Positions 1-45,317 of a stretch of 45,317 bases of DNA are shown here, in pieces. The position numbers and the translations under genes are program-made. Source of the stretch: a virus; IMG/VR virus record IMGVR_UViG_3300021976_000031, positions 1-45,317 of that record. One strand, given 5' to 3'. Position 1 is the first letter of the stretch. Each line of letters begins with the position of its first letter. The notes below the pieces were generated by a model. It did no database searches and was not told the DNA's origin. It worked only from the letters and a program-made list of their open reading frames with translations.

Positions 1-90
1 GTGTGTGCGAACGGTCATGTGTGTGTGCCCCTAGGTCGGTACATGCGTGTGTGTAGGAACAACGTATGCGATAGGTGTTGGCATAGGTGG

Positions 91-107
91 CGTAGACACT
101 GTCTACG
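91..107. repeat. 17-bp palindrome
   Basis: Arms CGTAGACA and TGTCTACG are perfect inverted repeats around a single central C. The form is typical of a dimeric repressor or activator binding site. No neighbouring promoter could be identified. Confidence 0.5.
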
Positions 108-164
108 TGAGTATCGTTATAGACTCGTTAGCTACCGTATGTGACAGGCTAACAAGGTTTAGTT

Positions 165-451
165 GTTGCTATTGGCAACGATACATACATGCATGAGGCA
201 ACGTTCAGATGGTTGCTTGAGTCAACGATCAGATCTATATACGTGCCTTATGCAACGACTTAGTTGCCAATAGCAAACACCTTGTTGCCTCTAGCAACAA
301 CACACCTTTGGTTGACCTTGGCAACGATTACGCGTGCTATAGGCAACTGTTGCTAAGGGCAACCGATAATGTACGTTATCGGTCGTGTGATAGGGGCCTT
401 TGGCAACGAGATTAGATGCCGAGGGCAATCAACCTTGTTGCACCTGGCAAC
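165..451. repeat. Iteron-like array of GTTGC-N5-GCAAC inverted repeats
   Basis: Perfect copies of GTTGC-N5-GCAAC occur at 165-179, 284-298, 349-363 and 437-451. Copies with one mismatch occur at 212-226, 263-277 and 311-325. Degenerate copies that keep GCAAC and TGC in the right place occur at 188-202, 242-256 and 333-347, and a weaker one at 393-407. The arm spacing is always 5 bp while the spacer sequence varies. Successive copies in the left half start 21-30 bp apart, roughly two to three helical turns. The arrangement is that of a multi-site array for a dimeric DNA-binding protein, as in iteron origins or centromere-like sites. The binding protein is not identified. Confidence 0.75.
362..383. 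repeat. Inverted repeat ACCGATAA-N6-TTATCGGT
   Basis: Eight-base arms ACCGATAA and TTATCGGT flank a 6-bp centre (TGTACG) that is itself nearly palindromic. It starts inside the iteron-like unit at 349-363 and could be an operator or part of an origin. Confidence 0.5.
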
Positions 452-510
452 TATCGAACACACCTTCGACTACAAAGAAAATTCGGACCCGGGGGGTCGC
501 GGCGCGCCCT

Positions 511-574
511 TGTGCGCTTTTCTCATATAGCAAATTTTCTGGCACTAAGAACATGATAGTACTATCATACATCT
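511..574. repeat. 64-bp direct repeat, copy 1, with palindrome ATGATAGTACTATCAT
   Basis: This copy aligns without gaps to 594-657, with 51 of 64 positions identical. Conservation is concentrated in the first 12 bases (TGTGCGCTTTTC), in TATAGCAAA and in the palindrome at 553-568, which is perfect over 16 bp. The middle is diverged. That pattern suggests two functional blocks retained after a tandem duplication. Confidence 0.7.
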
Positions 575-593
575 TGCTACAGTACGGTACGCC

Positions 594-657
594 TGTGCGC
601 TTTTCGTATATAGCAAACTTTTCGACCTAGAGACTATGATAGTACTATCACTCATCT
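594..657. repeat. 64-bp direct repeat, copy 2, with palindrome TGATAGTACTATCA
   Basis: Second copy of the 64-bp unit, offset by 83 bp from the first. The palindrome at 637-650 is perfect over 14 bp. A third isolated palindrome of the same family lies at 1107-1120. Confidence 0.7.
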
Positions 658-730
658 GCACAACAGGCCCCGTCCATAGGATCGCCGTGGCATCCACAGG
701 AGAAGGTCAAGAGACTGACTACAGTAGTAG

Positions 731-772
731 TATATAAGTATATTTACTTATATTTATATATATATTCCATAC
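731..772. other. A+T tract with hairpin, possible DNA-unwinding element
   Basis: This stretch is almost entirely A and T. It contains inverted repeat arms TATAAGTA (733-740) and TACTTATA (745-752) around a 4-base loop, followed by alternating TA. A+T-rich tracts beside repeat arrays are common at origins of replication, where they melt first. The role here is inferred from position. Confidence 0.45.
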
Positions 773-1106
773 CTATATCCCGTACCATTTTCTAGGCGTG
801 TTTCCGCAGGTCACGGGCCACTTCTGGCATTTAGCGGCTTTCCAACGGCCTAGTTGACCCCCCTCGGTTTAGATAGCCTCACAGCACTGTCAGCACCGTA
901 CGTTTAGTAGTCACTCTCTGTGTAGTGACACCTCTTCCCTTCTCCCCCTTTTTTGTCCCTAGTAAGCGGTCTCGGTTATTAAATACGATTTCGACCCCAA
1001 AGGTGCCCCGTGACCTGCGAAGATGTCCGAAAAAACCCGGTGCGGGTTATTGCGACGTAAATACCCAGGCAGCCCGGCTTAATCGTAAAACCACGACTGA
1101 CTGACA

Positions 1107-1120
1107 TGATAGCGCTATCA
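1107..1120. promoter_or_regulatory. Palindromic site TGATAGCGCTATCA
   Basis: A perfect 14-bp palindrome that differs from those at 553-568 and 637-650 only in the two central bases (GC instead of TA). It is probably bound by the same dimeric protein. It lies downstream of the leftward replication operon. Confidence 0.55.
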
Positions 1121-1273
1121 CAGTGGTCACTCTCCGTTCATATGGATGCAGAATAGAACGCCAAGTGCAATAATCGATACCAAAGTAGGTCTGTATTAAT
1201 GAAAGAAAACCCTTATCTGCCAAACCATGCACGAATCTACACGTTCTAGCATCTTTTAAACTCGAAAATGGGC

Positions 1274-1317
1274 AAAGAAACGGCCCCATAGACACCTGTT
1301 TCGAGGTGCTGGGGCCG
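1274..1317 (-). terminator. Terminator of the leftward replication operon
   Basis: Read on the minus strand, CGGCCCC (1317-1311) pairs with GGGGCCG (1287-1281), and an inner CACCT/AGGTG stem closes a short loop. A T-rich run (TTTCTTTG) follows. It sits just past the stop codon at 1337, as expected for the operon's last gene. Confidence 0.65.
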
Positions 1318-1336
1318 GTCTCTTCGGGCCACATCC

Positions 1337-1834
1337 TTACGAGGCGGTGACCTTATCTGCGAGGAATGGCGCCAGGGGAGCGCCGTGATCTTCAAAGACT
1401 TGCTCAACTTCTTCCAAAAGCACGTCGGCGATGGCGTACTTTGGACTGCGCTTAGTGCCCTGCTGGGTGCGCATTCCCTCCCGATGAGCCCGCCTGCATA
1501 GGAGGCCACGGCACCCCATGGCGTAGCTAGAGCGCGAACCGTGCTGGCTGTACCCGTCCTGGCCGACCTCACTGATGATGTGGTCGATCATGCGCTGACG
1601 AATCAAGTCCCGGGCCTGCATGATGTAGGCGTCCACGCCATCAAGAGGCATGCAGTCCTGCACGTCGTCCTCTCGCTCGAATATGGCGAAGTGCAGGCTC
1701 TGGTCGGCGTCCCAGACGATCTCGAACTTGGTATAGTTGCAGGCCAGGCGGATGATGTCGTCTGCATCCTGCGCGAGCTTGGCGTGCCGTACCGAGAGTT
1801 CGCCAAGCAGGGTGTGACTGAAACTTTTATCCAT
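1337..1834 (-). CDS. Unknown protein with an HG-Y-GCR-C motif
   Basis: This is a 165-residue protein I do not recognise by function. It is the last gene of the leftward replication operon. The ATG at 1834 was chosen because it overlaps the stop of the upstream helicase-like gene by 8 bases, the usual spacing in this operon; an in-frame ATG at 1918 would embed 28 extra low-complexity residues inside that gene. The Shine-Dalgarno match is weak. The N-terminal half is acidic and probably alpha/beta. Around residues 95-118 it carries QHGSRSSYAMGCRGLLCRRA, which resembles a HG-T-Y-GCRC-C motif I recall in small actinobacterial and phage proteins of unknown function. The two cysteines and nearby histidines could bind metal. 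Operon position suggests a role in replication, but this is inference. Confidence 0.7.
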   Translation of the reverse strand: MDKSFSHTLLGELSVRHAKLAQDADDIIRLACNYTKFEIVWDADQSLHFAIFEREDDVQDCMPLDGVDAYIMQARDLIRQRMIDHIISEVGQDGYSQHGSRSSYAMGCRGLLCRRAHREGMRTQQGTKRSPKYAIADVLLEEVEQVFEDHGAPLAPFLADKVTAS

Positions 1835-3884
1835 GCTGCACACTCTGGTAACCTGTGGGGGGCTTGCCACGCTTGCCTGTGACAATCTTGAAGGGCTCAA
1901 TGTAGTCGGCACGCTCAAGCTCCTTGATTGCCTCGTTAATTTCCTTGGTCGACATCTTGGCTCTCATCGCTGCGTTGATCTGTGAGCGGGTAGGACCTCT
2001 GCCGAGTTCCTTCTCCTTGCGCCGGATGTAGTTCAGGAGGCGCGTGATCTGATCCTCGCCTTGCGAGCGCCCGATCTGTGCGCCGACGAGCCTGAAGTTC
2101 GCGAGGATGTACGGGTGGAGCTTCTCGACGAACTCAACGTCACGCTCGTCCACCCAGCTCGCGCGTCGGTTGACTGCATGGCACAGCATGAGCTTCTTGT
2201 AGTGGATCTCGAGCCGGGCGATCATGTCGTTGTCTGATGCTTGGATCATCAGGTCTACCGGCTCGAAGAAGTCTCTGAATGCACCTCGTGCATCAGCCGT
2301 CACGTCGAGAATAACCGGTGGGTCGTTCGGGTTCTTCCTCTGCGAGGCGATCGCGATTCCTGACAGGGTATTGAGCGCGCTCTGTAGACTGATCTGCGCA
2401 CCGCCGAAATAGTCACCGCGAGGCTTCTTCGGGCCGGACACGTAAAGCCAGCGGTTCAGGTAACCAGACGCCTGGTCTTGCGTGTCTAGCAGCTTGCGGA
2501 GTGCCCTCGGCTGGCTGGAAGTAGAGAACACCGCGAAGGCGTTCTCAGCTACCTTGCGCCCGTGTGTCTGACTGGTGTTTGAGATGTGAGGCTTGCCGTC
2601 GATGAAGTCCATAATCTTACCCTTGAGCGTGGACCCCTGGATGGACGACTTCGCCAGCAGTGTCGAAAGCTCGCTGAACTCGACGTAGCCCTTGATCGGC
2701 ACCCCGTTAGGCATGCCCTTGATCTGGCTGCCGAACTCTCCGATCAGCGCTTCGCCAGATGCCACCTCGCCGACGATACGAGCGCCCTCGACCACGATGC
2801 CCAAGTTGTTCTCAGGCATCGCGTAGCCGATCGCCTTGGTGACGTAGTTCTGTGCGGTCGACTTGCCTGAGCCTGTCTTGCCGAGATAGCAGATTGGCAA
2901 GTTTGCCATGACCGGTCGGTCGCCGCCCATCACCACATCCCTGCCCGCCGCCAGGCCAAGCAGGAGTAGCCCGCTGAACAGGTGATACTCCTCCGGACTG
3001 TAGTCGTAACTAGTCGCATCGCACCACTGGTAGAGGAAAGTCTCCTCGTAGCCTGCTAGCGCTTCCCGCCAGGCGAAGGTTGGGATCGCAGCGTCCGAGT
3101 CAAGCTCTGGGTCATACGCATCGACCTCTGGGTCAATACTGATGACAGGTGCGAGATCTTCATCAAGATCCGGAGGTACGCCCGTTGCGAGCGGAACAAA
3201 GCCGAGCGGTGCGGGCGGCGGCACAAGATGCAGTGGTCTGGGTGCGGTCCCATCCTCCAGCGCTGTGTCACCAGTAGGCCCTGGCGCAGCACTAGGGGCT
3301 GGCGCAAGAATCGGAGGGGGTGCAACAGGTGTAGATAGAACGACCGGCGGTACGAGGTCATAACCGCCTCCAATCTTCTCTTTGAACGAATAGCCCAGAT
3401 CTTCCCCCATGGCTCGCCTGAGCTTATGGAACATGGCCCCATCTTTGTATCCGGGAACCGGGAACCCGTGGTGAAATGCAGCGATGTCGTATCCATCGCC
3501 ACCCTGCGCGCAAGGTCCACAGTACCAAGCGTTTTTCTCTGTGTTAGCCCAGGCTGAGGGGACATTATCTCGATGACCTGGGATTGGACAAGAGATTTTG
3601 ATTCCTTCAGTTCTGCGATCATTCACAGAAGGTGTCATCTTGCCACACCAGCGGTTATACGCTTCGATGATGCCGACAGCATCGAGGATTCTGTCCAGTT
3701 CCAGGTCCTCTTCCGTCTTTATTGACGGTGAGTCTGTGTCCGGGATGAGTGCAGGATCGAACTGTGGCATAGGCGCGGATGGTGGAGCTTGAACACCTGC
3801 CTCCGCTGCCAGAGCAGCTCGCTTGGCATTCTCTTCTTCCTGCATACGACGCGCTTTAGCAAGAAGGTCACTTACCATGCCCAT
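1827..3884 (-). CDS. Primase-helicase-like protein: zinc finger plus P-loop ATPase
   Basis: A 685-residue protein. Near the N-terminus a CHC2-like zinc finger is visible (C99, H104, C122, C125), as used by primases to contact single-stranded template. A Pro/Ala/Asp-rich linker spans about 180-265. A P-loop ATPase module follows, with Walker A GKTGSGKS at 335-342 and a Walker B-like VEFSEL at about 401-406. It resembles DUF3987-type and primase-helicase ATPases of phages. The C-terminal 100 residues look like a winged-helix region. No primase catalytic core is present; that activity is encoded by the gene at 4136-4975, two genes upstream. The protein probably unwinds DNA and positions the separate primase at the fork. 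The start at 3884 overlaps the upstream stop by 17 bases. Confidence 0.8.
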   Translation of the reverse strand: MGMVSDLLAKARRMQEEENAKRAALAAEAGVQAPPSAPMPQFDPALIPDTDSPSIKTEEDLELDRILDAVGIIEAYNRWCGKMTPSVNDRRTEGIKISCPIPGHRDNVPSAWANTEKNAWYCGPCAQGGDGYDIAAFHHGFPVPGYKDGAMFHKLRRAMGEDLGYSFKEKIGGGYDLVPPVVLSTPVAPPPILAPAPSAAPGPTGDTALEDGTAPRPLHLVPPPAPLGFVPLATGVPPDLDEDLAPVISIDPEVDAYDPELDSDAAIPTFAWREALAGYEETFLYQWCDATSYDYSPEEYHLFSGLLLLGLAAGRDVVMGGDRPVMANLPICYLGKTGSGKSTAQNYVTKAIGYAMPENNLGIVVEGARIVGEVASGEALIGEFGSQIKGMPNGVPIKGYVEFSELSTLLAKSSIQGSTLKGKIMDFIDGKPHISNTSQTHGRKVAENAFAVFSTSSQPRALRKLLDTQDQASGYLNRWLYVSGPKKPRGDYFGGAQISLQSALNTLSGIAIASQRKNPNDPPVILDVTADARGAFRDFFEPVDLMIQASDNDMIARLEIHYKKLMLCHAVNRRASWVDERDVEFVEKLHPYILANFRLVGAQIGRSQGEDQITRLLNYIRRKEKELGRGPTRSQINAAMRAKMSTKEINEAIKELERADYIEPFKIVTGKRGKPPTGYQSVQHG

Positions 3885-4143
3885 CCCCCAGATTCTTGAT
3901 GGCTTGTTCGGCGTCAGGTACGACGCGAGCGAACCAACTACTAAAGCAACTCAGGTGCATCCTGAGGATCACTGGGGCGAATCGCCATTCCCAGGACTTA
4001 TGCCTCTTCTTGATTCGCTTATCGCATTCGACGCATCGTCCGCCAGAGCTGTTGAGTTGGATCGCAAGAGACTGATTTTCCACTCCCTCCCGCTCACGAT
4101 CCATGAGCTCTTCGATCAACTCATCGAAGCTCTTCTTAATCAC
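3868..4143 (-). CDS. Small Cys/His protein in the replication operon
   Basis: A 91-residue protein encoded between the primase and helicase-like genes, overlapping the former by 8 bases and the latter by 17, which indicates translational coupling. The N-terminal third is charged and helical. The middle shows C-x2-C (CVECDKR) and H-x3-C (HLSC) pairs, a plausible single zinc-binding site. I do not recognise a named family. Its size, metal ligands and tight coupling suggest an accessory subunit or bridging factor for the primase-helicase pair; this is inference. Confidence 0.7.
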   Translation of the reverse strand: MIKKSFDELIEELMDREREGVENQSLAIQLNSSGGRCVECDKRIKKRHKSWEWRFAPVILRMHLSCFSSWFARVVPDAEQAIKNLGDGHGK

Positions 4144-4975
4144 GGAACGGGTCTCCCATCTCGAGCACCCGCGCCTGGTCTGCGTGTGGCCGCAGCTCGG
4201 TCATCCTGCCCCCCATATCGATAAAGAATGTCGGATCAGTGGTCTTGCGATTCCGGCCCAGAGGTAGACGCATGAGGTTCCCCAGATCTTTCCCCTCGAG
4301 TGTGTCCTGCTTCGGGAACACCTCGATCTGGAAGTTTCGATACCCACCTGTGGGGTCATCGTTCACGTGCTTGAAGAAGTTATCGCCACGGCTTGGGATA
4401 AACTCCCCCGTGGCGTCGAGTGCAATCTTGGCGACTTCCCTTACTTCAACTGCCGGAAGCGGGCCGGTGAAGCCGTAGACGTGCATTCCCTTACCGCCCG
4501 TGTAAGCGACAGCGCAGGGGATCTGAAGATTCTTCGTGATCACCTTGGCAAGCTTGCTAGTGATCATCTTCATCTGGTACTTGTACCAGTTTCGTGCCGG
4601 GTGCGCCCGGTCACGCCACTCGTCACGGGGAGCGCCCTCGTAGATCTGCCAGTTCGGGTGCGTGTCATCCTTCAGATTAAAGGAGACCCACGTTCCGACC
4701 TTCTCGAGGTCGATATCGAACGCGAACAGCTTGCACGTGCCGTCCTGGCCGAGCATGTAGTGACCGAAGGTGCGCTCGCCGGTCAGGTGCTGCTGGAGGT
4801 GAGTCATCTTGAAGCCGACAGGCCCATAGGGTGCCAGCTTATTACTACCTCTCTCGGCGTCGATCTCCGCAAGGCGAGTGTCGGGGCAGTAACTGCCATC
4901 ATCGAACTGAATCGCCTTGACATCTCGCCTTGTGATGAACTTCTTGGCGAGTTGAATAGCGAGATCTTCTGCCAT
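4136..4975 (-). CDS. Archaeo-eukaryotic-type primase (AEP / prim-pol domain)
   Basis: A 279-residue stand-alone catalytic primase. The three signature motifs of the AEP superfamily are visible: FAFDID with catalytic aspartates D87 and D89, YTGGKGMHVY with H165, and a candidate third acidic position in FQIEVFPKQ (E218), followed by NLMRLPLG. The arrangement resembles AEP domains found in TOTE-type and phage primase-helicase proteins, where the domain is often fused to a helicase. Here it is an independent gene at the head of the operon. It should synthesise primers on the single-stranded template, and some relatives also act as DNA polymerases. The first ATG at 4975 follows the divergent promoter region and has CAGGAG a few bases upstream. 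Confidence 0.85.
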   Translation of the reverse strand: MAEDLAIQLAKKFITRRDVKAIQFDDGSYCPDTRLAEIDAERGSNKLAPYGPVGFKMTHLQQHLTGERTFGHYMLGQDGTCKLFAFDIDLEKVGTWVSFNLKDDTHPNWQIYEGAPRDEWRDRAHPARNWYKYQMKMITSKLAKVITKNLQIPCAVAYTGGKGMHVYGFTGPLPAVEVREVAKIALDATGEFIPSRGDNFFKHVNDDPTGGYRNFQIEVFPKQDTLEGKDLGNLMRLPLGRNRKTTDPTFFIDMGGRMTELRPHADQARVLEMGDPFRD

Positions 4976-5026
4976 TAGTACTCCTGGGAAGAGGCGACCG
5001 ATATTTCAAACGACTGCTTGCCACGG

Positions 5027-5059
5027 CCGACGTTACTAGAAGCCGCTTAACAATGTCAA
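5027..5059 (-). promoter_or_regulatory. Putative promoter of the leftward replication operon
   Basis: On the minus strand a perfect -35 box TTGACA lies at 5059-5054, and a weak -10 candidate (TAACGT or an overlapping TA-containing hexamer) lies about 18 bases further. Transcription would start about 45 bases before the primase ATG at 4975. The -10 match is poor, so confidence is moderate. Confidence 0.45.
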
Positions 5060-5060
5060 T

Positions 5061-5075
5061 CATTGCTATGCAATG
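5061..5075. promoter_or_regulatory. Operator-like palindrome between divergent promoters
   Basis: Arms CATTGC and GCAATG flank TAT. The palindrome sits exactly between the two opposed -35 boxes, 5054-5059 on the minus strand and 5077-5082 on the plus strand. A protein bound here could control both the replication and the structural operons. Confidence 0.5.
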
Positions 5076-5076
5076 C

Positions 5077-5105
5077 TTGACTATCGGAACCTGTATGACT
5101 ACTCT
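5077..5105 (+). promoter_or_regulatory. Putative promoter of the rightward structural operon
   Basis: A -35 box TTGACT at 5077-5082 and a weak -10 TACTCT at 5100-5105 are separated by 17 bases. They precede the first rightward gene by about 100 bases. The -35 is good and the -10 is poor. Confidence 0.45.
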
Positions 5106-5204
5106 GGGTTCACCTCCTTGAATCTGCGTTCGGGCGACGGCAGATGAGGCAGTAGGGGACGACGGTTCGACATCTCGCAGGGGAAGGCGAGGGTCGGACC
5201 GTCG

Positions 5205-6623
5205 TTGCTTTCCACCGGTCCGGTCACCGTGTACCGTTACCTCTACGCCCGTGTACGCCTAGAGATATCGGATACTTCTATGGAGCGAGTCTGGTTTCGC
5301 GACGCTAACCGAATCGCCGGTGAGATTGGCGAGGTAGGTCACCTCTATGTGACCTGGAATCGCATTGAGATGACCAAGTCCAAGACCGACCCAAAGGCTT
5401 TCGGTAACCTGCACTGGGGTTCTAGCGCGAAGTGGCAGGCCTTAGTAATTGGTCAGGGAAGTGCTATCCACGTCGATGCCACTCATGGGCTTGACGAGCC
5501 TCGTGCCGTATACCCCGTGTGGGAGTATGGCGAGGAGTGGAGTATTCTCGAGGAGCTTGCCTCGAATCCGATCGGACTGAATGAAGAGGTCTGCAATGAC
5601 CCAGTGATTGACACGGCCTGGCGGCCGGTATTTGGCCAGGAGAACGTCATCGTCATCACGGGTCTTCCGAACTTTTCTACTGGCGTCGGCAAGTCGATCG
5701 TGCGACGTCTGAATGAGTTTCAGAACGACTTCCCCGAGTGCTGTGTGTTCATCGACGGCAGTTACTCGTACAACGTCCTGTATGGCATGAGCTTCAAGGC
5801 AGGCAACATTGATGCCTTGCACCTCGCCAAGGATAACCAGATCATGCTCCCCTCGGGACGCATTGTAAACAAGCATTCATTCCCACAGCACCAGAAATGG
5901 ATCCATCTGCTGGGCGTGAGCATTCCTGACCTCAACGAACAGGGCAAGAGAGTCAGGTATAACATGAAGTCCGCTCTCTGGGCGGCCGAGAACTTCAGCA
6001 AGGACGTCGTGTTCAAGACGCGACAGGGGTCTAATACTGTTGACCCGAACGCGCTGGTTCACGTACCCGAGCAAGGCAGCAATGTACTTCCAGCGGGTCA
6101 GCCGGGCGACAAGGTAAACTGCGACACGTGCTCACTGGCTCTCAGGTGTAAGGTATACCGCCTAGGTTCGGTGTGCACGCTGCCGAAGACCGAGGCGAAG
6201 GACCTCGCCAGGATGTTCGGAACTCGTAATGCTGATGACATCGTGGATGCGCTAGGTAACCTCGTCGGCCGCCAAGCTAAGCGAGTTGAGCGGGGCATGG
6301 CGGATGAAGAAGTCCTGGGGATTCTGGATCCCGAGGTCAGCAAGCAACTCAATTCAGTCATCGATAATGGGATCAAACTTGCGAAACTCGTCGACCCATC
6401 GCGGGCCGGGGGCACCAAGGTGCAGGTCAACGTCGGGCAAGGCTCAGCGAGCGCGACGCAAGTCCAGATGGTCAATCCTAACCAGATGGTTGGGCAGATT
6501 GTTCGGGAGATCCAGCAGCGTACGGGCATCCCCGCAGCACAGATCACCCAAGAAATGATCATGCAGCAGCTCGCGCTCATGACTGGCTCGCAGCAGGTAG
6601 TCGCAGGAGAGGTCATGCCATGA
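5205..6623 (+). CDS. Terminase small-subunit-like protein with a large N-terminal domain
   Basis: Up to 472 residues, first gene of the rightward operon and separated from the large terminase by only one small gene. The C-terminal part has a four-cysteine cluster (CDTC, RCKV and VCTLP, residues about 306-325). A helical region with ILDPEVSKQLNS and KLAKLVDPS follows, then a tail rich in Asn, Gln and Val. This resembles small-terminase-like regions I recall in actinophages. The N-terminal 280 residues are an alpha/beta domain of unknown role, with FIDGSYSY and MLPSGRIV motifs; a TIM-barrel related to tRNA-guanine transglycosylases is possible but unproven. The start is uncertain: TTG at 5205, GTG at 5229 and ATG at 5280 all lack a well-placed ribosome binding site. 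Confidence 0.55.
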   Translation: MLSTGPVTVYRYLYARVRLEISDTSMERVWFRDANRIAGEIGEVGHLYVTWNRIEMTKSKTDPKAFGNLHWGSSAKWQALVIGQGSAIHVDATHGLDEPRAVYPVWEYGEEWSILEELASNPIGLNEEVCNDPVIDTAWRPVFGQENVIVITGLPNFSTGVGKSIVRRLNEFQNDFPECCVFIDGSYSYNVLYGMSFKAGNIDALHLAKDNQIMLPSGRIVNKHSFPQHQKWIHLLGVSIPDLNEQGKRVRYNMKSALWAAENFSKDVVFKTRQGSNTVDPNALVHVPEQGSNVLPAGQPGDKVNCDTCSLALRCKVYRLGSVCTLPKTEAKDLARMFGTRNADDIVDALGNLVGRQAKRVERGMADEEVLGILDPEVSKQLNSVIDNGIKLAKLVDPSRAGGTKVQVNVGQGSASATQVQMVNPNQMVGQIVREIQQRTGIPAAQITQEMIMQQLALMTGSQQVVAGEVMP

Positions 6624-6793
6624 TAGACATTCTTGTTGCGCCGTGGCGCGTAGGTCACCATCTGGGTCGTACTGTGTACGCCATGGTAAATCCAGAGCCA
6701 TCAGACGATGACATCTTTATCGGCATCTTTGACGGTATGGACGCGGCAGCTCACGTGGTTGAGATTCACAACCGAGGGCTCGGCTTGCTGTGA
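6620..6793 (+). CDS. Small conserved-looking protein between terminase genes
   Basis: A 57-residue gene. Its ATG overlaps the stop of the upstream gene (ATGA at 6620) and its stop overlaps the GTG start of the large terminase (GTGA at 6790), so the three are translationally coupled. The protein begins MIDILVAPWRVGHHLGRTVY and continues with an acidic stretch (EPSDDDIFIGIF) and a helical end (AAHVVEIHNR). Small proteins with an N-terminal APWR-G-H-GRT pattern occur in many actinophages as I recall; no function is known to me. Confidence 0.8.
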   Translation: MIDILVAPWRVGHHLGRTVYAMVNPEPSDDDIFIGIFDGMDAAAHVVEIHNRGLGLL

Positions 6794-8643
6794 GTCAACC
6801 GATGTTCGATCCGGCCGCGATCGCCAGAAACGTCAAGTTCCTCCAGGATTATCCCTGGTTCCAGGAGCGTCCGGCGAGCATCACTGAGTTCCTCGGCCCC
6901 CTCTACCTGAATATTGAGAAGGGTGTGCGGCCGGGCATCAAGGAAGAACTGCTCAAGATTTTCGGCCCAGAACCGAACCCTCACCGCGTAGCGGTGTTCG
7001 AAGAGGCCATGTTTACTGGTGCCATCGGCATCGGCAAGACCACTATGGCCTCGATTGTCATCCCATACATGGTCCACCACACTTTGTGCCTTAAGGATCC
7101 GCAAGACTACTATGAGCTCCTTCCAGGGTCGCGTATTGCTTTCATGCAGATGTCAACGTCGGACTCGCAGGCGAAGGAGACTCTTTTTGGTGATATCAAG
7201 GCGCGCATTCAGTACTCGCCTTGGTTCATGAACGCCTGGATGTATGACCCGAACTTCAAGAATCAGCTCAGGTTCCCGAAGGAGATCTGGGTCCTCCCTG
7301 GCAATAGCCAGGAGACCACTTTCGAGGGTTACAACATCCTGGGCGGCATCCTGGATGAGGCTGATTCACACAAGGTGACCGAAGAGAAGGACTACGCCGA
7401 GCAGGGCTTCACCACCATCGACTCGCGTATCCGTTCTCGGTTCCAAGATCGCGGCTTCCTGATGGTCGTCGGCCAGATGAAGAAGGCTGACGGCTTTGCG
7501 GCGAAGAAGTACGCCGAAATGCAGAAGAACGAAAAGGCTCACACAGTCCGAATGGCGATCTGGGAGTCGCTGGGCTGGCGTAAGTTCCTTCTCCCGACCG
7601 GCGAGCGCAATAGCTTCTTCTACGACACGCACCGCAAGGTTGTCGTGCCAAAGGAAGCTGTCCCGCTGCTGAAGACCACCGATTATCTGATCGAGATCCC
7701 GGTGGTCTACCAGAAGCCGTTCGAGAACGCGCCCGAGAAGGCGCTTCGTGACTTGGCTGGCATCCCGCCTGCGATCGATGACCCCTTTATCTCGCTGGTG
7801 GATCGCATCACTGACTGCCAGGACAGATGGGTCGAGATCTTTGGACAGGAGACCCCGGTTGACCAAAATCCGACTCGACCTCAGTTCTTTGACTGGTTCA
7901 AAGGCAAGGACGGACTCAAGCGAGCCCTCGCCATCGACACCGCTATCTCAGGTGATGGCGACGCGCTCGGCATTGCGATGGGGCACGTCCGAGAAGTTAA
8001 AGAGATTGACGGGGAACTTAAGCCCTTCATTGTCTTTGATTGCCTCATGCGCATCAAGGCTGCTCCTGGAACAGAGATCATGCTCGCAGATGTCCGACAG
8101 ATCGTCTACCACTGCACCGACCTCGGATTCAAGATCAAGACCATCACTATGGATGGGTTTCAGTCAACTGACTCGCTCCAGCAGTTCCGCAAGAGACATT
8201 ATCAGGCTGACTACCTTTCTGTCGACCGTAACAAGCTCCCGTACGAGGACCTTCGAGATGCGATCTACGAGGGGCGCATGGCTTTCCCGCGCTATCTCAC
8301 CAAGCTCCGCAAGGGCGAAGACGAGGCAGTCAACATCCCATTCAAGGAGCTCTCGGAGCTTACGGATACTGGAAAGAAGATCGATCACCCGCCGTCAGGC
8401 AGTAAAGATGTAGCAGATGCCATGGCGGCGGTCACATTCATGCTAATGGGTGACAGGAGCTTCAGGAAGGGAGTAGTGTCCGTCTCGTTCAACAGCGAAG
8501 ATAATCTTCAGCCAGTAGGTGCGGCTGGACCAGGCGACGCTCTCATGCATCCTGCACTCGGCGGTTTTGGTACCTTGATGGCTCCGATCCCCCCGTCCCA
8601 AGATGTACTCGGCTTCTTCCCTGTTCCCCAAGCGCCAAAATAG
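6790..8643 (+). CDS. Terminase, large subunit
   Basis: A 617-residue motor-nuclease that cuts concatemeric DNA and pumps it into the prohead through the portal. The ATPase half carries Walker A GAIGIGKTT (77-85) and Walker B ILDEAD (187-192). The nuclease half shows the RNase H-fold acidic residues: D383 in AIDTA, D455 in ITMDGF, and D540 or D543 in SKDVADAM. Length and motif order fit a complete enzyme. The start is GTG, overlapping the previous stop. Confidence 0.92.
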   Translation: MSQPMFDPAAIARNVKFLQDYPWFQERPASITEFLGPLYLNIEKGVRPGIKEELLKIFGPEPNPHRVAVFEEAMFTGAIGIGKTTMASIVIPYMVHHTLCLKDPQDYYELLPGSRIAFMQMSTSDSQAKETLFGDIKARIQYSPWFMNAWMYDPNFKNQLRFPKEIWVLPGNSQETTFEGYNILGGILDEADSHKVTEEKDYAEQGFTTIDSRIRSRFQDRGFLMVVGQMKKADGFAAKKYAEMQKNEKAHTVRMAIWESLGWRKFLLPTGERNSFFYDTHRKVVVPKEAVPLLKTTDYLIEIPVVYQKPFENAPEKALRDLAGIPPAIDDPFISLVDRITDCQDRWVEIFGQETPVDQNPTRPQFFDWFKGKDGLKRALAIDTAISGDGDALGIAMGHVREVKEIDGELKPFIVFDCLMRIKAAPGTEIMLADVRQIVYHCTDLGFKIKTITMDGFQSTDSLQQFRKRHYQADYLSVDRNKLPYEDLRDAIYEGRMAFPRYLTKLRKGEDEAVNIPFKELSELTDTGKKIDHPPSGSKDVADAMAAVTFMLMGDRSFRKGVVSVSFNSEDNLQPVGAAGPGDALMHPALGGFGTLMAPIPPSQDVLGFFPVPQAPK

Positions 8644-8656
8644 AAGGGATCTTGGG

Positions 8657-10345
8657 GTGGCAGACTTTGTCATTACCGACCGTAGAGGTCGCGTAAAGGA
8701 GACCAGAGCCTTCAAGAAGGCCAAGCCTCCGCAGATGGGCGAGAAGTACGGCAACTGGTCTGGCGACTCCAATCTGGTAACACAGTTCCCAGGTGGCGGG
8801 GCGATGGTCTTCAACTTGGACCGGCTCACGCTCCAGGACTTCAGGTCGATGCGGGATCACTACCAGATCAACGCGTCCCTGTCGGTCCTCACGTTCATGC
8901 TGCATCAGCTGTCGTGGCATGTCGAGTCGGAAGAGAAGAAGATCGCGGTCACTTGTCAGGACATCCTCGAGGATGTCTGGACGCGCCTTGTGCGCGCCAA
9001 GTCGACGGCCTTCTGGGCTGGGCGCTCCCCGAATGTTCTCCAGTGGGAGAACAACAACATCAAGGGTCGCGTTGACCTGACCAAGATCAAGGACCTCATC
9101 CCGGAAGACTGTCAAGTCAACTGGAAGACTGTCGAGGGGGCGTCTTCGAAGAACGGCATCAAGCCGAAGCTCAAGATCTACGACGGCATCCGGCAGGTCG
9201 GCTGGCATGAGCCGATCCCCACGAAGGCGACGTACTGGTATCCCCTCCTGATGGAGAACGGGAACTACTACGGCAAGAAGATTCTGCGGTCTGCCTTCGT
9301 GCCGTGGTTCTTCTCGAACCTGATGCACCTCTACTCGAACAGGTACTACGAGCGCTTCGGTGAGCCGCTCCCGATCGGCCGTGCGCCTTTCGATGAGGAA
9401 GTCGACGTCGAGGGCAAGAAGGTTCGTGGCAACCAGCTCATGGGTGCCATCATGCAGCAGATCCGGAACCGCTCGGTAGCGGTGCTGCCGAACACTCGCA
9501 CCGCCGCCTCGATGAACGAGACGAACCCGCAGTTCGACTACCAGATTGAGTACCTCGAGTCTCAGATGCGAGGTGTCGACTTTGATCGATACATCACACG
9601 ACTTGACGAGGAAATTACTCTCGGACTATTTACGCCTCTGCTTGTTACTCGCACAGCGGATGTCGGCAGCTATAACCTGGGTGTCGGCCACATGCAGACG
9701 TATCAGTGGATGCTGAACGCGATCGCCATGGACTGGACGGAGTACATCAACAAGTACATCCTCGGTCCGATGGTCGACTTCAACTTCAGTGAGCGGGCGC
9801 CTCGTGCCAAGATCGTATTCCGCAAGCTCGGCGCAGAGTCTGCCGACACGATCCGGGCGATCGTCACGGCGCTCATCGGCAACGGCTCGATCAAGCCTGA
9901 CATCACCGAGCTCGGTGAAATGGCCGGTTTGACGCTGAAGGAGGTCCAGCAAGTCACCGCTGACCCCAATGCGGACCCGAACGCTGATCCTAACGCCGAT
10001 GACCCGGCAAAGCGTAGGCGCAGCGGCCCCCGTGGAACCGACGAACCACGGGCCACGACTAAGGACGTGACCGCACGTGTCCGCAAGCAAGCTGAAAAGG
10101 CTTTCAATGCCGGGGAGTTCGGGTCTGGGTTCACGCCTAGCTTCGGCTATGAGCGACGGCTTACGGAGAGTCTCAGCGCTGCTGGCGTTGATGACGCAGC
10201 CTCAGCGGTCAAGCGCCTCTACGGCCGACTCGGTTCGTGGACTGGTGAAGTAACCAAGATGACCGCATACAGCTCAGTCGACGGCTTCATGTCTGAGTTC
10301 GAGAAGGCGCTGGACTACCAGTTGGAGGAGCTGGTAGCGGCATGA
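8657..10345 (+). CDS. Portal protein
   Basis: A 562-residue protein, or 580 residues if the in-frame ATG at 8603 is used. I prefer GTG 8657 because AAGGGA lies 7 bases upstream and the gene then follows the terminase stop without a 41-base overlap. The product forms the dodecameric DNA channel at the capsid vertex. Features fitting a portal of the DUF935/Mu gp29-like type are the early INASLSVLTFMLHQ helix, the SNRYYERFGEPLPIGRAP segment and a long helical stem, placed directly after the terminase. The C-terminal part contains a short tandem NADP repeat (about residues 433-446) followed by a basic segment KRRRSGPR. The stop overlaps the next gene's ATG. Confidence 0.88.
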   Translation: MADFVITDRRGRVKETRAFKKAKPPQMGEKYGNWSGDSNLVTQFPGGGAMVFNLDRLTLQDFRSMRDHYQINASLSVLTFMLHQLSWHVESEEKKIAVTCQDILEDVWTRLVRAKSTAFWAGRSPNVLQWENNNIKGRVDLTKIKDLIPEDCQVNWKTVEGASSKNGIKPKLKIYDGIRQVGWHEPIPTKATYWYPLLMENGNYYGKKILRSAFVPWFFSNLMHLYSNRYYERFGEPLPIGRAPFDEEVDVEGKKVRGNQLMGAIMQQIRNRSVAVLPNTRTAASMNETNPQFDYQIEYLESQMRGVDFDRYITRLDEEITLGLFTPLLVTRTADVGSYNLGVGHMQTYQWMLNAIAMDWTEYINKYILGPMVDFNFSERAPRAKIVFRKLGAESADTIRAIVTALIGNGSIKPDITELGEMAGLTLKEVQQVTADPNADPNADPNADDPAKRRRSGPRGTDEPRATTKDVTARVRKQAEKAFNAGEFGSGFTPSFGYERRLTESLSAAGVDDAASAVKRLYGRLGSWTGEVTKMTAYSSVDGFMSEFEKALDYQLEELVAA

Positions 10346-10641
10346 CCTCACTCGCAAGCAGGAAGACGACGCATGACTTGAGATGCTCTTGTCGGCGTCG
10401 TCCCCTGCTTGCCCTGTACGGCGTAGACCCTCGGGGTCGCCTGTATATCGAGATGAAGGTGTACAAGCAGCAGCAGGTTTACGGGCACATGCTGGTCACA
10501 CTTCGCAGTGGGGAGGTTAAGCTTTTCTGCCGAGAATGCCACAGGTGGTACACCGTCACAGTGACAGAAGAGGCGACTGCCATACTGGAGGAAATCAGCA
10601 GTCCTGCACCAGAAGAAGCGTCGGATAACGAAAATCCGTAA
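10342..10641 (+). CDS. Small zinc-ribbon protein (Com-like)
   Basis: A 99-residue protein whose ATG overlaps the portal stop by 4 bases. It has C-x-C near the N-terminus (RCSC, residues 15-18) and C-x2-C (FCRECHRW, about 63-70), with a beta-rich segment between them. The layout resembles Com-like zinc-binding regulators of phages and short zinc ribbons in general. In phage Mu, Com activates mom translation, but no mom-like gene is visible here. A role in head assembly is equally possible given the location between portal and protease. Confidence 0.6.
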   Translation: MTSLASRKTTHDLRCSCRRRPLLALYGVDPRGRLYIEMKVYKQQQVYGHMLVTLRSGEVKLFCRECHRWYTVTVTEEATAILEEISSPAPEEASDNENP

Positions 10642-10684
10642 TGCTTGCCGGGGCACCATCCTACCGAGTAAGGTATGCGACGAG

Positions 10685-11920
10685 ATGAGTACTACAACCC
10701 TGAGCCGAAGCGACCGGATGAACACAGTTCTGTTCTCCGGCCAAAGCTTTGCGCCCGCCGACGTTGGCACCGAGATGTTCAAGAAAGACAACGGTGTTCT
10801 CGTCGTCAGGCGCAAGCCGGTCTTCCGTTCCGGAACCTTCCGTGACAGCGCGGGGATTCAGTCGACGTGGGAACCTCTCCACATCGACATGATGATGAAT
10901 CACTTCAAGATGTTGCGAGAGCGGAACATCCTCAGTGATGTCCCGGTCCGTGATGGTCACCCAGGTTGGATCATGTCCGGCCAGGAGGGCAACGGAAAGG
11001 TCATCGGTTGGCACACCGACCTTGGTTCCGAAGAGCTCGAGATCGCGCAGGGGAAGTTCACCTTTCTTCTGGCGGACTACGAGCTCACGGACGAGGAAGG
11101 TAAGGCCAAGGAGCAGAGCGGCACTTACCGCAACAGGTCTTCCGAGATCGGCGAGTATCACACCAACGACGAAGCGATGTTCTGGCCCGTTTACATGGGC
11201 GTGGCCATGGTCGACTTCTCGGCGGTCGAGGGACTGAACTTTTCGAAGTTCAGTGCCACGAGTGAGCTCAAGACTCCTGAAGGCAGAGTTTTCCACGTGT
11301 TCATGGACGAGAAGGAGGCACCTGCAGTGAGCGGCGCCCAAGCACTACCCACCGGCCAGGCGGCGCCAGCTGCACCGCCCGTGGTTCCGGTTGTCCCAGC
11401 GGCCCCGGCCGCACAGCACGCAGCTCCGGTGACCCAGCCGTTGCAGTTCACGCTGAACGGCGCGGTCACCACGGACTTCGCGGCTGTCCAGACCCACATC
11501 AACACCCTCGAGCAGTTCCGTCAGGAGACGGAGACGTCGGCGGTCGAGAGCTTCGTTCGCGGACTCGCGACTCCCGAGGGAGGCAACAAGCTCCTGGCCT
11601 CGGCCGTCGAGGCCACTCTCGTCTGGGCCAAGACCCAGAACCCCGAGCAGTTCACCGCTTGGAAGGCGCTCCAGGAGGCCACTCCGGCTCACCCGATCGT
11701 CGGCCAGCAGTTCGGCAACACCAACCAGGCCAACGAGGGGAACGGCGCTCAGCCGAACCAGGCGACGGCCGACATGCTGCAGGAGTACGAGGATGCCTGT
11801 GCGATCGTGCGTATGCATCAGCGAGGCAACATGAAGCAGGCCGACATCGAGAAGCTGCCATCCTGGGTGAAGATGAAGGCCCTCGAGCCCCAGGTCCAGG
11901 CCGCGCAGGCGCAGAGCTAG
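10685..11920 (+). CDS. Capsid maturation protease fused to scaffold
   Basis: A 411-residue protein between portal and decoration/capsid genes. The N-terminal 200 residues resemble Mu gpI-type prohead proteases: VPVRDGHPG (a candidate catalytic histidine), the GWHTDLG turn and the YRNRSSEIGEY segment containing the conserved serine region. Residues about 215-255 are an Ala/Pro linker. The remainder is helical and acidic, as expected for a scaffolding segment removed during maturation. A second ATG 11 codons downstream is possible. Confidence 0.75.
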   Translation: MSTTTLSRSDRMNTVLFSGQSFAPADVGTEMFKKDNGVLVVRRKPVFRSGTFRDSAGIQSTWEPLHIDMMMNHFKMLRERNILSDVPVRDGHPGWIMSGQEGNGKVIGWHTDLGSEELEIAQGKFTFLLADYELTDEEGKAKEQSGTYRNRSSEIGEYHTNDEAMFWPVYMGVAMVDFSAVEGLNFSKFSATSELKTPEGRVFHVFMDEKEAPAVSGAQALPTGQAAPAAPPVVPVVPAAPAAQHAAPVTQPLQFTLNGAVTTDFAAVQTHINTLEQFRQETETSAVESFVRGLATPEGGNKLLASAVEATLVWAKTQNPEQFTAWKALQEATPAHPIVGQQFGNTNQANEGNGAQPNQATADMLQEYEDACAIVRMHQRGNMKQADIEKLPSWVKMKALEPQVQAAQAQS

Positions 11921-11932
11921 GAGATCTGACCC

Positions 11933-12418
11933 ATGGCAAGCTTCAACAAGCAGGACGTGGCCGACCGGTCGCCGTTCGGCATCAACGAGTACCTTCGCTC
12001 CACCGAGGGGATGAAGTTCGAGTCGTACACGCTGGCCGCCAGCACGATCCGGACTCAGACCGTCGATGGAGTCGCGGGCATGAAGATCGCCCAGCGCGGT
12101 CTCATCCTCGCGAAGATCACGTCGGGCGCGGAGTCCGGCAAGGTCGGACCGTTCGTCGCTCCGACCACCGATGTTGTCGACGGTCGTCAGGTCGTCGCGA
12201 ACATCGTTGGCATCCTCGAGACCTTTCTGCCCTGGCAGACGATGGATCGAGACGTCGAGATCGCCGCGAACTACATGTGCGCAGCGGTCCAGGCGTGGTG
12301 CCGTGAATACAGCGGCAACCTCGCCGCGACGACCGAAGCTGCCCTGTCGAACACGACTGCGGCTGCCATGATCGGTGGTGGCGCCGCAGGCAAGGGCGTC
12401 TCCATCCTGTTCAAGTAA
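11933..12418 (+). CDS. Head decoration protein
   Basis: A 161-residue protein immediately before the major capsid gene, where decoration proteins of the lambda gpD type usually lie. The sequence is beta-rich with many Ala and Gly, and GVAGMKIAQRGLILAKITSGAE fits the gpD-like core. It would sit at capsid threefold axes and stabilise the filled head. GAGATCTG upstream provides a ribosome binding site. Confidence 0.75.
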   Translation: MASFNKQDVADRSPFGINEYLRSTEGMKFESYTLAASTIRTQTVDGVAGMKIAQRGLILAKITSGAESGKVGPFVAPTTDVVDGRQVVANIVGILETFLPWQTMDRDVEIAANYMCAAVQAWCREYSGNLAATTEAALSNTTAAAMIGGGAAGKGVSILFK

Positions 12419-12433
12419 GGGAGGTAGCCTCGA

Positions 12434-13717
12434 ATGGGTAACACCAAGCTCGTCACGTCAGGCAACATCAACGCCTTCGCGGCGGCGATGGCTGCCTTCT
12501 CGGCCGCCGGTGGCGACCCGACGCAACTGGCGCAGTTCGCTGCCAGCCAGGTCGGGCCGGATCGCCTGGTCCGCAAGGAGGTGGCTCTCGGCACGGTGCG
12601 AGAGATCCTGCCTCCGACCAACCACATCGGACTGTCGTTGGCCCCCTGGCTGGAGGTCGCGTCTGATGACGTGATCTTCAACTACGCCAAGGGTCTGACC
12701 GATGGTCTGGCCCCGGCACGCGCCGAGGACGCCGAGTCCGAGCTGAGCTTCAAGGACGACGTGTTCCCCGGTCAGGGCCGTGCATCGATCATTGACTGGG
12801 CGCACAAGACGCGCTACTCGGCGTCGGACGTCTCCCGTTACCGGGAGATGAACCGGATCCTCGAGATCATGCGGGACACGAACTCCCTCCCGCTGACCGT
12901 CACGTCCATGATGGACGACTGGGCGACCAAGATCGCCAAGGACACCGCGCTGCGTCGTCGGAAGCTCGACAACCGGCTCGAGTGGATGACGATGACCTCG
13001 ATCGCCACCGGCGCACTGGCGTACAACGACGGCAAGATCAAGTTCACCGTCCCGTGGGGTCGGCCAACGACTCAGGAAGCTGGGCACGTCGACAACGACC
13101 TCGGGTCGTACGTCCTCAACGGCGTGGTCGACTGGTCGGGCGTCTCGTTCGACCCGATCGGATTCTTCCTGGCGGTCCAGGAGATGATGTACGACCTGTA
13201 CAGCGTCCGGATCGACCGGGTCCTGTGCAGCCGCAAGGTCATGAACCGGATCATCGCGTCGGACAAGTTCGCGCAGCGTTCCGGCCTCATCGTGCCGAAC
13301 GGCTCGGGTGGCATCGCGACGGCTGACCCCAACTACGTGATGGACGGCTGGGGACCGGCGGCGGCCCTCCAGGTTGTCACGAACGCGACCGGGATCAGCT
13401 TCATCGAGTACGACTCGGTGTACCGCACGCGGCCGGTCGGCAGCTCGACGGTCACGAACAACCGCTTCATGCCGGAGATCGAGATGGTGTTCCTCCCCAA
13501 GGAGGACGACATCAACCAGTTCGACGACACGGAGATCGGCTTCGGCAAGATGCTCACCGCGCCGCACCCGGAGGGGAACTGGACCGCCGGGTTCTACGAG
13601 TGGGAGAAGGACCGGACCGACCCCTGGGGCTACGACGTGGGCACTGGCGTCAAGGCCTTCCCGGTCTTCCTGCACATGGACAAGACCTACGCAGTCAACG
13701 TGGATCTCATCCCGTGA
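12434..13717 (+). CDS. Major capsid protein
   Basis: A 427-residue protein after the decoration protein, preceded by a strong GGGAGGTAG ribosome binding site. The N-terminus is Ala-rich and helical. The central and C-terminal parts fit HK97-fold capsid proteins, closest in style to lambda gpE/Mu-type: the FPGQGRASIIDW segment, a region with RVLCSRKVMNRII, and a C-terminal block with MPEIEMVFLPKED. Codon usage is strongly biased to C/G endings, as expected for the most abundant protein. Confidence 0.88.
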   Translation: MGNTKLVTSGNINAFAAAMAAFSAAGGDPTQLAQFAASQVGPDRLVRKEVALGTVREILPPTNHIGLSLAPWLEVASDDVIFNYAKGLTDGLAPARAEDAESELSFKDDVFPGQGRASIIDWAHKTRYSASDVSRYREMNRILEIMRDTNSLPLTVTSMMDDWATKIAKDTALRRRKLDNRLEWMTMTSIATGALAYNDGKIKFTVPWGRPTTQEAGHVDNDLGSYVLNGVVDWSGVSFDPIGFFLAVQEMMYDLYSVRIDRVLCSRKVMNRIIASDKFAQRSGLIVPNGSGGIATADPNYVMDGWGPAAALQVVTNATGISFIEYDSVYRTRPVGSSTVTNNRFMPEIEMVFLPKEDDINQFDDTEIGFGKMLTAPHPEGNWTAGFYEWEKDRTDPWGYDVGTGVKAFPVFLHMDKTYAVNVDLIP

Positions 13718-13914
13718 GTGCCAACCTGACCGCAGTCAACTTCGAAGACGGCGCCAACAACCTTCGGATCTTCACTCGGACAGGTGCTGACTACACCGCC
13801 ATCGACTTCGAGTTCCAGGCCGACGGGGTGGCGTTCACGTACCAGGGCGGATCGGGTGTCGTGAAGATGCTCGTTCCGTGGTCAAACGTCAGCTACATCG
13901 AACAGGTGGTGTGA
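13714..13914 (+). CDS. Small head-region protein
   Basis: A 66-residue protein starting at a GTG that overlaps the capsid stop (GTGA). A longer reading from 13600 would lie inside the capsid gene and is unlikely. The product is beta-rich (NLRIFTRTGADYTAIDFEF, VVKMLVPWSNVSYIEQV) and resembles small SH3-like accessory proteins found after capsid genes. No specific function can be assigned. Confidence 0.7.
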   Translation: MSANLTAVNFEDGANNLRIFTRTGADYTAIDFEFQADGVAFTYQGGSGVVKMLVPWSNVSYIEQVV

Positions 13915-13916
13915 AC

Positions 13917-14135
13917 ATGGCGAAGGGATACGGAGGCGGAACCGGCGTCGGAACTGGCGGCGGAGTCACCATCCGCAAGACGACGGCTCGCCGGGGCAGT
14001 CGCACGAGTCTCGGCAAGGCAGTCGGTGTGGCCTCGATCGGCTACCCGAGTTCCAGCACCGGGAAGCTGTCGCTGCCGAAGCGCCAGCGGGTGACCCAGC
14101 GCAAGCAGGCCACCTCGACCAGCACGACCAGCTGA
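13917..14135 (+). CDS. Gly/Ser/Arg-rich small basic protein
   Basis: A 72-residue protein starting 2 bases after the previous stop. It is rich in Gly (GYGGGTGVGTGGG) in the first 20 residues, then basic (RKTTARRGSRTS, PKRQRVTQRKQ) with a Ser/Thr tail. It is probably disordered and may bind nucleic acid or the capsid interior. No family was recognised. Confidence 0.65.
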   Translation: MAKGYGGGTGVGTGGGVTIRKTTARRGSRTSLGKAVGVASIGYPSSSTGKLSLPKRQRVTQRKQATSTSTTS

Positions 14136-14150
14136 TCGTCCTGATCACAG

Positions 14151-14189
14151 AACGGGGGACTGGAGAGAGATAGTCTCCGGTCCCCCGTT
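14151..14189 (+). terminator. Long hairpin after capsid genes
   Basis: AACGGGGGAC (14151-14160) pairs with GTCCCCCGTT (14180-14189). Inner GGAGA/TCTCC pairs across one T-G wobble, giving 16 pairs with a 7-base loop. No T run follows, so it may be a partial terminator or an mRNA-stabilising hairpin that keeps capsid transcripts abundant. Confidence 0.6.
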
Positions 14190-14212
14190 CGCTTCGAGAA
14201 ATGAGAGAGGGA

Positions 14213-14758
14213 ATGGCAGACAAGCCAGACGAGAAGGACGAGCCGCAGGACGTCAGTGCGTACCTGGGCGTCGATCCCATCTACATGAACCACTCGGACG
14301 ACCGCAACAAGCCCTTCCGGGCCGAGGAGGTGGACGAGGACCCCGAGGGTGCCGTCCAGTCCAACGAGGAGGTCGTCTCCACGGAAGACGTCGCGTACTC
14401 GCACCAGGAGTGGACTCGCGAGGACGCGGGCCAGGATCCGGTCACCGGCGTGCCGCTGGACATCTCCGAGAAGGATGCCTTCGACGCGAAGCGCGAGCAG
14501 TACAAGGATCCGGCCTGGGGTCCGAACGTGCCTCACGCGATGACCGGCAAGGACGAGGGTTCGAGCGAGGCGCCGGTCAGCAACGAGACCGACGAGGAGT
14601 TTGCCGCTCGGGTTGCCAAGGCCAACGAGCAGAACAACCAGGCAACCGGCACCGGCTCGACCGACGAGGTCAAGGCCGATGGCACGACCGGCAGTACCCC
14701 CAGTGCGCCATCGGCTCCGGCTGCTGCGAAGAAGACCGCAGCAGCGGACAAGAAGTAG
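14213..14758 (+). CDS. Acidic, largely disordered head-region protein
   Basis: A 181-residue protein. The ATG at 14213 is preferred over 14201 because GAGAGGGA sits directly before it. The sequence is dominated by Asp, Glu, Ser, Pro and Ala, with a low-complexity end GSTPSAPSAPAAAKKTAAAD. One more ordered segment (VSAYLGVDPIYMNHSDDRNK) lies near the start. It follows the capsid gene and a hairpin, so it is a late structural or assembly gene, but no family was recognised. Confidence 0.75.
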   Translation: MADKPDEKDEPQDVSAYLGVDPIYMNHSDDRNKPFRAEEVDEDPEGAVQSNEEVVSTEDVAYSHQEWTREDAGQDPVTGVPLDISEKDAFDAKREQYKDPAWGPNVPHAMTGKDEGSSEAPVSNETDEEFAARVAKANEQNNQATGTGSTDEVKADGTTGSTPSAPSAPAAAKKTAAADKK

Positions 14759-14771
14759 TCAGGAGACTGGG

Positions 14772-15275
14772 ATGGCCTACTGCGAGGCGAGCGACCTGCT
14801 CATCGGAAACATTCCTCTGTCGACCCAGTACGGGGATGGCACGGGGTTTGCAAGCACTGCCGCTGACGAGATGGATGTTGTCCTCGGTCAGCTGTACGTG
14901 ACTCCGATTGTGCTGGACGACACCCCCGCAAACCGGCCATCCCAGCTCTGGCTGAAGACGTGCAACAAGTTCATTGCTAGTGGCCGTCTGATTCTGGACA
15001 TTGCCATCTCAGCTGAAGACGACAACCTGAACGCATACGGACTCAGTATGCTGAACCAGGGACTCGCCATGCTGAAGGCGATCCAGGATGGGGCAGCTTC
15101 TATCACGGGCGCAATCCCCCTTGACCCCAATGCTGGCGCATACCAGACTGGGCCGATGATCTTCAACGAAGACTCGCACAGCCTGGTCCAGGCTGGTTAC
15201 GAGTTCCTGCTCGACCCGTTCGCGACCATCTCCTGGCCGCCGGTAGTAGGATCTCAAGTAAGGCCGTACCTCTGA
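14772..15275 (+). CDS. Head-tail connector (head completion) protein
   Basis: A 167-residue protein with GGAGACTGGG before its ATG. Its position between capsid and tail-completion genes matches the adaptor that docks under the portal. It starts MAYCEASDLLIGNIPLS, similar in style to head-tail adaptor proteins whose first helix begins with residues such as Y-T-DL. The rest is helical with an acidic patch. It overlaps the next gene in a TGATG. Confidence 0.65.
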   Translation: MAYCEASDLLIGNIPLSTQYGDGTGFASTAADEMDVVLGQLYVTPIVLDDTPANRPSQLWLKTCNKFIASGRLILDIAISAEDDNLNAYGLSMLNQGLAMLKAIQDGAASITGAIPLDPNAGAYQTGPMIFNEDSHSLVQAGYEFLLDPFATISWPPVVGSQVRPYL

Positions 15276-15796
15276 TGGCCAAGCGTGGAACTTACATCGA
15301 CATCGACCTCACTGGTGATTCCAAGTACGTCAGTGACATGATCGATCATCTCGACCGGAAGCTCGGACCACAGGGCCTGACGGCATTTCTTTCCATGACC
15401 GTCTTTCCTTACTTGATCAACCGCGCCAAGCAGAGGTTCCAGGATGAGGGCGATGACGTGGTTGGTAAGTGGACTCCTCTCGCGCCTGCTACGGAGGTCA
15501 TCCGGCAGCAGATGGGCTACGGGGGGGCGCATCCCATCAACGTCCGGACTGGAGAGCTCGAGAGGTATATTACTCAGGGTTCCGTGTCAGCATCCGTGCA
15601 AGCATCCCCGATGGGGGCCTTTCTGCAGCACCCCGCTAGTGCACCGTCAGGCAAGCTGAAGAGTAAGGTCAAGACGGCCCAGCAGGGTGATCCAAGCTTC
15701 CGACGGGGAGTCCCGCCCCGTCCGGTTCTCGGCATGAATGAGGTTGACCTTGGTTACGTCATGACTGCCCTGGCATTCTTTGTGGGGTCGCCGTGA
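15275..15796 (+). CDS. Tail completion / virion morphogenesis protein (Mu gpG-like)
   Basis: A 173-residue protein overlapping both neighbours (TGATG at its start, GTGA at its end). The segment GKWTPLAPATEVIRQQMG, then VRTGELERYIT and the PPRPVLGM near the C-terminus are the pattern of the Mu gpG/HK97 gp10-type morphogenesis family, which caps the tail or joins it to the head. Confidence 0.75.
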   Translation: MAKRGTYIDIDLTGDSKYVSDMIDHLDRKLGPQGLTAFLSMTVFPYLINRAKQRFQDEGDDVVGKWTPLAPATEVIRQQMGYGGAHPINVRTGELERYITQGSVSASVQASPMGAFLQHPASAPSGKLKSKVKTAQQGDPSFRRGVPPRPVLGMNEVDLGYVMTALAFFVGSP

Positions 15797-16284
15797 TCGA
15801 GCCGAGTTTGGATGTCTTTCCAAACAACATCATCGAGCGCATCAGGGTCCGCATCCCCGTCGCGATCGATCTAGATGTGACAGTCATCCTCCGACCTCTC
15901 CGGCCGACTGATCCAATCCAGGCCATCGGCCTGTATCCCGACACTTGGGCGCCAGACGAAGATTCCTTCGAGATGACGCCCACCATGAGGAACATCCCCA
16001 CCCTGCAGGACTACCGGGTGTTCGTCCAGTCTTTCGTGAAACACCAGGATGAAGCAACTGCCATCGGCACTCATGCTGTAATGGCAGAGCGCATCCGGGC
16101 AATGCTTTACGAAGACGAGCTCCTGCAGCTAGCATTCGGCGAGTTGATGGCCACGAGTGGCGGTAGGACTCACAAAGCTATGCGCTGGGGGCCTCGAGCT
16201 CAACGCTTCATGTCGAATGAGGTGCAAGGCTCTTTTCTTCAGAGCACCATCACGGAATTCTGGCTACAGACCGCTACTCAGTAA
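15793..16284 (+). CDS. Putative tail terminator protein
   Basis: A 163-residue protein with a GTG start overlapping the previous stop. Gene order (connector, completion, this gene, tail tube) and the alpha/beta make-up with a beta-rich first half fit a tail terminator such as lambda gpU. No decisive motif is visible, so the name rests on synteny. Confidence 0.55.
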   Translation: MIEPSLDVFPNNIIERIRVRIPVAIDLDVTVILRPLRPTDPIQAIGLYPDTWAPDEDSFEMTPTMRNIPTLQDYRVFVQSFVKHQDEATAIGTHAVMAERIRAMLYEDELLQLAFGELMATSGGRTHKAMRWGPRAQRFMSNEVQGSFLQSTITEFWLQTATQ

Positions 16285-16296
16285 GAAGGGAATGAG

Positions 16297-16785
16297 ATGC
16301 CAACCAGCGAGCAAGACCTGGAAGCCCTGCACGATGCCAACCAGGCGATTCGCGACCAGATCGCTCAGGCGCAGTCTGAAGTCGCACAGGTGCAGAACCA
16401 GGCAGAACTCGAAACTCGCGCTGCGGAACTGAAGCGCGAGCAGGCGAACCTGCAGGCCGAGCTCGATCGCGTACTGGAGACGGGAGCGGTCGCAGTCGAG
16501 ACCGCCGTCGCCGCAGCCGAGAAGGCCGACCAGCCTGTCGAGACTGCGTATGCGAAGATGATGCGCGAGTCCGAGGAAGCCAACAAGGCGGCGCAGGCCG
16601 CTGCGGACGAGAAGGCCGGTCTTCCTCCGAAGACGGAGGAGAAGGTCGACGCTCAGGTCGACTCCGACGCTGCGAAGGCGGCCGAGGAAGCAGCGGCGGC
16701 CAAGGCGGCCAGCGAGCCCAAGACCAAGCCCAAGACGCCGCCTACTGCTCCAAGCACCGGCGACAACGGAAACGGAGGGCAGTAA
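16297..16785 (+). CDS. Coiled-coil, Ala/Glu-rich tail-region protein
   Basis: A 162-residue protein with a GAAGGGA ribosome binding site. Residues 1-75 have heptad-like spacing and form a likely coiled coil (QAQSEVAQVQNQAELETRAA). The second half is Ala/Lys/Glu low complexity ending in a Pro/Thr/Gly tail. It lies directly before the tail tube gene and may assist tail assembly. No named family was recognised. Confidence 0.7.
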   Translation: MPTSEQDLEALHDANQAIRDQIAQAQSEVAQVQNQAELETRAAELKREQANLQAELDRVLETGAVAVETAVAAAEKADQPVETAYAKMMRESEEANKAAQAAADEKAGLPPKTEEKVDAQVDSDAAKAAEEAAAAKAASEPKTKPKTPPTAPSTGDNGNGGQ

Positions 16786-16788
16786 GCC

Positions 16789-17799
16789 ATGGGGTACTCC
16801 AGCCAGGCCGGTGCCGTCGGCTTCATGACCCAGGCCACCCCGGACCTGTTCCCGGCTACCTTCGACACCGCTTCGAAGTTCATGAAGCTTCGGTCGGGGC
16901 AGCTGTCTCCGAACCGCGAGCTTCTGACGACCGACCCGGAAATCGGTGGCGGTCGCGACACGGTGGATGCGTACCTGGGGGCCGTGTCCTACGGAGGCGA
17001 CTACGAGGCGTATGTTCGTCTCGAAGCGCTGTGCACGATTCTGAAGGCGGGCTTCGGCTCTGCCGCCTCGGTCACCACCACCGGCGTGACGACTCACACC
17101 TTCACGCCGCTCGACAACGCGACACTGCCCTTCCTGGCTGTCCAGGAGAACATCGGCGGTGGCCTCGAGAAGTTCAACTACACCGACGCCGTAGTGAACA
17201 CGATCCACCTCGAGTGCGACGCCAACGGGTTCCTCATGTGCACCTTCGGCATGATCGCCCGCAAGCAGACCGCAGGCGTCACGGTCGATGCAACCCCCAC
17301 CTGGGACGACACGTTCCTCCTGGTGGGAACGAACATCTCGATCACGTACGGTGGCGTGAGCCTTCCGGCGAAGTCGTTCTCGTTCGACATGACGAACAAC
17401 TTCGAGGATGACGACTTCCGGCTGGGTTCGTTCTTCATCGGCGACCTGACCGCCAAGTCGCGGGAGTTCACCGGCTCGGTCAGCATTCGGCCGACCGACT
17501 CGGCGCTGTGGCGCAAGGCTGTCAACGGGGCTGCTGCGGCGGTCGTGCCTGGCGGTCTGACCAACAAGGAAGCACTCGTCATCACGGCGACCACCTACGA
17601 GGACATCGTCGGCGGTACGCCGCTGACGAAGGAGTCGCTGGTACTCACGCTTCCCAAGGTGGCGCTGGAGCCGTACGGCCTCGAGCAGTCCGGCGACGAC
17701 ATCATCGAGAACGACATCAACTGGCGCGGCCTGCGTCCCTTGGTGGCAACTCCCGCGTGCACAGCCGTGGTCAAGAACGCCCTGGCGGCAATCGCGTAG
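16789..17799 (+). CDS. Major tail (tube) protein
   Basis: A 336-residue protein placed before the tail assembly chaperones and tape measure, where the tail tube gene always lies. The sequence is beta-rich and ordered, with TTTGVTTHTFTPLDNATLPF and KSFSFDMTNNFEDDDFRLG typical of long tube proteins, and codon use is strongly C/G-ending as in the capsid gene. It would form hexameric rings around the tape measure. A strong terminator follows. Confidence 0.85.
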   Translation: MGYSSQAGAVGFMTQATPDLFPATFDTASKFMKLRSGQLSPNRELLTTDPEIGGGRDTVDAYLGAVSYGGDYEAYVRLEALCTILKAGFGSAASVTTTGVTTHTFTPLDNATLPFLAVQENIGGGLEKFNYTDAVVNTIHLECDANGFLMCTFGMIARKQTAGVTVDATPTWDDTFLLVGTNISITYGGVSLPAKSFSFDMTNNFEDDDFRLGSFFIGDLTAKSREFTGSVSIRPTDSALWRKAVNGAAAAVVPGGLTNKEALVITATTYEDIVGGTPLTKESLVLTLPKVALEPYGLEQSGDDIIENDINWRGLRPLVATPACTAVVKNALAAIA

Positions 17800-17803
17800 T
17801 ACC

Positions 17804-17857
17804 GATAGCACACCGGGCCAGGGTTACGCCATCACCCTGGCCCGGTGCCATGCTATC
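17804..17857 (+). terminator. Strong terminator after the tail tube gene
   Basis: A perfect 14-pair stem joins 17811-17824 (CACCGGGCCAGGGT) and 17834-17847, with an outer 7-pair GATAGCA/TGCTATC stem (17804-17810 with 17851-17857) past a 3-base bulge. It probably reduces transcription from abundant head/tube genes into downstream tail genes. Confidence 0.75.
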
Positions 17858-17865
17858 CTTCAGAC

Positions 17866-17945
17866 CTCCGGTCCGCCATTACAGTCTTCAGGACGACGCA
17901 AACCTAAGGGTGTCTGGTCTTGGGCTGCATCAGTGCGGACCGGAG
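17866..17945 (+). repeat. Long-range inverted repeat in the chaperone leader
   Basis: CTCCGGTCCGC (17866-17876) and GCGGACCGGAG (17935-17945) are perfect 11-base inverted repeats around 58 bases. The element lies in the untranslated gap before the tail assembly chaperone and could fold the leader RNA. It is not a tRNA, as no T-arm or anticodon arm is recognisable. Confidence 0.5.
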
Positions 17946-17981
17946 CCATAAGATCCATAAAGCCTTAGAAGGGGCATCAGG

Positions 17982-18536
17982 ATGACTGCACCGCACACCG
18001 AAACTGAGGGTGGCCTGGATCACTCGGGCCACACTGTCGTCACCGAGGGCGAGCCGGGTCGCTCCCCCGAGGTCACCGTGTACGAGGACTACTGGGGTAC
18101 TCGAGGCGACACGCGCCACTACCTCCCGGACGGCAAGCAGTTCTTCGTCATCCGGAAGATGAACGAGGGCAACCGGGCGCAGTACCAGCACGAGGCCGGT
18201 ATGCAGATGACCTCGATGCGCAAGACCGGTGACACGCGGATCGACATCGATCAGGCGAAGGACCGCGAGGCGCTGATCTGCGCGGCCGTCATCGACTGGA
18301 GCCTGTACAAGGACGGCACTCAGGTCCCGTTCAACAAGGGTACGCTGCGCACCTGGATCCAGGTCGCCGACCCGAAGCTCCTCGACAAGCTCCTCATGGA
18401 CGTGCGGAAGTTCAACCCGTTCCTCCAGGAAGATCTGTCGGTCAAGGAGATCGACGAGCAGATGAACGAGCTGCGCGAGCTCCGTCAGCTCGCGGTCAAC
18501 CGTGAGGCCGAGGCGGATTTTTCGAGCAGCAAGTAG
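17982..18536 (+). CDS. Tail assembly chaperone (short form, gpG-like)
   Basis: A 184-residue protein between tail tube and tape measure, with an AAGGGG ribosome binding site. It is hydrophilic and helical in its second half. In long-tailed phages this position encodes the chaperone that coats the tape measure. A T-run at 18518-18522 near the 3' end is the likely site for ribosomal frameshifting into the downstream frame. Read through normally, it ends at TAG 18534-18536. Confidence 0.8.
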   Translation: MTAPHTETEGGLDHSGHTVVTEGEPGRSPEVTVYEDYWGTRGDTRHYLPDGKQFFVIRKMNEGNRAQYQHEAGMQMTSMRKTGDTRIDIDQAKDREALICAAVIDWSLYKDGTQVPFNKGTLRTWIQVADPKLLDKLLMDVRKFNPFLQEDLSVKEIDEQMNELRELRQLAVNREAEADFSSSK

Positions 18537-18772
18537 AGCTGTTCGTCAAGAATCGTCCTATCCCTGATCAGTGGCACGGCGCCCTTGTCCTGGTCAACTG
18601 GATGATCATGACCCAGTTTACCGTCTGGCCGGAAGGCGGCGGTATCATGGATCAGGACCCGCTGTTCCTCCGAAGGCTCCAGCAGTATCAGAGCGTGAAG
18701 AGTCGGCACGACGAACAAGAAGCTGCCAAGGAGAAATCCAAGGGCAAAGTCGCAGGGCGCAAGGGCAGGTGA
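17982..18772 (+). CDS. Tail assembly chaperone, frameshifted long form (gpGT-like)
   Basis: No start-led gene occupies 18537-18772, but the -1 frame is open to TGA 18770-18772. It encodes a protein-like sequence with FEQQVELFVKNRPIPDQWHG, NWMIMTQFTVWPEGGG and a basic, charged end. The likely slip is at GAT TTT TCG (18516-18524): the tRNA reading TTT can re-pair on the TTT one base back, after which TTC GAG CAG is read. The predicted fusion has about 263 residues. A -1 frameshift linking gpG and gpT is a conserved property of long-tailed phages. Confidence 0.75.
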
Positions 18773-18813
18773 CCGCCCGGCATTGCTTGACAGAGCGATG
18801 CCGGGCGGTTTAT
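18772..18813 (+). terminator. Hairpin terminator before the tape measure gene
   Basis: ACCGCCCGGCATTGC (18772-18786) pairs with 18795-18809 over 15 positions, including one T-G wobble, around an 8-base loop. A T-rich TTTATCTTAT follows. It overlaps the stop codon of the frameshifted chaperone. Confidence 0.7.
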
Positions 18814-18816
18814 CTT
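18787..18816 (+). promoter_or_regulatory. Putative promoter for the tape measure and tail genes
   Basis: A perfect -35 TTGACA (18787-18792) and a -10 TATCTT (18811-18816) are 18 bases apart. The -35 box lies in the loop of the terminator hairpin at 18772-18809. A start point around 18823 would leave about 60 bases of leader with GAGGGAGAC before the GTG. Confidence 0.55.
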
Positions 18817-18882
18817 ATCGCCTGCACTCGGGCACAGTGGAGGCCCATAACTGGACCTTAAGGTCAGCGAGGGAGACCCACT

Positions 18883-21800
18883 GTGCAAGGCTACATGAAC
18901 ATCACAGTTCGTGTCGCGGCAGCTCGAGCTCAGGCTCAGCTGAAGGCCCTACAGGGTCAGGTCACTTCCCTTGAGCGTGAGCTCGGGAGGGCCAGCAGCG
19001 CCGGTGGATCATTCATCGGCGACAAGCACATCTCCGCAATGGCCAAGTGGGGAAACCAGGTCCAATGGACCGGTAGACAGATCAGTTATAACTTCACTCT
19101 GCCCTTGGCGATCGCGGCGGGCGCTGCGACGAAGTGGCAGCTTGCGAACGAGAAGGCCTTCACGCAAGTCCAGAAGGTCTACGGGGACACCCAGGCTGCG
19201 GCCGCCTTCTACATGAAGACCCAGCAGGGTCTCACGCAAGAGATGGCCAATCAGAAGGCCACGCAGACATTCAACAACGAGCTCAGTGCACTACAGAAGA
19301 ACTTCAAGGCTCTCAGTAATTACTACGGCGTAAACCAGGCCGAGGTAATTAACGTGGCCGCTGCCTGGGCGGCGGCTGGTGCATCCGGCAAGGATCTCGC
19401 GGTGGCGGTTGACGCTACCATGAAGGCGATCATCCTTGGTGATATGGATGCTGCGGCAGCCACGCAAGCACTGATCTCCATTCAGTCGCAGTATCAGCTG
19501 AACAGCGAAGAGTTGATGAAGACTCTCGCTCAGCTGAACGCAGTTGAGAACCAGACCGGCATCAGTATGCAGGGTCTGATCGAGGGCTTTGAAAGAGCCG
19601 CTGGCACCGCGCAGACCGCTGGAGTTTCGACTCGCGAGCTCGCTGCCATGCTGGCCGCCCTCACTCCTGCGACCGGCTCGGCTGCGAACGCAGGCAACGC
19701 GCTCAAGACGATCCTGTCTCGCCTGATGGCACCGACCAAGCAGGCTGCCGACGTGATGGCCGAGATGGGCATCAACGTCACAGACATGAGCTGGAAGTCT
19801 GCGAACGGTGCCGAGCGCCTCAAGATCATGGAGACGCAGTTCGACAGGCTGTCGGACTCTGGGAAGTCGTTTGTCAGCTCAATCATCGCGTCTCGCTGGC
19901 AGGTCAACAAGTTCGACGTCCTGATGCGGGAGCTGGGTAGCACGACCGGCTTCTACCAGAAGGCGCTCGATGCCACATCGTCGGACACGAAGACCTTCCA
20001 GATCGCCAACCAGGAACTTCAGAAGGTCCTCACCAGCAATCCGCGCCGCCTGCAGATCATCTGGACGACACTCCAGAACGGCGCTGCCGACGCGATCCAG
20101 CCACTCATCCCGTACATCATCTATCTTGCTGGGCTGATCAAGGATCTAGTCGTAGCCTTCCAGGATATCCCAGCCCCGGTCCAGAAGATGATTCTGGTCT
20201 TCGCGGTCCTCCTGGCGCTGTTCGGCCCGCTGCTCAAGTACTTTGGTTCGACTGCCACCCTCATCGGCCAGCTCGGCCTGATGTTCGGCAAGGGGTTGAC
20301 CGTACCTATCCGCATCGCTTCAATGGCGCTGGGGGGATTCCGTCTAGCGCTATCCAGCGTCGGTACGGCATGGGGTGCAATGGTAGGCGTGGTGGTCCGT
20401 GGGGCGGTGGCCCTACCGGGTGCCGTGATCGCTGCCACGACTGCATCCCTTCTTGCCGTCAGGACTTTTGCGCTCAACCTTCGGGTTGCGCTAGCCCTGG
20501 CCTTCCTTCCGATCAGGCCGTGGCTCCTAGCTACACTTGGCAGGATATTCGTCGTGCCCATGGCAGGCATGATGGCGCAGCTGCTGTTCATGTTCGGCGC
20601 GCTGCCCATGCTGATCAAGGGTGCGCTAGCGCCTGCGCTTCGTGTGATCGGGAGTTTCGTTGCCCCGATGATTCTTGCCGTGATGCGACTCGGCATGGCG
20701 ACTGGTCCACTGACCGGCATCTGGGCGCGTGCTGGGCTGGCGCTCAACATGGTGTGGACTGCCATGTACGTAGCCTTCATGAGTACGTTTGGTCTATTGC
20801 CGAGGATTGCCGCAGCAGTATCTGCAGGTGTAACGACCATCTGGTCTGCCTTCGCTACGCGCATGGTTGTTATTCAGGCTGCGATGTCGACTCGGATCGT
20901 TGGCATCTTTGCTGCCATGGAGACCGGCATCCTTGTGATCATGGCTCGGATCCGCCTTGGCATCCTTGCCATCATGGTCAGTATGGCAGCTGCGCCAGCC
21001 AGATTGCTCCTGTTGTTCAAGACGCTCCCGGCTCGCCTTGGCCCTGCCATGGCCGCCATCGGAGCTCGCATTGCGACCCTCGGCCCACTCATCCTGGCTG
21101 GCCTCGTCAAGATCGGCCCGCTGCTCATTCGAGCCATCACGGGACCGATCGGCCTGATCGTCACGGCAGTCATCACCTTGTTGATGCTGTGTCGTACGCA
21201 GATCCAGCAGATCTGGCAGAACATCGCTGACTGGTGGAGCGGCACGAACAACAACCTCGTAGAGAATATCATCAAGGCGTGGTACGCACTTCCCAAGGGT
21301 GTGCAGTCCGCGCTGATGGCGGTCGCCAAGATCGTGCAGACGATCGCCATGAAGATCTATGAGCTGTTCAGCTACATCAATCCCTTTGCGCACCACTCTC
21401 CGTCCTTGGTCGAAAACGTCACCAAGGGAATGGAGGAGATCAGGAAGCAGTTCAGCAGCCTTGACTCCATCAAGGGTGACATCGATGGTGCCTATGCAGT
21501 CATCAAGAAGTTCGGTCAGCTAACTGCTAGCCTTGGCCTCGATGGCTTCAGTCAGGACATGGCGCAGGTCAAGGAGTTCGCTCCAGCGCTTGCCAGTGGA
21601 TTCGGCCAGCTGCACACCGTTCTCGGAGTTCTCAATGCTGACCTGGTTCGCATGGAGGGTGCGATTGCTTCACAGCAGGCCGTGGTCAACCGTTGGCAGT
21701 CTGCCCTCGACAAGGCTAACGCTGCGCTAGACACTCAGCAGGACAAGCTCGATGCGCTCCAGAAGATTTCGCAGAACTATTCGGATCTTCTAGACAAGGC

Positions 21801-24800
21801 TCAGAAGCGACTTCAGGATTGGGCTGACACTCCCATCCAGGGCATGCAGGCTATGTCCGACCAGATCTTCGCTAACGAGCAGGCGCAGAAGAGGTTGCGC
21901 CTTGAGATGCTCAAGATGGAGCAGGTCAACGGAACGCTCGACGACCTGCAGTCGAAGATGGCGGGCCTGAATGGCACCATCGAGACGCTCCGTGCAGAGC
22001 AGACTGACCTACGCAGCGCCGGTGCGGGCAGCGATATCACTGGCTACTACCAGGATCAGTTGAACGGCCTTGAGCAGCAGAAGGCCGCGATCACTGACCA
22101 GATGAAGCCGTTCAATGATCTCAACAAGGCGATGGATGAGCTCCAGCGCAAGGGCGAGATGCTCGACCTGCAGAACTCGCTGCAGTTCGATCCCCTGACG
22201 CGGCAGATTGAACTGGCCTCCAAGGCCATGAAGGAGATGCCGTTCGGCACTATCATGGCTGGTATCACTGCAGCCAAGGCCGATGTCGACAAGTACACGG
22301 GAGCCCTTGACAAGGCGAACGCGGCAGTCGACGCACAGAAGGCCGTTGTTGATCGGATGACTGCAGCGCGTGACATTACTGCGAAGCAGCTCGACGTAGA
22401 GAAGTCAAAGCTCGACGCGCTCAACGATTCCTACTCGCAGCTCAAGGACGCGATCAACGCGGTCGAGTCTGCGATGCGAGACATGTCCACGGCGGCATCG
22501 GCTTCAGAGCAGGCAGTCAAGGCCAAGAAGGCTGGGGCTGGTGCTGCAGACGGTGCGATGACACTCGCCGACGCGCAGGGTGGAAACTTTGCGGATGTCG
22601 CCGGTACTGGCGCGGCGCTTCGCAAGGACTGGACAGATCAGTCAGCGGAGATCGATAAGCTCACTGCCGAGCTACAGAAGAAGTCGACCGACGCCTTCAA
22701 GGGTCTCGACATGTTCGCGCCAGTCAAGAAGAAGTGGGGCGAGTTCAAGGGCTGGTGGAGTAAGAACGTTAGCCCGATCTTCTCGACACTCGGTGACTTC
22801 TTTGGTCACATGTTTGATAATGTTGATTTCGGTGCGATCTTTAAGCCGTTCGAGAAAGTCTGGGGCGTCATCTCCACAGTCGCTGGGGCACTGTGGAAGC
22901 TGTTCAGCCCGGCGTTCAAGGAGATTGTCGACAGTGCGAAGAAGGGTATCAAGCAGTTCTGGGATGAGGTTGGACCTGCGCTGTCTGGCTTGAAGGATCT
23001 GGTCGAGCCGCTGAAGCAGGCATGGGAGAAGTTGTGGCCAGCACTCAAGATTATCTTGGGTGTCGTCATCGGCCTCATCCTCATGAGCCTGCGCACGCTC
23101 TTTGATGTGATTGGCAACATCATCGGCCCGATCATTCAGATGATCGGTACGGTCCTCAAGGGCATCATTCTGATTGTCAAGGGTCTCGTTCAGAGCGTTC
23201 TGGCGATCATCAATGGGGACTGGAAACTTGCCTTCAAGGCTTTGTGGAGCATCGTACAGGGCGCCTGGTTCATCATCTGGGGTATCTTCAGGGGCATTGG
23301 CAAGATCCTCTGGGGCATCATCAAGGGTGTTGTCGAAGGTATCGTCGGATTCTTCAAGTGGCTGTACGATGTCCTGGTCGGCCACTCGATCGTACCTGAC
23401 CTCGTCAACGGAATCATCAAGGTCTTCAAGTGGCTTGCCAGCCTACCCAAGTGGGTCTGGGATAACATCCTCAAGCCTATCTACAACTTCTTCGTGTCCG
23501 TATGGAATAACTACCTGAAGCCTTACCTGAACTTCATGATCGCGGCCTTGATTGCAATCTTGAAGCTTCCGGTCACCATCCCGAAGTGGATCTGGGACAA
23601 CGTCCTGATGCCACTGTACAACAAGTTCAAGGGCTGGTGGCAGAACACCCTCGCGCCCAAGATCAGCGAGATCGCGGCAGGCATCGCGTCCAGGTTCCAC
23701 GGCATCTCGGCGCTGATCAAGTGGGTCAACGACAAGTTCATCACCCCACTGAAGACCGCGTTCGACCTGTTCGTAACCGCAGTCGGCAAGATCTTTGACA
23801 AGATTCAGTCCAAGATCTCCGGACCGATCGACAAGATCAAGGGGTGGATCAACAGCAACCTTATCGACCCGCTTAACAAGGTTGTTAAGTTGTTCGGTAT
23901 CACCATCCCGAAGCTGGCCCAGGGCGGCGGCGTAGGAATGGACACCTCGGGCGGCGGACATGCGCCCTCGAAGTTTGCTGCGGGCGGCCGCATCGGTGGC
24001 AACAGTCCAACGTCCACGGCTGACAACGTTCCGATCTGGGCTACGGCTGGCGAGTACATGCAGCCGGTCAAGGCTGTCCAGTACTACGGTACTGGGATGA
24101 TGAACGCGATCCGCAACCGCCAGATTCCCAGGGAAGCGTTCAGCGGTCAGGGGTACTTCCTGGGCGGACTCATCGACAAGGGTATGTCGAAGGTTCAGTC
24201 CTGGATGGAGAAGGGTCCAGAGTTCGCGATCAACTCGATCATGGATCCTGCAAAGAAGATGGCGGGTGCCGCCTTCCCGGAGCCGGAGTTTGCCAACAAG
24301 ACCGCCACGGGCAGCGTCGGCTACATGCAGAAGACGATGCTCGACTGGGTGAAGAAGTCTGGCGGTACCGGAGCTGGTGGCCTGCCATCTAACCCCGGAC
24401 TTGCTGGCGCTGCGGCGTGGGCGCAGTCACAGGTTGGCAAGCCGTACATCTGGGGTGGCGTGGGTCCGCAGGGTTACGACTGTTCTGGATTCATGTCAGC
24501 TATCACGAACTACATCCAGGGCAAGCCGCTGTACAACAGGCGGTTTGCGACCGGGTCGATGCCAGGTGGAATCTTCCAGCCAGGACCGGGCGCGTTCTCG
24601 GTGGCTTGGTTCCGAGGTAGCCCCGGCCACACTGCCGGTACGCTGAATGGGATGAACGTTGAGTCTCGAGGCGGACGTGGCGTCGTGACCGGATCGCAGG
24701 CTCGAGGTGCAACGGACGGCCTGTTCAACTCGGGGATCTACCACCTGCCTGGCTTCGCTAACGGTGGCAAGATCGGCGACCCGCCGTTCGATATCTTGAG

Positions 24801-25113
24801 CAAGAAGGGCAAGGCGTTTAACCCAGCCTTGTCACCCCTGTTGTTTGATAGCGGCGGCATGTTGCCACCGGGGCTGTCATCTGTGGTAAACAATAGCCGG
24901 AAGCCTGAGCCGGTGTTCGCGCATGCCGACTGGACCGCAATGCGGAACTTCACCCGCGCCGCGACTCGCAACGAAGAGCGTCCGACGAACAACAGTAGCA
25001 GTGGCACCTCGAACACGTACAACTTCCACAACGTCAAGTTTGAGTTCCCGAACGTCAAGTCTGGGGATGACGCTGAGGCGTTCTTGGATAACCTGGAAGG
25101 GTTGGTCGGTTAA
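18883..25113 (+). CDS. Tail tape measure protein with NlpC/P60-like peptidase domain
   Basis: At 2076 residues it is the largest protein in the window. The GTG start has GAGGGAGAC upstream. The N-terminal 400 residues fit TP901/TIGR01760-type tape measures (FTQVQKVYGDT, EVINVAAAWAAAGASGKDLA, LAQLNAVENQTGIS). Hydrophobic segments fill about 410-790, a coiled-coil region about 840-1210, and Trp-rich helical repeats about 1270-1700. Near residues 1840-1960 lies an NlpC/P60-like cell-wall peptidase domain with catalytic Cys in YDCSGFM (about 1867) and His in GHTAG (about 1916). At roughly 0.15 nm per residue, as known for tape measures, the tail would be near 300 nm long. The peptidase probably opens peptidoglycan during DNA injection. 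Confidence 0.9.
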   Translation: MQGYMNITVRVAAARAQAQLKALQGQVTSLERELGRASSAGGSFIGDKHISAMAKWGNQVQWTGRQISYNFTLPLAIAAGAATKWQLANEKAFTQVQKVYGDTQAAAAFYMKTQQGLTQEMANQKATQTFNNELSALQKNFKALSNYYGVNQAEVINVAAAWAAAGASGKDLAVAVDATMKAIILGDMDAAAATQALISIQSQYQLNSEELMKTLAQLNAVENQTGISMQGLIEGFERAAGTAQTAGVSTRELAAMLAALTPATGSAANAGNALKTILSRLMAPTKQAADVMAEMGINVTDMSWKSANGAERLKIMETQFDRLSDSGKSFVSSIIASRWQVNKFDVLMRELGSTTGFYQKALDATSSDTKTFQIANQELQKVLTSNPRRLQIIWTTLQNGAADAIQPLIPYIIYLAGLIKDLVVAFQDIPAPVQKMILVFAVLLALFGPLLKYFGSTATLIGQLGLMFGKGLTVPIRIASMALGGFRLALSSVGTAWGAMVGVVVRGAVALPGAVIAATTASLLAVRTFALNLRVALALAFLPIRPWLLATLGRIFVVPMAGMMAQLLFMFGALPMLIKGALAPALRVIGSFVAPMILAVMRLGMATGPLTGIWARAGLALNMVWTAMYVAFMSTFGLLPRIAAAVSAGVTTIWSAFATRMVVIQAAMSTRIVGIFAAMETGILVIMARIRLGILAIMVSMAAAPARLLLLFKTLPARLGPAMAAIGARIATLGPLILAGLVKIGPLLIRAITGPIGLIVTAVITLLMLCRTQIQQIWQNIADWWSGTNNNLVENIIKAWYALPKGVQSALMAVAKIVQTIAMKIYELFSYINPFAHHSPSLVENVTKGMEEIRKQFSSLDSIKGDIDGAYAVIKKFGQLTASLGLDGFSQDMAQVKEFAPALASGFGQLHTVLGVLNADLVRMEGAIASQQAVVNRWQSALDKANAALDTQQDKLDALQKISQNYSDLLDKAQKRLQDWADTPIQGMQAMSDQIFANEQAQKRLRLEMLKMEQVNGTLDDLQSKMAGLNGTIETLRAEQTDLRSAGAGSDITGYYQDQLNGLEQQKAAITDQMKPFNDLNKAMDELQRKGEMLDLQNSLQFDPLTRQIELASKAMKEMPFGTIMAGITAAKADVDKYTGALDKANAAVDAQKAVVDRMTAARDITAKQLDVEKSKLDALNDSYSQLKDAINAVESAMRDMSTAASASEQAVKAKKAGAGAADGAMTLADAQGGNFADVAGTGAALRKDWTDQSAEIDKLTAELQKKSTDAFKGLDMFAPVKKKWGEFKGWWSKNVSPIFSTLGDFFGHMFDNVDFGAIFKPFEKVWGVISTVAGALWKLFSPAFKEIVDSAKKGIKQFWDEVGPALSGLKDLVEPLKQAWEKLWPALKIILGVVIGLILMSLRTLFDVIGNIIGPIIQMIGTVLKGIILIVKGLVQSVLAIINGDWKLAFKALWSIVQGAWFIIWGIFRGIGKILWGIIKGVVEGIVGFFKWLYDVLVGHSIVPDLVNGIIKVFKWLASLPKWVWDNILKPIYNFFVSVWNNYLKPYLNFMIAALIAILKLPVTIPKWIWDNVLMPLYNKFKGWWQNTLAPKISEIAAGIASRFHGISALIKWVNDKFITPLKTAFDLFVTAVGKIFDKIQSKISGPIDKIKGWINSNLIDPLNKVVKLFGITIPKLAQGGGVGMDTSGGGHAPSKFAAGGRIGGNSPTSTADNVPIWATAGEYMQPVKAVQYYGTGMMNAIRNRQIPREAFSGQGYFLGGLIDKGMSKVQSWMEKGPEFAINSIMDPAKKMAGAAFPEPEFANKTATGSVGYMQKTMLDWVKKSGGTGAGGLPSNPGLAGAAAWAQSQVGKPYIWGGVGPQGYDCSGFMSAITNYIQGKPLYNRRFATGSMPGGIFQPGPGAFSVAWFRGSPGHTAGTLNGMNVESRGGRGVVTGSQARGATDGLFNSGIYHLPGFANGGKIGDPPFDILSKKGKAFNPALSPLLFDSGGMLPPGLSSVVNNSRKPEPVFAHADWTAMRNFTRAATRNEERPTNNSSSGTSNTYNFHNVKFEFPNVKSGDDAEAFLDNLEGLVG

Positions 25114-28100
25114 TGACTCTGCTGAAGACGGTTGGGTTTGAGCAGAGTTCTGCTCCTATCGGCAAGCGGATGACTGCCGTCCTGTCTGACGGCTCACTGC
25201 TGGTCGCCGTGGTGGACATGAACCAGGCAGCGATCACTGGGGACGGTGGAGACAGCACTGGCGTGCCGAAGCTGTACGTCTACCATTCGTTCGATCGACT
25301 GACCTTCGTACTCAAGGCCACAGTCAGTCTTGCGGCCTTGGCGAACCTGATCCCCTGCTCGATGGCGATCGATGCTTCCAACAACTTCCATTTCGTCTAC
25401 CGATTCAACACTGGTCAGATCCAGTACTTCAAGGGTACGTACGCGGCCGGTGGAGGCACGCCAACCTGGAGCGTCGGGTCGGCTGAGATGGTGGTCACCT
25501 TCCCAGGGACTTCCGGTCTGACTACGATCATGTACACTCGCCTCGACATCGACGTCCTGGGTACCTCCACGACCAACGCTGTCGTCACGGCGATTCTCAG
25601 TGATACGCGAGCGGGCAGCAAGAAGGTTGAGCTTCGCTGCTTCGTTCGCAACGACTCGAACGCCTGGATCGCACAGACCGCTCAGAACCTCGTCCCCAAC
25701 GACAGTGCCATGTCGTACTCAGAAGACGTCAGCGTGTCGGCAAACCAGACTGCATTCGCTGGCGACAACATGGCATACTTCGCTGTGAGTGCGCAGCGGA
25801 TCGGCAGCGCCAACAAGGACTACGGCGGCGTGGTCTACATGTTCAAGACTCTGAAGACCACTGGAGTCATGCAACGAGTCGACAACATCCACGCCTCGTA
25901 CGGCGCAGGCTATGGCGACATGATGCGCAAGTTCTGGATCTTCAACATCTCTGACAAACGCTGGGTGCTGACGGGAGTCATTGACGGAGGAGCCTGGACC
26001 GGGTACACCTACGTCTGGGACTGGAACACGACCACCAACCTGGCTACAACTGTAGTTCCACCGACTATCTCATCTGGCAATGGCTCCGTGAATAACACGA
26101 CGGTCAGCCGCAACAACTGGGTTACCTGCACGTACTCGCGAGGTACGAACACCTTTGCCTACTATTCTGTTGGGTCCTGGAAGAATCCACCCGTCACTCG
26201 AATCTTTTGCTTCGCAGGCAGGATCGACCTGACGCAGCAGAAGATCTTCTACCAGACTGGCAACCAGCAGTTCGCCAACAACTATGCTCCATCTGGCGCG
26301 CCACCGTCAGCCGTGTGGGGTGGAGCGCACCCTCGAAGCGTAGTCAACGGCACCCAGGCTGACATCGTAGCCTTCTGGTGGAAGGCCGGAACGACTGCCG
26401 TCTACCGCGTTGAAACTGTGTCGAAGCGCAAGGCGACCGCGCCAGTTGCCATCAAGCCTGCTACCGGGACGACAGTTAACACCGACAGGCCCGTCCTGTC
26501 GGCAACGATCACCTTCCCGGTTCCTTACCCGCCGTTCCGTCAGAAGAACCAGTGGCAGGTCGCGTCGGATTCGGGTTTCACTACCAACTCGAGAATCATC
26601 ACCGAGCCGGATACTGACTACCTCACCTGGCAGGTGACTCCACCGACTGTAAGTGAAGTGGTCGATGCACCCGGAGAGCTCTCGCAGGCACTCTGGTACG
26701 TCCGTTCTCGTACGATCGATGAGTATGGTGACATCGGCGCCTGGTCGACAGCTCAGAGCTTCACCGTAGCTCACCCACCGGTCGGCGGTAACCTCGCGCC
26801 CAACAACAACCAGATCATCATCTACGGAAGCTTCGGCCAGGTCAACTTCACCTGGAAGTTCAGCGACCCCTCGCCGTTCGATTTCCAGACGGCATACCAG
26901 ATCATCGTCGAGAACGCAGTCGATGGCTCTGTGGTGGCCGACACTGGCAAGGTTGCGTCGGTCCTGCTACTGGGCAACAACGATGGCTCAGGCGTAGTCA
27001 ACCTGCCATCCACCGCGAAGGATGTGCCTCTTCGCTGGAAGGTAGCGCTGTGGGATTCAGACGATGTCAAGGGTGCCAACTCTGCGTATTCGACTTTCTA
27101 TGTGACGGATGCGCCTGCCCCGACGATCACCTCGCCTGCGTTCAACGCAGTCTTGACCACTGGATCCCCGAACATCGCCTGGAACCCAGGACTGGCGGTA
27201 GGCAAGACTCAAGCAGCGTTTCGAGTCCTGATCACTACCGGCGACCTGACGACGTATGACACGAACTGGGCTGCAGGAGCCGACACCTCGTATATCATCC
27301 CGGCAGGGTTCTTGCGGAACGGTACTTCGTACACGGTCATCGTGTTCATTCGAGACAGCCTTGGTCTTGATGCATCGGTCCAGTCTCAGTTCTCCACCGC
27401 CTGGACGCCACCGGCCTCGCCGCAGAACCTGTCCATCGATCCCTCGCAACTTGACACACGAGGATTCATCTACGCCAGCCTCAATCCAGTAGGCTATGAC
27501 GTAGACTTCGTGGCGTTCAACCTGTACCGACGAGCCCTCGGATCTACGTCTTGGCAACTCGTTGTGCAGTGGACTGCGCCGAACGCTACGTATCTTGTGT
27601 ACCGCGACTTCCTGGTCGGCGCGAACCAGACCTATCAGTACACCGTAACACAGGTGGTTGAGAGGTTTGGCGATATCATCGAGTCCTCCCTGGAGGCTGG
27701 CAAGATCATTACGATCAAGTCATTGTCAACCTCTTACTGGTTGATTCATCCGACTGATCCTGCTGACCTCAGTATTCCGCTCTACCAGGTCGTGAGTGAT
27801 GACCCGACCGAGGAGTTCGAGCAGGAGAACTATCACCTGCTCAACCGTGGAACCAAGGTTGAGTACGGCGATCGCCTCGGCTACCAGGGCAGCCTGAGTG
27901 TGCATCTGCGTGACCGGTTCCTGACCGGCAAGGAGCGTACGAACTTCGTACTCAACCCTACACTTACGCGCAAGGACGCTGACTCGTCGGCTCCGTCGCG
28001 GTGGTCTACCTACCTGGCCGGTACGGTGGCAAGTATCCTGACTGGAATCGAATCGCCTGGTGTTCCCTCGCCGACCGGCAAGCTCGAGATCTGCAAGGTT

Positions 28101-28757
28101 GACATCCAGGACATCGGTCCTGCCACGTCGGCACGGGCGGGAGTCAAGACAACTGTACCCGTTCGAGACATTCGCGTAGAGCCGCTGTGGAATGGGTCGG
28201 CCTACGTGTCGTTTTGGGTTGCAGAGACCATCGATCCGTCACACGGAACCCACCTGCGGCTACGTACGCTCGATGCATCCGCCGCGCAGATCACGGATTC
28301 GGGCTACATCGCACCGAGTCTTCTCGAGACAAGCGTGTACGGCTGGAAGCGTTACGGCCTGAGCGTTGCTCTCGCCATAACAGTCACCGACATCGAGATC
28401 TCCATCGGAGTCAACGGCATCGGCGGGGCGACCACCAGCGACCAGACGCTACTCGTCGCCGGAGTACAGCTCGAGACTGGATCCTTCACTCCCTACTTCG
28501 ACGGCAATCAGTACGGCGGAGAATGGATTGCAACCCAGGATGACTCGGCGAGCCGTACGACCGGCTTCTACACTGCGCGCCAGCAGGCGAAGGCGCTCTC
28601 GACCCTGAAGAACGAGCGGAGCTTCCTATACCTCCGCAACCCCTTTGGTGACATCTGGAAGATCGCCCCTGGTAACATCGGAGGCGGACGCATTGCGGGC
28701 GTAGGAGTGTCGGAGTTCTCCGACATCACCATCCCGTACCAGGAGGTGGACTTCTAA
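25113..28757 (+). CDS. Minor tail protein with Fn3/Ig-like domains and a nested domain
   Basis: A 1214-residue protein overlapping the tape measure stop by one base. Residues 1-430 are beta-rich with recurring Trp/Asp-turn segments that could be a beta-propeller. About 440-865 are tandem Fn3/Ig-like domains (SQALWYVRSRTIDEYGDIG; YQYTVTQVV). The C-terminal tail domain starts with GYQGSLSVHLRD (about 925-937). It is interrupted at about 942-1151 by a jelly-roll-like module (NFVLNPTL to FDGNQYGGEW), then resumes with TARQQAKALSTLKNERSFLY and LRNPFGDIWKIAPG. The C-terminal domain looks like a baseplate/distal-tail attachment, and the other parts are likely surface- or sugar-binding. The stop overlaps the next ATG. 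Confidence 0.8.
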   Translation: MTLLKTVGFEQSSAPIGKRMTAVLSDGSLLVAVVDMNQAAITGDGGDSTGVPKLYVYHSFDRLTFVLKATVSLAALANLIPCSMAIDASNNFHFVYRFNTGQIQYFKGTYAAGGGTPTWSVGSAEMVVTFPGTSGLTTIMYTRLDIDVLGTSTTNAVVTAILSDTRAGSKKVELRCFVRNDSNAWIAQTAQNLVPNDSAMSYSEDVSVSANQTAFAGDNMAYFAVSAQRIGSANKDYGGVVYMFKTLKTTGVMQRVDNIHASYGAGYGDMMRKFWIFNISDKRWVLTGVIDGGAWTGYTYVWDWNTTTNLATTVVPPTISSGNGSVNNTTVSRNNWVTCTYSRGTNTFAYYSVGSWKNPPVTRIFCFAGRIDLTQQKIFYQTGNQQFANNYAPSGAPPSAVWGGAHPRSVVNGTQADIVAFWWKAGTTAVYRVETVSKRKATAPVAIKPATGTTVNTDRPVLSATITFPVPYPPFRQKNQWQVASDSGFTTNSRIITEPDTDYLTWQVTPPTVSEVVDAPGELSQALWYVRSRTIDEYGDIGAWSTAQSFTVAHPPVGGNLAPNNNQIIIYGSFGQVNFTWKFSDPSPFDFQTAYQIIVENAVDGSVVADTGKVASVLLLGNNDGSGVVNLPSTAKDVPLRWKVALWDSDDVKGANSAYSTFYVTDAPAPTITSPAFNAVLTTGSPNIAWNPGLAVGKTQAAFRVLITTGDLTTYDTNWAAGADTSYIIPAGFLRNGTSYTVIVFIRDSLGLDASVQSQFSTAWTPPASPQNLSIDPSQLDTRGFIYASLNPVGYDVDFVAFNLYRRALGSTSWQLVVQWTAPNATYLVYRDFLVGANQTYQYTVTQVVERFGDIIESSLEAGKIITIKSLSTSYWLIHPTDPADLSIPLYQVVSDDPTEEFEQENYHLLNRGTKVEYGDRLGYQGSLSVHLRDRFLTGKERTNFVLNPTLTRKDADSSAPSRWSTYLAGTVASILTGIESPGVPSPTGKLEICKVDIQDIGPATSARAGVKTTVPVRDIRVEPLWNGSAYVSFWVAETIDPSHGTHLRLRTLDASAAQITDSGYIAPSLLETSVYGWKRYGLSVALAITVTDIEISIGVNGIGGATTSDQTLLVAGVQLETGSFTPYFDGNQYGGEWIATQDDSASRTTGFYTARQQAKALSTLKNERSFLYLRNPFGDIWKIAPGNIGGGRIAGVGVSEFSDITIPYQEVDF

Positions 28758-30556
28758 TGCCGACAGTCAACCGGGATCTGCTAGACGCCGTCCTGGGCGG
28801 AACCACTTACGTCTCGCGGCGCGTGGAGATCTACGAGAAGGATGCCGAGACTCTGTGGCTCCCCTCGGATGATGTTCCGCGTGCTATCGGTGGGTCGATC
28901 TCGGTTGACTATTCCCGGGATGAACGGCGATCATTGGACCTAACCCTTGACAATAAGGATGGAGTCCTTCGCCATGACCCAACCGGATTCTGGTATGACA
29001 AGATCATCAAGACTTACCGTGGATTCAGGTATACGCGTCAGGACCGCCTACCGCGAGTGGCTCTTCTCTGGGACGAGACGGCCGACCTCCTACCACTACT
29101 CCGTACTTTCGGATACACTAACGTGGACACGTTCCCAGAATATACTGGGACAGACCCAAACCTATACCCGTATCTTAGCCAGGTCAAGGGATACGACATC
29201 GTCGTCGCAGGTATCACAACTGCTGGTAGGTCTGTGTATGGAGGCATCCTCGCCCTTGTTTTCAATGCGGGTACAAATGTCTTTTCGTATGGAGATAAGC
29301 TGGGCAACCACCTCGCAACCTACCCTGCGCCTTGGTATGGAGCTATCACTACAGTTGGATCTCCGGCTGCGAATCCCTTCCAGGCCAAGACGATCGGTGA
29401 CAATCGATTCCGTGCCGGATGGTCTGCCTGGACTGACAGTCACGCCATCTCCGGTGATCTCCTATCTGGAATCAGCAACCGGACAAAGAGCCTTGCAAGC
29501 TACCTTAGCGGAGCAACGCTTACGCACTCGGTAGTGGCCTACCAGTCCGACAGTGATACTCGGTGGTTCCACAACAACTTCAAAACCAGCTACAACGGGT
29601 CCATCAACGTCCAGCTCATGAACCTCACGAGCATTGGACTGGCGTGGGTCGAGGCGAAAGATAAGGTGTACGAATGGGAAACCCAGACCGGCGAGTTCAT
29701 GATCGACGACATCTCCGAAGCGCACTTCCCTACGCACCTACAGATCACGGGACGCGACTACACCAAGAAGCTCTTGAGCGCGAAGTTCTCGCAAGCTACC
29801 TCGTTCCCCCAGGGGTCCTCATTGGATGCGACAGTAAAGACGATCGCGACCAACGGCGGTATCAAGAAATTCAAGCTTGGCTCTGGTGGAATCCCGATTC
29901 AAGCCCTAGCGACTTTCGACCGGACGACTGCCCGGTGGGAAGGGTTGAAGAGTTTGTGCGACTCACACAATGTGGAATTATTCTTCAGCCCAGATGGGTT
30001 CCTTACTACCCGCCCGTTCCGCGATCCAGTACTCTCCCCCGCTGGCTTGGTGCTATCTGCCGACGCTTCTCGCGGTAACCTGGTCACCTACAGCAAGAAG
30101 TCTTCTAGCGCCAGGATCTACAACCAGGTTGTCGTTACCGGAGACAACCAGGACGATGCCAGTAATGGCGTGATCTACCAGGCGATTGCAGAGAACCACA
30201 ACCCTGCCTCGCCGACGAGTATCGAGAACCTCGGGCAGATCATCACGTACTTTTACACGTCTTCGTTCTTCACCTCGAACGAGCAGTGCCAGGCTACGGC
30301 TGATGCGATGCTGAAGATCAAGTCGCTCGAGGACTTCCAGCTAGGATTCTCGGCGGTCCTGTTCCCCTGGCTGGAGGGAGGCGAGGTGATCGACTTCCAG
30401 GATCCACGTCCAGGTGTAGACGAGCCGACGAGATTCTTGTTGATCAACTTCGATCTCCCCATGGCCCTCGGGCCGATGTCAGGCAGCGGTAAGCGAGTGA
30501 CGATCATCGGACAGTCGAACACGCCGGTTGACCAGGGCGACGAGGAGGCAGCATGA
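28757..30556 (+). CDS. Minor tail / baseplate hub protein with a Rossmann-like insert
   Basis: A 599-residue protein. The host fold begins with a beta-rich section (SISVDYSRDERRSLDLTLDN; GFWYDK; RGFRY) and continues after an insert with YEWETQTGEFMIDDISEAHF and ITGRDYTKK, the pattern of hub/minor tail proteins in actinophages. The insert at about residues 98-306 starts VALLWDETADLLPLLRTFGY and runs through YDIVVAGITTAG and NVFSYGDKLG. It reads as an alpha/beta Rossmann-type domain of the glutamine-amidotransferase or ThuA class, though no catalytic triad is evident. The inserted DNA looks less GC-biased at third positions than its flanks. Confidence 0.78.
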   Translation: MPTVNRDLLDAVLGGTTYVSRRVEIYEKDAETLWLPSDDVPRAIGGSISVDYSRDERRSLDLTLDNKDGVLRHDPTGFWYDKIIKTYRGFRYTRQDRLPRVALLWDETADLLPLLRTFGYTNVDTFPEYTGTDPNLYPYLSQVKGYDIVVAGITTAGRSVYGGILALVFNAGTNVFSYGDKLGNHLATYPAPWYGAITTVGSPAANPFQAKTIGDNRFRAGWSAWTDSHAISGDLLSGISNRTKSLASYLSGATLTHSVVAYQSDSDTRWFHNNFKTSYNGSINVQLMNLTSIGLAWVEAKDKVYEWETQTGEFMIDDISEAHFPTHLQITGRDYTKKLLSAKFSQATSFPQGSSLDATVKTIATNGGIKKFKLGSGGIPIQALATFDRTTARWEGLKSLCDSHNVELFFSPDGFLTTRPFRDPVLSPAGLVLSADASRGNLVTYSKKSSSARIYNQVVVTGDNQDDASNGVIYQAIAENHNPASPTSIENLGQIITYFYTSSFFTSNEQCQATADAMLKIKSLEDFQLGFSAVLFPWLEGGEVIDFQDPRPGVDEPTRFLLINFDLPMALGPMSGSGKRVTIIGQSNTPVDQGDEEAA

Positions 30557-31284
30557 GTCAGGGCCTTGGTACAATGAAGGCTGCAATGAGGATGCGCGAC
30601 ATCATCAGGACGGCAATCAGCGAGACCCTCAAGAAGATGGAGCCACAGCTTGGATCGGTCGTCTCGATCGATCGCGCCAACAGGGCTGCAACCGTTATCC
30701 TGAATGGCGACTCGGCTGCCATAGACGTCAAGATGTTTCGCAAGCAGCCTCTCGGGGTTGGCGACATTGTACAGGTGACCGGCGGTCCTGGAAAGTATGT
30801 CATCAGTGACGTGCTATCCACTTACGGCTGGGAGATGACACAGTGGATGCACCGACTTCAGATGAGCCTTACAGGCGGTGGAACAGTCGCCTTCGCTACC
30901 AACAACTTCACCTGGACTGTGCGGTTCTTGGCTATCTGCGTGGGTGATGGCCCTGTGTTCAACACTGAGTTCTCGTACTTTGCTATCGGCCCCTGCGTAG
31001 GAGGTGTACCGGTACCTCGATACAATTCCCCCGACCTCACTCCCTCCACCACCATTGCCAACGGGGTCACGATGGCCCAGTCGTACGAGGCACTGTATTA
31101 CGAATTGCCACTTGAGAATGCCCCCTCGTACGTGTTTGACGAGACACGATTTCGCCTTGTCGGATACAGTGGTGCCGAGAGGTTCGACGTGCCTGCTCAC
31201 TGGCTTATGGTTGCCGTCAAGAATGCCGATGCAAGCTCGGGTGAGATCCTCAAGATCATGAATGGAAAGATCATCACGGCCTAG
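30553..31284 (+). CDS. Minor tail protein with N-terminal OB-like fold
   Basis: A 243-residue protein whose ATG overlaps the hub stop by 4 bases. After a helical start, residues about 33-90 form a small beta-barrel-like domain (LGSVVSIDRANRAATVILNG; VGDIVQVTGGPGKYVI), similar to OB folds at the base of tail spikes. The C-terminal part is beta-rich and may be receptor-facing. It ends the first tail block. Confidence 0.7.
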   Translation: MSQGLGTMKAAMRMRDIIRTAISETLKKMEPQLGSVVSIDRANRAATVILNGDSAAIDVKMFRKQPLGVGDIVQVTGGPGKYVISDVLSTYGWEMTQWMHRLQMSLTGGGTVAFATNNFTWTVRFLAICVGDGPVFNTEFSYFAIGPCVGGVPVPRYNSPDLTPSTTIANGVTMAQSYEALYYELPLENAPSYVFDETRFRLVGYSGAERFDVPAHWLMVAVKNADASSGEILKIMNGKIITA

Positions 31285-31294
31285 CGGACAATGC

Positions 31295-31353
31295 TTGCCT
31301 GGCGGATCCTTTGTGTCTTATTGTGTGCGTGCCATATAAGGACACAAGGAGGT
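31295..31353 (+). promoter_or_regulatory. Putative lysis-region promoter and structured ribosome site
   Basis: A -35 TTGCCT (31295-31300) and a -10 TATTGT (31319-31324) are 18 bases apart in the gap between tail and lysis genes. A near-consensus AAGGAGG (31347-31353) serves the gene at 31357. Its first base is part of an inverted repeat TTGTGTC (31311-31317)/GACACAA (31341-31347), so leader folding may limit access to the ribosome site. Confidence 0.4.
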
Positions 31354-31356
31354 CCA

Positions 31357-31512
31357 ATGAGTGACACGCCCGATCCGCAAGTGTTGTACGATCCCGCAAC
31401 GGATCCTTTCGAGGACGAGGCCCCCAATGGGGAGCTGGCTGACTCGAGTCACATCGATGCTCCGTTCGTAGAGACGGAGGTGCAGGACGATGGCTCTGAA
31501 CTCGATCAGTAA
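31357..31512 (+). CDS. Small acidic protein before endolysin
   Basis: A 51-residue, strongly acidic protein (Asp/Glu/Pro-rich) starting at an ATG 3 bases after AAGGAGG, the best ribosome binding site in this region. A longer reading from 31291 would include the ribosome site itself and is rejected. The end overlaps the endolysin start by 23 bases. Function is unknown; it may couple or regulate lysis gene translation. Confidence 0.7.
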   Translation: MSDTPDPQVLYDPATDPFEDEAPNGELADSSHIDAPFVETEVQDDGSELDQ

Positions 31513-32173
31513 GGCGATCGCCAACTGCGTCCTGCAGATCAGGAAGCCCACGCCGGGCTGGAAGGGCCAGTGCCTCCGGTTCTGTCGGACGATGTACGGC
31601 ATCCCGATGAAGTACGGGAGTGCGATCCAGGCGTGGAACAACGCCAAGTTCAAGCACACTGGCGGAGTGCCCCCGCGTGGAGCCTTCGTCTTCTGGCGCA
31701 TCGGCCAGTACGGCCACATCGCCATCTCGGACGGGAACGGCTACTGCATCTCGACCGACATCAACGGTGCGGGCACTGTCGGCCGCGTCACGATCAGCAC
31801 GATCAAGTCGCGCTGGGGTGCGACCTACCTCGGCTGGACGGAAGACGTGAACGGCGTGCGCCTCGCGGAGTTCACTCCGAAGCCGAGCGACGTCAAGCCT
31901 CCAGCGAAGCCATACGTGGTCAGCCTGTCGGCTGCTCAGTATCACGCTGAGCACGGTACCGGGAAGTACAAGCCTGGCACCGGTGAGCAGGTCGCGACGA
32001 TCAAGAGCCGTCTCCTCAAGATGGGTCTCGGCAAGCCGGAGAACAGCTTCAAGACCGTCTACCAGCTCTGGCAGCGCCACCTCGGCTATGCTGGGACGAA
32101 GGCTGACGGCATCCCCGGCAAGATCACGCTGCAGGAGCTGGCCCGTCGCTCTAACTGGAAGGTCGTGGCCTGA
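31490..32173 (+). CDS. Endolysin (CHAP-type amidase/peptidase)
   Basis: A 227-residue peptidoglycan hydrolase. The N-terminal 130 residues resemble a CHAP-type domain: catalytic Cys at C28 in QCLRFCRTMYG, and PRGAFVFWRIGQYGHIAI with catalytic His H76. A Pro/Lys linker (about 130-145) leads to a C-terminal domain with YKPGTGEQVATIKSRLLKMG and DGIPGKITLQEL, the pattern of peptidoglycan-binding domains. It would cleave the host wall once the holin opens the membrane. There is no signal peptide, consistent with holin dependence. The stop overlaps the holin start. Confidence 0.85.
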   Translation: MALNSISKAIANCVLQIRKPTPGWKGQCLRFCRTMYGIPMKYGSAIQAWNNAKFKHTGGVPPRGAFVFWRIGQYGHIAISDGNGYCISTDINGAGTVGRVTISTIKSRWGATYLGWTEDVNGVRLAEFTPKPSDVKPPAKPYVVSLSAAQYHAEHGTGKYKPGTGEQVATIKSRLLKMGLGKPENSFKTVYQLWQRHLGYAGTKADGIPGKITLQELARRSNWKVVA

Positions 32174-32508
32174 TGGCCCTTCCAGAGCTCCCGTCGAGCA
32201 TGGTGAGTCAGTCGAAGCCGGTCGAGGTTCTCGGCTGGGTTGCGGCCGGAAGTACTGCTGTCGTCGGAGCGCTCGCTCTGATCGACGGCGTCCCGTCGTG
32301 GGTGGTCGCAGTGGTAGCGGCTGTCGGGATGGTCGCTACCAAGATGCTCAGCTACGCGACCACGAAGCAGGTCACACCCTGGAAGACCACGGTCTCCAAG
32401 GTGACTGACGACGGTCGCGTCATCGCGGGGCCTGCGGCCAACGAGGTAACGGCCGACGAGGTCAGTCTTCCAGTGGGTACTGTACTGGAGACTCCGCAAG
32501 CCGCGTAA
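32173..32508 (+). CDS. Holin with two transmembrane segments
   Basis: A 111-residue protein directly after the endolysin, overlapping its stop by one base. Two hydrophobic segments are visible (VLGWVAAGSTAVVGALALI, about 19-38, and WVVAVVAAVGMVATKMLSY, about 43-61), followed by a hydrophilic tail. Size, topology and position fit a holin that controls lysis timing. Confidence 0.8.
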   Translation: MALPELPSSMVSQSKPVEVLGWVAAGSTAVVGALALIDGVPSWVVAVVAAVGMVATKMLSYATTKQVTPWKTTVSKVTDDGRVIAGPAANEVTADEVSLPVGTVLETPQAA

Positions 32509-32567
32509 CACTCGACACGGGGACTGCCGTAGGGTGCACTTCATGATCATCAGGTTAGCGAGGATCT

Positions 32568-33032
32568 ATGTCTGCCGAGTCACACCCTGCCGGAAGTGTG
32601 CCTGAGTTCATGCCTTACAACAAGATTCTGCGTCCGCGTCCATTAGCCTCGCTAATGTATTTCCTCTACATGGGCGCGGGCGCAGCAGTCTTGTTTCTGA
32701 CATCGACCGGCATCCGAACACTTCTTGGCGACTTCGGTTTTGTCGTTTGGAATAGCTTTCTTTTCGGAGGTTCATTGATCTCTCTGTTCGGCACCCTGGT
32801 TGTCAAGAGGTACGCCATCGAGATCGTAGGCTACCCGTTCCTACTGTCAGCCATGGGCGTGTATGCTATCTACCTCTTTTCGCGCCTGGGTAGTTCGCAA
32901 CAGCCTGGGGCTGTTTTGTTCCTCTCCTTGGTCTTCGCAGCAGCTACCACTGGGCTAGTCGGAAGACTAGTAGAAGCTGGGAGGGTTGTTTTAATCCAGC
33001 GAAACTTCCGCCGAAGGACCGCCAATGAGTAA
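32568..33032 (+). CDS. Four-helix membrane protein in the lysis region
   Basis: A 154-residue protein with four hydrophobic segments: SLMYFLYMGAGAAVLFLT (about 28-45), FVVWNSFLFGGSLISLFGTL, VGYPFLLSAMGVYAIYLF and AVLFLSLVFAAATTGLVG. The C-terminus is basic. It overlaps the next gene by 8 bases. Its place after the holin suggests a second holin or accessory lysis protein; other membrane roles, such as superinfection exclusion, cannot be ruled out. Confidence 0.7.
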   Translation: MSAESHPAGSVPEFMPYNKILRPRPLASLMYFLYMGAGAAVLFLTSTGIRTLLGDFGFVVWNSFLFGGSLISLFGTLVVKRYAIEIVGYPFLLSAMGVYAIYLFSRLGSSQQPGAVLFLSLVFAAATTGLVGRLVEAGRVVLIQRNFRRRTANE

Positions 33033-33360
33033 TGTCGTCCTGATCGGGGGACTTGACAGCGTTACCGCCCTCATTACCGTTGTCATGACGCTGGGTGGCG
33101 GAACTGGTCTGTATGGAATCGTCCTTGCTGTTCGCGCCTGGCGGCGTGGTGACATCGAAGACGATGACAAGATCATCGTGAGATTGAACGCGGATAGCAA
33201 GGCTCAGAGGGTTCGCGCAAATGAAGCTGAAGCTGAACGAGACGAGAAGGCTCGCTTGGCGAATCTTCTGATGGAGCAAGCTGTCCGGTATCGCCTTCAG
33301 ATTATTGCCCTGGGAGGAACGCCTATGGACATGGAGGTTATGAGGAAGGAACTGCTATGA
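33025..33360 (+). CDS. One-TM protein with coiled coil (spanin/LysZ-like candidate)
   Basis: A 111-residue protein. One hydrophobic segment near the N-terminus (SVTALITVVMTLGGGTGLYG) is followed by basic residues (AWRRGD) and a charged, heptad-like helix (KAQRVRANEAEAERDEKARL). It overlaps both neighbours (8 and 4 bases). TM plus coiled coil after holin genes is a common lysis-accessory pattern, so a role in the final envelope step is plausible but unproven. Confidence 0.65.
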   Translation: MSNVVLIGGLDSVTALITVVMTLGGGTGLYGIVLAVRAWRRGDIEDDDKIIVRLNADSKAQRVRANEAEAERDEKARLANLLMEQAVRYRLQIIALGGTPMDMEVMRKELL

Positions 33361-34115
33361 GTGAAGAGGATCCCCGGATCGAGGGTCTAGGCGATCGGAC
33401 TCTTCAGATCAAGCACGACCGTCGCAAGGAACGAAAGAATGCAGCGGCAGCACTGATCGCGGGGCTTTTGATCTTTGCTGTCGGGGGGACTGTATGCTTC
33501 ATCTTCTTTCTTAGGCAGAACCAGGCGATCGATCAGCTTGCCACTTCTGTCGACACTTTGCGAGGCCAGCAGGAATACTGCTCTCGGCCCACCGTGAAGA
33601 AGTCTGATCCCAAGTGCCAGGAGCCAGCAGCTCCTCCAGCCAAGGAGATCATCGGACAGCAGGGCATCCCCGGCAATCAGGGCAACCAGGGCCCGCAAGG
33701 AATCCAGGGCATTCAAGGTCCGCCAGGGATCCAGGGAAGGCAGGGTTTGCCGGGAAACTCGCCAGCATGTCTACTTGAGCCTTCCAGATGCATCGGAGCG
33801 TCAGGTTCAGAAGGTAAGCCAGGTGCGGCGTCTACTGTTCCCGGTCCTGATGGCAAAGAGGGTAAGCCTGGCGCTGACTCCACCGTCCCAGGCCCCGACG
33901 GCAAAGAGGGCAAGCCGGGAGCGGACTCCACGGTTCCCGGCCCCGATGGCAAGGAGGGTAAGCCTGGCGCTGACTCCACGGTCCCTGGTCCTCCTGGCGC
34001 GGATACTTTCCCGTTCAGTTTCCAGTTCACCTTCATGGATGCCTTGATGCAGCCGGTAACAATGAAGTGCACCATAGTCGCAGAGGCGCAGCCAGCAGAC
34101 TGCGTCCAGAGTTAG
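33357..34115 (+). CDS. Membrane-anchored collagen-like protein
   Basis: A 252-residue protein. A basic cytoplasmic N-terminus (HDRRKERKN) precedes one transmembrane segment (AALIAGLLIFAVGGTVCFIF, about 31-52). The outside part has a short coiled region, cysteine pairs, then Gly-X-Y collagen-like repeats: IPGNQGNQGPQGIQGIQGP, and four near-identical 16-residue units of the GKPGADSTVPGPDGKE type (residues about 153-216). The C-terminal 30 residues are globular with two cysteines. It ends the lysis cluster. It could span the periplasm-like space and wall as a rigid rod, analogous to spanins, but this is inference. An ATGA overlap links it to the upstream gene. Confidence 0.8.
   Translation: MSEEDPRIEGLGDRTLQIKHDRRKERKNAAAALIAGLLIFAVGGTVCFIFFLRQNQAIDQLATSVDTLRGQQEYCSRPTVKKSDPKCQEPAAPPAKEIIGQQGIPGNQGNQGPQGIQGIQGPPGIQGRQGLPGNSPACLLEPSRCIGASGSEGKPGAASTVPGPDGKEGKPGADSTVPGPDGKEGKPGADSTVPGPDGKEGKPGADSTVPGPPGADTFPFSFQFTFMDALMQPVTMKCTIVAEAQPADCVQS
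33813..34004 (+). repeat. Four tandem 48-bp repeats in the collagen-like gene
   Basis: Units at 33813-33860, 33861-33908, 33909-33956 and 33957-34004 each encode 16 residues of a Gly-X-Y-containing segment. They differ mainly at third codon positions; unit 1 has Ala for Asp and unit 4 ends differently. Copy number could change by slippage or recombination. Confidence 0.85.
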
Positions 34116-34124
34116 GAGAAGCAA

Positions 34125-34346
34125 GTGGCAGAGAAGGTCACGGCCGTAGCGAAGTGCCAGGTGCACGAGCAGGCCAACGATCAGGTGCTCGTGAGCTTCA
34201 CGGCGGATTACGAGGACGAGCGGAACAAGGCCTGGGCGAAGTACACGCCTGCGCTCAGTGCATCGCTCACGGTCCTTCCCGAGGTCGCCGAGAAGTTCGT
34301 GAACGGCGGCCGGTACCTCATGAGCTTCGAGCTCGCCGAGGACTGA
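34125..34346 (+). CDS. Small beta-rich protein at the end of the lysis region
   Basis: A 73-residue protein with a GTG start and AGGAGAAGC upstream. The pattern VTAVAKCQVHE, VLVSFTADY and KYTPALSASLTVLPEVAEKF, ending RYLMSFELAED, resembles a small beta protein that I recall in many actinophages near the structural genes. Function is unknown. A bidirectional terminator begins 2 bases after its stop. Confidence 0.75.
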   Translation: MAEKVTAVAKCQVHEQANDQVLVSFTADYEDERNKAWAKYTPALSASLTVLPEVAEKFVNGGRYLMSFELAED

Positions 34347-34348
34347 GC

Positions 34349-34399
34349 AAGAGAGCGATCCCCCTGCCTATTTAGACTAGGCAGGGGGATCGCTCTCTT
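34349..34399. terminator. 22-bp perfect-stem bidirectional terminator
   Basis: AAGAGAGCGATCCCCCTGCC and 2 more bases (34349-34370) pair perfectly with 34378-34399 around a 7-base loop. It lies exactly where rightward lysis genes meet the leftward 34399-36846 block. One arm shares its last base with the stop codon of the leftward gene at 34399. Confidence 0.8.
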
Positions 34400-34512
34400 C
34401 AGTGAGTGCAGGTGCAGTCGTCTTCTTTGTCTTCGTGATCATTACGCCTGCACCAGCAGTCACGACGATGCTTGCCGCACCCCTCGTCGTGATAGTCGTG
34501 ATCGTCGTACAT
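34399..34512 (-). CDS. Tiny His/Asp/Cys-rich peptide
   Basis: A 37-residue frame whose ATG overlaps the upstream stop (ATGA at 34512). It is made almost only of Asp, His, Cys, Arg, Lys and Glu (YDDHDYHDEGCGKH, CWCRRN, CTCTH), with five cysteines and six histidines, a composition suggesting metal binding. Translational coupling supports it, but so short a gene needs proof. Confidence 0.45.
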   Translation of the reverse strand: MYDDHDYHDEGCGKHRRDCWCRRNDHEDKEDDCTCTH

Positions 34513-34682
34513 CAGAAGTCCTTGCGCTTCTGTCGCTGGAGTCGCCTGATGGAGACAGTGATCGCACCTTTCCAGCCGCAATCAGGGCACTCTTTCGGGT
34601 CTTCGTCGGCGGGCACGGTCCACACATGACCGCATGACCCACAGGACGCCGTGGCGCGGCCGGTACCGCTACCCGTGGCCAT
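34512..34682 (-). CDS. Small zinc-ribbon protein
   Basis: A 56-residue protein. The ATG at 34682 directly abuts the stop of the upstream DUF4406 gene. It shows CGSCGHVW and CPDCGWKG, two C-x2-C pairs 13 residues apart, a standard zinc ribbon, followed by a basic helix (SIRRLQRQKRKDF). Such proteins bind nucleic acids or partner proteins. It overlaps the next tiny gene in an ATGA. Confidence 0.75.
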   Translation of the reverse strand: MATGSGTGRATASCGSCGHVWTVPADEDPKECPDCGWKGAITVSIRRLQRQKRKDF

Positions 34683-35072
34683 CTAGACATCCCCTGCGGG
34701 CAATGCCGTGTCCATGACGATGGTTGTCTCCAGGGACGGCCTAGCGCCTAGCATGGACAACTCGCCATCTTGGTAATCCCAGGTGGTCATCCCCAGGTTC
34801 TGCGCGATCAAGTACTCGAGCTTCGCACCCTTGGAGTCCATCCAGCCAGGGAGCAGCGCGATGTCCGAGCAGGGCACGAGGAGCTTGATTGCCTCCCGCA
34901 TGTAATACTGCCAGATGCTGTCACCGCGTAGGTGGCCAGGGTGCAGTACATTGCTCGCCGGATTCGAGGTGATCCAGCCGTCTTGGCGCATGTGCTCTTC
35001 GGCCTCGTAGAACGCAGGCTTGTTGAATGCAGGCAGGCCGGTCATCGGACCTGCGATGTAGATCCTCTTCAT
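34683..35072 (-). CDS. DUF4406 / nucleoside deoxyribosyltransferase-like protein
   Basis: A 129-residue protein. The ATG at 35072 follows GGGAG and overlaps the nuclease stop; GTG at 35075 is an alternative. The start MKRIYIAGPMTGLPAFNKPA, then CSDIALLPGWMDSKGAKLEY, is the pattern of DUF4406, related to nucleoside 2-deoxyribosyltransferases, which act on the N-glycosidic bond of nucleosides. Phage versions may salvage or modify nucleotides. Confidence 0.8.
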   Translation of the reverse strand: MKRIYIAGPMTGLPAFNKPAFYEAEEHMRQDGWITSNPASNVLHPGHLRGDSIWQYYMREAIKLLVPCSDIALLPGWMDSKGAKLEYLIAQNLGMTTWDYQDGELSMLGARPSLETTIVMDTALPAGDV

Positions 35073-36262
35073 CACTCATCTCCCATGGGCATAGACGGAA
35101 TGATCTTCACGGAGGGGTCGGAGTAGTTCTTGACCATGAGACCCTTGAGCTTTGTCTTCTGGTCGGCGGTAATCTCGTCGCCAGCCATCAGGGCGTCGTA
35201 CTCGGCCATGCCAATCTTGCCGTACTTCTGGGCGACCTCGGCACCCAGTACGTTCATGGCCATACGAGAGTCGATGCCACGGTATCCTTTGACGGCCAGC
35301 TTCACCTTACTACCGTCAGGTTGGACCCACTCGGTTAGATCTCGCTCTTCGGCGTGCCGCACGATGATGGCACTGAGTTCTTCCTGTACGCGCTCCAGGG
35401 CTTTGAGCTGGTGATTAACCAGAGCGATCTTCTGGATGGCGGCGTCGGGGGTGACCGCCATGATACCTTGTGACAGCTGGTTCGACTGCATGGTCTTGCA
35501 GAAGAGCTTGCGGATGCAGTACTGACACTCACTGTTGAGTGTCTCCGGTGGATCCTGGTCTTCCGGCCAGGCGATGATCCGCTCGGCCGCCTTTTGGAGC
35601 GCTCGATACGTTCGGACGTTGTCGGCCCTGGTGAACATCACTGACCCGATTGGATCGTGACGCAGGCAGTCGAAGGTCACCCAGATCTGCTCGGCCTTGG
35701 GATACTCGATTTGTGTAGCCAGCGCGTAGATACGAGGCTGAATCTTCCCCTTGAGCTCGCTGTTCTTGGGCGCAAATCGGATGGTCTTGTAGTCGACCAC
35801 CTCATACTTGCCACCGTTGCCGTTCTCGTCTGGGGGACTCAGCTCGTCGAACCGGTCTCGAATGTAAGTGATGGGGATCTCGCCGATCGAGGTTTTGAGG
35901 GGGAAGTGCAGCTTCTCCTCGACCGAGATTACCCGCCGGTTCGACAGGTCGGTACGCTTGAACCAGACCTGTGTTAGCTTCCAGCCGTCCTCGAAGGTCG
36001 GTGCATCGAAGTCACCAGACCGGAAGGTCTCCATATAGGACACCTCGTAGAACGAGCGAAGCTTTGCGAGGTTCCAATCTTCCATGTGCTCCTGCAAGAC
36101 ACACCAGTCGACGAAGTACTCCAGTCCTCCGTGTACTGCAGTACCGGTGTCGGCTGCCTTGTTCGATAGGCTAGCACCTCTCTGGAGGTTCTCGGCCTTC
36201 CACCTGGCTAGACAGAGCTCGGCGGTATTGAGCGACGACGCACTGAGGGTTCTAGGGATCAT
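35072..36262 (-). CDS. Cas4/RecB-type exonuclease (PD-(D/E)XK with Fe-S cluster)
   Basis: A 396-residue protein. The four cysteines expected for a Cas4/AddB-type 4Fe-4S cluster are present: C17 in AELCLARW, then C246, C249 and C255 in CQYCIRKLFC. The nuclease core shows GTAVH (H44), RDRFDE (D136/D139), VVDYKT (D157, K159) and Q-P-R-I-Y (Q175, Y179), matching the RecB motif order. It probably trims DNA ends for recombination-dependent replication or repair. It is directly preceded by the whiB gene with no gap. The C-terminal third is helical and of unclear role. Confidence 0.87.
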   Translation of the reverse strand: MIPRTLSASSLNTAELCLARWKAENLQRGASLSNKAADTGTAVHGGLEYFVDWCVLQEHMEDWNLAKLRSFYEVSYMETFRSGDFDAPTFEDGWKLTQVWFKRTDLSNRRVISVEEKLHFPLKTSIGEIPITYIRDRFDELSPPDENGNGGKYEVVDYKTIRFAPKNSELKGKIQPRIYALATQIEYPKAEQIWVTFDCLRHDPIGSVMFTRADNVRTYRALQKAAERIIAWPEDQDPPETLNSECQYCIRKLFCKTMQSNQLSQGIMAVTPDAAIQKIALVNHQLKALERVQEELSAIIVRHAEERDLTEWVQPDGSKVKLAVKGYRGIDSRMAMNVLGAEVAQKYGKIGMAEYDALMAGDEITADQKTKLKGLMVKNYSDPSVKIIPSMPMGDE

Positions 36263-36496
36263 CTACCTTGCCTTCATCTTTCCGCCCCACATGCCTACCT
36301 TGGAGCCGGTCTTGTTTGACCACTCGTCACAGTCGGGACGGACCGGACACTGCGAACAGACGACTTTACCTGGCGATTTGTTCTGCCCGCGATAGGGGAA
36401 GAAGATGTCCATCTCTTCGGGCACCATGTCATCGTCTTGAACCTTCATGCCGTCGGATCTCTTGGGCGCCATACCTGAACAGGCGGCGTCCTTCAT
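36263..36496 (-). CDS. WhiB-family transcription regulator
   Basis: A 77-residue protein with the hallmarks of WhiB: cysteines C6, C47, C50 and C56 (AACSGM and CSQCPVRPDC) for a 4Fe-4S cluster, FFP in between, and GMWGG at 68-72. WhiB proteins are confined to actinobacteria and their phages and bind the primary sigma factor. The upstream frame is open and reads EPW just before the ATG, a residue pattern typical of WhiB N-termini. The true start may therefore lie further upstream, though no ATG, GTG or TTG occurs in the nearest 18 codons. Confidence 0.92.
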   Translation of the reverse strand: MKDAACSGMAPKRSDGMKVQDDDMVPEEMDIFFPYRGQNKSPGKVVCSQCPVRPDCDEWSNKTGSKVGMWGGKMKAR

Positions 36497-36519
36497 CCAA
36501 GGCTCAGGATCGAGTTCGA

Positions 36520-36846
36520 CTAGCCAGCTGGCATAGAGCTTTCGTTCTCCTTGAGCGGCCCACTGGCCTTGACCGCAGTTGCGCTTGGGGCCGGTGGGGC
36601 AGGTGGAACCGGGTTGCTGAGAGATTGAAGTCCCGTCTGCAGTAGTTCGGGGACGACCGGCTCGCTTGAAGAGCTGGCAGATACCGGTGCAGACGAGTCT
36701 TTTGGGGACGGCTTCTCTTGCGTCTCCCCATCCCCCTCCGGCTCGACCTTCGCGACCTTGTTGAGCGGAGTGGACTCCGTGTGACCAGGCGGGAAGAAGA
36801 CGATCGGCGTGACAACACGCACACCATCTTCGGAATCGAGCGACAT
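36520..36846 (-). CDS. Disordered Ser/Pro-rich protein, first gene of the leftward block
   Basis: A 108-residue protein with a good AAGGAGA ribosome binding site. The first 20 residues (DGVRVVTPIVFFPPGHTES) look ordered. The rest is Pro/Ser/Glu/Ala low complexity. It begins the operon with whiB, the nuclease and DUF4406, which suggests an accessory or regulatory role. No family was recognised. Confidence 0.65.
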   Translation of the reverse strand: MSLDSEDGVRVVTPIVFFPPGHTESTPLNKVAKVEPEGDGETQEKPSPKDSSAPVSASSSSEPVVPELLQTGLQSLSNPVPPAPPAPSATAVKASGPLKENESSMPAG

Positions 36847-36962
36847 ATACTCTCCTTGAGTTGCAGGGTATTACTCGGGTTGTCCCAATGGTAGCCTATG
36901 GCAGACCCCGGTGATACACTCCGCACGGGATAGGTAGATATCGGTCCAGTAGGAGAACTCAT

Positions 36963-37322
36963 ATGACAGCGCCCGGCCCGTATGACATCTCGATTTACCG
37001 AGGTGACACCAAGGAGTTCACCCTGGCGATCACTGCAGGCAATCCACCTGGAGTCCCGATGGCAGCTGTGGATTTGACCGGCTGTACTGTCGCTGCGCAG
37101 ATTCGAGAAACCTTCGAGGCTGCGCAGGCTGCTTTAACCTTCACCTGCACAATCACTAGTGCAGTGGGAGGGCTGGTCCTTGTTGCTGCGGCAGCTGCTA
37201 TCACAGCGCTCTTGACGCCGGGCAAGAAGGTCTGGGACCTCGAGATCACCTTCCCCTCCGGAAAGAAGTTCACTTATCTTTCCGGAGTTGTCTCTGTTGA
37301 CCCCGACGTCACGAGGTCGTGA
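36963..37322 (+). CDS. Small tail-fibre-region protein
   Basis: A 119-residue protein with an AGGAGA ribosome binding site. It begins PYDISIYRGDTKEFTLAI and ends with a beta-rich segment (WDLEITFPSGKKFTYLSG), the layout of small BppU-like or Ig-like proteins often encoded before phage fibres. It starts the second rightward tail block; the stop overlaps the next ATG. Confidence 0.7.
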   Translation: MTAPGPYDISIYRGDTKEFTLAITAGNPPGVPMAAVDLTGCTVAAQIRETFEAAQAALTFTCTITSAVGGLVLVAAAAAITALLTPGKKVWDLEITFPSGKKFTYLSGVVSVDPDVTRS

Positions 37323-37999
37323 TGGCTGCAACTGTTGAGGTAGTAATCACTGACGGCACTCAGACTGTAGTTTCGCTTGAGGATCCGACAGTCATCACAG
37401 TGGTCGAGGTCCAGGTTGGTGGGCCTCAGGGTCCTCCTGGTTCCGGCTCGAGTGCAGACCTTCCCTCGGGCGGCACCGCAGGTCAGATCCTCACCAAGAC
37501 CGGTGCGACCGACCTGGATATCGCCTGGGCGGTGCCGGATGTCACGCAGACGGAACTTGACGCCAAGCTTTCCAAGACTGGCAACGGCAACGTCGCGCTT
37601 GATCCACTTACTGGCGCGGTTGCAGCCTTTCGAGTTGTCAAGGATGCGTCCGACGAGGGCAGCTGGGTAGATCGTCTTGCGTTCTGGTTCTCCGAAGATG
37701 GAGTCTCTTTCGCGAAGACTTGGTTCGTGGACAAGTTGGGACAGCTGCGTGCGAAGGCTGCTCGCGACAATCAGTCTGCGTTCATCGCATCCCCCTTCTC
37801 AAACTCGTCCACGGTGGACATCCTCAAGGTGACGAACGCTGACGGATCAGTCACGTATCTTGGGGTGAACAAGAACGGTGTGGTCTTCACTGTGCCAGTC
37901 ACGGCGCCTAACATGGTGCCGTCTATTCTCCTCGCTCATGGGGCTTCCGTTCCTGGAGGTACCGCAGTCGGTACGATTGTATACGAGAAGAACGCATGA
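37322..37999 (+). CDS. Tail fibre protein with short collagen motif
   Basis: A 225-residue protein starting at the ATG that overlaps the previous stop; GTG at 37319 is an alternative. A beta segment (VEVVITDGTQTVVSLEDPT) leads to a short Gly-rich GPQGPPGSGS motif. It continues with GTAGQILTKTGATDLDIAWA, a fibre-associated segment found in many phages. The C-terminal half is beta-rich. It likely forms a trimeric fibre stalk at the tail tip. Confidence 0.78.
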   Translation: MAATVEVVITDGTQTVVSLEDPTVITVVEVQVGGPQGPPGSGSSADLPSGGTAGQILTKTGATDLDIAWAVPDVTQTELDAKLSKTGNGNVALDPLTGAVAAFRVVKDASDEGSWVDRLAFWFSEDGVSFAKTWFVDKLGQLRAKAARDNQSAFIASPFSNSSTVDILKVTNADGSVTYLGVNKNGVVFTVPVTAPNMVPSILLAHGASVPGGTAVGTIVYEKNA

Positions 38000-40900
38000 G
38001 TGTTACTCGTACCTTTGACTTCAACGCTGGTGCTGACGCAACGATCACTGCGTCAGGCATCGTCAACGGAGTCACCGGTACGCCAGCCTATGCGGTTGCG
38101 GCCTTGCGGCACGGTGTTCGAGGTATGTACACAGGCGCTGCAGCGACAACGTCTGACTTCATTCGCTGGCCTCGTGCGGTAGCTGACACTCACTCCGTCT
38201 CCTTCTACTGGCAGCCTCTGTCTATCTCGTCTAGCGCCACGGCCATCTGGCGCGCTGCCGACAGCACTAACGCAGTCATCGGCGCACTCCGGTATCGTCA
38301 GTCGGACAACAAGTGGGATATCGGTAACGCGAACCAGACGGTCAACTTCCTCTCTACTGGGACGTTCACTCTCGGTCACTGGTACCGCATCAACATCAGG
38401 TGCAACTTTGCCGACATCCTGAACCCTGTCTTTACTGTCGACATCTACGATCCCGACGAGACTGACATCTCGCAGACTCCGTACACCAGCTTCGGTGGAG
38501 TCATCCCGACCGTCCTGACGTACGATCGAGACCTGCTCGGCCGCATCGGAACCTCCACCGGTACTCGCGACTGCTACTTCGACACGCTGAAGGTTGCAGA
38601 CAACTTCCTGGAGCTCATCCAGGCCGAGGTCCCGATCCCGACCTTCACGCCGTTTGACACTGTCGTATCGACTGGCGACAACGACGGCTCGTGGAACAAG
38701 GTCGGAACGTTCTCGAAGACAGGCTCGTCGCTCCTGATCGGTGATCCCTCCCCCAGTGATTACGACAGGTCGACGTACGTACGCATCGAGGGCGTGCCGT
38801 ACACTCGCGGATCCACGATCAACGAGGCTCACCTGACGATGACCGGCCTGGGCCTGGATACTCCAGCGCCTGATCCGGTGCGCATCTATGGGATCCTTGC
38901 GCCCAACCCAGATGTGCCAGCAAACAACACGGACATCAGGTCTAGGACTCGCACCCTTGCGTATGTCGACTGGTCGCACACCGTCAACGCTGACAGCACG
39001 CCGTACAACACGCCTGACATGAAGACGATTGTCCAGGAGCTCGTAAACCAGACCGCCTGGAACCCAGGCAACGCGATGATGTTTACGCTCGAGGACACTG
39101 TCAATGGCGACGTTGATGGAGCTCTGTCGTTCTACTCGTACAACAACACCCCAGCCAAGGCGCCAGCCTTCCATTCGCAGTACACGCCAGCCGCACCAGA
39201 TACCACCCCATCGCTCCTGATGATGATGGGGGGCAATCAGAGCTCGACCGGCTTTACCGTCAGTTGCAAGTCGCTCCGTGCCACCACCGCAGCGATTGAA
39301 GTCTCGGCTAGCGCTGACATGTCGTCACCGACGACAGGCTCGACGGTCACTCCATCGGTGCCGACCATCACCGCGTCATGGGTTGCAGCAGGGTACGCAA
39401 TCCTGGCGTCGGGCCTATCGCAGATCATTGATGTGACCGCCGCGCCCGAGGGTGACTGGATGTACGCCTTTGTTGTGTTGGATACGAACCAGACGGCCGT
39501 GACGCTCCCCGGCTGGACCCTCCGCAAGGAGGGTGACGAGTCGACATTCACGCACTACGCAGTCTTCCGGCGCAAGAAGCTCCCAACCGATACGACCTTC
39601 ACTGTCACCTGGCCGACATCAGCCAAGGGTGAGATCGGCCTGATTGCCTACAGTGGCCTGGATGCGGTCACGCCTGACGAGCTAGTGGCGACCAACCTGC
39701 ACACAGCAGGCACCGGCTACGCCACACCGACTCTGACTCCGAACAACACGACTCGCTGGGCTGCTGCCTTCACCTGGTCGCGAACCTCAACGTCAGGCAA
39801 CAAGGCGATCTCGTGGACTCCCGACGCAGGAATGACCGAGCGACTGGACCTCAACAACTCGGCCAGCCCCTCGACGTCCCCCTGGACTGGCATCCAGATC
39901 GCAGACACCAACGGTGCCGTGACTCTGGCAGCTCACACCTACACTGCGGTCCAGGCGTTCACCGAGACGCACGGTGGCTCGGTGATGCTGTTCCTGATTC
40001 CTGACAGCAGGGGCTGGTGCAAGCCGGTCATTACTGGCCTGACTGCCGGAACGCAGTACTACTACCGGATCAAGCTCGACGGGGTGCGACAGACAAACCT
40101 CGAGGGCGAGATCCAGACGATGCCCACGCCTGGCGTTGCTACAAACTTCACCTTCGTTACTACCTCGTGCGCGAACACGAACTCGAATCACAGGATCTTT
40201 GACTCGATTCGTACCGCCCAGGGTGCTTACGGCAAGCCTCTGTTCTTCCTTCATAATGGAGACTTCCACTACATCTATAGCGGTGGAGGCTCGGCGCCCA
40301 ACCTAGGGCCAGTCCGTCGTCAGGAGTTTGAGAATGTACTCAGCAACTCCCCCCGTCAGCACGAGCTTTATCGCAAGCTCGCGTTCTACTACGGCAACTC
40401 TGACGTGGACGGATGCGGATCGAACTGTGACGGAACTTACCCTGGGTGGCCAGCCTTTGGAGCAGCTTATCGCACCGTCTTCCCACATCCTACTCTACCA
40501 GACTCGGGTGGCTCGGCTGTCTACTTCAGTTTCCCAGTAGGACGTTGCCTGATCATCCGCACGGATCACCGGCGATACTCGTCAGCCAAGGCAGCTACTG
40601 ACGACGCATCCAAGACTAACCTCGGCGCAGAGCAGGAAGCTTGGCTCGTCGGACAGTTGACTGACCCGACCTATCCAATCAAGATCTGGATCCACGAGAA
40701 CAAGTGGGTCGGCGCTCCAGTCACCGACGGCAACACTGACAACTGGCAGACCTATAGCACCATCCGCCAGCGCATCGCTGACGTAATCACCAGCAATGCC
40801 GTGAAGGTCTACTACATCCACGGCGACTCGCATTCTTTCGCTGCAGACAATGGGAACTACAATCCTTACGGAGGCTTCCCGTATGTGGTTAGTGCGCCGA

Positions 40901-42537
40901 TGGACAAGGATGCGCAGGTCTGGACTCCTCCGGTTACGAACGGTCGTTATCCAGACGTCGCCTTATCGGCAAGTCAGGGATATGGAATCTTTGATGTTAA
41001 GGATACCGGATCGGCCGTAACGATCACCTTTGCGGGCAAGACCATCTATCCAGATGTTCCGCCCCCGCCTGTCGGAGCGCACAGCTTCAACGAGCCATCA
41101 GGTGCGGTGGTCGATGACACAGGCAACGGTCACGGCTTCGCCCTGGCCGCAGGACTCAGTCGACCGGCCGGTAAGTTCGGTACTGGATTGACCAGCTCGG
41201 TGTCGACTGTAGATGGACCGCCTGCTGCGTACGGCGAGACGCCTGCTCGTACCCTCATGATGTGGCTCAAGTCCACGGCTACCTTCAATGGTGGAATCTA
41301 CGAGTGGCACGACAACGTCTCAGGTCTGGGACGCTGGGGACTCAAGTGCAACTTCGCCGACATGATCGGATTCGAGGCAACCGACTCCGCTGGCACGGCA
41401 CAGTTCGCCTCGATCCCGCGTCCGACAGATGGCCTCTGGCATCACTACGCCGGGGCCTGGGATGGCACCCTGGTTCGACTGTACAAGGATGGCGTACTGC
41501 AGTCCCCGCAGACCGCTCCAGCACTGACGCTCGCCACCCTGGGAACCAGTCGCACGGGCGGTTGCGCCCAGGTCAGGGTATTTACTGACACTGGCTCGCC
41601 GACACTGATCGACTACTTCCAGGTGCAGGAGGGTGTCGGCAGTGTCACATTGACTCCCCCGGTTGGAATTCTGCCTGGCGACAAGGTCATCATCTGGTCG
41701 TCCAACAAGCTAGCGCCCGCCATTCCAACCGATCCTGAGCCCTGGAACTTCCTCGGCATGGGCGTAGTCGGTGGAGGTGCCGATGGCGTGGGTACTGGCG
41801 CAATGCGGATCGGCGTCTGGGAGAAGGTCATCACCGACCCCCTGGGCGACATCTTGATTGATGTGCCTGGCGCTATCAACGTCATGGGCAGTGGCGTGGT
41901 CTACCGCCCACCGACAGGCGTTGCCTGGCAGCCTTCGCTACTACTGTTCGGGTCGGACGTTACAGCTGGAACTAGCTTCTCGGCTCAGGTGTCCGCTGTC
42001 GGTGGGTATGCAGTAGGAGACTACTGTCTGTCGATCGGCGTCCTGGACGACACCGATCCCCTGCTCGGTCGCGGCGTTCAGATGCCTGGAGTATCCGGCT
42101 TTGGATCGCCCATCAATTCGTCAGGCTCCACCATCGGCAACCACATGTTCATGTTCACCGACCACCTGCAGGTAACGGCGCAGGCACTATCGGGCGGCAT
42201 TGCAGCGGATGCCGATGTCATCAGGATTTTCAGTAACCTGTCGGCAGGTCAGACGATCGATGACGTTCGAGTCTACGATCTAGCACTGGACACGAACACG
42301 ATTCAGACCCTGATGAACACTCCCGGCGCAACTTCACCTGCACCCGCCATGGCTCCGAGGGTCGCGATGGGATACAGCTGGAGCACTCTAGCTGGAGCGA
42401 CAATCAGGGTTGCTGACGGAGTAGGTGGAACCGTTGCAGCCACCCTGAAGGGGGTCCTGGATGCGGACGGCACAACTATTCTGCCAGCAACCCTGAAGGG
42501 CTGGTGGGACGGCTCAGTTATTCAGCCGCTGGCGTAG
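37996..42537 (+). CDS. Large tail fibre with PhoD-like phosphatase and LamG-like domains
   Basis: A 1513-residue protein overlapping the previous stop. In order: LamG-like beta domain (about 1-210); carbohydrate-binding-like domain (about 215-395); Fn3-like domain starting SLLMMMGGNQSSTGFTV, interrupted at about 457-671 and resuming GWCKPVITGLTAGTQYYYRI; PhoD-like metallophosphatase region (about 716-1010: VTTSCAN, FLHNGDFHY, DHRRYSS, HENKWVGAP, YIHGDSHSF); LamG-like domain (about 1028-1200) interrupted to about 1410 and resuming TIDDVRVYDLALDTNTIQTL; then a short C-terminus. The usual DDH motif of PhoD is replaced by YYGNSDVDG, so activity is doubtful. It probably binds, and may trim, host surface phosphate polymers. 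The gene overlaps the 3' end of a convergent gene by 20 bases. Confidence 0.8.
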   Translation: MSVTRTFDFNAGADATITASGIVNGVTGTPAYAVAALRHGVRGMYTGAAATTSDFIRWPRAVADTHSVSFYWQPLSISSSATAIWRAADSTNAVIGALRYRQSDNKWDIGNANQTVNFLSTGTFTLGHWYRINIRCNFADILNPVFTVDIYDPDETDISQTPYTSFGGVIPTVLTYDRDLLGRIGTSTGTRDCYFDTLKVADNFLELIQAEVPIPTFTPFDTVVSTGDNDGSWNKVGTFSKTGSSLLIGDPSPSDYDRSTYVRIEGVPYTRGSTINEAHLTMTGLGLDTPAPDPVRIYGILAPNPDVPANNTDIRSRTRTLAYVDWSHTVNADSTPYNTPDMKTIVQELVNQTAWNPGNAMMFTLEDTVNGDVDGALSFYSYNNTPAKAPAFHSQYTPAAPDTTPSLLMMMGGNQSSTGFTVSCKSLRATTAAIEVSASADMSSPTTGSTVTPSVPTITASWVAAGYAILASGLSQIIDVTAAPEGDWMYAFVVLDTNQTAVTLPGWTLRKEGDESTFTHYAVFRRKKLPTDTTFTVTWPTSAKGEIGLIAYSGLDAVTPDELVATNLHTAGTGYATPTLTPNNTTRWAAAFTWSRTSTSGNKAISWTPDAGMTERLDLNNSASPSTSPWTGIQIADTNGAVTLAAHTYTAVQAFTETHGGSVMLFLIPDSRGWCKPVITGLTAGTQYYYRIKLDGVRQTNLEGEIQTMPTPGVATNFTFVTTSCANTNSNHRIFDSIRTAQGAYGKPLFFLHNGDFHYIYSGGGSAPNLGPVRRQEFENVLSNSPRQHELYRKLAFYYGNSDVDGCGSNCDGTYPGWPAFGAAYRTVFPHPTLPDSGGSAVYFSFPVGRCLIIRTDHRRYSSAKAATDDASKTNLGAEQEAWLVGQLTDPTYPIKIWIHENKWVGAPVTDGNTDNWQTYSTIRQRIADVITSNAVKVYYIHGDSHSFAADNGNYNPYGGFPYVVSAPMDKDAQVWTPPVTNGRYPDVALSASQGYGIFDVKDTGSAVTITFAGKTIYPDVPPPPVGAHSFNEPSGAVVDDTGNGHGFALAAGLSRPAGKFGTGLTSSVSTVDGPPAAYGETPARTLMMWLKSTATFNGGIYEWHDNVSGLGRWGLKCNFADMIGFEATDSAGTAQFASIPRPTDGLWHHYAGAWDGTLVRLYKDGVLQSPQTAPALTLATLGTSRTGGCAQVRVFTDTGSPTLIDYFQVQEGVGSVTLTPPVGILPGDKVIIWSSNKLAPAIPTDPEPWNFLGMGVVGGGADGVGTGAMRIGVWEKVITDPLGDILIDVPGAINVMGSGVVYRPPTGVAWQPSLLLFGSDVTAGTSFSAQVSAVGGYAVGDYCLSIGVLDDTDPLLGRGVQMPGVSGFGSPINSSGSTIGNHMFMFTDHLQVTAQALSGGIAADADVIRIFSNLSAGQTIDDVRVYDLALDTNTIQTLMNTPGATSPAPAMAPRVAMGYSWSTLAGATIRVADGVGGTVAATLKGVLDADGTTILPATLKGWWDGSVIQPLA

Positions 42538-43144
42538 TCAAGGGCGGCGTGACCTCGCCGATGGCGCCTGGGTCCTGCATGAGGCCAACCCAGAGGACGA
42601 ACTTGTCCCCCTGGCGCTCGCACTTGGCCATGATGTTCTCGCCGTTTCGTACGCCGAAGACGTTCGTCTTGCCCTTGCGCCAGGTGTTGACCTTGGTCAC
42701 GTACGACTGTGCAGAGTTGCGGTTTGTGTACTCCATCACTGGGTAGTACAGGCCCCACCAGCCGTTCTCTCGTGCGTTGTTCAGGAAGTCCCTGATGGAG
42801 ACGATGGCGGGCGAGACTCCCGCCATGCCGACTGGCGTCGGCGCGAAGTCGTCCTCCTTCCGCGGAGTGGCCTTCGACCAGTCAACGATCGTGGGCGGCG
42901 TGTAGGTGCGCTGGGACTTCTTCTTGGGCTCCTCGGCGGTCGCCGGAACGCCAGGCTCGATCTCGTTGGAGGCCGTGTCCGGGCTGGCCTCAGGGAGAGC
43001 CGCCCCTCCGACCACGAAGTCGGGGTCTTCGAAGGGGCTGTCCTGGTTGCTGGCGAGTCCGGCCAGGTCATCGTCTCCCAGGTCGTCCAGCCCTGTGAAC
43101 ATCGGGCCAGTCGGGGGCATCGGGACAGAAGGGGGCGTGGTCAT
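42518..43144 (-). CDS. Unknown protein with disordered N-terminal half
   Basis: A 208-residue protein. The ATG at 43144 is chosen because AAGGAG lies upstream; a start at 43225 would fall inside the neighbouring gene. The N-terminal 110 residues are Pro/Asp/Glu-rich. The C-terminal 90 look folded and contain NARENGWWGLYYPVMEYTNR and a basic segment with FGVRNGENIMAKCERQGDKF. No family was recognised. Its end overlaps the end of the large tail fibre gene. Confidence 0.7.
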   Translation of the reverse strand: MTTPPSVPMPPTGPMFTGLDDLGDDDLAGLASNQDSPFEDPDFVVGGAALPEASPDTASNEIEPGVPATAEEPKKKSQRTYTPPTIVDWSKATPRKEDDFAPTPVGMAGVSPAIVSIRDFLNNARENGWWGLYYPVMEYTNRNSAQSYVTKVNTWRKGKTNVFGVRNGENIMAKCERQGDKFVLWVGLMQDPGAIGEVTPPLTTPAAE

Positions 43145-43145
43145 T

Positions 43146-43433
43146 TCAGATTTCTCCTTCGGGAAGGGGCTCGACCTTGACGTCGTACGAGCCTTCGTGT
43201 TCTTCGAGCAAGCCACTGAGGTCACTGGGGTTGTCGGAGAAGGATTCGGTGAGGTACTCGGCCATCTCTTCAGCCCTGGACTTCAGGCCAGGCAGCTCAC
43301 TTGCGAAGTACTCTGGCCCTTCCTTCCAGGTGAGGGTCAGGGTCAACTTGAGGTCTTCACCCTCGTCCACTTCGTCATCGGCATCGATCACCTCAGTGAC
43401 ATCTTCTACCGTTACTTCATCTTCATCTGCCAT
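43146..43433 (-). CDS. Small acidic protein
   Basis: A 95-residue, very acidic protein (DEDEVTVEDVTEVIDADDEV start). It has a folded-looking middle LKLTLTLTWKEGPEYFASEL and a helix KSRAEEMAEYLTESF. The stop lies 1 base before the next gene's ATG at 43144. A DNA-mimic or adaptor role is possible from charge alone; no family was recognised. Confidence 0.7.
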   Translation of the reverse strand: MADEDEVTVEDVTEVIDADDEVDEGEDLKLTLTLTWKEGPEYFASELPGLKSRAEEMAEYLTESFSDNPSDLSGLLEEHEGSYDVKVEPLPEGEI

Positions 43434-43478
43434 TGCTCATCTCCAGAATCTCAAGACGCCTTCTGAGGGGCGTCGTTC

Positions 43479-43790
43479 TCACGTAGTAGCGGTACAGGGT
43501 GAAGTCGAGGGCGAAGAATTGTCCAGCCAGATCAGATGGCTCGCGTCTCCATGGCCGTGAATCTTCATAACTTCCTCGATGTCCGACCAGACTGTAGTAG
43601 TTGCGATCCCCAGTGGGCTGTTCGCCCACCTTGTGGCTACTGAGCCGTCCGGATACTCGATGCCAGACATCACCCAGCCAGTGCCAGACTGACCGGTGAT
43701 ATCCCTTATCCGCCAGACGCCGAAGCGCCGACCTGCGATGCTTGCTGCGTCTAATGCGTCGAGGTCTGGCGGTTGATCTTCCTGTTCCAT
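43479..43790 (-). CDS. Small unknown protein after the methyltransferase
   Basis: A 103-residue protein. The ATG at 43790 has GGGGA just upstream; GTG at 43805 would add 5 residues and overlap the methyltransferase start region differently. The core reads FGVWRIRDITGQSG, GIEYPDGSVATRW and TTVWSDIEEVMKIHGH, suggesting one compact alpha/beta domain of a type I recall in actinophages. The competing frame at 43423-43809 is very Arg-rich and is rejected. Confidence 0.65.
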   Translation of the reverse strand: MEQEDQPPDLDALDAASIAGRRFGVWRIRDITGQSGTGWVMSGIEYPDGSVATRWANSPLGIATTTVWSDIEEVMKIHGHGDASHLIWLDNSSPSTSPCTATT

Positions 43791-43808
43791 TGTTCCCCAG
43801 TTCACTCA

Positions 43809-44531
43809 TCAGAAGAGTCCTGATTCGGCGTTGTCCAGCTTCGCCTTGGCCCGTTTGTAGTTCTCCTCGTCATACTCAATCGAAATGCCCGAGCGACCAG
43901 TCTCGCGGCAAGCGCGAGCAAGGCTACCGGATCCTCCGAAGGGGTCAACGACAAGATCGCCTGGATGGGTTGAGTGCTTGATAAGTTGGGCAAGGAGATC
44001 GGTGGGTTTTTCATGTGGGTGAGTAAGATCCCCTGGCCTAAGCTGAGGGACATGAAGCACGTTGTTTCGACGGGCAGCGGTACCTCGATATCCCCCTCGC
44101 TTGTAGTACAGTACAAACTCACATCCCATTCCCCATGATTCGAGGTCGCCCATACCTGGACCGTCTTTTTCCCAGACAAGGATTGCCTTCCGTTTGAACC
44201 CCATCGGCTCAAAAAGATTTCGAGTAAAGTGAAGCCACTCCTCGAGAACCTGATGAGCAGTGAACACGTAGATGTCTGACTCGTCATGCATGCCCCACAT
44301 CAGAGTCTCCATGACTTCAGCAAAGACAGCCATGGCAATCTCGGGCGACTCGTCGTTGGCGATCTTCCGAGCGTTCTTCTTGCCCTCGGCGGTCACTGCC
44401 ATGTTCGACTGATTGTCAACGCCGAACGGCGGGTCAGTGATGACCGAGCGAACGTTCTGCTTGCGCTTGAAGATCTCGCATACCTCGCGAGAGTCGCCCT
44501 GCCAGACATCCTGGATTACTCGCATGTTCAC
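43809..44531 (-). CDS. DNA methyltransferase (N6-adenine/N4-cytosine, beta class)
   Basis: A 240-residue enzyme. The catalytic motif DPPF (33-36) precedes the SAM-binding motif DPFGGSG (196-202), the order of beta-class amino-methyltransferases such as CcrM-type enzymes. HPHEKP (171-176) is the conserved segment before motif I. GTG at 44531 has AGGAG 5 bases upstream. No restriction endonuclease is encoded nearby, so it is probably an orphan enzyme that protects phage DNA or regulates expression. Confidence 0.88.
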   Translation of the reverse strand: MNMRVIQDVWQGDSREVCEIFKRKQNVRSVITDPPFGVDNQSNMAVTAEGKKNARKIANDESPEIAMAVFAEVMETLMWGMHDESDIYVFTAHQVLEEWLHFTRNLFEPMGFKRKAILVWEKDGPGMGDLESWGMGCEFVLYYKRGGYRGTAARRNNVLHVPQLRPGDLTHPHEKPTDLLAQLIKHSTHPGDLVVDPFGGSGSLARACRETGRSGISIEYDEENYKRAKAKLDNAESGLF

Positions 44532-44539
44532 GCAGGCTC

Positions 44540-44902
44540 CTAGAAGGAAAGGTTGTCGTCATCAGGGTCGGGAAGTACAGGGACTGTCACCACGCGCCCA
44601 TCGTGGTCAAGGTCTAACAGAGGCATCTCGGGAGGAGCTACCGGTACCGGCGGACCCATCTCGCGGCCCTGCGCTAGGTCGCAGGTGTGGTTCGTGTCCT
44701 TGTGGCAGGACGGGCACGTGACGATCCAGGTAGCGTGCCCGTGCTCGAGAACAGTCACCGCGTCGGGACTCATCTCGATCTGGATCACCGGCTGCTGGTT
44801 GGCTTCGAGCTCGACGGCGACGAGACTGACATTCTTGAGTGTGATGCCGTCGACTTCGAGGTGCGGCCGACCCTCAACCCAGGTGAGTGTCAGAAGTGGC
44901 AC
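44540..44902 (-). CDS. Unknown protein with a possible zinc site
   Basis: A 120-residue protein between the RusA-like and methyltransferase genes. The first half is beta-rich (LLTLTWVEGRPHLEVDGITL). The middle has CPSCHKDTNHTC, a potential zinc ligand set. The end is Pro/Asp-rich. The GTG start overlaps the upstream gene by 29 bases, so a slightly later start is possible. No family was recognised. Confidence 0.65.
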   Translation of the reverse strand: MPLLTLTWVEGRPHLEVDGITLKNVSLVAVELEANQQPVIQIEMSPDAVTVLEHGHATWIVTCPSCHKDTNHTCDLAQGREMGPPVPVAPPEMPLLDLDHDGRVVTVPVLPDPDDDNLSF

Positions 44903-45317
44903 GGTCCACCAGCTCCCAGATTTCCTTGGGGATCTCGTTCGGGTTGAACCCGAGGTACTCTTCGAGCTTGACGACGATCACCGGGTGAGTGATGTCGATG
45001 TCTTGCGACACCATGACCGACCGGACTTCCAGGTTGTCCTTGTCGTTGTGATACAGGTACCCCTGGAACGCGTCCTCGATGGCCTTGAGGGCGTTCGTCG
45101 CGTCGATCTCGTGCTTGCGAGCCGTCCGCGCCTGCGGGGTGATGTACTCGGCGCGCTGCCGCCAGAAGTAACAGGTCAGCTTGAGCTTGGTCCCCTTCTC
45201 GAACCACAACTCCTTCTCGGGAGATCCGATCTCCTCCCGGATCGCAGCCTGGTACGCCTTCAGCTGAGCGTTCGGTCCGACGGCTGCACGCATGCCTCCC
45301 TTGCGGATCACGTACGC
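44874..45317 (-). CDS. RusA-like Holliday junction resolvase (partial at window edge)
   Basis: The frame is open to the last base of the window, reading AYVIRKGGMRAAVG at the edge. At least 147 residues are present and the true start is probably outside. RusA-type features are the segment before the YQAAIREEI helix, then ATNALKAIEDAFQGYLYHND, the DATN-ALKAIEDAF pattern with acidic catalytic residues near D-N-L-E-V, followed by a C-terminal helix. RusA cuts four-way DNA junctions during replication or recombination and would complement the RecB-type nuclease in this phage. Confidence 0.75.
   Translation of the reverse strand, partial: AYVIRKGGMRAAVGPNAQLKAYQAAIREEIGSPEKELWFEKGTKLKLTCYFWRQRAEYITPQARTARKHEIDATNALKAIEDAFQGYLYHNDKDNLEVRSVMVSQDIDITHPVIVVKLEEYLGFNPNEIPKEIWELVDRATSDTHLG

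Follow-up and report, generated by a model that had tools for sequence, protein, structure and literature searches.

A palindromic lox/dif-like site within a dyad array marks a candidate genome-end control region in a group of actinophages

Introduction

Phage P1 carries the Cre-loxP system beside pac, with a symmetric-armed crossover site at the redundant end of the genome and a phage tyrosine recombinase that acts on it. In T7, arrays of short repeats flank the terminal repeat. For actinophages, the sections of Liu et al. 2015 drawn on here (PMC4563357) describe an extended stretch near the right terminus that is free of genes and contains several inverted repeats, and such inverted-repeat-rich gene-free regions are given for GordTnk2, Gmala1, GordDuk1, GTE7 and ReqiDocB7. 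The same sections assign pac-type ends of limited permutation to three phages, suggest a part in replication for a small XerC-like recombinase, and report that lysogens were not found.

Here we describe an array of GTTGC-N5-GCAAC dyads that encloses a palindromic core at the left end of an actinophage contig. The locus resembles P1 Cre-loxP in its single, putative symmetric-armed crossover site and, in relatives, in the association of that site with a redundant end and a phage-encoded tyrosine recombinase. In contrast to P1, the protein is Xer-like, the conserved half-sites are 7 bp and the middle 6 bp long, the recombinase gene lies far from the site, and a dyad array surrounds the site in some lineages. 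The ATAA-N6-TTAT layout is shared with Xer/dif and with the single-recombinase XerA, XerH and XerS systems, whereas the phage site has two XerC-type halves, is phage-borne and, in several relatives, lies in terminal repeats. As in T7, short repeats are present in multiple copies at the ends of terminal-repeat phages, although the sequence in the window is different, the repeats are dyads and a putative recombination core is present.

The array lies at the same place and in the same phage family as the region treated in the above sections of Liu et al. (PMC4563357), where a small XerC-like recombinase is likewise noted but consensus, crossover site and function are not named. In the literature searched, we found no paper that names either the core or the GTTGC consensus. 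This fits the view of the first-pass annotation that no actinophage element with this consensus had been described, a view to be qualified by the unexplained inverted-repeat-rich regions already known there, as those sections attest (PMC4563357).

We give an even chance to the reading that this is a genome-end control region, with a lox/dif-like core used by an Xer-like recombinase and dyads bound by a dimeric protein. The data suggest a site for closing or cutting the linear DNA of the virus, rather than a proven start of its copying. Such a region would offer a testable role both for the gene-free regions so far left unexplained and for the orphan 'integrases' in a large, apparently virulent actinophage group, and could explain how terminally redundant actinophage genomes are closed. 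It could also become the source of a small recombinase-site pair for use in actinobacteria.

Results

Gene layout and kinship

The window, i.e. the whole stretch of DNA analysed, is a 45,317-base IMG/VR virus record of topology class linear, and thus probably a fragment; the virus probably infects actinobacteria. Its left end holds a leftward operon encoding an AEP-type primase (4136-4975, minus strand; phrog_5362, PF22548), a helicase with a zinc finger and a probable C-terminal winged helix (1827-3884, minus strand; phrog_5311, E 1e-97, with no more than weak Pfam matches) and a small GCRGxLC-motif protein 3' of the helicase (1337-1918, minus strand; phrog_7062; these are ORF coordinates with an uncertain true start). 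Approximately 1.3 kb of gene-free DNA follow. Alignment with the relatives L005 and L006, which have the same gene start, places the start codon of the next leftward gene at 16-18 (minus strand), this gene being truncated by the left contig end. Packaging and head genes run rightward from 5205 onward, including a gene labelled terminase small subunit (5205-6623, plus strand; phrog_6902) and the terminase large subunit (6790-8643, plus strand; phrog_2).

Counting the window, 16 of the 24 records searched have a homologue of the GCRGxLC-motif gene, and in most of the phage family the gene is located behind the helicase. At 472 residues, the product labelled as small terminase subunit is unusually long; it has a weak likeness to queuine tRNA-ribosyltransferases (phrog_887, E 1e-4), and a comparison with solved structures gave no match. 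A small WhiB-type regulator gene lies at 36263-36496 (minus strand; PF02467, E 1e-10).

The closest relatives are the contigs L005 and L006, with helicases 71% and 66% identical to that of the window. More distantly related are phages of Gordonia, Rhodococcus and Tsukamurella, ~72-84 kb in length and alike in gene order; the window phage is related to the CS/DF-type phages of these hosts. A search of phage records by DNA similarity with the window found nothing, and an Rfam scan returned two matches only, both far below the family gathering scores.

The dyad array

Twelve GTTGC-N5-GCAAC dyads lie within 165-451, starting at 165, 188, 212, 242, 263, 284, 311, 333, 349, 393, 415 and 437. Four are perfect, three have one mismatch and five have two, close to the four perfect, three single-mismatch and about four degenerate units counted in the first-pass annotation. 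In 1000 dinucleotide shuffles of window positions 1-500, the mean numbers of units with at most zero, one and two mismatches were 0.001, 0.024 and 0.33 (observed: 4, 7 and 12), and the maximum in any shuffle was three at up to two mismatches. The array is hence too regular for chance, as had been asserted. When spacers of 0-15 bp were compared, 5 bp was enriched and no other comparably so, bearing out the constant spacing earlier ascribed to the units. All four perfect copies in the 45-kb contig lie within 165-451. The gene-free setting of the array, downstream of the helicase and primase genes and next to an A+T tract, was likewise confirmed. Another of the earlier suggestions, a centromere-like site, was not supported in its ParB form: no ParB-type protein (PF02195) was detected in 10 records, which included several fragments.

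In the window, L005 and L006 alike, repeats most often recur at a lag of 22 bp. This period and the adjoining helicase/primase operon count in favour of the main rival explanation, that of a replication origin: an initiator, perhaps the winged-helix C-terminus of the neighbouring helicase, would bind the dyads as iterons, and unwinding would take place in the A+T tract. Like iteron origins, the locus has sites in tandem, spaced by roughly two helical turns, in the vicinity of replication genes and an A+T tract; unlike them, it consists of dyads rather than one-sided iterons and is not universal in the phage family. An origin near the array is possible, but we regard the origin explanation of the array as doubtful, with ~300 bp separating the array from the A+T tract and further points against it given below.

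Elements between the array and the helicase

The A+T-rich tract, identified from sequence at 725-771 as a possible unwinding element, has a counterpart at the corresponding position in nearly all relatives. A conserved box, TGACCTGCGG (804-813, minus strand), is part of an inverted repeat (805-827 / 997-1019), and a second box, TGACCTGCGA, is located at 1011-1020 (plus strand). The conservation in place of both tract and TGACCTGCGG boxes favours an origin. The boxes are often paired ~190-210 bp apart, between array and helicase, in most relatives.

The palindrome TGATAGTACTATCA occurs at 554-567 and 637-650, with a variant, TGATAGCGCTATCA, at 1107-1120; these three matches in the window compare with 0.04 expected. 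The TGATAGTACTATCA palindrome is also present in L005 and L006 and looks like an operator. A 64-bp direct repeat (511-574 / 594-657, 78% identical) contains one TGATAGTACTATCA palindrome per copy.

Conservation and distribution of the array

Both L005 and L006 carry the dyad array at the same place as the window, in answer to the earlier proposal to look for it in relatives. When the three are aligned, 69% of columns are invariant in the dyad arms, as against 40% in spacers, 43% in linkers and 38% in the remaining intergenic region. In contig G010, with a helicase ~33% identical, all 15 units with at most one mismatch lie at 6525-8976.

Dyad arrays enclose the core in the window group and G010, and arrays of other dyads do so in G012 and G011. 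The core is present with no dyad array in Jumbo, Gmala1, Camerico and G013-G017, while Woes and Monty have GTTGC arrays, no good core and no recombinase. Core and array are therefore separable, since each occurs without the other in some phages, and the units of Woes and Monty appear independent of recombination; the idea that GTTGC units are mere accessory sites of the recombinase was rejected on the same two phages. The array-less phages, called as recombinase carriers, count against the genome-end reading. They also count against an origin, as they share the replication genes but have no dyad array near the core.

Trees of the helicase and the small terminase subunit do not separate GTTGC-array phages from others, so neither protein is singled out as the binder. 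Helicase kinship fails to predict the arrays, which counts against an origin. The same dyad recurs in separate lineages, which prompts the question of its binding protein. The gene phrog_6708, close to the array, was discarded as an array-linked candidate, being present with or without arrays, and GTTGC matches in L118 were set aside as repetitive, probably coding sequence.

In other phages, arrays of the near-identical dyad GTTGCA-N3-TGCAAC were observed beside (L026 2435-2630, L013 2793-2991, L014 4037-4230, L049 5093-5280) or inside (L015 2669-2773) genes weakly resembling winged-helix replication initiators. Their setting would suit an origin.

An operator array, through which a phage or host regulator would control the leftward operon from window position 18, would be consistent with the array lying ~150 bp upstream of that leftward gene and with single extra units in nearby intergenic stretches of G002 (32679, 34131) and G010. 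We consider it very unlikely, given that the Monty units lie >1 kb from the nearest leftward gene and that no promoter-like match was found in or just downstream of the array.

The core site

Within the array, at 363-382, lies the lox/dif-like core CCGATAA-TGTACG-TTATCGG, in which 18 of 20 columns are invariant in the three phages. Two copies of the XerC half-site of actinobacterial dif, inverted relative to each other, flank its 6-bp asymmetric middle, a Xer/lox-type layout of inverted half-sites and short asymmetric middle that recurs in relatives. The first-pass annotation had missed this 20-bp palindrome, CCGATAATGTACGTTATCGG. Exact core arms are also found in L005, L006, Jumbo, Gmala1, ReqiDocB7, Perlina and Camerico, with about one core per genome in the phage family. 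Nine held-out records, none used in defining the site, contained it in seven cases, compared with ~0.7 matches expected by our own estimate from the information content of the pattern.

The dif site of Frankia alni is CACGCCGATAATGCACATTATGTCAAGT (PMC3025954). The CCGATAA half-site equals its inner XerC half, and the 6-bp middle also fits (PMC3025954). Scanning for CCGATAA-N6-TTATGTCAAGT gave at least 119 stretches, mostly actinobacterial; Gordonia, Rhodococcus, Williamsia, Nocardia and Mycobacterium are among the matches listed. A chromosomal dif combines one XerC with one XerD half, whereas the second arm of the phage core is TTATCGG rather than TTATGTCAAGT. This palindromic XerC/XerC form, unlike standard dif, counts against the genome-end reading.

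The identity of the half-site with the XerC arm of actinobacterial dif would also be expected if the core were an attachment site through which XerCD of the host integrates the phage at dif, as would the core middle of G010, TGCACA, which equals that of F. alni dif. Most phage core middles nonetheless differ from host dif middles, and the second arm is not of XerD type. In 19 mycolata genomes no helicase of the phage family, and hence no prophage of it, was found, in keeping with the absence of lysogens in the sections of Liu et al. drawn on here (PMC4563357). Integration at dif therefore seems highly improbable.

Terminal repeats

Direct terminal repeats were found in Woes (184 bp), Monty (191 bp), Kvothe (1172 bp) and Jumbo (370 bp), these four lengths agreeing with PMC5559632, and in Reynauld (362 bp), Trogglehumper (330 bp) and Camerico (316 bp). 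The core is located in both terminal repeats of Jumbo, Camerico and Trogglehumper, in the last as a GCATAA-armed variant. GTTGC units occupy positions 33, 55 and 77 within the terminal repeat of Monty, a spacing of 22 bp, and positions 33 and 101 within that of Woes. Units are similarly placed at the left ends of Chelms, PokyPuppy and Luker, here judged by position and not by repeat length. The window array thus carries both markers of its relatives' terminal repeats. Together with the arrays missing near the core in several relatives, units in terminal repeats point to a genome-end element; the Monty units in particular speak against an origin. The location at a physical end is seen for Monty, Woes, Jumbo, Trogglehumper and Camerico, and is presumed for the window phage.

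In Monty and Woes the first unit lies 32 bp in from the left genome end, and short repeats particular to each lineage occur in most of the family's terminal repeats. Both observations, and the pac-type ends of limited permutation of GordTnk2, Gmala1 and GordDuk1 in the sections of Liu et al. drawn on here (PMC4563357), would be accommodated by a pac array only, with units binding the packaging enzyme and unrelated to the core. We consider this unlikely: dyads suggest a dimer and not a ring-shaped small terminase subunit, the small-subunit tree does not predict the arrays, and Woes has seven more units ~560 bp outside its terminal repeat.

The Xer-like recombinase

A Pfam search detected a tyrosine recombinase in G002, G010, G012, Jumbo, Gmala1, ReqiDocB7, Reynauld, Trogglehumper, Perlina, Mbo2 and Camerico, and found none in Woes, Monty, Kvothe, Austin, PokyPuppy, Luker, Chelms, GMA7 and TIN3. 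The eleven aligned proteins have the catalytic R-K-HxxR-H-Y residues in place, and the solved structures nearest to the G002 protein are XerC-like, XerA and XerD. The window fragment lacks a recombinase gene; from its kin G002, which encodes one, we infer that the window phage has an Xer-like recombinase. The relaxed site SSATAR-N6-YTATSS is present in 9 of 11 recombinase carriers and 1 of 9 non-carriers, the exception being Monty with a weaker match (Fisher one-sided p 0.0027, kinship ignored, the site having first been noticed in some of the same genomes and the non-carriers being largely one clade).

The constraint on arms and core, the core in terminal repeats and its co-occurrence with the recombinase count in favour of the genome-end control region. 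From these comparisons we infer that the core is recombined, and likewise a role for the GTTGC units. A single phage-encoded Xer-like tyrosine recombinase probably acts on the core, and would join the core copies in the two terminal repeats, so that the entering linear genome is circularised or multimers are resolved, as by Cre-lox in P1. The GTTGC-N5-GCAAC units are putative sites for a dimeric protein that may fold the end region in the service of recombination, packaging or both. More broadly, and with somewhat less than even confidence, we propose a widespread actinophage group with its own one-protein Xer/dif-like system, which has a palindromic site in the terminal repeats and fast-evolving dyad arrays in several lineages. 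The arrays would then make the end region a nucleoprotein machine that closes and packages the genome.

Reynauld and Mbo2, recombinase carriers without a site of the searched form, count against the genome-end reading. At the left end of Reynauld (L083), within the terminal repeat, a possible variant core, GGCGGATA-CAGCGG-TATTCGCC, was read by eye; it could account for the strict pattern missing a recombinase carrier.
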